Origin: Gracilariopsis chorda
Taxonomy: Eukaryota > Rhodophyta > Florideophyceae > Gracilariales > Gracilariaceae
DNA: 64,000 bases
Assembly: GCA_003194525.1 (NCBI GenBank)
Contig: NBIV01000059.1
Span: forward strand, 234,847 to 298,846
Direction of reading: 5' to 3'
Shown here: one piece after another, positions 1 through 64,000 of the stretch
Position numbering within the stretch: the first letter of the stretch is position 1
How the letters are laid out: every line of letters starts with the position of its first letter
Notes under the pieces: model-generated
What the model saw: only the letters and a program-made list of their open reading frames with translations
Database searches by the model: none
What the model was told of the DNA's origin: nothing
Position numbers and translations under genes: made by a program

Positions 1-2640
1 CGTCACTGACTCAGTCATGTAGTTGGGACACATCATCCATCCAGGACGGCTAATGATCGAAGAAGCTCGTGTTAAGTCCTCCAAAGAGGGTAAGCACCGA
101 GAAACGCAGACGGAACTCTTTTTCTTTCTAGAACTTTGCAACGTCTACGGAAGCTTCATTGCCAGCTTCGCACGGATCGCGAGACCCCTCAACGACCTTT
201 TGAAGAAGGGACAGCCACCAAAACTGGAAACCCTTCCACCCGGTCAAGTGGAAGCCATTGTGTTCTCTCAGAAAGACCGCTACATGGGCCCCGATATTTT
301 CGTTGCCTAAGAAAGGTCTAACTTTTACGGATTTAAGTGATAACCCAGTCGGCTGTGTGTTATTCCAGACAAAACACGATGGGAAACTTAAGCCACCTGG
401 ATATTTGTCACGACTCTCAATGTTCATGACAGAAACTATTCTGTATCGGAAAAAGACTCTCTGGCTATGGTCTGGGCGTTAGAGGCGCTACAACCACACC
501 TTATGGGTACCCCACTTCAGCTTCAACACAGATCATTCCGCGTTACGCTGCCTTATGTCGATTACGGAGCGCTCGGGTCGCCTTATACGCTGGAGACATG
601 GGCTGGGCAAGTTCGACTTTGACATCTAATTCAAGAAGGGGAACCTCAACGCCCAAGCAGACGCTCTTTCACAATTAGGAACAGACGCTGAGGCTTTTCC
701 TCTCAAGGACGATGAGGAGTGTGGTACAGCCAGTGGGGAGCACAATGTCCTTAAAATAGGACTTTTAGATTTGGTCTAACAGATGGGTTCCAGTAGGTGG
801 TGGTTTCCCTAATATAGGAGCGGCGACCGGGGGAATCCTGAAGGGAGATCCGCAAGCACCAAGCGGATATTTGGTTCACTGGGCGGGCGATAATCCTACA
901 GGCGCTGCTATGGGACGCGCTGGGTATCGGTGGCTTAGAAACCACACCTAGAGGATGACGTGATAGTGTACCTGAATGTGAGTATCAAGAGGTTGAACCA
1001 GACGAACTATAACAAGCCTCGAGGGTGCATGGTATACTTTCACGGAGGTTGAGCTCCAACGGCACAGTAAATACAGTGCCACGAGCTGACCTCGACGAAA
1101 AATATCTACTGTACCCTATAAAATCTAAGTTAGGTTATTATACCTAGTTGAAATACAGTGCACTGGAACGATTCCTCTGGAGTGGTGTGCTACGTGGCAC
1201 CAGCTAGAAAATACAGATATTTCGGTAGGAATCATCCGTAACAGCCCATCTTTAGGATCGTATATAGTACCACTGTTCGAAAAGGAAGACATCCCCTGCT
1301 TCGTACTCAACGAGGTTTATTCAGAATACGATCTGATTACTGATGACATATGTGACGACATGCTTGTCGCAGACGAAGACGACTCCGACTTTTGCTTCTT
1401 CGTCCCAATCAACTTCGAGGAGATGCCACGCGAACAATTCAGAGATCCGCTTTGTACGAAGATACGGGCCAAGTAGAATTTCGGAGTTAGAATTCTCTTT
1501 GTTATTAACTCTCAAGAAGTCTTGGTCAGGAAGGTGCGCTCTATTCCACAGATCGTGATTCGCTATACGCCACAGTTGCTTGTCATAAAACTCTCAAATC
1601 ACTCAAACATGTCCGCTCATACTGGTGCCAGGAAGACGAACACGACGCTTCGCTGGGATTACTATTCGCGAGCATTAGCGATCGACTGCTACTCAATTTT
1701 GAGATCCTGTACTCACTGTCCTCGTAAATGAGTGCAGTTACGTCGACAAGCGAAGACGCTAACTCTCTTCCTGGCATAGGCCTCACTTGCGTTCGTGGCA
1801 ATCGATATACTCGATGAATACCTCCGCAATTTTCGTGGTAACAAGTTCTTACTTGTCATCAAGGACAGATTTTCTAAGTAGTTTCGGACAGTTCCGCTAA
1901 TGAAGATTACCTCTTGCAGTGTTGCGGCAGATTTTGTTCGTCACTAGAGCCTTTTTTCACGGCCCGCTGGTCAATATACTTTCGGATAATGGACCATAAT
2001 TTGTGGCTCGCTGCTTTGAAGACGTTTGTAGAATACTTGACGTGAGGAATCTCTCTACGACGACGTATCCCCCTCAATTAAATGGTAAAGTGGAACGGTT
2101 TAACCGAACGCTGCTATCTGCATTGCGGGACTATACGACAGAAAATCCAAAGACTTTGGATTTGTTTATGGATACCGTTACATATGCGTATAATACACAG
2201 GTCCAAAGAGTTACTGATCTGTCTCCATTCGACTTAGTACTCTTTCAAACCCCACCACCCGTAGAATTTGAATCATAACCTATGTTGGATCGATTCTTGC
2301 CTCCGACGGATCACTATATCTAATGGAAGAATTGGCTCACAACCATCGTTCCTTTCGCCCGATCGTCAAGGGCAAAATCCCAACGGCCTTACAAGCGTAG
2401 CTTCAATGCTCGAATTTGCCGACAAATTCCAGACATTCATAAAGGACAGCTAGCCTTCTTAAGAAAAGAGTTTTAAAATCTCGAGAAGGAAAAGCGACAC
2501 AAACTCTCTCACATCGCGGATGGCCCCTACAAGATCATCTACGTTGAAAAGGACACAGTTTTGTTAAAATGGTGATGATCACGAACGCTTTTCTTGAGAT
2601 CGAGAGGTTCAATGCCCATATTCTATCACAGAAGTTCTTT
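1..2640 (+). pseudogene. Decayed Ty3/gypsy pol: end of RT, RNase H, integrase
   Basis: This stretch once encoded the second half of a gypsy polyprotein. The window opens inside the RT thumb region: frame at 23-310 carries 'HIIHPGRL' and 'RTQTEL'-like positions that match the complete gypsy copy at 55.6-57.3 kb almost residue by residue. Pieces of RNase H and the integrase zinc region follow in broken frames. The clearest block is 2003-2278, with the integrase segment around the catalytic Glu ('NGKVERFNRTLL') and the 'AYNTQVQR' motif. Stops and frameshifts occur throughout, so it is dead. The reading strand is +, opposite to the complete copy. Identification is by direct comparison with that copy and by known gypsy integrase motifs. 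Confidence 0.85.
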
Positions 2641-3850
2641 AGGACCGTAATGGAACGGATGAGACAAACGTCCCCAATTCCTCGGAAAAGGCATCGTCAC
2701 AACCCCAATAGGGCTCTCTAACCCGTGGAGGGGACTCTCGGACGTACCTACTTTTTCTACTACTGAGCCGTCGGTTACCAACCGCCTCGTTCGCTCTCGC
2801 TCTTTAAAGCCTTTTATTCCTTCGCCAGACGTGCTTTCATCCCCTGTTGCTCCGCTTAAGGAGGGGGAGGGGATAGATAGCCGCAGCGATAAACACTACC
2901 GGTGTCGCAACCGTTGGTTACTGCTCGTGACACACGAACTGCCAACGTGCATTCACTGCACAGACCCGCCCAGGACGACACAGTGACGGATACCCCGGAT
3001 GCTGGCACTGAAACCTTGCAGCGTAACGGTGATGCCAAGGGCATGATCCCACCCCCAGTAGAGAGGGAAAAACTCGACGATAAGAATACTTCACCGCCCG
3101 TCACAGGGAAGTCACGTCAGCAGGCTGATACACGCAATTACGTCGGAGACGTTACTTCCAGTACAGCTGTATTAGACCTGCAGTCAGAAGAAACTGCCAA
3201 CCACCGTCGGGAACCGTCACCGATCTCGCCGAGAAAGAGCGTGATCAACACTGCCCCAACTGGGAATGGTAGCCCAGGAAAACCGATTGAAAATGCAGTC
3301 GAACACCAGGTTACACCGTCGCCAAGTTCCCACCTTGTGGAAGCCCCACCGTCTTCCCGAGCTCGCGGGCAAACCAGGGCTGTCACGGCGGACCCGGCGT
3401 TATCAGTTCCCTGAAGGATAACATGACACACAATACGGTGGATCGTACTCACCCCAGCATGGGTCGGGATAAGTGATCACTGCCATGGCGTGGATGACGC
3501 CTACCTAATACGCATCAAAATGGCACAGGAGACCCCGAAATGGATGGTTTAGCTTTTCACCGGCGCACTGTAGGGTTGGAAAGCAATGCAATGCAAACGC
3601 AGATGGAACGCCGCACGCCCCGTCACGTGACGTGCGCCGTGCACCACCTCGTGGAGGCCTCAAATTGGAGTCACAAACCGTTGCTGACGACAGGGGCCAC
3701 ACGTCGCACGACAGTGCATGGGGCTTCGGTCTCACCAATCCCCTTCCTGAGCCCAAACCGTCGAAATTAGGACAGCAGTACCTAAGCAAACTCGTGTTGA
3801 AACTGTCGGTCGCAAATGTTGCGGAATGTTCCAGACATTGCTGGAACACA
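2641..3850 (+). pseudogene. Decayed pol linker region of the gypsy remnant
   Basis: The longest open frame is 2902-3414 (170 aa, begins at a non-ATG codon). It is hydrophilic and rich in Pro, Ser, Thr and charged residues, with no recognisable domain. Its place after the integrase and before the chromodomain at 5.0-5.26 kb matches the long disordered linker in the complete element at 53.2-55.2 kb. I infer that it is the same linker in decay, because it is too divergent to align by eye. Frames at 3540-3877 on the same strand may continue it. Confidence 0.5.
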
Positions 3851-4860
3851 CGTGTCGAATGTTTCAGTAGTGTCTAGCACATTGCACGCTTTGTTGGCCC
3901 AGCAAAAACTACAGTATTTTAGTGATGCTGGCGCAAATTGTCGCTTTATTATTGGTTAGTGTGCAGCTCCAGAGGTCTCTAGAAGCCAATGGAGTAACCT
4001 AGACGCACACATGAGTAACTAGCAAGTAGAAATGCGTATTTGGCTCGTTTGTAGTGCCTCTAAACACTATAAGAAGAGATTCTGAGCTTCGGACTTCGGT
4101 CTGAACTCACCTCAACAATCGACCAACATCTAAGCCCCACCCCCTATCAACCTTCAGCCACTTCAACTATCATCAACAACCAGTGAGGCGTTCGCCGCTG
4201 GATAAAGGGCTTCTAGTGAGGCGTGTGCCGCTAGTTGTCCAATAGGGTGGGGAAGTACCGTCGCTAAGACCGGTTGAAGCGCCTTAGGCGTGGAAGGGAG
4301 ACGGTTAGTGTGTACCAAAGGTGTTTCTGTCATCTGTGAGCCCCACCAGAGCTTTGCTCGGATAACGGTGTCGGTCGAAAGACCTGGTGATTTCCGGACG
4401 GAAGTACTTGAAGGGAAGCTATACGCAGGCGACGTGCCGTGCAACCTTTCCTGCAAAGGGCCAGCTTGGGTATAGAGTGAAAGCATATCCCGCTGTTAGT
4501 AGCTCTCCTCGGGAAGCCCTGTAAGGATTGTATGCGCCTGCTTCTGGTTAGTGCAGAGGTAGGTAGGCTGCAGAATCCACTTCACATCCGGAGTGTCTGA
4601 CCGGAAGCCGAGGGTCTGACCCTTAGTGATCCTTGATATAATTCTTGGGTTGCGCGCCGTTTCAACAAGAAGTTAAGAAGTTTTATTTGGGGATTGAGCC
4701 TCTTGCTCTCCCTAGTGTTGTTTTATTTCATCGAGTGGGTTTAGTTCTTTTGATCCCACTGTTTTCAACTTGTTTTGGGGCTTTTAGCTACGAAGAGCAC
4801 CCTTTTGGCTTTTATTATTACAACTTTTTGGCCCCCTGCGTCACAGTCCCGTGATGGCGC
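3851..4860. other. About 1 kb without genes, possible LTR-like insertion
   Basis: No coding sequence is supported. The stretch interrupts the gypsy remnant between linker and chromodomain. It holds a TATA-like 'ctataagaag' near 4068 and a short direct repeat, 'agtgaggcgt' followed by 'gccgct', at about 4182 and 4217. It could be a solo LTR of another family, but I could not find matching target-site duplications or secure TG/CA ends. Confidence 0.3.
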
Positions 4861-4989
4861 CCACAGAAACCTTTTAGTGTTGAGGAACCGTCATCGCCCT
4901 ACTCAGTGAGTGCGACCTCCAACATGCTCATGCGGAAGACAGTCTTGCTTCCATCGCCACCTACGGACCAGGAAGTGGTAACCTAACCG

Positions 4990-5259
4990 ACTAGGTCACT
5001 GGAACATACTGTGGACAATACGGACGATGGTACTGCTAAGCAGGGTGTGCATGCGCAGGAGTTCTTCATAGACCACATTGTGGGAAATAGTTACAACAAA
5101 GATGGGTTCATCAATTACTGTATCCGATGGTTCGGTTACCAACTCTCAGCAGATACGGATGAACCGGTTGAGCACTTGCCCCCATCGAATATCGTGCAGT
5201 CTCATCGCCCCGGCGAATTACAAATGCCACCGAACCTTGATCGCGCCCTCGTCGGCTAA
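4990..5259 (+). pseudogene. Chromodomain end of the decayed gypsy pol
   Basis: Frame 5011-5259 (82 aa) encodes a chromodomain: a 'FFIDHIVG' opening strand, aromatic cage-like 'YCIRWFGY', then 'EPVEHLPP'. The complete element at 53.2 kb has the same order ('FVVDRLVG', 'YRVRWYGY', 'EPIEHLPR') and the same final residues before its stop. In chromoviruses this domain tethers integrase to modified histones. The conserved Trp after Asp-Thr in the intact copy is lost here (DTDEP for DTWEP), in line with decay. Confidence 0.8.
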
Positions 5260-5699
5260 CTCGACGCACATGCAGATGTACCAATTTCGGTCTCTAGAAG
5301 ATTGCAAAACATCCCAATGGAACGCAAAATGGACCACTACTGTGGAGAAGAGATCTTCAATTGAGGCAAAAGCCTCAGTTGAGGACGATGTAGACTCTGG
5401 AAGAGCAATTGGAAAGAGGAAAGATGGAAATTTTGGAAAATGGAGAAGAATCTCTGGAGAGAAGATGATAAGGCACTATAAGAATAGTTGGTAAGCTTTT
5501 TTAAGGAGGATAAGAAGAAGAAAATGATATGAGAAGTACAGTTTACTGTTGCTCATATCCATATCGCTACGCGCTAGCCGGGATCACGACAGCCAAGTTT
5601 TGGTGACTCACTAGGTATGCTCAGGAGAGTGGTTGCCCAGATTCCGGCTCAGTGCCGTCCTGGCCCATCTGCACCTAGCGCAGTCTTCGCATTTGGGAT
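5260..5699. other. Gene-free, purine-rich stretch
   Basis: From about 5330 to 5530 the + strand is strongly enriched in A and G (runs such as 'ggaaagaggaaagatgg'). It follows the gypsy chromodomain stop, where a 3' LTR would be expected, but it does not resemble the LTRs at 52 and 61 kb. I see no gene. Confidence 0.4.
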
Positions 5700-6930
5700 A
5701 CATCGCCTTAGGCGATCTCTGCAAGACCAGCGTTCTGGAGTAACTGATATATCACAGCTGCTTGCTGGGTCTCGGTCATCGCGGAAGCGAGAGAGGCACT
5801 CGTGGGAGGAGCTGCTGACGGCGGAGCCGAAGGAGGAATTGCAGAGTACGTCGTTGAGACCTCGCCACCACCACCGAGAGCATCTCCATATCCGGCCTCG
5901 GGAACGCCGTCCAACATTGGATCCTGTTTTTCAGTCGAATGGAAGAACTCGTCCGTGACGACAAAGCCAGTCGGGTGAACCGAAGATATGACTCAGCGAG
6001 CTTCTCACAACACCACCGCCTCCTCAGCACAGATCAAATTCCGTGCCCACGGATCGAAGTACACGAATTCACCTGCGAACGGGGTTCTCCTACTGGGTGA
6101 CCGCTCCATTGGATCGGGATCATCGTTGCGCGCTGCCAAAGCAACTGGTGTCTGGTTCCAATCCACATTGCCGATGATTTACAACAGCGCTATTAGTTCA
6201 GCGAAGTTCCCATTGCCTCCGACCAGAGGTCGAGCACGCAAATGCGCTGCCTCATAATCGGAGAAATGTACCAAATTTGATATTGGTCATAGATCTCTTG
6301 GAGGATATACATCGCCGTTTGTATGGCCCATTCCTTATAGACGACGGACCACCATCCCGAATACGAGTTGCTGAGAAGTCGGCTTCCAATATATGAGAGC
6401 ACGGGGGCTGCTCTAAATAGCACCCCCGGCACACCTCACACGAAGCCCACATCAAGGGGAGAGGAACGTATCTTCCACGCATGTGGCGGGGTCTGATCCG
6501 AGTCGATTCCATGTTCTGATAGGAAATGAGATATCCCCAATGGTAGTGACTGCGCAGTTCAAAACGGATGAACCGCTGCAGACACTGCGATCGCGACTCA
6601 CGAGGAAGATACCGAAATTAGGCACGCAACAGTGGACGCGTCCAACAAATCAGGTCTGATGCCCGTGGATACGGTCATACTGCTTGATACTGCTGGCTAA
6701 ACGTATGAGATTATCTCCATATTGGATCTCGCAGAGGTTTCGGTAGAACGCGATATCGAATCGGTAAGACGCATGTGTTGGACGCTCCAAGAACGTACGG
6801 TACAACCGTTGGTGCGCAATTTGAGTGAGTGCCGCTCGCGCTGCGACTGCAGCTGATCGTAACCCCATGTTCGATCCGGGCTGCCCGAAAATGGTAGGTG
6901 GTCTTTCCTCCATTTCGCATCTCTGCATGT
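5700..6930 (-). pseudogene. Unassigned decayed minus-strand coding region
   Basis: Several minus-strand frames look like broken coding sequence, not chance ORFs. 6930-6650 gives a hydrophilic helix-rich segment with 'AAVAARAALTQIAHQRLY' and 'QYGDNLIRLASSIKQYD'. 6432-6193 includes 'AMYILQEIYDQYQIWY'. The end at 5917-5708 is Pro/Ala-rich and closes with 'YQLLQNAGLAEIA'. The pieces lie in changing frames separated by stops. It may be a gag-like or host-derived gene in decay. It is antisense to the copia pol next door, so it is probably a separate element. No family recognised. Confidence 0.35.
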
Positions 6931-7018
6931 CACTTGGAATCTAACTCACCCTAGAAGAACTCGACTCTGAACCATTTCTGCATGGCTTTGGTGAAGAATG
7001 CCTAGATGCAAAACTCAC

Positions 7019-7165
7019 CTGTTCTATTTGGCGCTCAACGGGCAGGACGAGCATGGCGTAGATTTTTCCATTCCTTTCTATGTTATGAATGAACTTGGAC
7101 CTACTCTTATCGGTAATGATGTACTCTCTCCATCGAGCCTCCTCGGCGCATCAAATGAAATTTGA
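7019..7165 (+). pseudogene. copia aspartic protease, C-terminal part
   Basis: The frame starting at 7019 reads through 'FSIPFYVMNELGPTLIGNDV' to a TGA. The 'TLIGNDVL' motif corresponds to the conserved I/L-L/I-G-x-D element near the end of retropepsins. The catalytic D-T/S-G motif is not visible upstream. The fragment lies about 90 bp before the first integrase-like residues, as expected for a copia polyprotein. Confidence 0.5.
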
Positions 7166-7239
7166 GTCCCGGAAGAAGTAGTCAAAAACCCGTCTATTAG
7201 GATTCTGCTTCGCACCTACCACACTGGTTCGAACCTCAG

Positions 7240-8447
7240 CAAATGCACTCATCTTCTACTCGTTCCGTCATCTAGTGCAGCCATGAAAACCTTTCTCGCC
7301 AACCATCGGAGGAGAACACAAACAAGACGCCCATCGAAAGCGAAGAGCGTTTTGAAAAAAGGGTTCATCTATACACTCATCTGCGTGCGAAGGATATGAA
7401 AAAGATCTTTCAACGTGCTGGTGTTCTAACGAAGACGCTTGAAGTCCTTCTCGAAAATTCCTTCGAGTCCTGCACCGCATGTGCCAGCACAGGTCGACCC
7501 CTCGCTTCTCGAAAAGTCTCCCTCGCCCGTCTTCTTAAGAAGTTCAATGAACACGTTCAAGTGGACTTCATGTTCGTCGCCGAACTAGGAAACCTCCCGA
7601 TCCTCCATGTTAGAGATGCAGCCACTGGCTTCTTTATGGGATGACTCTCGTTCTCAACGAACATGAAAGAAGCAGCTCAAAACTTCGTAGTCCATTGAAT
7701 AATCATTCATGGACCCCCCTGCGAACTTTCTTGTGATCATGAGTTTGACTGTGAAGGGTTTCGAACGCTTTGTGCTTCTCAAAGCATTGGCTTCGCCCCA
7801 AGACCAGCGCGGGGCCATAAAAAACTTGCCGTCATCGAGTCCTCAAACGAAGCGATAAGATATCTTGTCCAACGCGTGGTCAAGGACAGGCAGTACACCG
7901 CATCTAACTGGCGGCAAACTCCGTCCGACCAAGAGTTTTTGGCAAAAGCAGTGTTTCTCAAGAACATCGTACTAGGTTCAAAGTTCCTTTCTAGCTTTGA
8001 ACTTGCTCGTAGTTGCAAAACTTCTCTCTCCAGACTCCCGAAGACAACCATCAGCAGAGAAGTCATTGCAGCATATCATGAACAAGCCGCCCGTCATGCC
8101 TTGCACCTATTCGTGAGAATAAAGAAATTGAAGTATCTCGACCGTACTCTACTCAAACCTCGGACTCCTGTCTACTATTTCAAGAACGGAGTTAAGAGAG
8201 GACAGTGGCACCCTGGTTTCATCAAGGGGGTATTCAAGCACTATGAAATAGTGTCCAGCACTGAAGACATTCAAGGATATTCGTACACCATCGCATTCGA
8301 AGATCTTCGACTCCGACCTCGCAACAAGTTGTTATTGGACGTTGAGAAACTGCAGCTCGGTCGGACTAATGAGACCGAAAAGGAACCGCAGCCGATCGGT
8401 GACTCCCTCGAGGAACTTCACCTACACTTGAACGAGAACCAACAATA
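7240..8447 (+). pseudogene. copia integrase
   Basis: The zinc-binding part is visible as His residues in 'HLYTHLRAK', then 'SCTACASTGRP' (7396-7500). The core begins with 'HVQVDFMFVAEL' (first catalytic Asp in 'VDF') and 'PILHVRDAATGFF'. Stops interrupt the frame at about 7642 and 7697. A 'CDHEFDCEGF' stretch probably holds the second Asp, and a Glu occurs in 'VIESSNEAIRYL'. The open frame 7876-8448 (190 aa) carries the C-terminal part with 'TPVYYFKNGVKRGQWHPGF', the small SH3-like fold typical of these integrases. The two in-frame stops make it non-functional. Confidence 0.7.
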
Positions 8448-8499
8448 AAACCCTCTCGTAAGCATAATCGAAGAACCTCCAGCCTTAGGAGACGACTTC

Positions 8500-9560
8500 G
8501 ATCCGGATTATACCTTCTATGATTGGGATCGCCACCCTTTAAGCTATGAATACCTTTCCAAGAGCAAGGTAATCCACCTACTCGACATTTCGTCGAAAGA
8601 CATATGACAGTTCAAATCGACTTTCCACAAGGTTCCCCGTCATAAGTCGCTCAAATCCAGCAAGCGAGTCATTCTGAAGGACCTCTACATCCTTCTAAGA
8701 AATGAACCACTCTCCGAGCATGAGCTTCAAAGGGCCCCAAGGTGACTATTGAAGGAAGCAATTGAAAAGGAGAAGCTCGGCTACCTTGAATGAAAGGCGT
8801 ATGAACCCATTTCCATCAGATCCTTGGCGAGGGATGCAAACCAGATATCGTCCCACCATTTCTTTGTGATCAAACACGATGGAAAGAGTAATACCCTTAA
8901 GCTCAATTGCCGTCTCCTTCCGCACGGAAACAAAGAACGCGACAAGAATGAACTCCGATCAGATTCTTTGACCGCACAGTTTCCTACGATTCGCTTGCTG
9001 CTTTCCATCGCATCACTCTTCTATCTTCCGCTCGCCTCCCTCGAAGTTAAATCGGCGTATCTACAAGCATGTCAGTTCAAACGTGAGATATACATGCGCC
9101 CGCCTCGAGGATGGCCAACTTACGTAGATGAGGTATGGAAGCTCTTGGCACCAGCCTATGGCCTCTTCGACTCCGGGAGACTATGGCAGCTCTGAGTGGA
9201 AGAATGGCTTCTAGACTATGGGTTCATATGCGTCCCTGGTGTACCGCAGCTATCCATACTCTGGAAATCGGTTGGTTCTCGCAATAACAAAGGTCGTTGA
9301 CGATATCATATTCGTGAGAACCTTGCCAACGCTCCACCAGTTCGAGCGAGACCTATCTGAGAAGTTCGATGTCGGAAGGTTTAACAACGGCACGAATATA
9401 GTTTTCAATCGCCTGTTCATCAAGCAGCTCCCCAACGTCGATATACACCTTAGTATGGAAGAGTTCATGTCCTCCATCAAGCCAATCCATGTTGCGCAAG
9501 CCCAAAAGAAACAGAACGAAGAAGACACTACCGTTGCCGAACTTCGTCAATTCCAGAGCC
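8500..9560 (+). pseudogene. copia reverse transcriptase
   Basis: Frame 8824-9195 holds the start of the palm and fingers: 'KLNCRLLPHGNKERDK', 'FPTIRLLLSIAS', 'ASLEVKSAYLQA' (Asp of the first metal site replaced by Glu in LEVKSAYL) and 'EIYMRPPRGWP', all standard copia RT landmarks. After a stop at 9193-9195 the frame shifts, and 9218-10048 contains 'VVDDIIFVRT', the Y/V-x-D-D active-site box, followed by 'LSEKFDVGRF'. Stops also lie at about 8605 and 8742. The Glu for Asp change plus the stops indicate an inactive copy. Confidence 0.75.
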
Positions 9561-9764
9561 TAACGGAAAAGCTGAACTTCCTAGGCCATGGTATCCTTCC
9601 CCAAACATGGCTCGTCGCAAGCAAACTTCAGCAGAACGTATCACGCTTCAAGGTCTCGCACATTCGCCAACTCAATCAGGCGTTGGTCCACATCCGATTG
9701 CTCGTTCCGCGACTACTATTCAAGTCCCCGAGCCGTCTGATGTCACCCTTAGCCTTCCCGATAC

Positions 9765-10236
9765 AAGTACTGGCTTTTAGCGATGCCACCTCAGGAACCA
9801 CTTCGTATGGGCAAACTGGATTTCTGTTTGCATATACTTTAAGGAAGGTAGCGATATTTTCTGCCACTTCATCGATTGGCAGAGCTCAAAGCAGAGTAGA
9901 GTTTCGTTCTCATCAGCCAGAGCTGAAATTTTCGCTGCGGCACATATTGCTGATCGATCTTTCCACCTTGCAGAAACATTGTCCCCTTCACCACAAGCTC
10001 CACCCATACCGGCAGGGCATGACTGCAACTTCTTGTCAACTCGTATGAACTCTATAGCACCATCTCTACGTTGCACGTACAGAAATACTTTCGTTTACGC
10101 CCCACCGTCGCGCGATTACGGGACTCCTTTGACTCCAACGAGATACATCACCTCGAATGGATACCAGGCCCCAGACATCCCGCCGGCGCATTGAAAAAGA
10201 TCAACCTCACGGATTTAAGAGGCTCCACGAAATTTT
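9765..10236 (+). pseudogene. copia RNase H
   Basis: Opens with 'QVLAFSDATSGTTSYGQTGF' (first acidic residue in SDAT). At about 9870-9900 the coding frame shifts, and the other frame then reads 'SFSSARAEIFAAAHIADRSF' (the S-S-x-A-E box with the catalytic Glu). Near the end it reads 'HHLEWIPGPRHPAGALKK', matching the 'W-I-P-G-x-x-N-x-A-D-A-L-T-K' close of copia polyproteins. The final Asp position is lost. The stop is at about 10236. Confidence 0.75.
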
Positions 10237-10369
10237 GTTGAAATGCACAATTCCAGACAGTATCTTACTTTCTATTCGCTCGCGTTAGCAGCTTGTCATG
10301 TTCTAAACTTTCTTCACTTCTTGCGTGCACCTCTTTGAGCTTTTCTCGTATTCGAACTTTTCTGAGTTA

Positions 10370-10694
10370 TATGAGACAACTTGACTTCACCTGCCTCACC
10401 TCAAGAGTTCGTTTAAATTGACCTTCTGTACCAACGAAAAACTTCAGGGAAACATCGCACAATTGCAGTGGATACTGCTCAATGGTGTCGAATATTTGTC
10501 GTCCTTTTGCGTCGACACAAACAACGTGGTCGACATTTTTTTCCTCTAATCCGAACAAGGAACACCCCCGAATGCTGCGCTAAAATCCACTTCACTTTCG
10601 TTTCACACTTCCAAACATCAATGTTGACACGATTTAACACAACCCGTTTCGCTTCAAGGTTGGCCCATTTTGCTGCGTCGCTAAAAGACAACAC
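10370..10694 (-). pseudogene. Minus-strand remnant, protease-like pattern
   Basis: Two minus-strand frames join by one shift near 10550. The upstream part reads 'LSFSDAAKWANLEAKRVVLN' and 'HSGVFLVRIRG'. The downstream part reads 'VDHVVCVDAKGRQIFDTIEQ' and 'LKFFVGTEGQFKRTLEVRQV'. The pattern G-x-F-x-V, then H-x-V-x-V-D, then Y/F-D-x-x-E-x-Y-P-L-x-L resembles a domain found in some eukaryotic transposon-borne proteins that looks like papain/C39-type peptidase cores. This is pattern memory, not an alignment. It runs opposite to the copia coding strand, so it may be an inserted element. Confidence 0.3.
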
Positions 10695-11932
10695 GACAGG
10701 AAGATCTTGTTTGAGAAGAGTATCTTCGGCATATTCTTCGTCGATGACAAGTGCAATGCCATTCGCTAATGGCGCTTGTAGACAGACATCGCTCGATTAG
10801 CAAACCAGAACCCTTTCCTCGTCCAACTCATATCTTTTTGCGCCCTCGTGGATTGTTCGGGCACTTGGACTGGAAACACGGACTGTTACGAGTGGATGCT
10901 AGACGCAATAACTATCCAACGCATCCAGTACATTTGGGTCGTCACGTGGACTGATAACGTGCTAATCTGTAAGCGCATCATAATCATAGTCGCATCGGAG
11001 GCTTTTGAGATACACGCCTTGAGTTCGAAGGGCATTCATGAAACCCGGATCTCCCAAAGTGTGCAGTTGGATCATGTGCCAGCCTTATTCTGGCTCATCA
11101 TGATTGCGTGCGTAATATTAGTTGCCACTTATGCGGCGGACGCCGTTTTCCCCTCGTTATACATTGTCATGAGCGACAAACATGACAGCGTCGACACCCC
11201 ACTCTTCACCAGTGTCATGGCTATAATACAGGACTAAGCGCATAGGGCACTGATGCTGAAGAAGCCTTATGGTGCGCGAACTGCACCACTTTGTAATGGG
11301 CACACCAGCGAAAATCATCATCTCGTCGTGACGGAGAATGTCCACTTATTCTCGTCAAGGTTCTCACTACTGACCTCGCACCTGCACTGTTCTTCGTTTT
11401 CCTTTGCGAACTTTCGAAGCCTGTAGTCAACGATGAAACTATAGCTCGCACCAGTGGCGATATTGACGCTTATATCCACTCGTTGCTTTGGTATCTTCTT
11501 GCGTTTGCAGTGGTACAACCAGCAGCTGCCCACAGCGCCACTCACTCGAACATCATACTAACTCTTTCTTCTTTCGGTCTTTCCTCGGCTCCGTCGTTCC
11601 TGTTCTTCTCAGCTCTTCTCAACTTCGGATTCCAATCTTCGTACCACTCGTCTCACTCATGGTCGCATGCACTGCATGTCTTTGGCTTCGGAAACCCTCC
11701 CAATTCAATGGACTGGTGGCCTTTTCATCAGCCAGCAACACCGTGCAGCCGAACACACAACGTCCCCGTTGAGCCGTTGTCACACTTTCATAACACCGGC
11801 GGCGCCGCTGCGCCATCCCCACAGACATCCACCCTTTACAGCGCTGTTCTCTTCTGCACTGACTCCCACAACTTGAAGTTCACGTCGCGCGTACAACGCT
11901 ACCAACTTGTCGTCTTCTCAGCTCCCATACGA
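10695..11932. other. No supported gene
   Basis: Open frames of 60-160 aa exist on both strands (for example 10848-11237 and 11483-11962 on +), but none has a recognisable domain. The second runs into the polypurine tract, as a chance frame would. The stretch lies between the copia RNase H and its presumed 3' LTR. Confidence 0.4.
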
Positions 11933-11933
11933 C

Positions 11934-12215
11934 GAGAGGGGGGGGGATGTGGCCAATTCTAGGCCGTCGAGGCCTTTAGTGAACCTTGTGCGCTGCTTGC
12001 GACGACTTCAACGGCAGCTGCGCACCCCAATACCAATAAAAGAGGGCCAAACCCAGTCCGCCGGCTCTGTTGGGACGGAGACGCAAGAGAGACTGCGCTT
12101 TTTTCTGTTCCCGCTCCCCATCTGTTCCTTCGCTTTGTCTCCAAGTGCTGCTTGTATGTTGAATCCCGCCTCAAACATATCATCATTCAATCGAAGTCGT
12201 CTCCAAAGAAGTAAT
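11934..12215 (+). repeat. Polypurine tract and probable copia 3' LTR
   Basis: A 'gagagggggggga' tract ends at 11947 and is directly followed by 'TGTGGCCAATTCTAGG', the usual TG start of an LTR. A TATA-like 'caataaaaga' at about 12034 would be the LTR promoter. The 3' limit is uncertain, because no second copy or target-site duplication is visible in the window. I place it near 12215 from loss of features only. Confidence 0.45.
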
Positions 12216-13033
12216 ACATTTTGATGTGAAAAAGACAAAGAGGAGTCACAGGTAAGTCAAACGTTTCTCAGGCACGTTGTCCACATGAACAAAGCGGTTA
12301 AAAACAATTCTAACACATAAAAATTTCATAATATAATTCCAAAAAGATTCTGAAGAATATGAATAGAATACGCTGAGGATAGAATATTCTCTTCGCTAAC
12401 TGACGGTCTTGCTTTTCGAAAATTTAGGATATGATTTCATGCTTCTTGCCGGTAGTCATGTAATTAGGAGGTAAAGGGTTATCCTTACCCCTTGATGCTT
12501 TTCAACTCCCTGAAAATGGTTTGAATCATCCAAAAATGTAAACTAGACTTCAACCTTCTCCCATCTAACGCCGGAAAGTGCGAATATAATGCGGCTCTGA
12601 AGTAAACTGTCAATTCGGCATTGCTAAGTTTCCAAGGGTATCTGTTTGCTCGACAAACCTATCGTGTTGCAGCAGGCGAAGGTTTTTGGAGGGGATCAGG
12701 AAAGCAGGAGCTTGAGTAGTACCGTCTTATACAGTAACCTTGTAATCCTGGTAGCCTTCCCTTTGTAGACTTGCAAGATGTTTGAAGTTAAAAGGATTTG
12801 TCATTTATGAAGATGGATAAGTCTTTTTTTTTTTTTTTTGAAAGAGTTTTTATTTATTGCTATTGTTGGTACCGTCGTTCTTCGCCGTTTAATGCATGGC
12901 CTCGAGCTGAAGAAGGTGGATGAGGAAATGATACTGTGAAGTGCTGCTTTCGAAGTCTACGTTTCCCTGGGTTATGGCCGATAGGCGTATTCGCTCTATC
13001 TTCAAGTGCTGATTCATATCCTCTGTGTATTCG
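12216..13033. other. Intergenic, upstream of the SEC12-like gene
   Basis: A/T-rich sequence with a run of 16 T at 12824-12839 and 'gttggtaccgtcg' at 12865-12877, a variant of a palindromic motif found in other intergenic stretches here. The T run is on the coding strand about 200 bp before the start codon. No gene seen. Confidence 0.5.
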
Positions 13034-14869
13034 ATGGAACCAATCAATCGCGTTTCATTCACGTTTCCAATCTACGCGCTCGATGGTCTCCCAGGCAATC
13101 GGGTGGCTGTTGCCGGCGGTGGCGGTCAAATGAAAAGCGGTATACCGAACGCTTGTGTAAGTCAATTTGAAGTCCTATGGGCACTGTTTCAAACCTCTTC
13201 TCTGACGAAGCATACAATGTAGGAGGTGTTATCCTTCGATGAATCCAGTGCAGAACTAATTTCAGTAGCTTCAACCGAGCTCTCGGATGCGGCTGTTGCT
13301 CTTGCGACTCATGGAAGTGTTATTCATATCGTTATGGGTCCAGGAGTGAAAGACTACGTGTATAAGTCTGAAAAGATTGTGCCATCATCATCGTTTGAGC
13401 ATGACTTGCAAGTTTCCACCACCCAGGAGCAAACTGCAGTCGCAGCTTCAGAAGATGGTTCGACGCTTGTAGTGGCATCTGATAATGGCAACGTCGTAGT
13501 GCTTCGCTTGGAACGCTTCGAACCAGTTTTCAGTGGTCCTATTCATACAAACGGCATCACGGACCTATCTATCACGTCTGACGGCTCTCTGGTGGGCACG
13601 GCGGGAAGGGACAAGCTAGCGCAGATATGGAAAAGCAAGGATGGGGAAGTCTTACAGACACTGGACACAGTAATGCCCACTTCCATCCGCACTCACATCA
13701 GAGCGATTCGTTTCTGCTCAGCACAACCCGATGTGATCTTTACAGCGGAAAGCAATCCCAAGCGAGGGGGATGGATTGCGGCATGGCGGAAATCAAGTAC
13801 CTCCGAGATAGCGCGCTATTCACCAATTGCGAAGATCAAGGCCTCTTCTGATGCCCTGACAGCAATGTGTGTGAATAATGAAGGGTCACTACTAGCTAGC
13901 AGCTCTGCAGAAGGCCATGTGTCCTTGTTTGCTTGGGATGGACTTGCGTTTTCAAAGATATGGAGTACAGAAACACGAACTAACATTTTCAAAGCTTCGA
14001 CGCCACCTCATGTCTTGCCGGTCACCGGAATGCACTTTACAAATTCTGGTAAGTATATTCTTGCAGCCTCTGCTGACTATACTATTTCGATTTGGAAGAC
14101 CAAACAATCGACGCGTTGGCGAAGATGTGCGAGTCTTTTGTTTTGGTTATTGACCGTGCTGGTTCCTCTTTTTGCAATACTCTTGGCCGAAGATGAACAC
14201 CTGAATGAGCTGATAAGAAATCGACGCGCTCAAATTGCTCCATACATGGAGCCACATCTTTCCGAAGTTCAAGGAGTTGTCAGGCCATTTGTAAGAGAGC
14301 AACACAGATCTCTATATACCCATATCTCAAAACTTCGGAAGAAAGCACAGTTGTACCTGAGAGATGCATCAAGGCGAATACCAGCTATGCTAATAAGTAT
14401 GCCACGGACGCTTCAAAGACAGATTTTTGCGGGTTCAAATGAAATAGGCGAAGCAGCCAACACCGTGCCTCAGGAGTTAAGCGATGATTTCCCTAAGGCA
14501 ATACTCTCATCAAGTGAGGCCATTGCTGAAGGATCTGAACAAGAGCAGTTAACTGTATCACATGTGGCGACTACCTCGAACGATGATGGTTTTGGACAAG
14601 CATCCGCAGAAGCGGTTGTGAGGGATGCCTCTGTTGCAGTGTCCTCCTTGGATAAGGGCAGTCCCACAGAGTTTAGAAATGAAGCGTTGACCGCACCAAC
14701 TGTGCAAAACAACAAAGAACAAGAAAAAGATGCTGGAGAAACATCCGTCGAACAGTTCGAACAACACCTTGAGGACTCGTCTGGAAACCCATTTAGAGTA
14801 CCCCAGTCTACCGATGGTTTTCCAGATGTGAGTGTTTCTGTCGGCAAAAACAGTTCCAATGCTTCTTAA
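13034..14869 (+). CDS. SEC12: SEC12/PREB-type Sar1 guanine nucleotide exchange factor
   Basis: ER membrane protein that loads GTP on Sar1 to start COPII vesicle budding. Two exons: 13034-13156 and 13223-14869, joined across a 66-bp phase-0 intron with 'gtaagt' donor and 'atgtag' acceptor, giving 589 aa. Exon 1 is essential to the call, because it carries 'FPIYALDG' and then 'GGGGQMKSGIPN', the glycine-rich K-loop that in yeast Sec12 contacts Sar1. WD-repeat blades follow (for example 'GTAGRDKLAQIWKSKDGEVL' and 'ILAASADYTISIWKT'). One membrane segment lies at about residues 343-363 ('LLFWLLTVLVPLFAILL'). The acidic, Ser/Thr-rich tail (364-589) would face the ER lumen. The long frame alone begins at a GTG inside exon 2, so I chose the upstream ATG. 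The family call rests on motif order, not a database hit. Confidence 0.85.
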
Positions 14870-15799
14870 CAGAAGCAGCCATGCATAGAACCGGTGGAGT
14901 ATCACGCGACTGAAAGAACGTCAGTATCACAATATGGAAACCCGCTTTCTCGAACCAGAAGCGCAACAGTATGTAAATTGAAAGCGCAGGAGCAGCTTCC
15001 ACGAACATTGCGCGGAGTATACAGAGAGATAACAAAGGTTGCCCTCGTTGCGAGTCGAGGAAGTTCCCAAGAACTCCGGCTCTGTACGTTCAGGAACCGG
15101 CCAATTAACTATCATCACACACCAGGGAGTTTGCGAATCCTTTGCGGCCTCTGTGCTTACATGTGCCTACCCGTCGAGCACCCGCACTTCTTGGAACGCT
15201 CTATACGGTCGCAACCCACTTCTCCACCATCAGTCTTGAAACAATATGTTTGTTTACACTCTTTTTCTTGTGATGTGTAAGAATGATACCGGTACGACTA
15301 TGATTCTGGGGAAACGAGATGCGATACATCCTAGGCCAGTTTATGCTCCAAACGTGGATTAAGGATTAGACTATATGAAAAGTGTTCTAAAATATGAGGT
15401 TTACAACGCACATCATACAGCATCGCAGATCAATTCCTAGACTTGTAGATTTGCTCGGTGCCAATATTCCGTAACAAAGCTTAAGTTTTCTCTGTTGAAA
15501 GCTCCGCAGCGTCTCAAGCCAAAATGTGGTTTCATGATTGTGTTACGTTCTTGGGGAATACAGAATACCAGTGAGTAACCCTCTGCGGAGAGCCGTTCGT
15601 TTCTCACGGGATGAGAAGTGAAGATTTCAGTGGCGCTCAGTTGTTTCCGATGGTCTCTGAACACTGCATTTGATATTAATCAAAAGACTGAACTTTGGAA
15701 AGCCGGTATCTTCTTCATTTCAGTGCATAAGTTGTTTTTGACTTGGGTCCTTGCGTCGCACATACGCCGTTTTGGCTGGATATAGAGAGCGCCGCGTGA
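14870..15799. other. Convergent intergenic region
   Basis: This lies between the 3' ends of the SEC12-like gene (+) and the nonaspanin gene (-). Frames of 60-128 aa on both strands have no domain or compositional support. It probably holds both 3' UTRs. Confidence 0.55.
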
Positions 15800-17703
15800 T
15801 CAATCGCTCTTGATTGATGTGTATAGAAAACGGACAAACTTTCTCGCTGAAAAGAAACCAACTGTACCACACATGAGGAAGAACGCATAACTCACCAGCA
15901 GCATGTACCCGAAAAAGAAACTGGCTTGCATGAATCCTTCCAAGGGCGAGCGTATGTAGTAATAGTAGGCACTATACACGAAAATGTAAGCACCGACGCT
16001 TCCGCCATACGCCAGACTGGACCAAACCCATTTGTAGTTCTCAGCAACAAGCTGAAAGTACACCGCTGAAGCGGTGGTGATGATCGTAACGAGCATTAAG
16101 ATGATAAACACAATTGCCAACATTTCGTAAACCTGAAAGATCTTGTGACCCCACAGAGCTCCAAACATGAAGTATAATTCAACATAGATGGAACTGAAGG
16201 GCATGAGACCACATACAAGAGCCAAGAACTGTGGCCGGCGATACCACGGACCCTTGGGAATCTCTCGAGGAATCTTAGTTGTTCTTCCAGGTGAATCGCA
16301 CGGGCGGCTCTGATTCTTTCCTATGATTGCTCCCAGGACTGTTAGAGGAATGGTAACCAATGCCCACAAAGCTGCGACAGAAGCAATCGTCCACAGTGGA
16401 AGGGCGCGGGTGGATTTGTATAACAAAGCTACAGAATTGAGGTAGACCCATATCGAAGACGCCGGACCGCAAAATACAAAAACTGTGACCATAGCGTTGC
16501 GAACCCAGGCACTGCCGCCCATCTGCTTGTACAGATATCCGCTGGTAAAGCCAGCTATTCCAGCGGTGGCAGCATACGAACATACGGCGGTAGTATATAT
16601 TGCGCCACGCGAGAGCGGATGAAAGAACTCGAGCGCTCCAAACATAAGTAGTGTGAAACAAAGGATGAGAAGCTGAACACCCGTTCCCAGGAGCGGGCAC
16701 AGCAAAGTCAAATACTTCGGGAATCGGAATACATCGGCGTAAAGCAATTTCCAACCGTAGTCATCGGAATCATCTTCAGCTTCTAGCGCTTCGTACTCTC
16801 TGAAGTCTTTCCGCACAACGCGCAAGAGAATGGAACCCAACAAGCCCATGAGCAAAACAGCAATTAGAACCGCATTTCCAATACTAAACCAGTGAATTTC
16901 CCGATCACGCATGTGAAAGGGGTCTCTGTACTTGTCGGCCCGACGGTCGACGGGGAATTCGGTCTGGAGAGAGAACTAATGTTAGGTCTTGTAATCCAGA
17001 GTTCGCAACAAAAGGAAGACAGTGTCGCTGGTGAGCAAAGCTTACCTCTTGCCAGGAGACGCTGTACGAGAAGCGGATATTCGCGTGTTGGCCTGGGACG
17101 AGTTCGACAGGCTTATCCGGAGTGGCGGAAGCCTCGATGATATGGTTACCGTTAATACTAAAAACAAATTCGATATGGGTGTAAAGATGAAGCTTCGTGG
17201 TGGCCTCTTCATCCGATATCTCTCCAACAAAGAGCTTAATGGGGAGGTTATCGACCAGCATATCATATACAAAACGCTTTTTAATAGCGTATGCGAACTG
17301 GTTGACTTGTTGAGGGGTGAGCGACTGTTCGCAAAGCAAATGATCATGTAGCGACTCCCTGAAAGTGATGTTGTATAAAGAGCGGACGAGATGGTCACCT
17401 GCAAGGGTTTCGCCGAGCTTGAGAGAACGATGAACAAGCGTTTGTGGTTTACACCAAGGCATCTTCTCGTAGAACTCGTAGCTTTCGGTGGGTGAGCTGT
17501 ATGGGGCTACCTTGTTGACCCATACGTCAATGACCTGAATGAATATAAAACAAGGGGAGTGTGAGAAGAGTATTGTCGGGGCACATGTGAACAAGAAGTC
17601 AAGAAAGAAGAAGCAAAGCTCGTACCTGACCATCTTGATAGAGCTGTCCACGAGATCCCAAGACAGGAGATACAAGGGAAAGCAAAGCTAGTAACTTAAG
17701 CAT
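15800..17703 (-). CDS. TM9SF family nonaspanin
   Basis: Nine-pass endomembrane protein of the nonaspanin family, involved in sorting of membrane proteins in the Golgi/endosome system. Three exons on the minus strand: 17703-17626, 17534-17046 and 16963-15800. The introns are 91 bp (17625-17535) and 82 bp (17045-16964), both phase 0, with GT/AG ends. The product is 576 aa. Exon 1 encodes a signal peptide ('MLKLLALLSLVSPVLG') and the family's opening 'YQDGQ', continued in exon 2 as 'VIDVWVNKVAPYSSP'. The lumenal domain ends with 'DPFHMRDREIHWFSIGNA' leading into the first membrane helix. Many hydrophobic segments follow, and the protein ends in 'IKSD', matching the K-x-D COPI/Golgi retention motif of the family. 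Length is close to the usual 580-660 aa. Confidence 0.9.
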
Positions 17704-19915
17704 GACAATAAGGGATTTGGGCCAACGGTGACGCATAGCGAGGAACGGAGGCATTGTGAAAGCAATTCCAAGCACTAGGGTTGTGCAGTACGATAGCGAA
17801 GAGGTGCAAGCTGACGGTGCTCTCTTTTCTCTCTTTCACGTTGGCAAAAGCGAAGGAGCGGTGAATCAGACCGGATTTTGGACAAGTATGAACCACGCGA
17901 GGAGTGCGTGACGAGCGTATGTGAAGCTTTACGGGGGCAGGCGGTTGAGTTCCTAGGGCGGGGGATGAGGGGTAAGCGGTGGGGATAAACCAATATGGCT
18001 CATACCTATCTGACGGTGACAGCGCTATCCCACAGAACAAACAAGGGTTAGCTCGTCTTGGCGTTCGAGAGTGTGGGCGACTCGACCGATGCTGATGTTC
18101 TGGCACGCCGCGTAGTGTAATTTCCTGTGCGCGAGAAGCGAAACCGCAACCGCCACTCACGGCAGATCACACAATCAAGCACTGTGCGCACTCCAGAAAT
18201 GCCAATATCCCTAAGTAGCCGCCCTGTCGAACGTAACCGCGGCAACTCAACTTTCATCGAGTGGTCTGATCCAACCACTGTAGTGGTTCCTTGTATGCGT
18301 AGTACGGAGGGTTGTAAGGGCTACAGGAACTGGTACACGTGGCCGCTAACCCCGCGTTTAGATTATTACAGAAGGAAAGACCGGGAACCCCAAAAACCCT
18401 CGACGCGGGTTGTGTGAGTGTTGACCATTATACTTCTGGATGACCGGGAAGGTGTTGGTCTCCGTGAGAGACCCATTCGCCACTCCGTTTCGCTTCCCGC
18501 AACGGCAGAGGGAAGACGGGTACACCTCGGGAAGGCGGAACGGCTTGTACCCAACCCTGGTTGAAGTTATCGCTTTTAACTGCTTACGAAGATTTACGTG
18601 TGCAGCTACCGTCGGTACCATTCTACATCTTGGTGTCTATCATGATTCATAATCAAGCCGAGTTCCGGCGTTAACACAGCTCGACCGATGACGACGTGTC
18701 ATCGTCGTGCAACTTGCTCAGAAGACTGATTACCTTCGAAACGTGAATTCCTTGGGCACAGCGTCATGTTCATGCATCCAAAGTTCAAATTCGAACCACA
18801 AGCTAGTAATCATGTGTGGCGAAAACGAACACATTGCTAGGCTCCACCACATATCCAGCATTCAACGTCGTCATCCGCGCTGCTCGTAACGCTGTCATCG
18901 TTCCGCATTTCTTGCTTCACATAAAAACCAGATGTACCGTAAGTTTAGAGACGCCAACCTACGGTGCCAACTGCAGGGACGTTGTGGGACTTCACCACGT
19001 TTCATGTGAATTTTACATTCCGTTGGTGTTCTATCCTAGTGCAGTACAACACGATTTCAAGTTGATCAGTCACGATCAGTACGGCAGGCGCGCCTACAAT
19101 CATCATAGACACCATTCACGTGCGAGTCTCATTAATCCCACAAACGCTTTTCTAAGACAAACACAAAAATGAACGCTTTGGTTCATGAGATGAAAGTAGA
19201 AATCAAGCCTTGTTCATGACAATGCTCGATTCTGATGATAACAATAAACATCTGGCTAAAGGGTTACCTACTCACACCTATCCTTGTTAGCGCATAAAGC
19301 TGTGCCGCGAACCTTCACATCGCACTAAGAGGGACGAGGTTCTGCTTGTCTCTCTGTTACGCAGACTTAAACATGTGCTCAAAGCCATGGTCGCCCAACT
19401 GTAACCCGCTTTGCCTATCGGGAGAGAGAAGTTCTTCGCGGGAAAGGTGTTAGCGTGTTGCACATGCTACAGTAAACTCACTTGCAAACCCGCTCGCACA
19501 CACAAATTGCAAACGACTGCAACTCCTTCCATCTCTTGAAACTGTTGCATGTCGGGTATGCTACCTTCTGCAAAAGTGGAACAGGAGGATGTGTCTCAAA
19601 GAACAACTCACCTTCTGTATAACTGCATACTCTAACTCTCTTGAACTGAAAGCGTTGCTCGTTTCCTAACACTACGATGGTGTGCACTCCCGTTTGTTAT
19701 TTTGCTTTGTCTGCAGTGATAGCTGCACTGGAATAGCCAATGTAAGCACACCCTTTCCCGCTTACAAAACTCATCACAGCTTGGCTTTCTCATTATTTCC
19801 TCGCCTCGAGTTGATGCGACATGAAAAACTTAACTGTTTCTCACTTAGTGATCACGTACTTGAAGCACCCGAGTACTCCTTGCGCCCAATGAGATACATC
19901 CTGGCTCCTACTATG
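17704..19915. other. Intergenic, 2.2 kb
   Basis: Upstream of the nonaspanin gene and downstream of RAD50. It contains 'cgtcggtacc' at 18610-18619, one of the recurring GGTACC motifs. Frames of up to 154 aa have Arg/Ser/Pro-rich, domain-free translations and overlap each other on both strands. I treat them as chance. No tRNA or rRNA signal seen. Confidence 0.5.
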
Positions 19916-22900
19916 TCACATCATCTCCCTCAAGTCTTCGATGTGTGCCCTGGAAATGCCATCAGCATCCTTCACGATACGGAAGTAATCGCTGCAGAAC
20001 TCGCGGGCGCCAATCATTTCAATAAACTCTTGATCGTGCGTAATTAGAACTAGTTGAAAGTTACGTTGCTGTCGACGGTTTTCAATGATCGCCTTAAGCG
20101 CCCCTGCCAAACTCACGATGTTCTCTCGGTCCAAATTCGTTGTGGGCTCATCCAGTGCCAAAATTCCACAATCTGAGCAGAAGCTCTCTGCGAGCGCGAG
20201 GCGAATAACCAGACATGCCAGAACCTTCTGGCCTGCACTGCATCGTCCTCTCATGTCTAATGTTGCTTGTCCTCGTCGCATTTGCACACGATACTGAAAA
20301 CTCCTGGTAAGCGTTCCAGTTCCTCGAGAAGTGTTGCTATCTGACGTGATCTCAATTTCTTCAATGTCCGTCCCCATGTACGTCTGTTGCCACAGCTCTT
20401 TTATGGTCCTGTTGATTGCCATCATCTTTAAAGAATGAAACGCGACTAGTGCTTGGTCAAGAGCTCGATGATAGCGTTCAAGATCGCTGCACGCCAGTTC
20501 CATTGTTTGCTTGCGTATTCGACATTCCTCAAATTTCCTTCGACTACCCGCTTTTTCTGCCACCGCTAGCTCCTTCTTCTTTTCCTTGTAGCGATCAGTA
20601 TACACTTGTCGCTTCCCCAGTGTTGCATGCCTTTCCGAGTCTTTCTTGTTCATCATGCGTCTCAACTTGTCTAACTTTTCCATCGGTATCATACCCGTGT
20701 TTCGTTCAATTGCAGATATCTCATCCTTAACATGTCTCATGGTTCGAGCGTTTACAATGAGTTCTTGCTCTTGTAGCCGATATCGCTGATTGTCTCGCAA
20801 GTTCCGAATTCTAGATTCCATTTCTCTTTGGGAATCCGAAGCCGTCTGGAGTTCTTTTTCTTGAGCCCTTTTGTCTGCATCCTTAGATTCAATGTCTTCT
20901 TGCATGTTTTTTAAAGACATCATCAGCGTCTCAAGTTCAGTACGTCTTCCTGCTCGCTCATACGCGTCCACTTCGCGAACATAAGTACTCCACTGCTGTA
21001 TCTGCATTTCTCGACTCGACAATAGGCTGTTCGCCTGCTTAAGAGCATTAGACGATTCTGCTCGCACAACTGAGAGCTCCTGTTCAAAGTACTCTACATC
21101 CGCTTGATGTTGCCTTGTTCTTGACGTATCCTCTTGAATACCTTTCTCGGTTTCCCCAATCTCCGCCTTTATCTCCTTCTCCTCCAGTGCCAATCTCTTG
21201 TGCTTTTCAGCCATCGAATTGAGCTGTAGTAGAGTCTGCTGAGATTGGTGAAGTCGATGCTCGGCCCTACGAAGGTCTTCTTTTTCGCGATCAACAAGGC
21301 GGGTGTCTTTTTCTATAAGCTCTTGCAATTTGGTCATCTCGTCTTCGATTTGCCTAATATCCTTCTCAACATCTTTCAGTGATCGGGACTGAGCCCTGTT
21401 CATAGAAAGCCCATTACGAACGGTTTCAACTTCTTTTTTTGCCATTTCACTTTCAGTAAAACATTGGTGAAACTCCAATTTCTTCGCGGGAATCTGAAGC
21501 GTCGCACTATTCTCGCCAGCATCATGTTGAAAATCTCTGACTCTCTTCCGTGCTTCTTTTGCTTTGGAGGCGAGCACCTCGATTTCATCGTCGATCTCTC
21601 TTATTTTAGAAGCAACAGATCTGAAGCTCTGACCTTTTAAAAAGGCGTTTGAACTTTGAGACTGTAACTTTCGCAGCACTTGTGACGTGTTCTGGAGTTT
21701 CTCGAGCGTCAACTTTGTATTCTGAATCGGTTCAGGCGTCTTGTATCTCTCTAGGCGACTCAACAAGTGCTTTAGCTGATCTGAATACCTCTTCGTTGAG
21801 GATATGCCGCAGGCTGGACACTTATGTTTAGGGTCTTTCTCAAACTGCTCTAATTCATGCTCGGCTAGCAAAGCCCCGCTTTCGAGCTGAGAAATTCTTT
21901 GGTTGGCCTTCAAGATTTCAATGTCCGTCTTGTCAATGGCATTCTTAACTGCATCTACGTGTTTCTCCTCAAGAACTCTTGGCTCCTCAGTTGGTGATAT
22001 GCTTAATTGTTCCAAAAGCACAGCAACTTCATGAATCCCAGCTGGAGAGTTCGGAGCTTCTTTAAGCTTCCTGGCACTCGAGTTCATTTCTACCCTCTGA
22101 GAATCCAAATACTCCCGAACTTCGTTCAGCTGAAGCTGAAGCTCTGCTCTTCTCGAATTAACGGAGTTTAACGCTTGAGTAGACTTTTCAGCAAGTTTTT
22201 CAATATCTGTTTTTGCAGTTCTGCTGCTCGCTAGTATTCGGTTGCTAACCTCGATGATCATCTCCTTCTCATTTCTGTTCTGTTCTAAAGATATTGAAGA
22301 TGGACTTGCAAGTTTTTCTCGAATACTAGACAGGTCGCCCCTTCCTTCCAGAAAAGGACTTAGTTCATCTATAGACGATAGCATAAGTTCAATGAAGTCT
22401 TTCTGTATGGTCCGCAAAATTTTTTTCTTCTTATCTGCTGTCTCTCGCAATATCTCGTATCTAGCCTGCTCATTTTGATCAGCTACAAGCTGCTCCCGTA
22501 GACTGCGAAGCTCGGACAAGTCTTCTCGAATGGTGGAAGTTCTCCTTCTGTTGGTCAAAATGCTCTTTTGAAGCTCGGAAACGCAGGTAGATTCTGTGAT
22601 GTCATCCAAGAGCCGCTGCGCAGTTTTAACACGATTCTCAGCGCTAGTGACTGAGGACTGCGAGGCCTCAAGAGAGACGAGCTCTTTTCGAATGGTAGAG
22701 AGTTTTACTCTCTTCGCGCGGATATCATCCGTTTTCCTTCGAGTATCTGTCTGCAAGGTGTTCACATGGAGCTTAGCATCATTCAGTTTTGTTGTGGCGT
22801 CGCTCACACTTTTATCTCCCTTTTCCAACACTTTTTGAACATACCGTTTGGTCACTTCTTTCCTTCTCTGCAATGCGCTAGTCCATTCAAGAAGTGATGC

Positions 22901-24112
22901 ACTCTCATCCGGCAGTGATACGTTGTGCAGTACTGGGGTCGTCGTTCCCCGACCACGTTCTTCGGTCAAGAGCTCATGTTTGAGTTCTTCTAGACGGGAA
23001 AGGCGGTTGGAATGCATCTTAGCTTGTTGCTCCAACATCCCTTTACGAGATTGTCTTTCGTTGCATTCAGCACGTAGCATGGCCAACTCTGACTCGAGTT
23101 GCTCAATGACGCCACTGCGCTTTGCTCGCTCCCCATCTGCGCGGTCCAAGTAAGCTTGGACATCTGATATTTCACAGCGCAAAGCCTCCTCATCCATTTC
23201 AGGGAGGTGAACCTTCATCTCTGCGAACTTGGCGGCCTTATCTTTTTCCATTCTTGCTCGCTCCACTCTCAGCTTATCGAGTTCGGAGCGCTTTTCTTGG
23301 TACTTTCTCGTAACTTGTTCGACGCTTCGAATCTGTTCGACAAGCTCAGCAATTTCGGCTCTCAAAACATCAATGCCTTTACTGAACTCGTCATGTCTCA
23401 CTCTGATTTCGTCAACTTCAGAGCGAACCTTTTCAAGCGCAACCACCTTGTCTTCGTAGTGCATTAACTCCACCTTGACCGTTTTAAGATCAGCCGTTTG
23501 ATCCCTCTTAAACTTTCGAATAGACTCTAATGCCTTGGTATATCGCGTGGCAGCAAAAATGTCATCGAACTTGTCCTTGAGGGTTTTGGGATCACTGAGT
23601 GGCCACAGAGAATCTTCCTGATGTACAAAAATGACGTTGTTGAGCACGGGCTTTGCAACGCCCATAACCTGGGGTAGCAGGACATTGATATCGGCGCACT
23701 TGTATGACGAAGCAGAGCCCGGGTCATCTCTTCCCATACGCTTGAGGGTTTGGTCAAGTGTCTTGAATTCTGTCTTGTAGCCGTTGCCGCGCGGGCCGCG
23801 TTTCATTGTAAGCTGGAAGTGACGAGAAACGATGTACTGATCTCCACGGGCATTGCTAAACATGAGTCTTATCTTAGCCTTGGTTTCAGTTTCATTGTCA
23901 ATACGAGGGTCGTGGATGAAAGCGGCACCACGCTCTACCATAGGAGGCAGATCACCGGTGGTGGCCATCTTGACGGCCTCGATAATAGTGCTCTTCCCGC
24001 TGCCATTGCGGCCTAGGATGATGGTGAGCGGCTTGTAAAACTTGATGAAGGTCTCCTGGTCTGGGCCGTAACTTCGAATGCCTCGGATACCGAGACGGTC
24101 GATTGTGGTCAT
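19916..24112 (-). CDS. RAD50: DNA repair ATPase RAD50
   Basis: SMC-like subunit of the MRE11-RAD50-NBS1 complex that tethers and processes DNA double-strand breaks and activates the checkpoint kinase ATM/Tel1. Single 4.2 kb exon, 1398 aa, close to the usual ~1300 aa. I start at the ATG at 24112 ('MTTIDRLGIRGIRSYG'), which matches the family's first strand. The open frame extends 108 codons further up without conserved sequence. Walker A 'GRNGSGKST' is at residues 34-42 and the Q-loop ('FVHQEDSLWPL') near 158. Two long heptad-rich coiled coils flank the zinc hook 'HKCPACG' (C-x-x-C near 765). The ABC signature 'CSAGQKVLACLVIRLALAE' is near 1291 and Walker B 'GILALDEPTTNLD' near 1320. All catalytic motifs are present, so it should be functional. 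Confidence 0.97.
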   Translation of the reverse strand: MTTIDRLGIRGIRSYGPDQETFIKFYKPLTIILGRNGSGKSTIIEAVKMATTGDLPPMVERGAAFIHDPRIDNETETKAKIRLMFSNARGDQYIVSRHFQLTMKRGPRGNGYKTEFKTLDQTLKRMGRDDPGSASSYKCADINVLLPQVMGVAKPVLNNVIFVHQEDSLWPLSDPKTLKDKFDDIFAATRYTKALESIRKFKRDQTADLKTVKVELMHYEDKVVALEKVRSEVDEIRVRHDEFSKGIDVLRAEIAELVEQIRSVEQVTRKYQEKRSELDKLRVERARMEKDKAAKFAEMKVHLPEMDEEALRCEISDVQAYLDRADGERAKRSGVIEQLESELAMLRAECNERQSRKGMLEQQAKMHSNRLSRLEELKHELLTEERGRGTTTPVLHNVSLPDESASLLEWTSALQRRKEVTKRYVQKVLEKGDKSVSDATTKLNDAKLHVNTLQTDTRRKTDDIRAKRVKLSTIRKELVSLEASQSSVTSAENRVKTAQRLLDDITESTCVSELQKSILTNRRRTSTIREDLSELRSLREQLVADQNEQARYEILRETADKKKKILRTIQKDFIELMLSSIDELSPFLEGRGDLSSIREKLASPSSISLEQNRNEKEMIIEVSNRILASSRTAKTDIEKLAEKSTQALNSVNSRRAELQLQLNEVREYLDSQRVEMNSSARKLKEAPNSPAGIHEVAVLLEQLSISPTEEPRVLEEKHVDAVKNAIDKTDIEILKANQRISQLESGALLAEHELEQFEKDPKHKCPACGISSTKRYSDQLKHLLSRLERYKTPEPIQNTKLTLEKLQNTSQVLRKLQSQSSNAFLKGQSFRSVASKIREIDDEIEVLASKAKEARKRVRDFQHDAGENSATLQIPAKKLEFHQCFTESEMAKKEVETVRNGLSMNRAQSRSLKDVEKDIRQIEDEMTKLQELIEKDTRLVDREKEDLRRAEHRLHQSQQTLLQLNSMAEKHKRLALEEKEIKAEIGETEKGIQEDTSRTRQHQADVEYFEQELSVVRAESSNALKQANSLLSSREMQIQQWSTYVREVDAYERAGRRTELETLMMSLKNMQEDIESKDADKRAQEKELQTASDSQREMESRIRNLRDNQRYRLQEQELIVNARTMRHVKDEISAIERNTGMIPMEKLDKLRRMMNKKDSERHATLGKRQVYTDRYKEKKKELAVAEKAGSRRKFEECRIRKQTMELACSDLERYHRALDQALVAFHSLKMMAINRTIKELWQQTYMGTDIEEIEITSDSNTSRGTGTLTRSFQYRVQMRRGQATLDMRGRCSAGQKVLACLVIRLALAESFCSDCGILALDEPTTNLDRENIVSLAGALKAIIENRRQQRNFQLVLITHDQEFIEMIGAREFCSDYFRIVKDADGISRAHIEDLREMM

Positions 24113-24752
24113 GATCGGTATGTCGGGGAAGGCTACCGTCTGGGGAGCATCGATGAGAAGCAGGTGGAAATACACTTGGATAGCTGGATAAGAAGTCCAA
24201 AGCGAGGTGGGCCGAGGCAGCAGCCAACTGCCGAGCCTCTCAGGGAACGATAGTGCGGTGCAAGCCTGCAGAGTCGAACATGCGAGGTAGGCGGAGCAAT
24301 TCAAGAATGCCCTTGTATGATATCCATATATCTTATAGCATCTGCCAACAACGAACAGGAAGTTCAATCCAGTGTACAGTGTGTCCTGAACTTGATCCTG
24401 TAAGGACCACGCGGTACTTATTATTCGTACAAGCAATGGCTACTGCACTAGGTAGCCCTCAGTCGTTCCTTCTTTGTTGCCCTTGGGTAGCAGGTCAAAT
24501 TTTGTAAGCAGCGATACTTCGTCATTGCTGGGGCCCTGGCATTTTTGGCAGTTCAACTCGAAGAGCTTCGCCAAGTGTGCACAGTGCAGCGAGTGCATCG
24601 CATCGGTGGAGCCGCCCCTTCTTTGCCCGGGACCCCCCGTCCACCCGCCCGTCTTTCCTTAAACACGCGGCTCGTTCTCCTCGCCCCTTCTTCCCCCCTC
24701 GGCCGCCCATTGTTCCGCAACATCCTTATCCCCATCATATCCTCTCCCCACC
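24113..24752. promoter_or_regulatory. Divergent promoter region, RAD50 and RING gene
   Basis: Intergenic space of 640 bp between two head-to-head genes, so it must hold both 5' regions. The last 130 bp before the RING start codon (about 24615-24750) are very C/T-rich on the coding strand, a common look for a 5' leader. No defined TATA box identified. Confidence 0.4.
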
Positions 24753-25253
24753 ATGTCTCGCAACCACAACAACAACAACTCCCGCTCTAATATCTCCGCC
24801 GGCACCTCGATTTTTACCGCCGCCGTCGGCCTCGTCGTCAGCCTGGTCGCAGTCGAACACGCCCACGCCCGCGAACATAACCGCGAGAGTATCGTTCAAG
24901 GAGTCGGGCGCTGGATTCGCGAAAGCGTTCTCGACGCCCCCAGACAGCGTCCGCGTTCCTCTCGCACAGCTCCACCACGCGCCCTCACTGCCGCAGAGGT
25001 AGCCGTCCTTCCCCTTCGTCGCTACTCACCGCACAATGCCCTGCATACCGATACCCCAGAAACTGCCGACGACGACCCTTCAGCCGAACACAAACCGTTT
25101 TGTGTTGTTTGTCGAGAACCTTACGATATTGGCGATACCCTCATGAGGATGCCCTGCTTCCATGAATTTCATGCCGAGTGCATTCGTGACTACCTCCACA
25201 CCACGGTCGGGCCTGTTTGCCCGATTTGTCGCCATCCTGTCTCAATCTACTGA
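24753..25253 (+). CDS. Small membrane-anchored RING-H2 protein
   Basis: Probable E3 ubiquitin ligase of 166 aa. The start is the ATG in 'accatgtct' at 24753. The N-terminus is Asn-rich, followed by one hydrophobic segment at about residues 19-36 ('SIFTAAVGLVVSLVAVEHA') that could anchor it in a membrane, then a basic Arg/Pro region. The C-terminal RING-H2 (about 115-161) has 'CVVCREPYDIGD', 'MPCFHEFHAECI' and 'CPICRHPV', giving the C3H2C3 ligand set, and it sits almost at the C-terminus. Such proteins recruit E2 enzymes through the RING. The substrate cannot be told. No intron needed. Confidence 0.85.
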   Translation: MSRNHNNNNSRSNISAGTSIFTAAVGLVVSLVAVEHAHAREHNRESIVQGVGRWIRESVLDAPRQRPRSSRTAPPRALTAAEVAVLPLRRYSPHNALHTDTPETADDDPSAEHKPFCVVCREPYDIGDTLMRMPCFHEFHAECIRDYLHTTVGPVCPICRHPVSIY

Positions 25254-26778
25254 GCCTTCTCTCTTCGTCTACATAGCGCTTTTATGCGCATATATCCCGT
25301 GCATATGCTTTGCTCAACACCACTTTCTAATGTTACCCAACCTACGCCATCAGCCATCTACATCCAATTCTTTGTTGTACTTGTCTAGAATAGAACTCGC
25401 AAGTAGCTGTGATATTTGCGCATTCCCCCATCATACCGTCAACATCTTGTTTGTAACATTACCTTAAGCTCCCTGCCACTTCCAAAGCACTTGCAATATC
25501 TTCATGCTTGCCGATATCGCGGCTCACTTTATTGGACGGCAACACATATACAGACACTCAGCTATTCGTCGTCGAATGGCCATCATTAATTCGATCCTGA
25601 GAAACCAGGCGCATTTTAAAAGGGCAGCGTCTTAATCTGCATTTCAGTTTAGGGACTTCCTTGCCAATTGCAACCATCGCTCTTGCTGTACAACAAAACC
25701 CAATGCGTAAAACCATCAGCGCAAGCCTCGTTGCGTCAACCTCGGCACGCACGTGAGACGAGCAACCCGTTCAGTGATCTGCGTAGGGTACATCCACCTC
25801 GCCAATCACTTCCGTCCTTTTCTTTTGGGAAGTAAAGAATGCTCGTCTCTATCATGATCACAAGTCCTCAATACTTGATAGGGATGCGCAAGAATGTCAT
25901 AGCTTTAATGTCTAGTGGTGGGTCTTTTGAGTTGCCTTCCTATTGTACACACCGAAGGGTACCGTTGGTACCAACGATAGTTGCACTTGCACACTAGCGC
26001 TCAAACCAATCGCCCCAACGCGAGGGTTTAGTTCGCCTGTTCTCCACCAAGTGAGTACAAAGTTGCAGGTCCATGGGTTGTGGATTAGGATTACCTACAA
26101 GCGTTGTTTCAGAGATAGCGCCCCAGGGCCATACTTCAGTCGGAAAGCTCTCCACAGGCCCAGGCGTACCTGCGGAGCTTAACAAAACATCGTAATTATA
26201 ACATCGCGCAGAGGTAAATGCGACGCGTTCTTCAACTTGATTGTCTCCGTCTGAGCTACCTTCGTAGAAACACTTTATTCGATAGAATAACCTCAAACTG
26301 AGAACTCCATTGCTCTCTGCAGATGGATTGAGGTACCGCGGTGCGCTTCTACATCATTAATGTTTAGAACATGACCGGTTCGCAAGCAGGTTGAAGACGT
26401 ATTGACTGAAATCATGACTTTCTTCAATAACAATAAGCGATCAGAACAATACAAGGCTGTCTTGTACGAGAAACGAAGGTTCTTATCAGCCGGAAGCTCC
26501 GCGTTGGGCGTCAGATATCCATGTCGAAGACTGCAATGCGACCAAAGTTAAAGAATTAGAACGGATAAGTGTTTTCGGCGTAGGAAAGGTGGTTGAGCGA
26601 TTGGAACGGACGAGGTTGGCGATTGGCAAGAAGTGGATGTGAGTTGGTGACCCCAGGCGTACTTTGTCGGATGAATAAAACTGGAGTTGCTCGGCAACGT
26701 GAACGCGGTGCCCATGTCTCCAAGATGCCGCAAAGAGCGGATGGTCAGAAAACTGCATAGCAGACGAAGTCACTACCG
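25254..26778. other. Convergent intergenic region, 1.5 kb
   Basis: This lies between the 3' ends of the RING and bZIP genes. It contains a perfect 14-bp palindrome 'cgttggtaccaacg' at 25963-25976. A minus-strand frame at 26836-26486 overlaps the end of the bZIP gene in another frame and has no domain, so I do not call it. Confidence 0.5.
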
Positions 26779-27648
26779 TCATGGTGTAGGAACGGATACG
26801 TTGTGCTTTTCCAGGGTGCTGCGCATGGTTTGACATAGAGCCTTGAGTTCTAGGATGGCGCTGTCCATTTCTTTCTTCTTATCACGGTATCGTTCTATGG
26901 ATGATTGCAGGTGCATGTTTCTGTTGCGTCGCTTGTCTCTGGAGCGTGCGGCACTCTCGCGGTTACGAAGCATTCTTTTCTGACGAGCCATTTCTTCAGG
27001 GCTAAACGTTTGCTCGGGTACAACAGCTGAAGCGGTCGAGGTCCGGCGTTTGGACTTGGATAGTTCGTTTAAACGAGGATTCTCCTCGGCAACAACGGCG
27101 GCATGAAAATCGGCTACGAGCGCCGCGGCGCCGGGTGGCGGCAGTGGCATGACACCCATAGGGGCAATACGCACAGCTCTCCTGGGGGCTTGTAGCGGCA
27201 ATGAAACGAGTGGATGCGGCAGCAGATGTGGAGCAGCTAGTGCAGGGAATGGATAAGCGGCGCCTAGAGCAGGGGCAAGGGGAATAGTTGCAAGCGCATG
27301 CGAGGAGGCTCCGAGCGCGGGTGCGAGGGGTTGGGCGACATCGATCTTGGTCGCGGATTTGACACGAATGCTAGACTTGCTCTTCGCCGGCTTTCGGCAA
27401 AAGGGTACGTGGGGAAGCGTGGGGTCGGTGGTTTGCGTTGGAGAAGCGGTTGTGGTGTCGAAGGTTATCTGAGGGTCGGACGCAGTCTTGACGGGAGAGC
27501 CTTCGTCTGGAGGCGATTCCCTTGGCGCTTGCGCGTCGGACGACGGCGCGCTGGACGGTTGTGTGTCGGGCGCTTGTTGAACGCACGGAGACTCGGCCAT
27601 GGTGCCGGCGGCGCGCGACGCGATGGCGGCCGTGTTCGTAGATGTCAT
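26779..27648 (-). CDS. bZIP transcription factor
   Basis: DNA-binding regulator, 289 aa, single exon, ATG at 27648. The N-terminal ~200 residues are Ala/Pro/Ser/Thr-rich and probably disordered, with activation-domain character. The bZIP occupies roughly residues 215-285: the basic region 'RQKRMLRNRESAARSRDKRR' contains the invariant N-x7-R (Asn of 'NRES', Arg of 'RSR'). It is followed by a leucine-zipper heptad stretch with 'LQSSIERY', 'MDSAILELKAL' and 'MRSTLEKH'. The zipper has Leu, Ile and Met at its a/d positions and is short. The protein ends soon after, as in many algal bZIPs. Target genes and the exact subfamily cannot be assigned. Confidence 0.9.
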   Translation of the reverse strand: MTSTNTAAIASRAAGTMAESPCVQQAPDTQPSSAPSSDAQAPRESPPDEGSPVKTASDPQITFDTTTASPTQTTDPTLPHVPFCRKPAKSKSSIRVKSATKIDVAQPLAPALGASSHALATIPLAPALGAAYPFPALAAPHLLPHPLVSLPLQAPRRAVRIAPMGVMPLPPPGAAALVADFHAAVVAEENPRLNELSKSKRRTSTASAVVPEQTFSPEEMARQKRMLRNRESAARSRDKRRNRNMHLQSSIERYRDKKKEMDSAILELKALCQTMRSTLEKHNVSVPTP

Positions 27649-30316
27649 GAAGCAATTCGAGCGGCTATGTAGCCTTTGCCCACGTTTGCAGCGCCTGCGC
27701 TTTCGAATAATAAAAAAAGCGCGCTGCCGTCCGGCATTGTTGACCTTTTCTAAATCTGTAGACTTCGCTTAGAAAATGCAGCTCGCGTCACCCTCCGTTG
27801 GTAGACCTAGGGGGTTAGAAAGATGGTTGGCAGCTTGCAATCTTTCCCTTACACAATAAGAAACAGGTGGCTGTACCAACAGTACCGACGGTATCCTCCC
27901 GTCGATACCTTTGGTGCCAAAGATAACGCGGCAAAATGGTTTCGCAACCCGAGATGCACAGAGTTTCCGGTTGTGAGAGCCTTGTTCACCGCAATGTCCT
28001 GCACGAAGTAGCCTTTTTCTTTACTGATCTCCACAGGGGAGCCCTTCCGTCAACTACGGGAATTTGTTATGCACCTTACTCACACGCATTCCCAAGCCTC
28101 ATGAACGTTTGTGGAGAACCCCATGTATCACAACACCTCTTGTAGCCCAGCCTCACCCCACGGAGGGCCACGCAAACAAGACAAACTGACCTTGTACATC
28201 GCCAATGGTTTTGGTTACAGCTCTTTCGCAACGATCTTGGCATGAAAAAGTCTTTGTATTTTTCTGCCTTCGCGCTTTGTTGAGCGATGTCGCTTAGCAT
28301 GCTTTAACCCTTTGAGCAGAACAAATCCACGGAGCAGAGCAACAGACAACATTCTATCTACCGTTGGGGAAGAGTATGGCATATGTTCTAGGAAATTTGT
28401 AAGCGTCTGGCGTTGTCAAGGACTTTCCTGAAGTTAACGAGCTCTGCCTCCGAGTTCTACTTTGCTATCGTAAAAGGAGGGTCGAGGGCTCATACGATAC
28501 ACAGATGCAAAAGCAGAAGTGTATGTGTATGCAGTCTATGGGCTACAAATACTAGTCACTCCGAATCTACAGAACAACCACCAATCTGAATCATGACACA
28601 AACCTCCAAAGCAAGGCCAGAAGAAACACAGGCTTATTGTCTCTCAATTTGTCACATAAGTCTAAAAACCCCTTGAACTACTCGATAAAGAACACCAAAG
28701 AACGCGTCGGGCTTTATACTTTGCTAATGAAAGCTTCACTCTGGAAACACGAAAAGCTTTTGCAATACCGAGACTACGACGGTTCAGAAGGATGGACACC
28801 GTCCATCTTTCAAAACCGCCGTTAGAAATGTATTATTACTCTCTCTTACTCTTTATTTTGCGCTTTACAGATGTCTGATTGCTGAATCACTTTAGGAACG
28901 TTGCGTTCTTAAAGGATATCTCTCCCCACAAAAAAAGATTAAACGAGCAACTGAAATAGTACTATTTTTATATTCAATGAACAAATATAGAGCGAAAGAA
29001 GAGAGTGCTGACCGGCCTGGGTTGTTTGAGAAGAAGAATACGCATATTATACGAGTTCTAAAAACTGCTCGGTTTACATCGAATATCAAGCCAACTGAAA
29101 ACAGTTAGCTTTCATTCCTTCAAACTCAATGAAGACTGCATTCCCAATAACATTTATGTTCAAACTTCTCAGGGATCCAGCAAAACCCAGAGCTGATCCT
29201 CCTGACTATGATAGTCTTCTGCAGTAGCGCTCGAAAAGGACGAGGACGGCCAAAACGACTCTGGCCCAGGGAGATATTCCTCTTTTTCGAAAAAGCAAAG
29301 CCTCGACTTCGACTGTGTCTAGTCAGTAGCTAGAACATGATCAGACAAGTTGCTGGTATATATGGAGAGAGGTTTCTTTTCTCAAATCAAACCCTACTGT
29401 AGTCTCAGAGTGAAAGTCTGTAGTGGATCTTGCGTTGTAGTCTGGAGAAAACCAAAGTTTCGTGGATTTTTAATACCCATACATCGCCAAGGGTAAAAAG
29501 GAAACTGAGAGCAGGATATTGTCAATGCTTCTAGATGGCGGAAATGTAGTAACTGCAATTCGAATTGCCTTGTTGAGCGATTTAGCTGGCTACTCTCGTG
29601 AACGAAAAAGGCAAAGCCGAGAAAGGCGTGAAAAAGGCGAGGGCCCCGGAACGAAACGCATGAGCAGTCGGGTCTTTCCGCAAAAGTTAACGCTCTTTTA
29701 CCATGTCGTTGACTTTAGCTAGTGAGTTTAGCACGGAGCCAGCAGCGGTTTTCGGCTATATTTTAGTGACGGAGACCAAGACTACTGTCACGGGACGGAG
29801 AGAACCAGTCTTCATCACGCATTGCCCACAATGTCGGTGGCTGGAATGTCAGAGCTAGTTCATCTAAGATGACCTGACAAAGATAGTTCTGCCTTGGCAT
29901 CGGAATAAGGTGTCCTGAGCCCATAACGTACAATATCGTGGCCCTCAAACTGTAGCACTTCTGAGGAAAGAGAAAGCTACATGCCATGATGACATGCGCC
30001 TAAACATACAGTACGTACAACATATACGGTTGTGAGATGACAGACTTACAACGGTATAAATTGCATTGTACCGAACTACAAATGCAAGTGACCGCGAGCA
30101 CGGACAAAAGCGTACTGTTGCATCAATAATAAAACATTGCTGTACAAAGAGATAGCTAACTGCGACGTCTTTTTTGAACCTTTTCGGAGTCGTGTAATGA
30201 CTGGGACACATTTGCCAGCCCTATTATACGACCAAAAAACACTTGACGCTGGGCGGTGAAGCCGTCTGTGCAAACCATAATCTTTGTCGCCGCTGTTCAT
30301 CCGTCTTTTTCTCTAC
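27649..30316. other. Intergenic, 2.7 kb, divergent
   Basis: It separates the bZIP start (-) from the TPM-RING start (+), so it contains both promoters. 'aataataaaaaaa' at about 27706 is a TATA-like element 55-60 bp above the bZIP ATG. 'ctgtaccaacagtaccgacg' at 27871-27890 is a variant of the recurring GGTACC-type motif. 28.5-29.1 kb is A/T-rich. Short frames here lack support. Confidence 0.5.
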
Positions 30317-31669
30317 ATGCGGTCTCATCTCGTTTTCTTGTGGGTTCTTTCCATTTCTTTGGTCTTGGGGTTATCCCCAGATAAACTTCCTAGTCCACAG
30401 GAAGACCCTGCTTCATGCGGAAGAACCAACCCATCCGCTGTATGTGACCCTAGCGGTTACCTTCCACCTTCCGCAGCGGATACCGTAGATGGAATCATCA
30501 ATTTTATCCATGATGGGTCACATGGTTTTAACAAAGTCCCTTGCGGTTCCTCTGGTCCTACAGGCGCTCAATTAGCAGTAGCTGTAGTGCCCTCGCTTCC
30601 CTTTGGACTTGGTTCCAAGCCAGACAGGGCATTTCAACTTGCGAAGGATTTTCACGACAGATGGGGCGTTGGGGATGCCACTTGCCAGAATGGAGTGGTT
30701 CTTGTCTTGGCAATTCGCGACCGGTCTGTTGGCTTGTCTGTTGGAAGGGGTGTCAAAAACATTCTCACAGATGATATGGTGTCTGGGATAATCAACAGTA
30801 TGAAAGGAAAACTTCGAGATAAGGACTACGGAGGGGCTTTGGAAGTTGGCGTAACAGCGATTGGAAACATTCTTAGTGGAGGAAAACCACCTAAGGAATC
30901 TTCTGGTTGGGGAGTATTAGGTTTTTTATTCTTTGTGGTGACTTGTTGTGGAATCGGATCATGCTTTGATCGTCGGAAACGGCGTCGTTATGCACGTTGC
31001 AAGCAGGTTTTGAGAAGCATTGACGAACAACGAGCGGCAGCGAATGCAGATCGGTATGTTACCACAAGTTGTCCAATTTGTTTGGAGGACTTCCCGAATG
31101 CATCGAAAAGCCAGGGAACAGCTGGTTCGTCCAAAGAAGGGGATGAGACAGGTACAGGCACATCTGCAACGAAAACTGTTCGAACTGTTAAGGCGGGTAA
31201 CCCTGAGGCTCCGGAAACCACAGATGAAGAGACGGAAGCAGAAAGAGTTCTACCGTGCGGTCACAAATTCCATGACAAGTGTATCGTAGAGTGGTTTTCT
31301 GGAACACAAGGGGCTAACACACTTTGTCCCATCTGCAGACAGCCGATTTCAGAAGAGAGAGATGTAAGGATAGAAAACAGAACGAATTTCGGCTCACCAA
31401 GTGGTTGGGACGTCTACGATCCAGAATACAGATTCCGTATGGAAAGGGCTCAGTTCTACTATCCTGATTACATAACGTGGGGCATGATTAACTCTTGGGA
31501 TCATGATCGTTACCGGAGCGACCACTCACTAGCTACGAGCAATGCGTTTGTAGCTGTGGACCCTGTTGTTGTTGCGGAAGCCGCGCGGGCATCTGGTACG
31601 AGTGGAAGTACTTTTTCGTTTGGTGGCGGTTCAAGTGCTGGAGGAGGAGGTGGTGGTGGTGGCTGGTAA
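30317..31669 (+). CDS. TPM domain, transmembrane segment and RING-H2 protein
   Basis: Membrane protein of 450 aa, no intron. I use the ATG at 30317, which gives a clean signal peptide ('MRSHLVFLWVLSISLVLGLS'). The open frame extends 11 codons upstream without an ATG. Residues ~45-185 form a TPM (TLP18.3/Psb32/MOLO) domain: 'LAVAVVPSLPFG', 'AFQLAKDFHDRWGVGD', 'NGVVLVLAIRDRSVGLSVGR' and 'YGGALEVGVTAIGNIL'. A membrane helix lies at ~199-217 ('VLGFLFFVVTCCGIGSCF') with a basic flank. The RING-H2 starts at ~252 ('CPICLEDF'), carries a ~55-residue acidic loop, then 'LPCGHKFHDKCIVEWF' and 'CPICRQPI' at ~337. The C-terminus is 'SFGGGSSAGGGGGGGGW', like the tails of bacterial YgcG-type TPM proteins. 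Predicted role: E3 ubiquitin ligase with an extracytoplasmic TPM sensor. That combination is inference. Confidence 0.85.
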   Translation: MRSHLVFLWVLSISLVLGLSPDKLPSPQEDPASCGRTNPSAVCDPSGYLPPSAADTVDGIINFIHDGSHGFNKVPCGSSGPTGAQLAVAVVPSLPFGLGSKPDRAFQLAKDFHDRWGVGDATCQNGVVLVLAIRDRSVGLSVGRGVKNILTDDMVSGIINSMKGKLRDKDYGGALEVGVTAIGNILSGGKPPKESSGWGVLGFLFFVVTCCGIGSCFDRRKRRRYARCKQVLRSIDEQRAAANADRYVTTSCPICLEDFPNASKSQGTAGSSKEGDETGTGTSATKTVRTVKAGNPEAPETTDEETEAERVLPCGHKFHDKCIVEWFSGTQGANTLCPICRQPISEERDVRIENRTNFGSPSGWDVYDPEYRFRMERAQFYYPDYITWGMINSWDHDRYRSDHSLATSNAFVAVDPVVVAEAARASGTSGSTFSFGGGSSAGGGGGGGGW

Positions 31670-32445
31670 CAAAGGACGGCATTGGATTACGTCAAATGGA
31701 ATAGAAGTTGTAACTTGCACTGCAATTCCTCTTCACAGGATACAGAGTATGACTGATTGAAACAATGCACAGCACATCATTTGAACATAAGAACAAAACG
31801 AGCACTATAACGTGTGGACTGGGCCAAGGATGATGCTGCGCAAAGCTGACGGTAAGGATCTGGTTATTTCTTGACTCATTTGCTGGGGGAACCACTGGGG
31901 ACTTCGGAGACATTGATTAGAACGTGATCGCGTTTATCACCAGAAATCTTTGTGGGTTCCATGATAGTAGAAAAGCGCGTTCCAGTTTTGCTCCGCTGTT
32001 TTGTATACGCATGTCCAGTGTAGACGGGGTTCTGGTGAGAATAACCCTATGACAGGAGCTACTGCAACATGGGAGGCACATGTTGACAAAGACACACCAG
32101 TGAAAGCTACAAATCAAACCTATAGGGTCGGACGCATGGACTCTCCTCTATCGGCCCTTTACCTCTTCCGGTGAGTGCAGTAAATGCTAACAGTATATAC
32201 AGTTACAATGTTAAATGAATCATCGGGACTCTAGAACCACAAGGAAATACATCAAAACTCCTACCAAGCACTATGTGAAAGTAGCACCGCCTACAATATC
32301 ATTATGTCCGCTGCCTGCGTTTTGTGCGGGAAATGTAGTTGGGCGACACCATGAAGCATATCGCAGAGTGTACGACTGGGATTTCGAAATTCGTCTAGTC
32401 GAGATGTCGTTGCGGGTTAAACGTATTTATGCTGGTGAACTAACC
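31670..32445. other. Convergent intergenic region
   Basis: This lies between the 3' ends of the TPM-RING gene (+) and the NT-C2 gene (-). Short frames only, none supported. Confidence 0.5.
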
Positions 32446-33621
32446 TCATCTCCTGGCCAATCTGAGTGCCTGTATGAGCTCGTCCTTCTCCAACGTGATA
32501 ATAGCTAAGGCCATTTTCGCCTCGCGCAGGTCGCGAACAACATCAGAGTAAACTGGCTCCCTCCGCAACATTGCCGTGACCTCATCAAGCTCTTTCTTCA
32601 AGCGCTGGTTCTCTATGGTGAGCCGTTCATTGGACTCCTCACTTGCAGTGTTGTCAGCAAGTCTAAGACGGGACTCAAGATCGTCCAAGCGACTGAGCAA
32701 ATCGGTATTGGTCCGTTTCAAGGAACGATTCTCTTGTCGCAGCCTTTCAAACTCGGCCTGGGTAGGCCCCTGGCCGTTCGTAGCACCAACCTCGACATCT
32801 GACTTTTGACGTGAGCCAAACTTGTAGGAGATGCCTTTAAAGGGAGAGGGGTCACGCTTTGGCAACTTCGGTGAAGCGGAATACTTACGCTGAGGAGGCG
32901 GTTGAGTGCGGGGCACTTCGGGGATGGCAGGGCTAGATGTAGCAGGCAGACGCGGCTTGGTTTGGATATGCTTTTGCGGCTGCGGGGCGGGCTGCGTTTG
33001 CAGCGAGGCTGAGATAGAGCCGTCGACATCAAGATCGTCTAAATCAGCAATGTCGGTATCGAGCTCAGTATGATCATCCATTCCAGAATTAGAATGGACG
33101 TCAGAATCATATTCAAACTGAGAGGAACCAACTGAGGCCGTGCCGCGAGACTTGCGGCGAACCTTAGCTTCGCCCAGAAAGGTGGAAGAAATCTTCATGA
33201 TAAGGCGGCCACCGCTGGACATGGAAGCGCCAACGCGCTTGGAAAAGGATGGGATTTCGACGTAGTCAGAGAAGTTAAGCTCGATTTTGGCGAGAATCTT
33301 TCCGCGCTCATTGTTCTGACGCACGTTGAGCTTGTAGGCCTTGGGTTCGAACTGGGCGTTGTCGCGCTTCTTCTTGAAAAGAGTGGCCTCTTGCACAAGG
33401 GACTGGCCAACGAAATGTGCCATACGGGTTTGCTTATCAACGCGGACAGGCTTGGTGGCTAGGAGCTTTGGGCCGCGCTCCCAGGTGACACAGACGTCAC
33501 CGGTGGTGGTGAGCTTGTCGACGGACTCGAAGTTGATCTCATACTTGAACTTGAAGCCCTGCTTGTTGATGTTACGCACGGAGCCGGCTTTGGAGATGAG
33601 CTTCGAGGAGGAACGCTTCAT
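32446..33621 (-). CDS. NT-C2 domain and coiled-coil protein
   Basis: 391 aa, single exon, ATG at 33621. Residues ~10-155 fit an N-terminal C2 (NT-C2/EEIG1-EHBP1) domain: basic start 'GFKFKYEINFESV', 'GDVCVTWERGPKLLATKPV', then 'ATLFKKKRDNAQFEPKAYKL' and 'GKILAKIELNFSDYVEIPS', the 'E-x-N-x-x-D-Y' signature of the family. The middle (160-285) is Ser/Pro-rich and acidic. The C-terminal third is a coiled coil with heptads ('FERLRQENRSLKRTNTDLL', 'LTIENQRLKKELDEVTAML'). NT-C2 proteins link membranes to the actin or endosomal machinery in animals and to plastid or nuclear movement in plants. The role here is unknown. Confidence 0.8.
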   Translation of the reverse strand: MKRSSSKLISKAGSVRNINKQGFKFKYEINFESVDKLTTTGDVCVTWERGPKLLATKPVRVDKQTRMAHFVGQSLVQEATLFKKKRDNAQFEPKAYKLNVRQNNERGKILAKIELNFSDYVEIPSFSKRVGASMSSGGRLIMKISSTFLGEAKVRRKSRGTASVGSSQFEYDSDVHSNSGMDDHTELDTDIADLDDLDVDGSISASLQTQPAPQPQKHIQTKPRLPATSSPAIPEVPRTQPPPQRKYSASPKLPKRDPSPFKGISYKFGSRQKSDVEVGATNGQGPTQAEFERLRQENRSLKRTNTDLLSRLDDLESRLRLADNTASEESNERLTIENQRLKKELDEVTAMLRREPVYSDVVRDLREAKMALAIITLEKDELIQALRLARR

Positions 33622-34709
33622 AGTGGGGAGGGTGTTGTGTTGTGAACGGTGATGGTTGTGGGAGCGTAGCGACGGACAAAGTTAGGGAGCAGCTATGGGA
33701 ATGTGGAGGCGGGTGTTAGAAGGAACGAGGACGGCCTAGAGAAAGGAGGCGGGGGAGGAGGGGAGGGGAGGGGAAAAAAGGGGGGGAGGCGGGGGGGGGG
33801 GGGGGGGGGGGCTGGGTTGGGCAATACCGATAGCAAGGTGAGTGGGGAGTGGGGAGGGCTGTGGGTGGTGGAGCCGTGGGCATAAAACGGCACGGAGTGT
33901 GAAGCGCAAGAAGGCTGGTCGGACGCGGTGATGCAGACGCATCGACATCATGGCTGGCACCCATCCAACGCGGCTGGTCGGCCTCCACTGAGTCTCAGCC
34001 GACTGTTCAATGGCCAGTTCATTGTTGACGTTCTTATTTTCTGGTTTCTTTTGCGGCGCGTTCTGAAACGGCACCTTTGTGGCGCACATGCTTACAGCGC
34101 ACTGCGACGTGCGCCGAACTGTGGCGCCCTACTAGGGTTTCAGTTGTGCTGTACCTACTAGCACGAAGGGTACTGTATATACGGAGGTAAAGGGTTAGAT
34201 TGCTAGCGATAGCGATTGCTACCCTTCGTACTACCTTCGTATCTACCAACGGTACCAACGGGTCAACAGCGCCTTCGCCATTACATCCATGCCAGAATAC
34301 CTGCACTTTGATAGATAACTTACATACCCTTGGTGCCTTTGTTGCTTCACTCCTTCTCTGCGCGGCGCTGGCTGCGCCACCTGCCTCGTCGTCTCGTCAC
34401 GTCTCGGGATCCGTGCCGTTTTGGTGTCTTCCTCTCCCCAAACCACCCCAAAAAGGGTTGCTCTCCCCTTGTACACCTTGGATCACGACGGCCGTCACAT
34501 CCTCTACGCCTCTACGTCTCCTGTGGTGCAGCGATGAGCATATTCGCATTGCCATTACCTTCAGCCTTCCGTCCTGGGTAGCGTCGACTGCCCACACACA
34601 TCTGTGCTGCCAATATATTCCGGTCGAGTGCAGGCTTTAGCGTCCGTCCAAACGCTTCTGAAATCCAAATCTCAAGCGAAACATCTGCTATCATACTGCA
34701 TCCCTTTGC
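33622..34709. promoter_or_regulatory. Promoter region of the NT-C2 gene with poly(G)
   Basis: About 1.1 kb between the NT-C2 start and the 3' end of the Sel1 gene. From 33700 to 33860 the + strand is almost all purine and includes a 21-G run. On the coding (minus) strand this is a long pyrimidine tract 80-240 bp above the start codon. Further up, 'accaacggtaccaacgg' at 34246-34262 repeats the GGTACC-type motif. No gene seen. Confidence 0.5.
33791..33811 (+). repeat. Homopolymer of 21 G
   Basis: Uninterrupted G run, flanked by other G-rich tracts (33751-33789), 170 bp above the NT-C2 start codon. It could form G-quadruplex or triplex DNA. The exact length may be affected by sequencing of homopolymers. 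Confidence 0.8.
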
Positions 34710-36704
34710 TTAAGCACCATATTCACGATGCAGTCGCAAAATCTCCTGAACATCATCCACTCCCAAATGAAAACGGCTTTCCTCTTCTTCCACAACAAGA
34801 TCTGCCAAATCCTTACCCTCTGCATCAAATCGCGCAGTCGCCTCTTCAAGACTCGCAACCATATCCTCAGACATGACCTTGCAAACACGCTCAAACTCGT
34901 CCAACTCAGCCCCTTCTTGCTCACAGGCAATTCGAACCCATCGCCATAGCTTCACCGCGCGTTCTACATCCGCTGCTGTTTCATCTGTGTCATTCGCTAA
35001 AGCGCCTGCGAGCAGTGCCCCCGCTATTGCTCCAGGTCTCAGAACAAATGCAAACTCATATAATTTCACAGCATCCTTTCTATTTTGAGGAACACCACAT
35101 ATACCATGCCACACTAAGTATCCAAGGTTGATAGCAGCCAAATCCCCTAAATCTGTCTCTAGCAGTTCATAGAGTAGCCCCGTCCCAATATCTCGGTCGT
35201 CAGGTGTTATTTGGTGTCCCTCCAAAAGCAACGCAGCCAGATTCAGACCCGCTAGTTCATGCGTTTGTTCGTATCGCTTGACGCACAGAGTTAATGTCGA
35301 AGGGTTACCTCGGATGGGCAAAGGGATGGTGCACGTACGAAGAGATAACGGGGTCCATGAAAAAAGATGCCGCTCTCGGCGATCGTATCTAGAATTAAGC
35401 AGGGCTGCAGCTTCCTTATAGTCGATCGTAATACAAGAATTGCCACCGCTCTCCTCGCTCATGAACATGGCATGGTTCATGGTAACGTAAAGGTTACCGG
35501 CATCGGCATAGTCTCGCAGTAACTCATAAGCTCGCTTACGATCGGCTTCGACTACGCCTTGCACTCCAACGCGTAACATGCTTGACAACAACAGCTTTTC
35601 GCTATCCGGTTCTGATTGCTGAATCGCCAATAGATCGCGCGCTAATTCTCGTTTCGCGGGAAACCCGGGCGCGCCATATGAAAGTATTTCAATGCCGCGT
35701 ATGAGAGCTGAACCGTTACCAGTACTGCGGTAACAGCGTTCAAAGAGAGATACGGCATAAGGAAAATTGACTGGCACGTTAGGAGCGTTTATGGAAAGAA
35801 TGATTCCAAGTCGGTACATTGAATCCGTACAATCAAACTTTCGAACTGCAAAGTCGGAGAGCGATGCCGCGAAAGCAAAATCCCTGGTTTGCTTCCAACC
35901 GTAAAGGAGATCTGTCAAAACTGAGATTGCGTCTCTGTGCGTGGCAGTTGTGAGCACCTCCTTTAGAAGAGACTTAGCGACAACAGGATCGGGTGGAATA
36001 CTCTTAGGATTACGAGTGATAGTGACTGCCATATGAAACTTAGCTTCGGTGTGATTGCCAGTCAAGATAGCGCGAGCATACCAGTGTACCGCTCGTCGCT
36101 TGTCGGCCAACAAGTGCGCTGACCCCTTGCTAAAGATGCAACCCAAAGTATACATCTTTTCAGCATCGTTAGTAATTTCTATTACACGCTTGAGCAGACT
36201 TATAGCATATGCGGTGTCCGGCTGGACCTCTTGTTCATGAAGAAGCACATCCCCTAAGAGCCACATGCATTTTGTATTCTCACCTAATCGAAGGGCTCTC
36301 CGTAGTAACTGAGCAGCGCGCACAGGTTGGCGTTTGATGGAGCAGCGAGGATAGACAAGTGCGAAAGCAAGGTTGTACCACACTTCAGGGTGTTCGACGA
36401 GCGTCGAGGCACGCTCGAGCAATGATATACCGCGGTGACGCTCTGCACGATTACCTTCGTCATAAAGGTAGGTACCAAGGGTCCACATTGCACGAATACT
36501 ATTGCCTTGTTTGATAGCTCGTTCCAGGAGCTGGATACCGCGAGATGGATCCGGCTTGATTCCGCTACCTGACTTAAGCATCATAAGGCCCAAATCCACC
36601 ATGGCTTTGGGGTCATTGTTCTCCTTGATGGCACGCTCATAACGGCGCACCATAGCTGCCGGTGAAGGTTGATGCAGTGGCGATGGCGGTGCTGGCGATG
36701 CCAT
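34710..36704 (-). CDS. Sel1-like (TPR-like) repeat protein
   Basis: 664 aa, single exon. I start at the ATG at 36704 ('MASPAPPSPLHQ'). The frame extends 13 codons further up without an ATG. The chain consists of Sel1/TPR-type helical pairs through most of its length, visible as repeats of 'A-x-x-x-L-G-x-x-L' and 'A-V-x-L-x-E-R-A': for example 'AMVDLGLMMLKSGSG', 'GIQLLERAIKQGN', 'AMWTLGTYLYDEGN', 'AEKMYTLGCIFSKGS' and 'AVHWYARAILTGN'. The later repeats (residues ~330-600) are more diverged. The tail is acidic. No signal peptide or membrane segment. Sel1 repeats are protein-binding scaffolds. In ERAD (Sel1/Hrd3) they pair with a membrane ligase, but nothing here ties this protein to that pathway. 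Confidence 0.85.
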   Translation of the reverse strand: MASPAPPSPLHQPSPAAMVRRYERAIKENNDPKAMVDLGLMMLKSGSGIKPDPSRGIQLLERAIKQGNSIRAMWTLGTYLYDEGNRAERHRGISLLERASTLVEHPEVWYNLAFALVYPRCSIKRQPVRAAQLLRRALRLGENTKCMWLLGDVLLHEQEVQPDTAYAISLLKRVIEITNDAEKMYTLGCIFSKGSAHLLADKRRAVHWYARAILTGNHTEAKFHMAVTITRNPKSIPPDPVVAKSLLKEVLTTATHRDAISVLTDLLYGWKQTRDFAFAASLSDFAVRKFDCTDSMYRLGIILSINAPNVPVNFPYAVSLFERCYRSTGNGSALIRGIEILSYGAPGFPAKRELARDLLAIQQSEPDSEKLLLSSMLRVGVQGVVEADRKRAYELLRDYADAGNLYVTMNHAMFMSEESGGNSCITIDYKEAAALLNSRYDRRERHLFSWTPLSLRTCTIPLPIRGNPSTLTLCVKRYEQTHELAGLNLAALLLEGHQITPDDRDIGTGLLYELLETDLGDLAAINLGYLVWHGICGVPQNRKDAVKLYEFAFVLRPGAIAGALLAGALANDTDETAADVERAVKLWRWVRIACEQEGAELDEFERVCKVMSEDMVASLEEATARFDAEGKDLADLVVEEEESRFHLGVDDVQEILRLHREYGA

Positions 36705-36848
36705 TGTGGTAGCATTGCAAGGTAAACGGGAGCGATGTGTCACGACGACCTAGCCGAACGTGAGGGCCAGCAAACGCTTCTACCGGAAGTTGCACCATTG
36801 GGTTTGTGCAGGAGAAGGGATCATTGTTATTTTAAAACATCGGAATCC
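36705..36848. other. Upstream region of the Sel1-repeat gene
   Basis: Short 5' flank of the Sel1-repeat gene. The Harbinger element begins only 145 bp above its start codon, so the transposon could supply or disturb promoter sequence. Confidence 0.5.
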
Positions 36849-36851
36849 TAA

Positions 36852-36872
36852 GAGCATCACTAACAAAAGACC
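36852..36872 (+). repeat. Harbinger left terminal inverted repeat
   Basis: Begins 'GAGCATCACTAACAAA', preceded by the TAA duplication. It is paired with the right end at 41548-41567. Confidence 0.88.
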
Positions 36873-38095
36873 TAAAAATCGTATCCCAAAGCTGCCAAAT
36901 TCCTAAATTTCGCTTCGGTTCACATCTGGCATCACTATCAGCACTGCCCAAACCAAAAGCGCTGCCTCGAACACTTTCAAGTACAGAGAGCATGCGCACA
37001 CTCTCTGAGCTTCCTCAAGATGAGCGACACATCCTCCAAAGACCAGTTCATCAACTTCACTGACGAAGAAAAACAAGCTGCAGCCCAATGTATCGCGGCT
37101 ATTATAGTCGTTCTGCCAACGGCCATTCGCCACCCAGAAACACACTGAGGTCGTTACGAAGGCTCAAACTTACGGAGAACTCAGTGCAATTGGTTTTCAA
37201 GCTATCTTTTTGAAGATTTTGCGTACCTTCCATCTCCATTATCTCCATTTCTTCGTGTTTTTCGAGTTCCACGGCAACTCTATTGGATATTAAACAACGA
37301 TCTTCTTGAATGAATTCGAACCAATTTTGCAGCAACAAGCAAATGGCACAGGTAGAGTGGGACATAAGTCACACCAAAAGCTTCTGGGCACTTTAGCAAA
37401 ACTTGCAACAAGACTTTCGTATGACCAAATGGAAGATATGGTCCAAATGTCCCCTGAAAGTTAGCATCAATACTTTACAATCGTTCTGCAAATTATATAC
37501 GAAAGATTCGGTCCTTCTTACTTAAACTGCGAGCCCACCTTTTCGGAACTTAAATCCATTTAAGAACGATACGCATTGGTCGGTTTTCCGGGATTTATTG
37601 GTTGCGTTGATTGCATGCATCTCCATTGGAAGAACTGTCCGAAGGCATTGAAAGGACAATATCATAACCCAAAAGACGGGAAACGTGCGACAAACAGCTG
37701 CGAAACTCTTTGAAATCGCAACTTGTACTGTTGGCACTGGTTTGCCGGTCACCGTGGGACGAACAAAGACATTACTTTGGTCGATAACAGCCCCTTGTTA
37801 ATTGACATGCTCTCCGGAAGGCATGAGATGTCAATACCGGAAGGATACGAAGTAAATGGCTCGACCCGGCGCGGGCTGGTCTACTATTTAGGAGACGTAA
37901 TCTATCCACCTTGGGCAATATTCGTCGGTCCGAATCATGCTCCTACTAATGAGGGATAGAAAAGCATGACGAAAGCACAATAAGCCACGGGGATGGTTAT
38001 TGAACGGTTCTTTGGGGCACTACAAGGACGCTTCAAGGTCTTGAGGTACGAAATATTCGAATGGATTGATGAGAAGATCATTCATTTCAGTCAAG

Positions 38096-39008
38096 TGTGG
38101 TGCAATCCCGGTGTGGGAAAAGCACCCAAGGCAGCTCGAAGCCTTGCTCTCTTGGAGAGGTAGGCCCAGCTGGGTAGAGCCCTCCGTGTCCCGTATGACG
38201 GGTGTAACTCCGTCGGGAGCCTGGATGTACCTCGGAGGTTTAGGGGTTAGAACGGGTCGGAACCACGGCTGGTACGGAAGTAGCCTGCGAGCAGGGGAAC
38301 AAAAGAGGGAAAGGGACCACCCGACGGGGGCGTGCGGAAAGCGGGAACAGACCCCGGAGGAGGTTGCCGATACACACGCACGAACACGCACCGCGCGGCG
38401 GTTGGGGGATAAGAGGGGAAGAGATGGTCTCACGGTCTCACGACACACGTCGGTAATATCATTACCCAAAACTGGGGCGGAGATAGGGCCTGTACGGGCG
38501 GTCACACGACAACAATGAATACCACGAGTGGTCACAACCCACTGGGTACGACGAGCACGGTCTCCTCGGTGGTGCGAGTCGGGTGAAACTACCGGGCAAG
38601 CGGTGTACCTCCGCGAGGAGTTAGACACTTCGCATGGCGAATAGAGTCAGAGCCGAACTCTGTCTTCTTTTCTTAGTGAGCTCGCCGTCGTGCGGCCGAC
38701 GCTCAAGTACTAGGTCAGTGCAGTACAGTAGGTAGTGCACTAGCCTAATTAAAATTAACCCCTAAACTACACTAAAATAAGTAGCCATTTTGGGCCCCCT
38801 GGCCGGGGCTGTAGCCGCGTGTCCACCACCCTTGCCAGGCAAGTACCACAAAATATGAATGTTCCCATAACCACCCTGGGTATCCCGACCGCTAATTAGC
38901 CCGGTAAACGGGGGCTAAAATTCATGCATCCCGCTTCATCGCTCGCACCGAGTACACCTCAGATATGAGTTTCACCATCGCCCGTACGCGGGAATGTATT
39001 GCACTACA
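38096..39008 (-). repeat. Solo LTR, gypsy, divergent subfamily
   Basis: 913 bp, with 'TGTGGTGCAAT' at one end and 'TTGCACTACA' at the other, the same tips as the LTRs of the complete element at 52-62 kb. It also has the 'cccagctgggtagagccc' block. Most of the middle does not resemble those LTRs, so it belongs to a related but separate subfamily. It is flanked by a perfect 5-bp duplication 'tcaag' (38091-38095 and 39009-39013). A solo LTR arises by recombination between the two LTRs of a full insertion. Confidence 0.88.
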
Positions 39009-39200
39009 TCAAGTATGTGTCGTATTACATAATAAGGTTGTAGACATGGACCTGAAGGGGGAATTAAGAAACGAAACGGACGAAAACGGCGCTTCTGTCT
39101 CAATCGTTGATGAGTTCGCTTTAGAGGCTCAGCCAATCTCCGGCACAAGCACGCAGTTGAGCGGGGAGAATGAATTACCAACGATACCAGTAGTAGGATT

Positions 39201-40025
39201 TGAAGTGCAACGCCCTCAGGGAGGGATTCTTGGTACTTGAATGCTTTCCAGATATTATCGGTTGTGTAGTTTGTATATGAACTACGCCCCACAATGGTGG
39301 ATATGGACACGTGGGACACGGTTTTGGATCAATTGGTGGTTGGCCACAGTAGTGGATGTTGCTACGAAATGTGGAGTATTTTAGTTGATTTTATTTATTA
39401 TTTCCACACCCATTTCTGGGAAGCTAGTACTTAGTGCGACGGCGCACTGCCGTCGCACCAGTAAACCTTCCCCAACAAGGGACCCCAACCTGGGGAATTG
39501 GCTCTAGTTGTTACCGCTTGCGCGCGTACTGTACTCCTCCTTGGAGGGAAACGCCGTAAACCACGGGACATCTAACCCCCTTGCACATCTAAAGAAGCCC
39601 ATCCTTGGGAGTATAATTGTTCCAATCATATTGGTGTTTTGCCCTGTATAGGGATATTGTTACCGGCATCGCCGTTCGCCCCGTCGCTCTATCGACTCAC
39701 TTCGTCCTCTCTTCCTCCTCTTCGCCCTTCCATTTTCCCCTTTTATGGGTAGCACGTCCCGCTATCCGCGGCCCTCGTGCGCACATCCGCTCACGCACCC
39801 CCACTTTGGTGGAAACCTACCTCTGGCAAGGACGCATTCCCGCTCTCTCGGATACCGATTCTTGTCCTAAACCCTCTTGCGCTAGTCGCGAAGGGTGGCC
39901 TCAGTCTTACAAACCGGCTCCGCCGTGCCACCCCTACAGGGGCTCTACCCAACTGGGTTCACCTCCACGGAGGAAAGATCCCCAACGTCTTTCGGTGTTT
40001 CTCCCCTTTGGGGCGTTGCACTACA
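39201..40025 (+). repeat. Solo LTR, gypsy, same family as the 52-62 kb element
   Basis: 825 bp, the reverse complement of the LTR at 52096-52922 over its whole length with scattered substitutions. It starts 'TGAAGTGCAACG' (one base off TGTAGTGCAACG) and ends 'GTTGCACTACA'. It is flanked by a perfect 5-bp duplication 'ggatt' (39196-39200 and 40026-40030). Inserted in sense with the Harbinger transposase. This is an independent event from the solo LTR 190 bp upstream, because the duplications differ. Confidence 0.92.
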
Positions 40026-40239
40026 GGATTGGCAGCTTTAATGGAGCAACTCGAACTCGTTACCAACGAAGAACACCATAACCAACTCTACGAAGAAGTG
40101 ACAAACCATAAGTGGGCACTACGCGGCCATTTGACTTAATTACGCTCCTTGAACGATGCGTAGCGCATCAAAGAGCCGTATTCTGGCGATTTCAGCATAG
40201 TTGCCATAAGCGGTTGGGGCTCCGCCCCAGACCCCACTC

Positions 40240-41253
40240 CTAGCGGAGAGCTCCGGAACTCGCATTTTGGTTTTCGTTTGCATCGGCATCCCCAATGTTG
40301 GTTATTGATGACGAAAGCCCTGAAGTTGTAGGCAGTATAGAGGTATCCTGCACTTGGATGTTAGCTTCATTTTCTGCAGTTAGCTGGTACGATGAGGTGT
40401 TTCCAATTAAAGTGTTGGTACTATTCGGAGTATTCCCAACTCTCCCGACATCATCGGTTCCTACACATTCCGTCTTAAATCCACCAAGCAATGCTGCCTG
40501 TTCCATAAGCTTTCCTAATTTCTCGTTTATTTCAGATGATGAGAGACACATGCGGTTATGGATCTTCAACTGCAGCGCAATGGAAGCGGCCATTTACTTG
40601 TTTTTGGCAGATCCTTTAATACTCTCGGTCATGGCGTCGACGCTTTTCGCCACCTTGGACAAGTTCCTTTCCACTTGCTCTTCCGCTCTTCTTTTCTTCG
40701 CACCTGTGGGGCAACTAGAAGCCGGGCATGACATTGAAACTGAGGCAAACTGACCTTCTTTTACATCCCCGTCGATTGTCTTCCCCATTTCTTTGCTGCT
40801 ATTCGGGCGATAATTGGCAGCGGATGTGGAGCTTCCACCTATAGTAGCAGAAAACTTGGGGCATGTCGACAGCAATCGTATAGTGGACAGGAAGCGAACT
40901 GGTCCTGGGGTTCGTAGCTCTCCTTTGTGCTTAAATTTGTTGTTGTTCCTGTATAATGTCATAATATTTTTGCATGTGTCTTCTTCTTTTTCAACAGAAA
41001 GAATTGAGCTTCGGTAGAGTTTGTCGGCTGCTAAAAACTTTTGTGCTGTTCGAGCAATGGTTGTCCATCTGGAGCTGAGACTACTATGAACTCGGGGGCG
41101 AAAGCACTCTGATTGTTTGCAGTATATATCTGCAACGGCCTTCCAGAATGTATCTGCATTTTGCTCCGTCACTGTTTGTGAAGCAGATACCCATGATCTT
41201 GCAAGAGCAAGATCTTCATCGGGCGTGAAGTTCAGTCCACTTGAGCTTTCCAT
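40240..41253 (-). pseudogene. Myb/SANT-like Harbinger accessory protein
   Basis: Start ATG at 41253 ('MESSSGLNFTPDEDLALARS'). Residues ~8-75 form a Myb/SANT-like trihelix with the spaced tryptophans of Harbinger partner proteins ('LARSWVSAS', 'FWKAVADIYCK', 'LSSRWTTIARTAQKFL'). In studied Harbingers this protein carries the transposase to the nucleus and to the transposon ends. A TAA at 40594-40596 interrupts the frame, and the same frame continues for 117 codons with helical sequence ('KIHNRMCLSSSEINEKLGKL'). So either a nonsense mutation split one ~335-aa protein, or the tail is a decayed extension. It converges on the transposase gene, 100 bp apart. Confidence 0.75.
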
Positions 41254-41547
41254 GTTGGCCTTGGCTTGAGCACTAGGGGGTTGGACTGCTCGCGAGACGA
41301 GGAGCATGCAGTTGTGAAGACATATTAGGGTTGGCGTTTCGGTTTGCCTTTGGCGCCAAATACAAGTGGCAAACGAGGGGAAATCGTGGCGCATCATGGT
41401 TGGTGCTTCAGTTTGGGTCGGAACCCAAATCTATGGCTATATTTTTCCAGAATAGCGCAGAGTTTAGGTCGCAACCTAAAATTGTTAGGTTTTGGGGACT
41501 TGATAGAGATGCATTCTGAAGCTGGAGCCCAAATATAAAGGTATTTG

Positions 41548-41567
41548 GGTCTTTGTTAGAGATGCTC
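41548..41567 (-). repeat. Harbinger right terminal inverted repeat
   Basis: The reverse complement begins 'GAGCATCTCTAACAAAGACC'. It is followed by TAA at 41568-41570, matching the left duplication. Confidence 0.88.
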
Positions 41568-41570
41568 TAA

Positions 41571-42548
41571 GAGGCCACGAGGTAGATTCCGGAGTACATA
41601 AAGGACATTCCCCACTAGATTGACGGCAAGAACATCTTTGGGCTAGAATAGAGTACTTTTTCGAATAGCTTTCTTTCATTTTGTAAAACTGAAAAGATGC
41701 AATGGATCTATTGCAGCGCCACCTATCTCTATGATCCGAAAGGCAAAAGCATCACGCAGTCACGGTACTCCCACCAGACGGGACGATGACGCAGAAGATC
41801 GGCTCCAATCCTCAACAGCTCTCACCCTCAATTTGCCATACGGGCAGACTAGAACGATGCGTGCCATCCGAAAACGTGCCCGCGCAGCTAAGAACCGTCT
41901 CTTATAGCAAAAACGTTTTTAGCAATCCATCATGCTCTTTCTCTATGGGGCAGAACAAAAAACGTTCAACGAAACAGGTGTTCTATTTATGATGTCAATA
42001 CAGCACTCATTCATGAGCAATTCTGATCATGCTATCTTTTTTTACTTTTGCATTTACTCGGGTTTTTAGAGCCAAATGCCTATTTATATCACAACATAAC
42101 GATTTAAATTATGAGTTGTAAGTTTAAGAACATCTGAAAGAGAAATATTTGCAAGCACTCACCAAACTCGGTATCTTTTTACGTTAAATGGCTGACAAAA
42201 GCTACTAGGATCTCATTTAACCTATTTTATTGGCAAAACCACTATTCACAGCATATTAAAAGAACTATAGTGCGCTTGAAACACTGTTTCCGAGTTTCAG
42301 GGACTATCGAATAAGTCAAATCTTTGTGCGTACAAATAGCGCGCCTTGGAATTTTCTTTGCCAACAAAACATTTTACTACCTTGCCGGGGTGTGTAAGAG
42401 CACTTGACGTTACTCTTATTTTACTAAAAACCCGCGAACAGAACTTAAATATTAGACGGTCTGTACTCTTTAACTGGGTTTTGGAGTGCCTATGCAAGCA
42501 TTTGTTAACGCTAAATACTGATTTGTGGCGTCACTGACAATTTGAGTG
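41571..42548. other. No gene seen
   Basis: Mostly A/T-rich after 42000. Frames of about 60-68 aa on both strands are unsupported. Confidence 0.5.
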
Positions 42549-42860
42549 GGACTTAATGTGGATAGTGTTGCACTTCCTTTTCAGAAATTTGGTAGGTTTC
42601 TACAAGAAGAAGGACTACCCAAGAGGTTTGGGGTCGCTGCTGATGAAGCATATTGGTGTACTGAATTTTTGTTAGCTCCAATTCTATGTTCAATGACCAA
42701 CAGGTACCAGAACGGTTTTTAATTTTTCTTGTCATCTCATCGCGTTCACATTGACCAAGCGTTTGGACGGGCGAAGGGAAGTCTTAAATATTATGAACAC
42801 TGCTATGAGATTGGAAAATCTCTGCATCAATTTCGGTGATGTAAAAGAATTGGATACGGC
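42549..42860 (+). pseudogene. Fragment of a second DDE (Harbinger-like) transposase
   Basis: One frame reads 'KFGRFLQEEGLPKRFGVAAD', 'EAYWCTEFLLAPILCSM', a TAA, then 'FFLSSHRVHIDQAFGRAKGS'. The order (D/E-A-Y followed by L-x-P-x, then S-x-R-V/I-x-I-D/E-x-A-F-G) is the end of a DDE_Tnp_4-type nuclease. The expected catalytic Glu of 'IEQAFG' is Asp here. It does not resemble the 37-40 kb or 50 kb transposases closely, so it is from another lineage. Only this portion survives. Confidence 0.65.
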
Positions 42861-43069
42861 CTTTGGTTTGGTTTTCGAAGCAGAGAGACAGGAGTGGTTA
42901 AAATGATGGCTGGTGTGGTGTGAGAATGGATTTGAATACTTTTTTGGATAGGGTGATGATATGCTGCCTGACTTCAGTGTTGTTCTATGTATTCCTGTGG
43001 TTCTGCTGACAATAATTCTCTCACTCGCGTTCGACTCTTGATGATTACAGAAGCGTATTATTTTCTTCT

Positions 43070-43595
43070 TCCTGTGTAGAGGTTTGCGTTTCAGATGTTC
43101 AGGACAAAATATTTGGATGACGCTTAAGAACTCTGGCTTCAGCGTCAGGTTGATCATAAACACGGTTCGATACCACGCCTCCGAATGACACACGATATTC
43201 TCTATACAAGACATTAGAATCCTTGGCACGCATGTCGTATCCAATTCTGTCCTGCGCAGTCTTTTTGAAAACCTTTGGGTCAGGATTCCCCAACAACTGC
43301 AAAAGCGTCTCAAGTCTTCTGTCTTGGTTTCTTTGAGATTCATGACAATGGCCGGTGCATCATACGCCAAAAGGACAGCCTCTGCCTCACAAAACTCGTT
43401 GACGTTGACCTATTGTGATTGCACTCCACATTCCGGGACAAAAAAGACATCATGAAGATTAATTCGATGTAACTTGAAGAGGGCTGGGTACTGCAAAGCA
43501 TATGTGGCATGCAACCTACCGCCAAACGACCTGCGGTTGCATAACCATCCTTCTCTGTCACATGCTGTGGATGAATGTGATGGTGGCTCCGTCAC
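43070..43595 (-). pseudogene. Unassigned decayed minus-strand frame
   Basis: Two overlapping minus-strand frames read as one damaged protein: first 'LAYDAPAIVMNLKETKTEDL', then after a shift near 43300 'LLQLLGNPDPKVFKKTAQDR', 'VLYREYRVSFGGVVSNRVYD' and 'PDAEARVLKRHPNIL'. Composition and frame continuity suggest a real former gene of about 170 residues. No family recognised. It could be part of a transposon, given its neighbours. Confidence 0.35.
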
Positions 43596-43699
43596 GCCGT
43601 TGTTAATCTTTGATCTGCGCTGCTATGACAAGACCAGCTTTGGTTTCGAAAAGACAGGCTATTATCGAGCCAATTTCCTTGTTCATTCCGTCGCCAACC

Positions 43700-43761
43700 T
43701 GAGAGAGTGGCTTAAGTAGCGCTGCTAGAATGAGAGAGTGGCTTAAGTAGAGCTCCTGGAA
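43700..43761 (+). repeat. Two-copy tandem repeat, 31-bp period
   Basis: 'tgagagagtggcttaagtag' occurs at 43700 and again at 43731, with similar sequence after each (gcgctgctagaa and agctcctggaa). Confidence 0.8.
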
Positions 43762-43856
43762 TATGCTAGTTGCGCATGAGCACCCAGAGAAGGTTTTGCT
43801 TCGTTTAGCACGTCAGCTCTACGCCTCCATGGTCGTCTGCCGAAAAGAAGGTTCGC

Positions 43857-44480
43857 TTACAGACACCCGTTTAAAGCATGCTGTGTGAAAAGCACCCCAA
43901 TGTTCGGGCGTGTCTTTCTGTTCTCACTTTTCAAACTAACTTTACCACATATCTGTTCTTTCGTTCCCCATTCAAGATATTCCCGACTCATACGTTGTCT
44001 TTCACGAAGCCGTGCAAACTTCCTATGTGATAAGACAGCCACTTCAGCCTTTAGACCACTTGCCGCCTTTCCTGCCTATGGATCCTGGTCAAATCCCATC
44101 GTTGAAAGACCTCGGCCTCTCTGTCCGCTCTCAAGTTACATGGTGATGCTTTGCTTCGAGGTGGAGAACGAGGGACATTGTGGAACCTTTCTCTAAATAT
44201 CGATGATGCCAAATATCTGGCGCGTGAACGATCTGTTGCAGAACATCTTGGTTCCGACTTTTCATGTCAAATATCACCTTGGCTTTCGTTTCGATGTCTC
44301 AGCCCCCGACTTGTTCATACAGAACTGCTGAAAGCGTCCAAAGCTTGTCAGACTTTCATCTATTTTGAACTTGTTTGGAGAGATTTTGTACTATATGCAA
44401 CCGCACAAGCGCATGAGCTGTACCGTCACGGCGGTACAGCTGGCGTAAGAAGCCCAGTCTTCGTCACAGTCTTCTAGCGT
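43857..44480 (+). pseudogene. Unassigned decayed plus-strand frame
   Basis: Plus frame 44151-44477 (no ATG at its start) reads 'NIDDAKYLARERSVAEHLGS', 'LVHTELLKASKACQTFIYFE' and 'AHELYRHGGTAGVRSPVFVT'. It extends upstream in other frames ('LKDLGLSVRSQVTW'). It looks like former coding sequence. No domain recognised. Confidence 0.25.
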
Positions 44481-44528
44481 TGCAAAGTTTCTGGAGATGA
44501 ACATTAGATCATGAATTGCTTGCGTTGG

Positions 44529-44890
44529 CTAATGCGAGGTGACAAAATCCCATAGCACGTCAAATGAGAAGCAATTGTGTTTGGTAGTGGTGTTGTGTGA
44601 AGAGGACTCAAAGAAAGTCTTAATGGCTTCAACAAAGTCAGATAAATCAAATCCAGGGGATTTTGTAGCAAGGCTCTCATGAGCATCGGTGGGAAACTGA
44701 AATTTGGGATGCTCAGCGACGAGAAAGAGAAGAAAGCGTTCCCATGCATGCTTCCTTGCCTGCGGCGGCACAGTGGTGAAACTGAGAATTTTTTTGAAGC
44801 GGCTCACCCTCAACAAAGATTTCGATAAGTTTTGGTCAGTATCAGCTAGGACAATGAAGGGTACATGTTGAGCTCGAGCAACAATTGTCT
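44529..44890 (-). pseudogene. Unassigned minus-strand open frame, ~115 residues
   Basis: Reads without a stop from about 44890 to 44529: 'ARAQHVPFIVLADTDQNLSK', 'SRFKKILSFTTVPPQARKHA', 'WERFLLFLVAEHPKFQFP' and 'DFVEAIKTFFESSSHN'. Amphipathic helices suggest a real C-terminal segment, but no start codon or family is visible. 'gaaag' just upstream could be a splice acceptor. Confidence 0.35.
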
Positions 44891-45120
44891 TTCAAGGCAG
44901 CCTCCACTTCAGTCTGGCAACACGGCGTGCCAACATCATACAGGCAGATCTTTGACAGAGGCAGCTTTGAGCCTCTCGAATGAGAAATAGCGCACATGAG
45001 AACATGTGTATTTCGGGAAGCTCCTCGTCAATAAGACAGTTCTGCGCTTGGTGACTGCCGGTGAGAAGGATTCCGGTGGGGCGTGTGTTGAGCAGCATTC
45101 GGAATGCTTTTTACCGCGAG

Positions 45121-45530
45121 CAACGCAGCTTTATGGCTTAGTCATCTTGAGCTTTCCGGGAGGCGTCCATTGGGGCGTAGCCATGGGATGTATTCACTTC
45201 ACTTCGTCCGTCAAAAGTGTGGACTTTGTGTACGGTGTGACCCCATCGTTGGTCAGGTCGACAGCAGCGTTGATGCAACCTGCTGACGGGCTTGCGTTGC
45301 TCGCCACCAGTTTCTGTGCAGCCTATGCATATTACTATGTTCGCTTCGAAGTGCCGGGCAGTGCGCCGCCACGGTACCTGCGTCTGAGAGACCAGTTTTC
45401 AATTGCAGCCATCGGTGGGTGTTGCTTGAGCTACCTGGCGATGACGCAAAAGCTTGCGGAAGCCCAATCTCCGCAATCGCTGATTCAAGACGGTGATGAA
45501 GATGAGTTGAAGCGCCAGTTGAACAGATGA
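45121..45530 (+). CDS. C-terminal part of a DUF3429/TMEM69-like membrane protein
   Basis: The frame ends at 45530 and begins, by my reading, after a splice acceptor ('ctttttaccgcgag') at about 45120. 'LYGLVILSFPGGVHWGVAMG' is the hallmark of DUF3429 (normally Y-G-A-x-I-L-S-F-L-G-G-x-H-W-G). It is followed by 'VYGVTPSLVRSTAALM' and hydrophobic helices ('LALLATSFCAAYAYYYV'), then 'LRLRDQFSIAAIGGCC' and a charged tail. The family has several membrane helices and occurs in bacteria and mitochondria. Its function is not established. The N-terminal part is not visible in the 200 bp upstream, so either an upstream exon lies further away or the gene is truncated by the surrounding transposons. Confidence 0.5.
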
Positions 45531-46420
45531 GATGTTTGTTCTAGGTGGTACGCTTTAAGCTAGTACATACAGCGTCTAAGGTTTTCATAAAGCATGCAGA
45601 TGAGCAACAGTAACGTCGGAGAGATTGAAGCGATGGCTCTTCTACAAACGCTTTGGCCTTCGTTTTGATGGGGGTGGAGATGGTTGAGGCGAAGCCCTGG
45701 ACCGGAAATCAGGGCCATACACGAAGTTTATGGTGCCGTTTTTGTCGCACGAGTAGAGTTGACAAGAAGATTGACGAATGATTCTCCAGCCTTGGCCGCT
45801 CAACACATCGGTCGAATTATCACTAAGATAGGCAGCTTTGAGTTTATGTCCGGTTTTCGAGTGGTCGAAAATGACTAATTGATAGTTTGTATGGTCTGCG
45901 GAGTGCTTGAAGTCAGTTATAACTCCATCTAAGATGGGTGTGCCGTGTTCTCTTTTTTGGGTTTGCCGTGTTCTCTTATTTTTGCAGGAGAATTCAGGGG
46001 CACTTGTTTAGAGATATGTTTTTCGGCGTGTCGTCGGCAATGTAATCGATGGTTTCACACTTTGACTCGGCCACGCAATCAGCCTGAATATGAACAAAAT
46101 CACGTCTGTTACTACATTTTACGAATGGAACTAATAAATGTAATCAATCCCTACGCATTATTAGGATTTGTTCCCATTGTTGTCAGCAAGGGCAGTGATT
46201 CATTTCAATCTGTTCCTCTCAACTCTTTTTATACTCTCCCTCTCCCAATCTTGCTTCCGCAAACGTAAGTTCGTCTCATGGCTTCGTTTTGTTCTCGATA
46301 TGAGTCACAGCAGACGTCGATTGCTCAGCAGCCGGCCTTGAGCTTTCCATCACTCCTTCCACCCCTTCTACCTCTTCCTCATGGGTTAAAATAGCTCCTG
46401 GCTGACTCAAAGAACTTCAT
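45531..46420. other. No supported gene
   Basis: Frames of 64-107 aa on + lack domain support. A near-duplicate 'gccgtgttctcttttttgg / gccgtgttctcttatttttg' occurs at about 45940-45985. Confidence 0.4.
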
Positions 46421-46429
46421 ACTCGCGTA

Positions 46430-47160
46430 TTAAAATTTCGCAGAGGAGGGCTTCTTGGATTGCGACTTTGACGCAGATATTCCACTTGCAGCACCATGAG
46501 CGACAGTATCGTACTCTCCAGCTCCTCCCTCATGACTAGAGCTTCCCGAATAATCAACATACTATCCTGAGCACCTTAGAAGATCTTCGTCTGCCCTGGA
46601 AGTCTCTAAACCAAGCAATACCGCTCCAATACTAACGCACTTTCTGTCTCGATCGCTAAGCTTATAACATCTTTGTCCAACCTCTGTATCCACAAATCCC
46701 TTAACTTTGGGATTGCTTTTATTATAGTTTGCAATCAGAAGCGATAGTAAAGTACGAAAGCCATTTCATAAGGCTCTGAGGTAGGTGCCAGGGCGAAAAG
46801 AGATTGGCAAGTTCTCGAGAGAAATTGTTTAGTCAAAAATCTGCTCAAGAGTTTCTCTCGGGCGAAGTGTATCATCATTGTAACCCTTTTCAATGACATT
46901 GACGCATGCATCCGTTGGTTTCAATTTCATATCCAGCTGAGCTCTTTTAGTGACAGGCTGCAACGCACTCAAAACGCAGGGCGACAATCTGGCTCATCCC
47001 GAATCAGCAACATTAACCACGCAAACTCGGATATTGTAAACGGTTTTTGTTTAACCTTCTTCGCGACCTGCTTCTTCTTACTTCTTTCATCGGGTTCAAG
47101 GCCAAATTCCGTAGACGTCGAGGTTTTTGGATTCTTGGACGGAGTTACAGAACCTTTCGA
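46430..47160 (-). pseudogene. Unassigned decayed minus-strand gene
   Basis: Starting near 47160 one frame reads 'PSKGSVTPSKNPKTSTST', 'ERSKKKQVAKKVKQ' and 'FTISEFAWLMLLIRDEPDCR', then a stop. Later pieces in other frames include 'NPKVKGFVDTEVGQRCYKLS' and near the end 'SMLIIREALVMREELESTIL' and 'LSLMVLQVEYLRQSRNPR'. The layout (basic, disordered start, short helical motif, helical C-terminus) recalls transposon accessory DNA-binding proteins, but the assignment is a guess. Confidence 0.35.
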
Positions 47161-48887
47161 AGGACTACTAACCTTTCATTTAGAACGTTGGCTTGTGGTT
47201 TTCTTCCCACGCGGAAGGAATTCTGAAAAGCGCATGACTCTCTCTGTGGCATCTGCGGATGGCATCCTAGCTATATCGCTCAACGCGGCCATGCCAGGGA
47301 TTGGACGAGATGAGAATAGCACTAACCTAGCGCTTCAAGAACTGTGTATGCTCCTACTCTTTTCCTTCCATTATTTTGGTTACGGTGGAGGGTTGTTTGT
47401 TTTCACCTTTTCCTTATATGAAGCACATTATCTGTGCAATAAGAAAATTTTTACCAGATACACTGGTTTGAAAGTGATCACCGACACTCCAGAACGCCAA
47501 AATGTCACCTAGCGTTTTGACAGTATGAATGCAGACAAAAATTTACGGTTTGTGCATTTCAGAGTCGCTGAACGGCTTATAACTTGAGGAAGGAGCGCTG
47601 GCAATGAGAGTTTTGTTGAAAGGCCCTCAAATGCTTGGGAGATCTTCACAAATTCGTAACCTTGCGCAAAAGAGGAAGCATTTAGAAAAAAGTTGTAGGT
47701 TGCACGCTAGTGACAGGAAGACAGGGAGCGCAGAACAACAATTGTAAGAACGTAGATTCACGTCAACGAGATTATAGTACACCGGTTTTCCTCTACTTCA
47801 AAAGACTGCATTTTACGTGACACAAGACGCGATGTGACGGCATGGTAGATTCAATCCCCGTGATTGAATTTAGCATGATTTGGTTTCTATTAAACATTCC
47901 AAAACGTTTTCAAAACGTTTTCTATCGCTTGAATAGTAAAGTACTACACACCCCATTTTACATCGTGCAAAAGGCACCTCCGATGCTCCTAGTCTGAATG
48001 CTTATTGGAAATGCTAGAGTTCTCCGCAACGTACTTGGTTTTGTTGCAAACATAAAGATTTAAATGCTGTCTGCAAAGTAGAACACCCAGATGTGGTTTA
48101 GCAATTTGTATAGTGAGTTGATGTTGACGTCTGATTTTGATGTCTGATGTTGAGATCAACATCAGAAATCAGCAACACACGATCATAGCCTCGATTTTTG
48201 CCCCCCACTGCGGCAGTGCAATCTTACGAAAGCTGTTACGATTGTGGTAAGCCACAATATTATCCCCTGCTACCGACAACGGTATTCAACGTTGATAATC
48301 TACACAACAAATTGATACAAGCACTCAAACCAACTCCCCCAATTCATCTTAGTTATAACCGACAGCACTATGTTTAACCATGCGTCATTTTTGCTGACCA
48401 CGCACTTCAACTGTACCAAGCCAGGAGAGTAAACGGTACCACGTTGGTGGCAGTAGCGGGAAAATGGGGAGTGGAGTCTTCATATCTATGGAGGCGAAGT
48501 GGAAATTGCAAAAATTACAGCTGTAAAGAGGTGGGTTACAAAGTTGATGATTGAAAAGAGATATATAACACAACAGTGAAGACAGTGGGTCACTCCTAAA
48601 AACACAAATCGCAAAATGCGTGTACTCAAATTGATAGCATTTGCACCAAAAGAGTGTGCGCAAACCGCTCAAAGTGGTTATGCCACCCACTCGTCAGACA
48701 GATTACTCCAATGTAGCAAATATCAAATTTTGGGGCGCAATAAGAGAAAGCGCGCTACGCATACTCTGAGCGTTGAGAACGACCTTCTTGAAAGGCGGGC
48801 TTACGTACCATTTACCACCAAACACCCGCCCCTCCCTTCCCCCTCCCGCCTCCCTGTGGTTTCAAGTCCGGAACCGTTGCCCTTCAT
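47161..48887. other. No supported gene, A/T-rich
   Basis: Includes a 125-aa plus frame at 47135-47512 that overlaps the minus remnant and is unsupported. A/T-rich 47.5-48.4 kb. The stretch just before 48888 is C-rich and probably the 5' leader of the next gene. Confidence 0.4.
48143..48166. repeat. Perfect 11-bp inverted repeat, 2-nt loop
   Basis: 'tctgatgttga', then 'ga', then 'tcaacatcaga'. Partial copies of 'gatgttga' and 'gtctgat' stand just upstream (48119-48135). It may be a transposon tip or a chance hairpin. Confidence 0.8.
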
Positions 48888-49925
48888 ATGGCTCCAGCAG
48901 ACATCCCTTTTCACTCCGCTTCACCGACTTCCGGATTTGCTTCAACCACTCCCGTTGAAGAACCTCTATCTGTCGATTCTTCTCCGCAGCCCCCCACTAC
49001 CCCGGCGCCATTGCTGGGCGCTTCTCAACCGCCTCCACGCACTGCCGGTGCCGTGCTTTCGCAGAATGCGCCTTCTGCACGCGCAAATTCTACAGCGGCT
49101 TCGCAGTCCCGTTCCCAGGCATATGGACTTGGAAATGGTGGTCATACTCCTACTATTGCTCATCGCTCGAGACCTCGACCTCGTCAGCGAGGCGGCCGCC
49201 GTTCTGGTTCTAGTCGAGGTACCGGCTTCACGCAAAAAGAAGTCAAAAGTGTATTAAATGTAATTGAGAAGTATCTACCTCTTTGTAGAGAGGAGTGGGA
49301 TATGGTTGCAAAAGAGCACGGCGAGATATTTTTCGTAGAAAACCGCACTGTGGATAGTATCAAGCGTAAGTTTGCTACACTCCACCGTCGTAAAATTCCA
49401 ACCGGCGATCCACGGATGCCGGATGACGTGCGACGAGCTAAGCGTTTACGCTTTCGTATGTGCGAGAGAGCTGACATAGGCGAAGGTGCAGGTGCAGAAG
49501 AGACTATTGGTGGAATTCTACCGAGCAGTGATGACGAAGCTGATGACACAATGGACGCCGATGAAAACGAGCTCGCTGCCCCGAACTCGCCAAATGTTGA
49601 GCACGTTCCCGCCACCCCGAGCAACAATCTCGCTGATTCTATTGATAGTCCACGCCCGACTATGGGAGTGCGCCCCATCGTCTTCAAGAGGTCCCAAGCT
49701 CGTCTCTCACGCACATCAAGGGAAACCGAAGGAGATAATTTTTACCAGCTTTTTCAAATGTCGCTGTTGCAAGAGCAACAGCGTAGAGAGGAGGATATGA
49801 GGTGTTGTCGAGAGGATCGAGAAGAGAACAGAAGGAGAGCTCAAGAAGAGGCTACACGACACCAGCAGCTTATGGAAATGATGACCATGCTTGTAGCTCA
49901 AAACGCTCGCGCTAAAGAACTTTAG
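48888..49925 (+). CDS. Myb/SANT-like protein (DUF6818 type), Harbinger partner
   Basis: 345 aa, uninterrupted, ATG at 48888. The N-terminal ~110 residues are Pro/Ala/Ser-rich and end in an Arg-rich patch ('RSRPRPRQRGGRRSGSSRG') that could serve as nuclear signal and DNA contact. Residues ~112-180 form the SANT-like domain: 'GFTQKEVKSVLNVIEKYLPL', 'EEWDMVAKEHGEIF', 'RTVDSIKRKFATLHRRKIPT' and 'DDVRRAKRLRFRMCERAD', matching the DUF6818 pattern. An acidic middle follows, then an Arg/Glu-rich coiled coil (residues ~290-345). Such genes are found in Harbinger-type transposons beside the nuclease. Here the stop codon overlaps that of the opposing transposase. Intact, unlike its partner. Confidence 0.75.
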   Translation: MAPADIPFHSASPTSGFASTTPVEEPLSVDSSPQPPTTPAPLLGASQPPPRTAGAVLSQNAPSARANSTAASQSRSQAYGLGNGGHTPTIAHRSRPRPRQRGGRRSGSSRGTGFTQKEVKSVLNVIEKYLPLCREEWDMVAKEHGEIFFVENRTVDSIKRKFATLHRRKIPTGDPRMPDDVRRAKRLRFRMCERADIGEGAGAEETIGGILPSSDDEADDTMDADENELAAPNSPNVEHVPATPSNNLADSIDSPRPTMGVRPIVFKRSQARLSRTSRETEGDNFYQLFQMSLLQEQQRREEDMRCCREDREENRRRAQEEATRHQQLMEMMTMLVAQNARAKEL

Positions 49926-51268
49926 ATATGTAGCGATTCGTGCAAGAAAAAGTTAGCTTCTGCACTAAGATGCGGCATATACGATAATAAGATTTGATTG
50001 ATACCAACCATACGAGCTCTAAAGTTGAAGAGTAGGACGGTACAGTATAGAATTAGCTTTCGTTCTCCGTGTTCTTCATAAACGAGTCGATCCTTCATTC
50101 TTGGGAATGAGCCTTGAAAAGCCCTCATACCCCACTCCGACGCTTGTCTTACAGAAGTTGCTTGTCTCAACAGAACGACTTCGGCCGCACCATCTGCCCT
50201 AGTTTCATCTTGAGCGGATTTGATGAGAAACGGATAGTCTCCTTTTGAAAACGCAGAATCTACCACACATCGGCCCCTGTAGTTCCTGTAGCAATCTTCA
50301 AGTTTTTTGTATACTCCGCCCCATTCTGCTATTTGTGAGTCATGCATACATCCAGGTGCATTTATTGCGCATGATACGATAGTCACCGACGGTGCAAAAA
50401 CAAAGACGTTACCAACGTAGTGGTCATGAGTCCAGCCGTTGTAAAACATGTTTTGAATTACGAAGTCCCCAGACTGCTCTAAGTACAGCTTGAGGCCATC
50501 CGCTACAGCGTACACATTTTGTAGAGACATGTACCTAGTGGAAAAGGCAGTCTTATACTGTTCCATCTCGTGTTGATCCGGCATCCGTACTTGTGCCCGG
50601 CTGTCCCTTGAAAGTACACGAAGTAGAAGCCTTCTCCCGAAGGGAATGAAAATTGAACACACAGACGATGTAATGCCAAAGAGCATGCATAACGTAAACA
50701 TCGATCCGCGTGTTCTGTGCCATGCAAGAACCAACCCCAAACACTGAGTCGCGGACATACTTCTCGGCCTCCCCCTTGTGCAATTCATTAAGGCGATGAT
50801 TCTGATGACTCCATCTTCCGATTAGGGAGTAAATCTGCCATATAGTGGAGCAAACTGCTGTAGTATAGCAACAAACGTGTAATGGTCAAAGCCGGTCACC
50901 GTTATCAAAGATTGATCGCACATCGACTGAAGCAGCACCATAAACGGGGAAATGGCAGGACTTTGTAAAACCCGGCGAGTTACTCTGCAGTCTCGACGTC
51001 TTCTTCCTACAATCGTTAATAGATTTCGTAAGCCGATCCGTGGCACCTGGCGCTGACGGTGCGCTAGCATCGCGAGCAAGAGTGCAGATATAGAAGGCAT
51101 AGGGACGCTCGTACTCGGTGTCGTACTCGCACACAATTGTGTGCGAGAGTTGCCGAATTGGTACGGACTTTTCGTGCCCATTTCAGTCGTATCAAATCTG
51201 TCAATACGTATTTTGATATTTGAGTGCTGGTACAAATTTGTGTTTTTCGGAGCGACCCATAAGCTCAT
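49922..51268 (-). pseudogene. Harbinger DDE transposase, second lineage
   Basis: The main open frame (50788-49922) carries 'QCLGLVLAWHRTRGSMF', 'AVADGLKLYLEQSGD' (first Asp), 'FYNGWTHDHYVGNVFVFAP', 'PGCMHDSQIAEWGGVYKKL' (second Asp), 'CVVDSAFSKGDYPFLIKSA' and 'ATSVRQASEWGMRAFQGSFP' (Glu). All three catalytic residues are present. The N-terminal part lies in other frames at 51268-50822 ('SLITVTGFDHYTFVAILQQF', stop at 50822) and is joined by at least one shift near 50780. No intron-like boundary explains the break, so I treat it as a pseudogene. I could not find terminal inverted repeats for this element. Confidence 0.75.
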
Positions 51269-52090
51269 GCGCCTGCGAGTCTTGAAATATTTGCGATTTT
51301 GGCAAGCGTCGCTATCAAAATTGACACATGGTAATCACTGAAAGAGATTTCACAGCGAGAAACTCGCAATCCATTTAGTCTATGGACAGCACTGCTGTAT
51401 ATTGTAGGAGGGGAAAATTTCTCTGTTAACTCATTTGGGTGGATAGGGCCGGGACCCACGTCCAGCCACTGTGCACTGCAATGCCCTGCTTTTAGTTGAC
51501 GGCAATGGAAATTCACCGTTCTCAAAGGGTACATTTGGCAATGCAAGACTAGTATAAACAGAGAAATACTATTATGTAGTCGATGGAATTGAAACGTGCA
51601 GTTCCAGAACAGGCTTTATGAAACGATTGAAATGATATGCAATTTGTCAAAAAAAGTTCCATCACAGATGGAAGGCCTCGACATATCTGCCTTGTCATCC
51701 AAACCACTCTCACGAGGGAGAGGGAGTAATATGGGACAAAGCCTCTGCCTCAATTCTTAGATCTATCCCTCACAGCCACTAAACCAGCTCAAAATCGTAC
51801 TGGACGTAGTAAAGTTTTATGCTCTTATCTGTTCACTGCGTTCATTCCACTTCTAGATCATGCACCTTTCCTTTGAAAGTCTCTGACCCAGCTCTCCTGA
51901 ATTTTAGTGCAGTCTTCTCGAAATTCTTTCTCTTGCGTGCTCTGCTCTTTTGCTTTTCGTCACTGTAGAACGATAATCAGTCGTTTTATCCATCTTCAGA
52001 CTTCTTTAGTCTTTTTTCTCTCTCATTTGCCCGTTTTCTGCCGCATCTGGAGCGTTCCCTCGCTCAGCAATTCGTTCTTTTGCTTTGCCC
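51269..52090. other. No supported gene
   Basis: Short frames only. The minus strand at 52095-51910, joined to 62014 and beyond across the gypsy insertion, gives short Lys/Arg/Glu-rich frames ('KAKERIAERGNAPDAAENG'), which may be part of a gene the retrotransposon interrupted. Weak evidence. Confidence 0.35.
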
Positions 52091-52095
52091 ATTTT

Positions 52096-52922
52096 TGTGG
52101 TGCAATGCCCCAAAGGGGAAAAAAACCGAAAGACGTTCGGGATCTTCCTCTCACGAGGTGAGCCCAGTTGGGTAGAGCCCTCCCAGAGGTGTCACAGCAA
52201 AGCCGGTTTGTAAGACCAGGGACACCTGTCGCGACTCGCGCAGGGAGGTGAAGGCGAAGAATCGGTATCCGCGTGAGCGGGGTGTGATCCTCAGCAGCGG
52301 TATGTTTCCACGTAAGTGGGGGTGTGTGAGCGGATGCGCACACGAGGGCCGTGGATAGCGGGAGGTGCTACCCTAAAAAGGGGAAAAAGGAAGGGCGAAG
52401 AGGAGGAAGACAGGACGATGTGAGTCGCGAGAGCGACGAACAGATACGGCAATGCCGGTGGGCAGGACTCCCTATACAGGGCAAAACACCAATATGATTG
52501 GAACAATTATACTCCCAAGGATGGGCTTCTTTAGATGTGCAAGGGGGTTAGATGTCCCGTGGTTTACGGCGTTTCCCTCCAAGGAGGAGTACAGTACGCG
52601 CGCAAGCGGCAACAACTAGAGCCAATTCCCCAGGTTGGGTTCCCTTGTTGGGGAAGGTTTACTGGTGCGACGGCAGTGCGCCGTCGCACTAAGTACTAGC
52701 TTCCCAGAAATGGGTGTGAAAATAACAAATAATATTAACTAAAATACTCCACATTTCGTGGCAACATCCACTACTGTGGCCAACCGCCAAGTGACCCAAA
52801 ACCGTGTCCCACGTGTCCATACCCACCATTGTGGGGCGTATTTCATACACACACTACACAACCGATAATATCGGGAAAACGATGAAGTACCAGGAATCCC
52901 CCCCTGAGGGCGTTGCACTACA
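52096..52922 (-). repeat. 3' LTR of the gypsy element
   Basis: 827 bp. In the coding orientation it starts 'TGTAGTGCAACG' and ends 'CATTGCACCACA'. Nearly identical to 61195-62008. It contains many short inverted repeats such as 'ccccaaagggg' at 52108-52118. Confidence 0.95.
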
Positions 52923-52936
52923 TATCCCCCCCTTAA
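52923..52936 (-). other. Polypurine tract
   Basis: In the coding orientation 'ttaagggggggata' directly abuts the TG of the 3' LTR, as expected for the plus-strand primer of reverse transcription. Confidence 0.85.
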
Positions 52937-53178
52937 GACGGGAAAACGACCGCAGAAGCGGAAGGTTCCCAGACGAAAATGGGTGATAAAAACGCGTGCC
53001 CCGTCTCCGGTTCGTCTCTCCTGGCATAGCCAGCTATTGTAGTATAGTGTTGTGGGGAGCTAGCTGCTCCCTTGAATAAACTTTCCCGTTTAGAACGGTG
53101 CTTCTCGGTTGAGTTCCCCGTCTTCAACGGACCTTGCCTTTGTATCCTTTCCTATCGCTCTCCGCTCGCGCGGCAACG

Positions 53179-55263
53179 TTACCCAACTTGGGCATTAACC
53201 AGCGTGGCTGGGGCTGCAGTTCCCGTTTGACAGTGGTATCGCAGGACCTGCGACCGTGGGAGGTGTTCAATTGGCTCCCACGTATCCCCACTGGGGTTGT
53301 ACCCGTACCAGCGGACGCGGTATTGTAGAATACCATCCTGGTCCCAGGTGTGTCCGACAAGTCGGTCTACTACGAATTCTCGTTCGTAGACCTGCCGGCC
53401 GTGCCGGGTGGTGGTTGTATTTCCTTGTGGGGGCTGCCCGCTGTGCGGTATAATGCCCCTTAGCAGGGTGTTCGGCGATAACTCCGGCGTTGCCGTGCGC
53501 TGTGATAGCGGTCGCTGCTCATGCGGGAAGATATTTCTCAAGAGAGTGTGTGGTGCCATGGTTTTCACCGGCAAGTCATTCCCCATTGGGGCAGGTTCAT
53601 TTCCGCTTTCGCGGTATTGCGGGCGAACCGCCAGTCGGCGGGGGACTTGGGCTCCGCCTTCGCGGTTGAGCTCACGAACCACGAGTTTGCGGGAAGATGA
53701 CCGCTCCTGTGGAATCGGCATTCCCACAATCCCCTGGTGGGTCCCGTGCGACACGGTGATTGGGTGGCAAACCGCCTCCCTGCCAGGCGCACGAGCGCTC
53801 TGCACCATACTTTCCGGTGATGCCGTGGTGTCCCCAGCTACTGACGGGCTGCCTGGGGCTAACTCCGATACACCGGTATTTTGGTCAAAATTCCCCTTTG
53901 GGGGGTGCCGGGCAGGTGCCGATGACACCCTTTTCAGGGGCTTGGCCGCTAAGTGCGGTGCACCGTCTCCACGCGGAGGAGCAGCGTCCGGTATGACCGG
54001 TTTCGAGCGTGGGATGGCGCGCGTTTTTTCCGAGTTCCTCGGTTCTTCGCCGCAGCGTTGCGGGGGTTGGCACAAATTATTCCCTGGCACGAGGGCTTCA
54101 ATTCCGTCGAGGACGGGAGGCGTTTCCGGCGCTTGCGGGCCAGGGCCTGAAGCTTCGGCTGCGGCTTGGCTGCCTTTTTCCCCAGGTTGGGTGTGGGGAT
54201 TTCCCAGCGGCGCTGGTGTATCTGGGCGCCTCTTCTCCGCAAGGCGCGGGTCTGATCGACATGAGTGAACCGCTTCCACAGGGACTTCCGCAAACGGCGG
54301 CTTCGAGGCATCGCCCTGCTCCGGGGATTGGGGGCAATCGTCACCATACTCCCTTATCGGGGATCCTTCCCTGACAGGGGTGTGCGGTAGTTGTGCTTCA
54401 ACTTCCCGTATAGCACGGTATATTTTCCGCGTTTGTGGCGATGCCTCCGGGGATGGATCGGGCGATTGCATTTCCGCTGCTGCGGTATTGGAGGGAGGCT
54501 TCTCGTTTTCACGTGACAAACGGTGTATTTGCCGCTTTTGCGGGACCTGCGCGTCTGGTTCCTGTTGCACAGCACTGCCCGGGAACGGGGGATTAGTGTC
54601 GCGTGACATACTCCGTGCTCCACGGTCAGTGTTCCGTATATTACGGTGTGTTTCCCGTTGCGACGGCGATATCGTTCCTCGAAAACGAGTGTTCTCCTCC
54701 CCCTCCTTAGACGGAGTGGCGGGATAAGGGATAACATTCCCCGCTTGGCGGGTATAAATGCGCGCCAATGGGGCGGGCGTGGTAGGAGCGGGCGCTGAGA
54801 GGCCCGAATTACCCGGCTGAGCCGGTGAATCCGATAGGGTCGGTAGGTCTGAGAATCCCCTGCTGGGGTGTGGTAGTACCGTAGGCCTAGTACTCCCGGA
54901 TGATTCCGGTGTTGCAGAGTCCGTAGAAACGGGGTTGCCTAGATCCAGGACTACCTCTGACGAGGGAGGAGGGGCAAGGACAACACGATCACGGGAAATC
55001 CGTTCGTGCGTGTCGCCCATCTCTACCACGACAGGGTCGGTGTTCACAGAGATGACCTTGAATGGTCCATCCGCCACAGGCAAGAGTTTATGGCGCTTCT
55101 CTCGTTCCGGGTTGTAGTATTCCTTCCTGATGAAGGCGTAGTTATTTGCCCGAATCGGGGACGGTTTTCCTCGCAAGCGAGCGTCAAAATCCCGCTTGTA
55201 AGCGGCTTGGGCCCGTGCCATAGACTTCCGCGCAGCGGGGACCAGCTTGGAAAGCCATTGCTT
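53179..55263 (-). pseudogene. Gypsy integrase tail, long linker and chromodomain
   Basis: Open frame 55221-53179 (680 aa) continues pol after a TGA at 55261-55263. It begins with the integrase C-terminal G-P-F/Y module ('AYKRDFDARLRG', 'KLLPVADGPFKVISVN'). About 500 residues of Pro/Ser/Thr-rich, mostly charged and apparently disordered sequence follow. A chromodomain closes the protein at about residues 610-660 ('YEREFVVDRLVGHTWDQDG', 'YRVRWYGYNPSGDTWEPIE'). It has the aromatic residues expected to bind methylated histone tails (Tyr/Phe, Trp, Tyr). In most chromoviruses the chromodomain follows integrase directly, so the linker is unusually long. The decayed copy at 2.6-5.26 kb has a matching space. 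Confidence 0.88.
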
Positions 55264-57844
55264 TCATTGCTGCCGGTAGATACCCACAGATAAGAAATTT
55301 TCCAAGGTAGCTTGGGGTCCCAGCGCCACAGGCGGGGGTGTTCTAGATAGAACCAACTCGAATGGCGAAACTCCGGTAGTCCGGTGTACCTGCGTATTGT
55401 ACGTGTAGGTTACCGCATCAGCATACATGTCCCAGTTCTTTGGGTGGTCTGCGACGTAGGAACGTAATGCCGCGAGTAACGTCCGTTTAAACCGTTCAAC
55501 TTGCCCATTACACTGGGGGTGGTAGGTAGTCGTGAACAAGTTCTTGACATCCAGGATGCGACAAACATCCTGGAAGAACTTGCTCACGAACTGTTTCCCG
55601 TTATCGGAGAGCACCTCCACAGGGGGACCGTAGACAAAAAATCCAGTGCGTCACCAGAGCCTGGTCCACCGTTAGAGCGGTTATCCTCCGAAGAGGGACA
55701 GTCCGTACCAGCTTAGAAAAGCGGTCGGTAATGACATGTAGAAACTTGTTTCCACGTTTCGTGGTGAGTAGTGGTCCGAGAATTTCGATCGCGATAAACT
55801 CGAGCGGCGCCCTCGCGGGGAATAGTTTCATCTTCTTTGCATTTTTGCGGAGCTTGACGCGATTCTTCGCGCATTCGCTACAAAACCGCACGGTTGCGTA
55901 CCAATCCACCGCCATGGCGGGCCAATAGAAATCCCTTCGCAGGGTTAGGTAGAGTTTCCTCCCACCTGGGTGACCTCCAATGGGGGCGTAGTGTGATAGA
56001 TGTAACACCCGCGACTGCAGGGAATGAGGTACCACAATCTGTGGGCGGGCTTCGAACTTCCTTACGAGGTAGCCTTTGTCGTTTACCCCGAAAGCGAGAT
56101 CTTCACCACCGTTAAGACGGGCACGAATCCTCGTACAGAATGGGTCGCCGAATTGTTCTCGGATCATTTCTTCCGGTGATACCGGTACAACGTTTCCCGG
56201 TAACGGGTTCTCAGATTCATCTCGAGATGCGAGTAGTTCGTCAAAATCAGCATCCTCGTCCCAGTTTTCTGGCCCAGCCTCGACGGCACATTCCGGATCA
56301 TCCGGGTCTATGGCCATGAAACATGGGACTTCATCATCCTCCGTTGGGAGTGCTTCCCCACTTGTGGGTAACCGCGACAGAGCGTCGGCTTGGGTGTTCT
56401 GCGCGCCCCTTTTATAATTGACTTGAACGTCATATTCCGCGAGGCGGAGTCTCCAGCGCATGAGGCGTCCCGACGGGTCGGAGATATTCATCAACCACCT
56501 CAATGAGGAATGATCCGTGTATACGGTGAAGTGAATTACCATAAGGTAGGGGCGCAGAGTGGTCATCGCCCATACGACGGCCAGGCACTCTTTCTCCGAT
56601 ACGGAGTAGTTCCGCTCATGAACATTGAGCGAGCGCGACCAATAACCAATTGGGTGTCGTTTCCCCTCTGGGGTGGTTTGAAGAAGAGCACACCCGACTT
56701 GGTAGTCGCCTGAGTCCGTATCTACGGAGTATGGGAACCCAAGTTTTGGGAGATGTAGGATTCGTGCTGATGTGACAGCCTCCTTCAAGGAGTTAAAGGC
56801 TTCCGATTGCTCGGGCGTAAATGTTCCCAGCTTTGGGGGGTTCCCCTTTCGCAACAACGCGTTCAGGGGCGCCGCAGTATCCGAAACGTTCGGGATAAAC
56901 CGTCGATAGACGTTGACCAGCCCCAAAAAGGAGCACAGTTCCGTTTGAGTACGGGGTTCTTTCGCCTCAACGAGGGATTTGACTCGAGCTTTCTCGATCG
57001 CTAACCGTCCAGGACGGATAATGTGATCCAGATACTTCACAGTATCTGTGAAAAACTCGCATTTCCTCAACTTGAGGGTAATTCCCGCATCGCGGAGTAC
57101 GGTCAGCACGTCTCGGACGTGAGTGAGATGGTCGTCCAACGAGTTGGAGAAGATGATAATATCATCAAGGTAGACCAGACAACTCCGCCACTTAAAGCGG
57201 TTGAGTAGAATATCTACTGCACGCTGAAAGGTGGCGGGGGCGTTGGTTAACCCAAATGGCATCCGCTCGAAGCGCTAAGTTCCTTCGTGGCAGGTGAATG
57301 TGGTTTTATCGCGATCCTCCTGTCTGACAGGTACTTGCCAGTATCCCCAATTGGCATCGAGGGCCGTGAACACGGTGGCGTCTCCAAGGGAGTCAATGCA
57401 CTCGTCCATACGAGGGATAGGGTACGTGTCCCTAACGGTCACGGCATTGAGCCGGCGGTAGTCGACACAGAACCTCCAGGTTCCGTCGGCCTTCAAAGCC
57501 AGTACAACTGGGGATGCCCAGGGTGATTGAGCGGGCTCAATCACACCTGCGCGGAGCATCTTGTTCACTTGGGACTGCTCCTCTTCCTGAGCTTTCGGAC
57601 CTGCCCTGTAAGGGGGTTGTGCAACCGGTCGCGCACCGGGGATTAAATCGATCCGGTGTTCCGTTGCATTAATCTCCCCAAGCGAGCCATCCCACATTGT
57701 GGTGAATTCCCGTAACATGGTACGGAGTTTGTCGCGGTGCGACTCTGGCACGTGGCTGAAGTCCAGCGCTTCAAGTGCTTTTTCCGGATCAATCCGGTCG
57801 TTGCTCGATGGAGCATTGTCCTGTGGAACAGGTGTGGTTCGCAA
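55264..57844 (-). pseudogene. Gypsy reverse transcriptase, RNase H and integrase core
   Basis: RT starts in frame 57844-57275: 'GVIEPAQSPWASPVVLALK', 'WRFCVDYRRLNAVT' and 'FTALDANWGYWQVPV' (first Asp). A TAG then replaces the Tyr of 'GTYRFERMPFG'. Frame 57262-55601 continues with 'MPFGLTNAPATFQRA' and the active site 'YLDDIIIFS'. RNase H shows 'YSVDTDSGDYQVGCALL' and 'FTVYTDHSSLRWLM'. Integrase has the zinc residues in 'HLSHYAPIGGHPGG' and 'CSECAKNR'. The first catalytic position is Glu ('FIAIEILGPL') where Asp is normal. The frame shifts in a run of six A (plus strand) near 55630, then 'SDNGKQFVSKFF' (Asp) and 'QCNGQVERFKRTLL' (Glu) follow. Confidence 0.92.
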
Positions 57845-57886
57845 TTCCGAGTTACTCGGTATGTTGGACGCTGAAGTAGCGGTTTC

Positions 57887-58717
57887 CTACCCCTCCTTAT
57901 ACTTGACGTCTTCGGACGGCGGGGCGAACTCCTCAGAAGAGGTGGTAACTCCGAGTACATCGGCGGCTGTCATCTTCGTTGGCAGCATTCCCATAGGATG
58001 GGGGGTTACACTCCCAATTAATTGGGGTTTTACCAGATACTGGGGGTGTTTGCCAAGGTTGGCAACCAATATCCGGAAAGGAACATCCGGGGAAATAGAG
58101 ACAATTCCATTAGCCAGCGCCAGCTGGGATTTCTCGTACAACGAGGCGAGGGGTTGTATAACCCGAAGACCGTGTTGACGGGAATTTACCTGCACCCAGA
58201 CTTGGGACTCAGGCGGTATAGAAACCGAGGCAGCGACGCGGAGCTTGGTGAACTCGCGGGATGCGGGCGATGGTTCCTGCGCAGCAGGGAGCGGAACTTG
58301 TTTCCGAGAGGACCGCTTTAGAGGGCGGCGAACAATCGAAACCGACGATCCGTCGTCAAGTTCTACACGCCTGAGGCGGGGCCTGATTGCGTCGACAAAT
58401 CTGTCGAAGTAATCACATCCCAGTATCACTGGTGCTGCCAATGAACGGCAAACGATGAAGTCCAACTTCACCACAGAGGTACCAAGTCTCACGACGAGGT
58501 CCACTGTGCCCACCGTTTGTAACGGATTGTTGTTTGCATCCGAAATGTCGGGGACCGCGTTAGAGCGGCTACGAGACCGCACAAGCGGGGGTAGCAATGA
58601 TTCCACAACAAAGTTGGGACCTGCACCTGTATCCAGGACGGTGAGAAACCTCACCATAAACTGGGGATCAAGGCCAAGGTCGGCATATACCTTATAATTG
58701 CGCTTGGCCAAGACCAA
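57887..58717 (-). pseudogene. Gypsy aspartic protease region
   Basis: 276-aa open frame. 'FLTVLDTGAGPNFVVESLL' holds the D-T-G catalytic triad, and 'APVILGCDYFDRFVDAI' the second conserved element. The rest is a linker toward RT, with no further domain ('VWVQVNSRQHGLRVIQPL'). The start shown is not the original one: a TAA sits a few codons upstream, and the frame before it differs from gag. A ribosomal frameshift between gag and pol is possible, but not shown. Confidence 0.85.
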
Positions 58718-58904
58718 GAATCTACCGGAATCCGTGGGTTTTTACTCCGTATCCACGGGCCAAGCAACACACCGAGGTGCGCAGAGTCCACGTCAGCGGG
58801 GTCTTTCCTCGAGAAGACTTTCACCGGGGAGCGAGGCGAGGACGCCTCGGGCGCCAACAGCCTCATTCTTGAGGACGCCTCTCCCAAAGGGGAGACTCCC
58901 TCAG

Positions 58905-60800
58905 TTAGTTTTCCGCCTTCGGCGGTGGGTTGGTTTCCTCGACAAAGAGTGCTTCATCCCGTTCACGGGGGTTTCTATCTGCATAAGCGGGGGTTGCAAC
59001 GGATGGTTGCGCGATCTCCCGAATCGGGGTGTATGACGCTTGCCGCGCACGCGGGGTCTGTGGTAGGGCATGGGAAAAGTCCGTTTTAGCACGGAGGTAG
59101 GAAGCCGTCGGGACGGAACGTTTCTCCTCTGGAGTGAGGGCCTCATAATTTGCCACCACCTTGGCCATATCCTTCAGTGAACAAATACACTGAGGAGAGG
59201 TATGGCCATGGGCATAGCACAGGTGGCAAATGAGAGCCAATACAGCGACACGCGGATTATTATTCCGAGTATCGGAGAAGCGAACCGCAGGGCGGGTGTC
59301 AGTCCATCCAGGCCGTTGATACCGGGATTGACCGTTTGAAAACGGGAGTCGTTGGGGTTGAAGCCGACTGTTACCACCGTACAAAACGGGGTCTTCCGTT
59401 CCAGTATCACGGGTCATCTCCGTCGTTGACGGTAAATCACTGGTGGTTATCAACACACCATCCTCCTGCACCAAATGCACGGTACCAAATCCCTGTCCAG
59501 GGTTCCCATCCGCGGTGAGCGGGAGTGAGGAAGCTTCGCTTTCCAGCAACAACGCCTTGGCGGATTTAGACCGATTGTTCGGAGTTCTTGCACGGAGTGC
59601 ATCCCCTTCCGCTCGGGCGTGTTGGACCAGCTCGAGATAGGTGATCCTCCGCTTTTCCTCCCGATAACGGGTAAGTAAAATCCGGATTGCCGGGTCAATA
59701 CCATCGGTGAACATGGTACTGCGCTCCCCAGCGGGTATACGTTACCACATCTGTGGAAAGCCTTGTTAAGGCGCACCAAGTAATCGGTCTTGGTCTCTCC
59801 AGCACGCTGGCGTGTATCTCGCAAAGCGAGGATAGCCTGCTGAATAGCGGTGTTTGTGGCGTAGGAGCGCAGTAGATACTGCACAGCCTCCGGCCAGCAA
59901 GTAACTCCTCCCTCGGAGGCACGAGAAGACCCTCTGACAGAGTTGTATTGGTCCTCCGCCATTCCCCGTAAGAAATACGGTAAAGCCAAATAGGCTTGTC
60001 CCTCATTCATACCGAGGATATCGGCCTCCGCTACAAAGCGGGATAGGAAATCCAGTACTAGGACTGGGTCCTATCCAGTGAAATACTGGTTGCAGAGCGA
60101 GAGCTGCATTCGCTTAATGCATTCTCGCACCTTTCCCGTACCACGGGGCGTTCGTCCAAGTGACGAGTCTTCGAGCCGGTAGTACCGGTATGATAAAAGC
60201 TTCCGGTAATCTGGGTTTGTCGGTTTCAATTCCCGGAGACCGGGGTGTCTTCTCCCCTTCTGGCGGGCTGGGACCACACCTTCAGTGGCCGATGACCGCT
60301 TCGAGCGGGAGGAGTAGCCTCGCTTCTTGTCCTCTGAGTCGGAGTCCGAAGAGCTCGAGCTAACCGAATGGTTTTGGGATGAGTCCGACGATGTCGAAGA
60401 ATCGGAGTCCGAATATTTTCGGTGGTGTTTCCGTCGATGACGGCGTTTCTTCTTCCCAGAAAGCTGGTTGTTGTGCGACGCCTCGTTTACCGGATCACCC
60501 GGGGATGGTTTGTCCATGAGGACGAACTGCTCCAGCGTCTCCAGGTGGGCACGAATCCGATCAAATCGGGCTTCAACTCCTTCGATGAAGGTGGCAGGTT
60601 GTCCCAAAACTCTCCAACACGGAGTTGACGTCAGACCGTAAAATACGGAGTTCCTCGGCGATCTCCTTTACGGGGGTTGCCAAGACCACCTCTTGGAGTG
60701 ATTTTAGTTCCCCTACAAGGGTGTCATGGGCGGTCCACAGAGCGTGGACCTGGGATTCCAGGGAAGTCCCCTGGGGGGTGTTATCGCCCGTTTAACGGGG
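58905..60800 (-). pseudogene. Gypsy gag with zinc knuckle
   Basis: Pieces in three frames. The N-terminal coiled coil (about 60790-60600) has 'HDTLVGELKSLQEVVLATP'. 60607-60071 has a Lys/Arg/His patch and a Ser/Asp-rich stretch ('SDSDSSTSSDSSQNHSVSSS'), then a TAG. The capsid region continues in 60010-59714 ('VQYLLRSYATNTAIQQAILA', 'AGETKTDYLVRLNKAFHRCG'). After a frameshift, 59714-58905 adds the nucleocapsid knuckle 'CHLCYAHGHTSPQC' (C-x2-C-x4-H-x4-C). Gag would package element RNA into particles. The frame breaks make this copy unable to do so. Confidence 0.85.
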
Positions 60801-61169
60801 GTTTGAAGCCACGACAGCGGGGAGCGGGCCGGGGTGCCTGGGCACTGCGGCAACAGCCGGAGTCGATGCTGCATTCCCTGCAGGGGTGATAACGAGAGCA
60901 AAAGAAGGTTCCGGGGTTCCCGGTCGGGGGTATCATTCCGCGATGGAAGCGGCCCCAGTACGGCTGGAACTTGTCCGTATAAGGATACAGGGTACGAACC
61001 GAACATCGGAGGTGTCCGCGTTGTCGCGGGAGCGACTACGCGTAACCACTGGCTCCGCATCGGAGGGACTTCTCGACATGAGAAAATACCGTTACGACGG
61101 GGAACGATCACGGAACTTCCAGTAAATAAAAACAAACCTCGTAAGAGGGAAAACAAAAACCGATTCTAG
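60801..61169 (-). other. Gypsy 5' leader or gag start, uncertain
   Basis: Open frames exist (for example an ATG at about 61080, 'MSRSPSDAEPVVTRSRSRDN', stopping at 60946), but none connects to gag without a shift. It may be the untranslated leader or a damaged gag start. Confidence 0.4.
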
Positions 61170-61191
61170 GTCGGGAGACCACTTTGTGGTG
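61170..61191 (-). other. Primer-binding site
   Basis: In the coding orientation 'TGGTCTCCCGACCTAG' begins 3 nt after the end of the 5' LTR (spacer 61192-61194). TGG pairs with the CCA end of a tRNA. The match to tRNA-like sequence seems to run on into a T-loop pattern ('TTCGATT'-like). The tRNA species cannot be named from this window. Confidence 0.75.
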
Positions 61192-61194
61192 CAA

Positions 61195-62008
61195 TGCCCC
61201 AAAGGGGAAAAACACCGAAAGAAGTTCGGGATCTTCCTCTCACGAGGTGAGCCCAGTTTGGTAGAGCCCTCCAAGAGGTGTCACGGCAAAGCCGGTTTGT
61301 AAGACCAGAGACACCTGTCGCGACTCGCGCAGGGAGGTGAAGGCGAAGAATCGGTATCGGCGTGAGCGGGGTGTGATCCTCAGTAGAGGTATGTTTCCAC
61401 GTTAGTAGGGGTATGTGAGTGGATGCGCACACGAGGGCCGCGGGTAGCAGGAGGTGCTACCTAAAAAGGGGAAAAAGAAGGGCGAAGAGGAGGAAGACAG
61501 GACGATGTGAGTTGCGAGAGCGACGAACAGATACGGCAATGCCGGTGGACAGGACTCCCTATACAGGGCAAAACACCAATATGATTGGAACAATTATACT
61601 CCCAAGGATGGGCTTCTTTAGATGTGCAAGGGGGTTAGATGTCCCGTGGTTTACGGCGTTTCCCTCCAAGGAGGAGTACAGTACGCGCGCAAGCGGTAAC
61701 AACTAGAGCCAATTCCCCAGGTTGGGGTCCCTTGTTGGGGAAGGTTTACTGGTGCGACGGCAGTGCGCCGTCCCACTAAGTACTAGCTTCCCAGAAATGG
61801 GTGTGAAAATAACAAATAATATTAACTAAAATACTCCACATTTCGTGTCAACATCCTCTACTGTGGCCGACCGCCAATTGACCCAAAACCGTGTCCCACG
61901 TGTCCATGCCCACCATTTTGGGCGTAGTTCATACACACACTACACAACCGATAATTTCGGGAAAACGATGAAGTACCAGGAATCCCTCCCTGAGGGCGTT
62001 GCAATACA
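61195..62008 (-). repeat. 5' LTR of the gypsy element
   Basis: 814 bp, near-identical to 52096-52922 with scattered changes, for example 'gcaataca' for 'gcactaca' at the outer tip and 'gccgtcccac' for 'gccgtcgcac'. It is followed by the 'atttt' target duplication. Confidence 0.95.
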
Positions 62009-62013
62009 ATTTT

Positions 62014-62770
62014 CTCCGACATTTTTTTTTATTCTGTTTCTGCTTGTCTTCTTCTGCCGCTCATCTTCTGTACAACTGCTCACTGTGTTTCCCACATTCA
62101 ACAATTGCTTTAGTGTCGTACAGGTTTCGATGTCGCGGGTTTGCCAGTACTCCATTGGTATCGCCGTTCTTTGCACCGATATTGTCCGTAATAATGCTGT
62201 TTACGATTTTGGTTTTGTTCAAGTTGGTCCGATTCTGTTGTATACTTGCATACTCACCCCGTTTCTCTCCGTAATTACCATAATCCGGTTGACAACAGAC
62301 TTGTTTGACTGGCGCTTTTGCACAGCAGGGTGACGAGAAGTGACTTTTTTCGCATTTGAATTGTTTTGATTTGTCTACAACTCCTTCGTTCTGCGCCTCT
62401 TTGAAACTTCCCTCTTTCTCAGCCCACTTGCCTTCGAACTGGAAGATACCAGCGCACCTTGAATGACGTCTGTATGAGCTCATCAATGATGTTTTGCCAG
62501 TCATAAACGGCACATTCCAGATTGAAGTTCGCTCCTGTACAATCAAAGCAGCCCTGCCTGCAGAACTCGTCTCTCATCTCTCGCATGAGCTCTTGAAGGC
62601 ATGTTATGATTAGTGGGTCACGCGGCTGGAGAGGATGAGACTTGTTTGTGGCATTGATTATGAACCACATCAAGTTTGGAGAGCAACATTCAAACCCAAC
62701 CTGGATACTTCCCGGATGAATTGCCGTCGAGGAGAACCAGAAAAGCGTCATCATCTTCGGTATCATTTCA
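62014..62770 (-). pseudogene. Unassigned minus-strand frames beside the gypsy insertion
   Basis: 62766-62419 reads 'TLFWFSSTAIHPGSIQVGFE', 'IITCLQELMREMRDEFCRQG' and 'ECAVYDWQNIIDELIQTSFK'. 62546-62061 reads 'WAEKEGSFKEAQNEGVVDKS' and 'HRNLYDTKAIVECGKHSEQL'. Both look like former coding sequence of one gene in two frames or two exons. The gypsy element is inserted close to their 3' side. No family recognised. Confidence 0.3.
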
Positions 62771-63143
62771 TGCCTTATTGGTGCACAATTTGAACAAATG
62801 AGTACAAAACAGGGCCCTTATTGAACCCTTCTCCGTTATATTAATGCAGCCATTCAATGGAAACTACCCTGGACTAACAAAGTGCTGTATGATTCCAACA
62901 GGAGGATGAGATAGATGCCCCGTAACTGGCTATGCCAGTCATCGTTCATTCGTTTTCTTGGTAATGATAATGAATGGTAGAGTAAACTGTCCAGCGGCAT
63001 TTGGAGCAAGGACATCAGTTATGTGCTTGCAATGACCATAAGTTGATTTCACACCTCTGTGTCGCCCATTTGTAGTGTGGCTTGACGTAAATCCTTTCAC
63101 GCACCTACCTATGTGAAATCAACTGCTGTTTCTTCCTAATTTT
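62771..63143. other. No gene seen
   Basis: Between two unassigned minus-strand frames. Nothing recognisable. Confidence 0.4.
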
Positions 63144-63569
63144 CTACCCGATGTGCATTATAAAGATTCTCAGGTGCTTGAATTGAACTTCATCCAGTGC
63201 ACTGAGAAAGGTTCCAATGTGTTTGTAGTTTTCCGCTGCAAGTTTTGCAAACTCTTTGATCTGTATGCATTTGTACGAGATGTACCTGTTTTGCGCGGCA
63301 AGAGCCGAATCGACATGACGTAGCTGACGTAGGACCTGCAGCCAATCCGGTAGTGGGGTCCAAAATGTGAGACTTGGCTTTTTAGGGGCATATGGGCCCA
63401 TATAACACCGTTTAAATGCACAGCCTATGATAGCGTGGGGTTCAAGATCTGCTGACTTGTAGCCCAACGACTGAGATACAGATACTCCACTCACTGAGCA
63501 AGAAGTCCCCGCATCGTCGAAGAGAATCGAAATAGCGCGCAATATACTATTCAAGAATCCTCCCATCAC
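63144..63569 (-). CDS. Unrecognised open frame, 141 aa
   Basis: Minus-strand frame of 141 codons with balanced composition: 'FLNSILRAISILFDDAGTSC', 'SADLEPHAIIGCAFKRCYMG', 'LTFWTPLPDWLQVLRQLRHV', 'CIQIKEFAKLAAENYKHIGT' and 'LDEVQFKHLRIFIMHIG'. The Trp/Pro pattern and amphipathic helices suggest real protein, perhaps linked to the 62.0-62.8 kb frames on the same strand. No domain or start signal identified, and it may be an exon or a decayed piece. Confidence 0.35.
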   Translation of the reverse strand: MMGGFLNSILRAISILFDDAGTSCSVSGVSVSQSLGYKSADLEPHAIIGCAFKRCYMGPYAPKKPSLTFWTPLPDWLQVLRQLRHVDSALAAQNRYISYKCIQIKEFAKLAAENYKHIGTFLSALDEVQFKHLRIFIMHIG

Positions 63570-64000
63570 GTGTACGTTGCTTCTCTCCCTGTCTCTGTCG
63601 CTCTTTCCGATGCTTTTCGTTTATTGACGCCGCCAACTCTACTCTATTATGTGTTGTGAAACGCACATCACACCCACTTGGAAGTTCTATTTAGGGAGGT
63701 TGTTCAACTTTGTTGATAAGATCAGTCAACATTTGTTGTATTTGTAGCAATGTTTTACTTACTTCCTATCCTCTGTCGTGCTTTTCGAAGATGTGTAGTG
63801 CTTTTTCTACTGCTTCATTGATTTCGGTTCCCAGTGGTTCTGCGGCTGCGGAATATTGGCTTTGCGAGTGATCGTTAACATCATGCGCCATTAGTTACGC
63901 GCTTTTTCTTTGCAGTGAACCATTCCGTGAAGCTTTCTTTACGCTTCACTATCCTTACATTAGCCTTGTTTGAGATTTGATTACGGGAATACGCCCATTT
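63570..64000. other. No gene seen
   Basis: End of the window. No frame with support. Confidence 0.4.

What the first reader, a model, noticed from the sequence alone, without database searches (positions are those of the whole stretch)
52096..62008. The gypsy element is packed with tiny hairpins, often 5-3-5
In 57692-57963 alone I count eight short inverted repeats, about one per 35 bp. Examples: 'gtcgcggtgcgac' 57731-57743, 'ccggatcaatccgg' 57784-57797, 'cctgtggaacagg' 57820-57832, 'ccgagttactcgg' 57847-57859. The pattern continues: 'tgccaaggttggca' 58051, 'tcgacaaatctgtcga' 58392, 'ccagtatcactgg' 58420, 'ccgtttgtaacgg' 58513, 'ccgcttgtaagcgg' 55192, 'ccgccatggcgg' 55909, 'ccgccagtcggcgg' 53628. 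It also occurs in the LTRs ('ccccaaagggg' 52108). Many are exactly 5-bp stem, 3-nt loop, 5-bp stem. They lie in protein-coding sequence and in LTRs alike, and I do not see this density in RAD50 or other host genes. It could be selection for RNA structure (packaging, avoidance of silencing), a mutation process at replication or template switching, or a mobile micro-hairpin. I know of no named feature like it.
Basis: seen in the sequence. Interest (0 to 1): 0.75.

Follow-up and report, generated by a model that had tools for sequence, protein, structure and literature searches.

The report
Retrotransposon studded with same-shaped mini-hairpins
A jumping element in a red-alga genome carries about 140 tiny, same-sized hairpins spread evenly through its genes and ends, far beyond chance and unlike the neighbouring genes, which suggests that something repeatedly recognises this one shape.

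Summary
The Ty3/gypsy element (52096-62008, minus strand) holds 53 exact 5-3-5 hairpins against 6.2 in dinucleotide shuffles. Shuffles that keep codons and dinucleotides agree (19 vs 4.9, 35 vs 5.9, 12 vs 4.8); host ORFs are near expectation (10 vs 7.6). The unit is specific: 12-14 nt, 5'-CC...GG-3', no sixth pair. In pooled subfamilies, CC-closed 13-nt windows number 70 vs 1.7, the mirror GG...CC 0 vs 1.6. Density is more even than random, and no gap is under 5 nt (9.5 expected), apart from 3 overlapping pairs. Four subfamilies (68-88% identical) carry it, partly in place, partly at different sites. Singleton mutations hit stems normally, yet four-fold sites in stems are conserved between subfamilies D and A (0.09 vs 0.32); comparisons with subfamily B show no constraint. 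The other gypsy and copia loci examined, and a 50%-identical relative elsewhere, lack the class. Best reading: a selected recognition element repeated along the single-stranded genome, probably for Gag packaging or condensation. The binding partner is inferred, not shown.

The parts
52091..52095 (.). 5-bp target-site duplication ATTTT, left copy
   Evidence: sequence read
62009..62013 (.). 5-bp target-site duplication ATTTT, right copy
   Evidence: sequence read
61185..62008 (-). 5' LTR (TG...CA on the + strand); holds 9 hairpins of the class
   Evidence: the two LTRs differ at 35 of 824 aligned sites, 3 gap columns
52096..52922 (-). 3' LTR; holds 12 hairpins of the class
52096..62008 (-). the hairpin array: 136 non-overlapping C[C/T]...[A/G]G hairpins of 12-14 nt, 4-5 bp stem, not extendable by a further outer pair
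   Evidence: 115 internal, 9 and 12 in the LTRs; 139 before 3 overlapping ones were dropped
59187..59228 (-). Gag CCHC zinc knuckle CHLCYAHGHTSPQC
   Evidence: similar knuckles in related copies L040 and L042
57023..57268 (-). reverse transcriptase domain, later part (RVT_1)
   Evidence: earlier part matched in ORF 57278-57886
56432..56734 (-). RNase H-like domain of RT (PF17917)
55859..56032 (-). integrase zinc-binding domain H2C2
53251..53376 (-). chromodomain near the C-terminus of the integrase ORF
   Evidence: E 5e-10
57847..57859 (-). example 5-3-5 hairpin CCGAG-TAA-CTCGG
57820..57832 (-). example 5-3-5 hairpin CCTGT-TCC-ACAGG
57499..57511 (-). hairpin CCAGT-TGT-ACTGG; kept in subfamilies A, B and D with loop variation, in C with four of five pairs
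   Evidence: element position 4498
55302..55315 (-). hairpin with a compensatory difference: CCAAG...CTTGG here, CCAGC...GCTGG in subfamily B
   Evidence: element position 6694
55170..55181 (-). hairpin with a compensatory difference: CTCGC...GCGAG here, CTCGT...ACGAG in B, C and D
   Evidence: element position 6828

Best explanation
The element carries a selected, genome-long array of one stem-loop type (5'-[A/C]CC-N2-3, loop of 3-4, N2-3-GG-A-3', stem of 4-5 bp). Shown by sequence: the excess, the fixed size, the CC...GG orientation, the avoidance of a further outer pair, the spacing, and a mix of conservation and turnover between subfamilies. Inferred: the unit is read in a single-stranded form of the element (genomic RNA, possibly first-strand cDNA) by a protein that recognises the base of the stem. 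The likeliest protein is the element's own Gag, through its CCHC knuckle or a basic region, so that the hairpins act as many dispersed packaging or condensation sites that pack the RNA into virus-like particles and mark it off from host RNA.
For: Orientation: in the pool of the window element and one pol region each of B, C and D (related sequences, so not independent), 13-nt windows with a 5-bp stem opening CC number 70 vs 1.7, opening GG 0 vs 1.6. The CC/GG stack has the same energy either way round (nearest-neighbour rules, recalled), so stability alone cannot explain this. Further pair: extended 1, not extended 70, where shuffles give about one in five extended (0.4 vs 1.7). Flanks of the 13-mers differ by strand: right A 0.59, left T 0.15, against 0.39 and 0.21 in non-palindromic CC-N9-GG windows. 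Spacing: no gaps of 0-4 nt vs 9.5 expected, 3 overlapping pairs set aside; variance/mean 0.52 per 500 nt. All codon phases and both LTRs are used. Constraint in the replicating lineage: four-fold sites in D-defined stems differ from A at 0.094 vs 0.318 base-matched (0 of 5000 permutations), C-defined vs A 0.066 vs 0.324 (P 0.003), A-defined vs D 0.195 vs 0.302 (P 0.016), while singletons inside A are not much reduced in D-defined stems (23/274 vs 267/2702). Double changes keep Watson-Crick pairing in 20 of 38 cases vs 38 of 155 in slid controls (Fisher P 0.001, a guide only, since comparisons were made in both directions and count conserved hairpins twice). Lineage-specific: 26 of 30 other gypsy loci, many of them near-identical copies, are near the shuffle level and the 4 exceptions hold LTRs of this family; 12 copia loci have none of the CC class. 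A Gag zinc knuckle is present.
Against: G-U is not preferred to A-C among singly changed stem pairs (44 vs 44 in the CC class, 89 vs 96 otherwise; one-mismatch windows 17 vs 19 and 11 vs 14), unusual for an RNA helix under selection. Predicted folding is only modestly more stable than shuffles and nearly equal on both strands (mean z A -1.10/-0.87, B -0.25/-0.21, C -0.64/-0.53, D -1.08/-1.19); 66 of 139 hairpins form with P>0.5 on the sense strand, 63 on the other. No synonymous constraint in any of six comparisons with subfamily B, nor in D->C (0.206 vs 0.175) or C->D (P 0.28); A->C is P 0.09. Most kept CC hairpins are kept by identity, only 5 of 105 with a change. A relative at 50% identity lacks the array. 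No binding, expression or particle data; the link to Gag is inference.
Confidence: 0.45

Rival explanations
1. A copying process of the element's own reverse transcription (fold-back or template switching of nascent cDNA) makes and maintains short perfect hairpins, without selection for a function.
For: Only Watson-Crick pairs are favoured, G-U equals A-C; singleton mutations inside subfamilies ignore the stems, as expected if the process acts only during replication.
Against: Such copying should lengthen stems, but a further pair is avoided (1 vs 70), and it should not tell CC...GG from GG...CC; it predicts neither minimum spacing nor evenness. The both-arms result (7 of 7 multi-change cases) is weak, because most of those are in B, where gain and loss are not told apart.
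Confidence: 0.15
2. The hairpins are recognised by a host or element factor for another step (RNA export, protection from RNases, translation control or reverse-transcription pausing) rather than packaging.
For: Same sequence evidence for a recognised unit. Hairpins lie in the LTRs and all along the internal region.
Against: An array of about 140 is more than such signals usually need (general knowledge); no partner known.
Confidence: 0.18
3. General RNA structure is selected to escape small-RNA silencing or innate sensing (as in genome-scale ordered RNA structure).
For: Folding somewhat more stable than shuffles in A, C and D.
Against: The selected unit has fixed length, fixed orientation and a stop at five pairs; folding z-scores are small, near zero in B, and host 1-8000 has -0.46. 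Median gap between units is about 43-50 nt, so much of the RNA stays open.
Confidence: 0.1
4. The hairpin matters as single-stranded DNA (cDNA intermediate) or in both strands, for an integrase, helicase or ssDNA-binding protein.
For: No wobble preference; near-equal folding on both strands; three-base loops are well tolerated in DNA hairpins (recalled).
Against: Flanks are strand-asymmetric. Two nested insertions in related copies gave no sign of hairpin targeting, far too few to decide.
Confidence: 0.1
5. Composition, codon use or chance.
For: The element is GC-richer (about 0.55) than the rest of the window (about 0.48).
Against: Dinucleotide and codon shuffles, mirror-orientation controls (genome-wide 3017 vs 105 and 1602 vs 52), other retrotransposon loci.
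Confidence: 0.02

Closest known systems
Dispersed RNA packaging signals of single-stranded RNA viruses (MS2, picornaviruses, HBV pregenomic RNA; passages of PMC6281560 seen)
   Same: Many dispersed stem-loops sharing a motif along the genome, proposed to be read by the coat protein
   Different: In MS2 the motif read is in the loop and a bulge ((x)xYA loop plus a bulged A, per PMC6281560); here loops vary and the base of the stem is fixed, units are near-identical in size and about 140 per 9.9 kb. No binding shown. The carrier is an LTR retrotransposon, for which seven paper searches listed no such array by title and abstract start
Retroviral or Ty-type packaging signals near the 5' leader (recalled)
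   Same: Stem-loops recognised by Gag, partly through zinc knuckles
   Different: Those are few and local; here they cover the whole element
Genome-scale ordered RNA structure of persistent RNA viruses (recalled)
   Same: Genome-wide excess of structure in coding sequence
   Different: That is a general folding excess; here a discrete unit of set length and orientation with only a modest folding excess
Mobile GC-rich micro-hairpins of mitochondrial genomes, and HIP1-like iterated palindromes (recalled)
   Same: Numerous short palindromes in a genome
   Different: No sign of inserted units and not one sequence: stems vary while complementarity and the CC...GG base stay

Membership tests
Ty3/gypsy (chromovirus-type) LTR retrotransposon | two direct LTRs with TG...CA ends and a short target duplication | tested here: met
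   52096-52922 and 61185-62008, TSD ATTTT
Ty3/gypsy (chromovirus-type) LTR retrotransposon | pol order RT, RNase H, integrase | tested here: met
   RVT_1, RT_RNaseH, Integrase_H2C2 in order; the ORFs of this copy are interrupted
Ty3/gypsy (chromovirus-type) LTR retrotransposon | chromodomain at integrase C-terminus | tested here: met
   PF00385 E 5e-10
Ty3/gypsy (chromovirus-type) LTR retrotransposon | placement in the chromovirus clade by a tree | not tested
   only homology searches were made; the named proteins near the top are mostly red-algal
Dispersed packaging signals | repeated stem-loops of one motif along the genome | tested here: met
Dispersed packaging signals | motif kept by selection despite coding constraint | tested here: inconclusive
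   seen in D->A, C->A and A->D, not in comparisons with B, nor in D->C or C->D
Dispersed packaging signals | specific binding by coat or Gag protein and a role in assembly | not testable with these tools
   needs binding and particle assays
Genome-scale ordered RNA structure | marked genome-wide folding-energy excess in the genomic strand | tested here: inconclusive
   mean z -1.10 (A), -0.25 (B), -0.64 (C), -1.08 (D), nearly the same on the other strand
Mobile micro-hairpin | hairpins present or absent as inserted units | tested here: not met
   at 50 of 60 sites all groups align with on average at most 4 gap characters; 10 sites have a gapped group and were not judged

The most novel reading that the evidence does not exclude
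An LTR retrotransposon lineage has turned its whole genome into a regular array of one structural code word, a 12-14 nt CC...GG stem-loop, read by its Gag or by a replication protein. The array coats and condenses the single-stranded genome; in subfamily A it may even lie on a lattice of about 20.5 nt.
Probability: 0.35. Interest if true: 0.92.

Novelty: new variant of a known kind. Interest (0 to 1): 0.8.

Why it matters
If the array is a binding code, it would be an unusually clear sequence footprint of genome-wide packaging signals in a reverse-transcribing element: dense, simple, and present in four subfamilies of one genome. It would make the packaging-signal hypothesis testable with short RNA hairpins and one recombinant protein, and would show how synonymous sites of a transposon can be shaped by such a code.

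Tried and rejected
Composition or codon effect: rejected. Genome-wide host mutation bias: rejected, since the other gypsy and copia loci examined and the host ORFs lack it; host 1-52000 shows a slight excess (C[C/T] class 57 vs mirror class 27). The 30 gypsy and 12 copia loci include many near-identical copies, so they stand for fewer families. Four other gypsy loci with a modest excess turned out to hold LTRs of this family. Inserted micro-hairpins: not supported. A protein-bound double-stranded DNA dyad with a fixed word: unlikely, stem letters vary. Integration targeting of hairpins: only two nested junctions seen, no support either way. Loop deamination: loops carry more singletons than other sites in A (27/165 vs 246/2503) but with no one mutation type.

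Arm test: of 19 one-subfamily hairpins, 7 differ at two or more stem sites and all 7 on both arms, 7 differ at one site, 5 show no polarised change. 6 of the 7 are in B, where the direction is unknown, and the seventh site holds a shorter hairpin in B too; I therefore give it little weight.

Rfam: nothing reached a curated threshold; three weak matches, one of them outside the element. Scans of viral and prokaryote contigs with the protein found no relatives, nor did the alignment in viral contigs; the alignment in prokaryote genomes gave one, L075.

Rows dropped: one search left out L052 (short); one search left out L039, hits under 150 columns, plus-strand hits and stems over 6 bp, and counted each pair of sequences in both directions, with one LTR of L042 aligned to both LTRs of the window; one search left out sites with gaps, with fewer than two ungapped other groups, or present in 20% or more of another group; one search merged neighbouring sites; searches dropped 3 of 139 units that overlapped another.
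Full report
WHAT IS THERE. The window lies in a 91.3-Mb unnamed eukaryote genome. Its RAD50 matches red algae best among named sources (Gracilaria domingensis 65%, Agarophyton chilense 64%), so the host is taken to be a red alga near Gracilariales; the species is not established. The element at 52096-62008 is a minus-strand Ty3/gypsy LTR retrotransposon with 5-bp target duplications, RT, RNase H, integrase and a chromodomain and a Gag CCHC knuckle. Its LTRs differ at 35 of 824 sites and its frames are interrupted.

IS THE HAIRPIN EXCESS REAL. Yes. Exact 5-3-5 hairpins: 53 against 6.2 in dinucleotide block shuffles; 4-4-4: 76 against 22.8. The host stretch 1-52000 shows 42 against 28.8.

WHAT THE UNIT LOOKS LIKE. 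The window element was pooled with one pol region from each of subfamilies B, C and D (related sequences). 13-nt windows with a 5-bp stem opening with CC number 70 vs 1.7 expected when not extendable and 1 vs 0.4 when extendable; windows opening with CT number 13 vs 0.6, with TC 9 vs 0.9, with GG 0 vs 1.6. 12-nt windows with a 4-bp stem and CC number 98 vs 6.1 (extendable 8 vs 2.4); at 16 nt the CC excess is gone (2 vs 1.8). Among CC-N9-GG windows, 71 have all three inner pairs against 2.2 expected; GG-N9-CC has 0 against 2.2. The base right of palindromic 13-mers is A in 59% (39% in non-palindromic ones) and the base to the left is rarely G (4% vs 22%; not so for 12-mers, 11% in both). Genome-wide, CCGTCNNNGACGG occurs 3017 times and its mirror 105; CCAGTNNNACTGG 1602 and its mirror 52; CCGN7CGGA 26126 against 7382 for the reversed pattern. 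These counts are not restricted to the family.

WHERE THE UNITS LIE. 136 non-overlapping units (13.7 per kb): 115 internal, 9 and 12 in the LTRs. Three further units overlap another and were set aside; by a looser definition 7 of 146 overlap, against 24 for random placement. All codon phases are used. Among the 136, no gap is 0-4 nt (9.5 expected from 500 random placements) and none 15-19 nt (8.5 expected), and counts per 500 nt are under-dispersed (variance/mean 0.52). A lattice of about 20.5 nt is suggested in the window element but does not replicate in subfamilies B and C.

WHO ELSE HAS IT. The copies of the same subfamily examined (L002-L008) all show it, 21-29 exact 5-3-5 in 4.7 kb against 2.5-3.2. 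In four stretches of contig C1 that I fetched because of dispersed hits, the hits lie mostly in a close copy (L039, about 94%) or in relatives 66-77% identical (L040-L042). Subfamilies A, B, C and D (representatives 68-88% identical in pol) all show the excess: hairpins of any composition per kb 33.1, 30.6, 20.6 and 26.7 against 11.0, 10.8, 9.8 and 10.2 shuffled; host 10.2 and 10.9 against 8.9 and 8.7. Of 30 other gypsy loci (3.2 kb each, many near-identical), 26 have 0-3 exact 5-3-5 hairpins, near the shuffled 1.5-2.8, and the 4 others contain LTRs of this family. Of 12 copia loci none has a CC...GG hairpin, with 0.5-1.4 expected each. A relative 50% identical in protein, on a contig of a Moorena bin that I take to be a eukaryote contaminant (L075), lacks the class: span-13 CC 0 vs 0.6, though it has another repeated hairpin downstream of pol.

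CONSERVATION AND TURNOVER. In 3.1 kb of aligned pol there are 60 merged sites fixed in at least one subfamily. Patterns: A and D 12; A, C and D 9; B only 8; A, B and D 7; A only 6; all four 3; the remaining 15 are other patterns, 10 of them with a gapped group. Examples with a compensatory difference are element positions 4323, 4734, 6694 and 6828. Where both members of a 5-3-5 pair changed, 20 of 38 cases are Watson-Crick, against 38 of 155 in slid controls (Fisher P 0.001, only a guide because comparisons ran in both directions). Most retained hairpins are retained by identity: in the CC class 105 of 213 site comparisons were kept, 5 of them with a change; in the rest 119 of 341, 25 with a change. 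Hairpins found in one subfamily only differ from the others by point substitutions, with gain and loss mostly not told apart. Four-fold sites in stems, base-matched: D->A 0.094 vs 0.318 (0 of 5000), C->A 0.066 vs 0.324 (P 0.003), A->D 0.195 vs 0.302 (P 0.016), A->C 0.273 vs 0.357 (P 0.09), C->D 0.105 vs 0.150 (P 0.28), D->C 0.206 vs 0.175 (P 0.72), and six comparisons with B with P 0.22 to 0.91. Inside subfamily A, singletons, which I take to be mostly post-insertion, hit D-defined stems at 23/274, C-defined stems at 25/178 and other sites at 267/2702 and 273/2832. The stems are therefore not mutational cold spots; they look protected in the replicating lineage, and that protection is visible only in comparisons with A of D and C. 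My inference is that C lost units and B replaced most of them.

HOW IT MAY WORK. A unit with one length, one orientation, a stop after five pairs and a minimum spacing points to recognition rather than stability. CC/GG and GG/CC stacks have equal energy (recalled), folding energies are only mildly better than shuffles and alike on both strands, and about half of the units are predicted to form locally (66 of 139 sense, 63 antisense). Strand-specific flanks favour the sense strand. The equality of G-U and A-C changes (44 vs 44, 89 vs 96) is the main result against a plain RNA helix: either one imperfect pair already counts as loss, or DNA or both strands matter. The element's Gag, which has a zinc knuckle, is the most economical reader, with dispersed packaging or condensation as the function. 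That step is inference.

COMPARISON. The nearest known idea is dispersed packaging signals of RNA viruses; I saw passages of PMC6281560, which describe multiple dispersed stem-loops sharing a coat-protein motif. Seven paper searches for such arrays in retrotransposons or red algae (two of them returned nothing) listed no paper that, by title and abstract start, describes it; only openly licensed PubMed Central papers are held. Two further searches on Gracilariopsis genomes gave listings that I did not read further.

LIMITS AND CHANGES AFTER CHECKING. One genome; subfamilies are not independent hosts; the DNA of relatives in named red algae could not be fetched; no expression or binding data. 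The unit was defined on the window element and then applied to the other subfamilies. On checking, the both-arms argument proved weaker than first written, so the copying rival went from 0.13 to 0.15 and the other-reader rival from 0.20 to 0.18; the best explanation stays at 0.45.

Noticed in passing
L075:6293-7948: A 50%-identical relative in a Moorena bin has nine 8-3-8 GC-rich hairpins downstream of its long ORF (e.g. CCGGCGCC-TAC-GGCGCCGG), with compensatory variants such as TCCGCGCC...GGCGCGGA: a different repeated hairpin.
   Followed up: partly
G000 contigs C10, C507, C509, C573 (places): Other gypsy families recur at a regular step of about 5.7 or 6.3 kb, suggesting tandem LTR-internal-LTR arrays.
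   Followed up: no
L039 near 5112 and L042 near 2951-3746: Two nested LTR insertions of this family sit at nearly the same place in a related element (element positions about 4308 and 4336-4342).
   Followed up: no
element sense strand 4754-4857 (window 57152-57255): Other palindromic words over conserved RT codons, such as TTGGTTTGACCAA and GATGATATTATCATC, are kept in several subfamilies though not of the CC...GG class.
   Followed up: no
window 1-52000: The host stretch has a slight excess of the C[C/T] class over its mirror (57 vs 27); decayed element pieces may explain it.
   Followed up: no
window 52503-52562 and 61590-61649: Weak Rfam pemK matches in both LTRs, plus strand, below threshold (27.3 vs 34.8 bits); probably chance.
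   Followed up: no
window element and L002-L008, pol region: Loops of the hairpins carry more singleton differences among A copies than other sites (27/165 vs 246/2503), without a single mutation type.
   Followed up: partly
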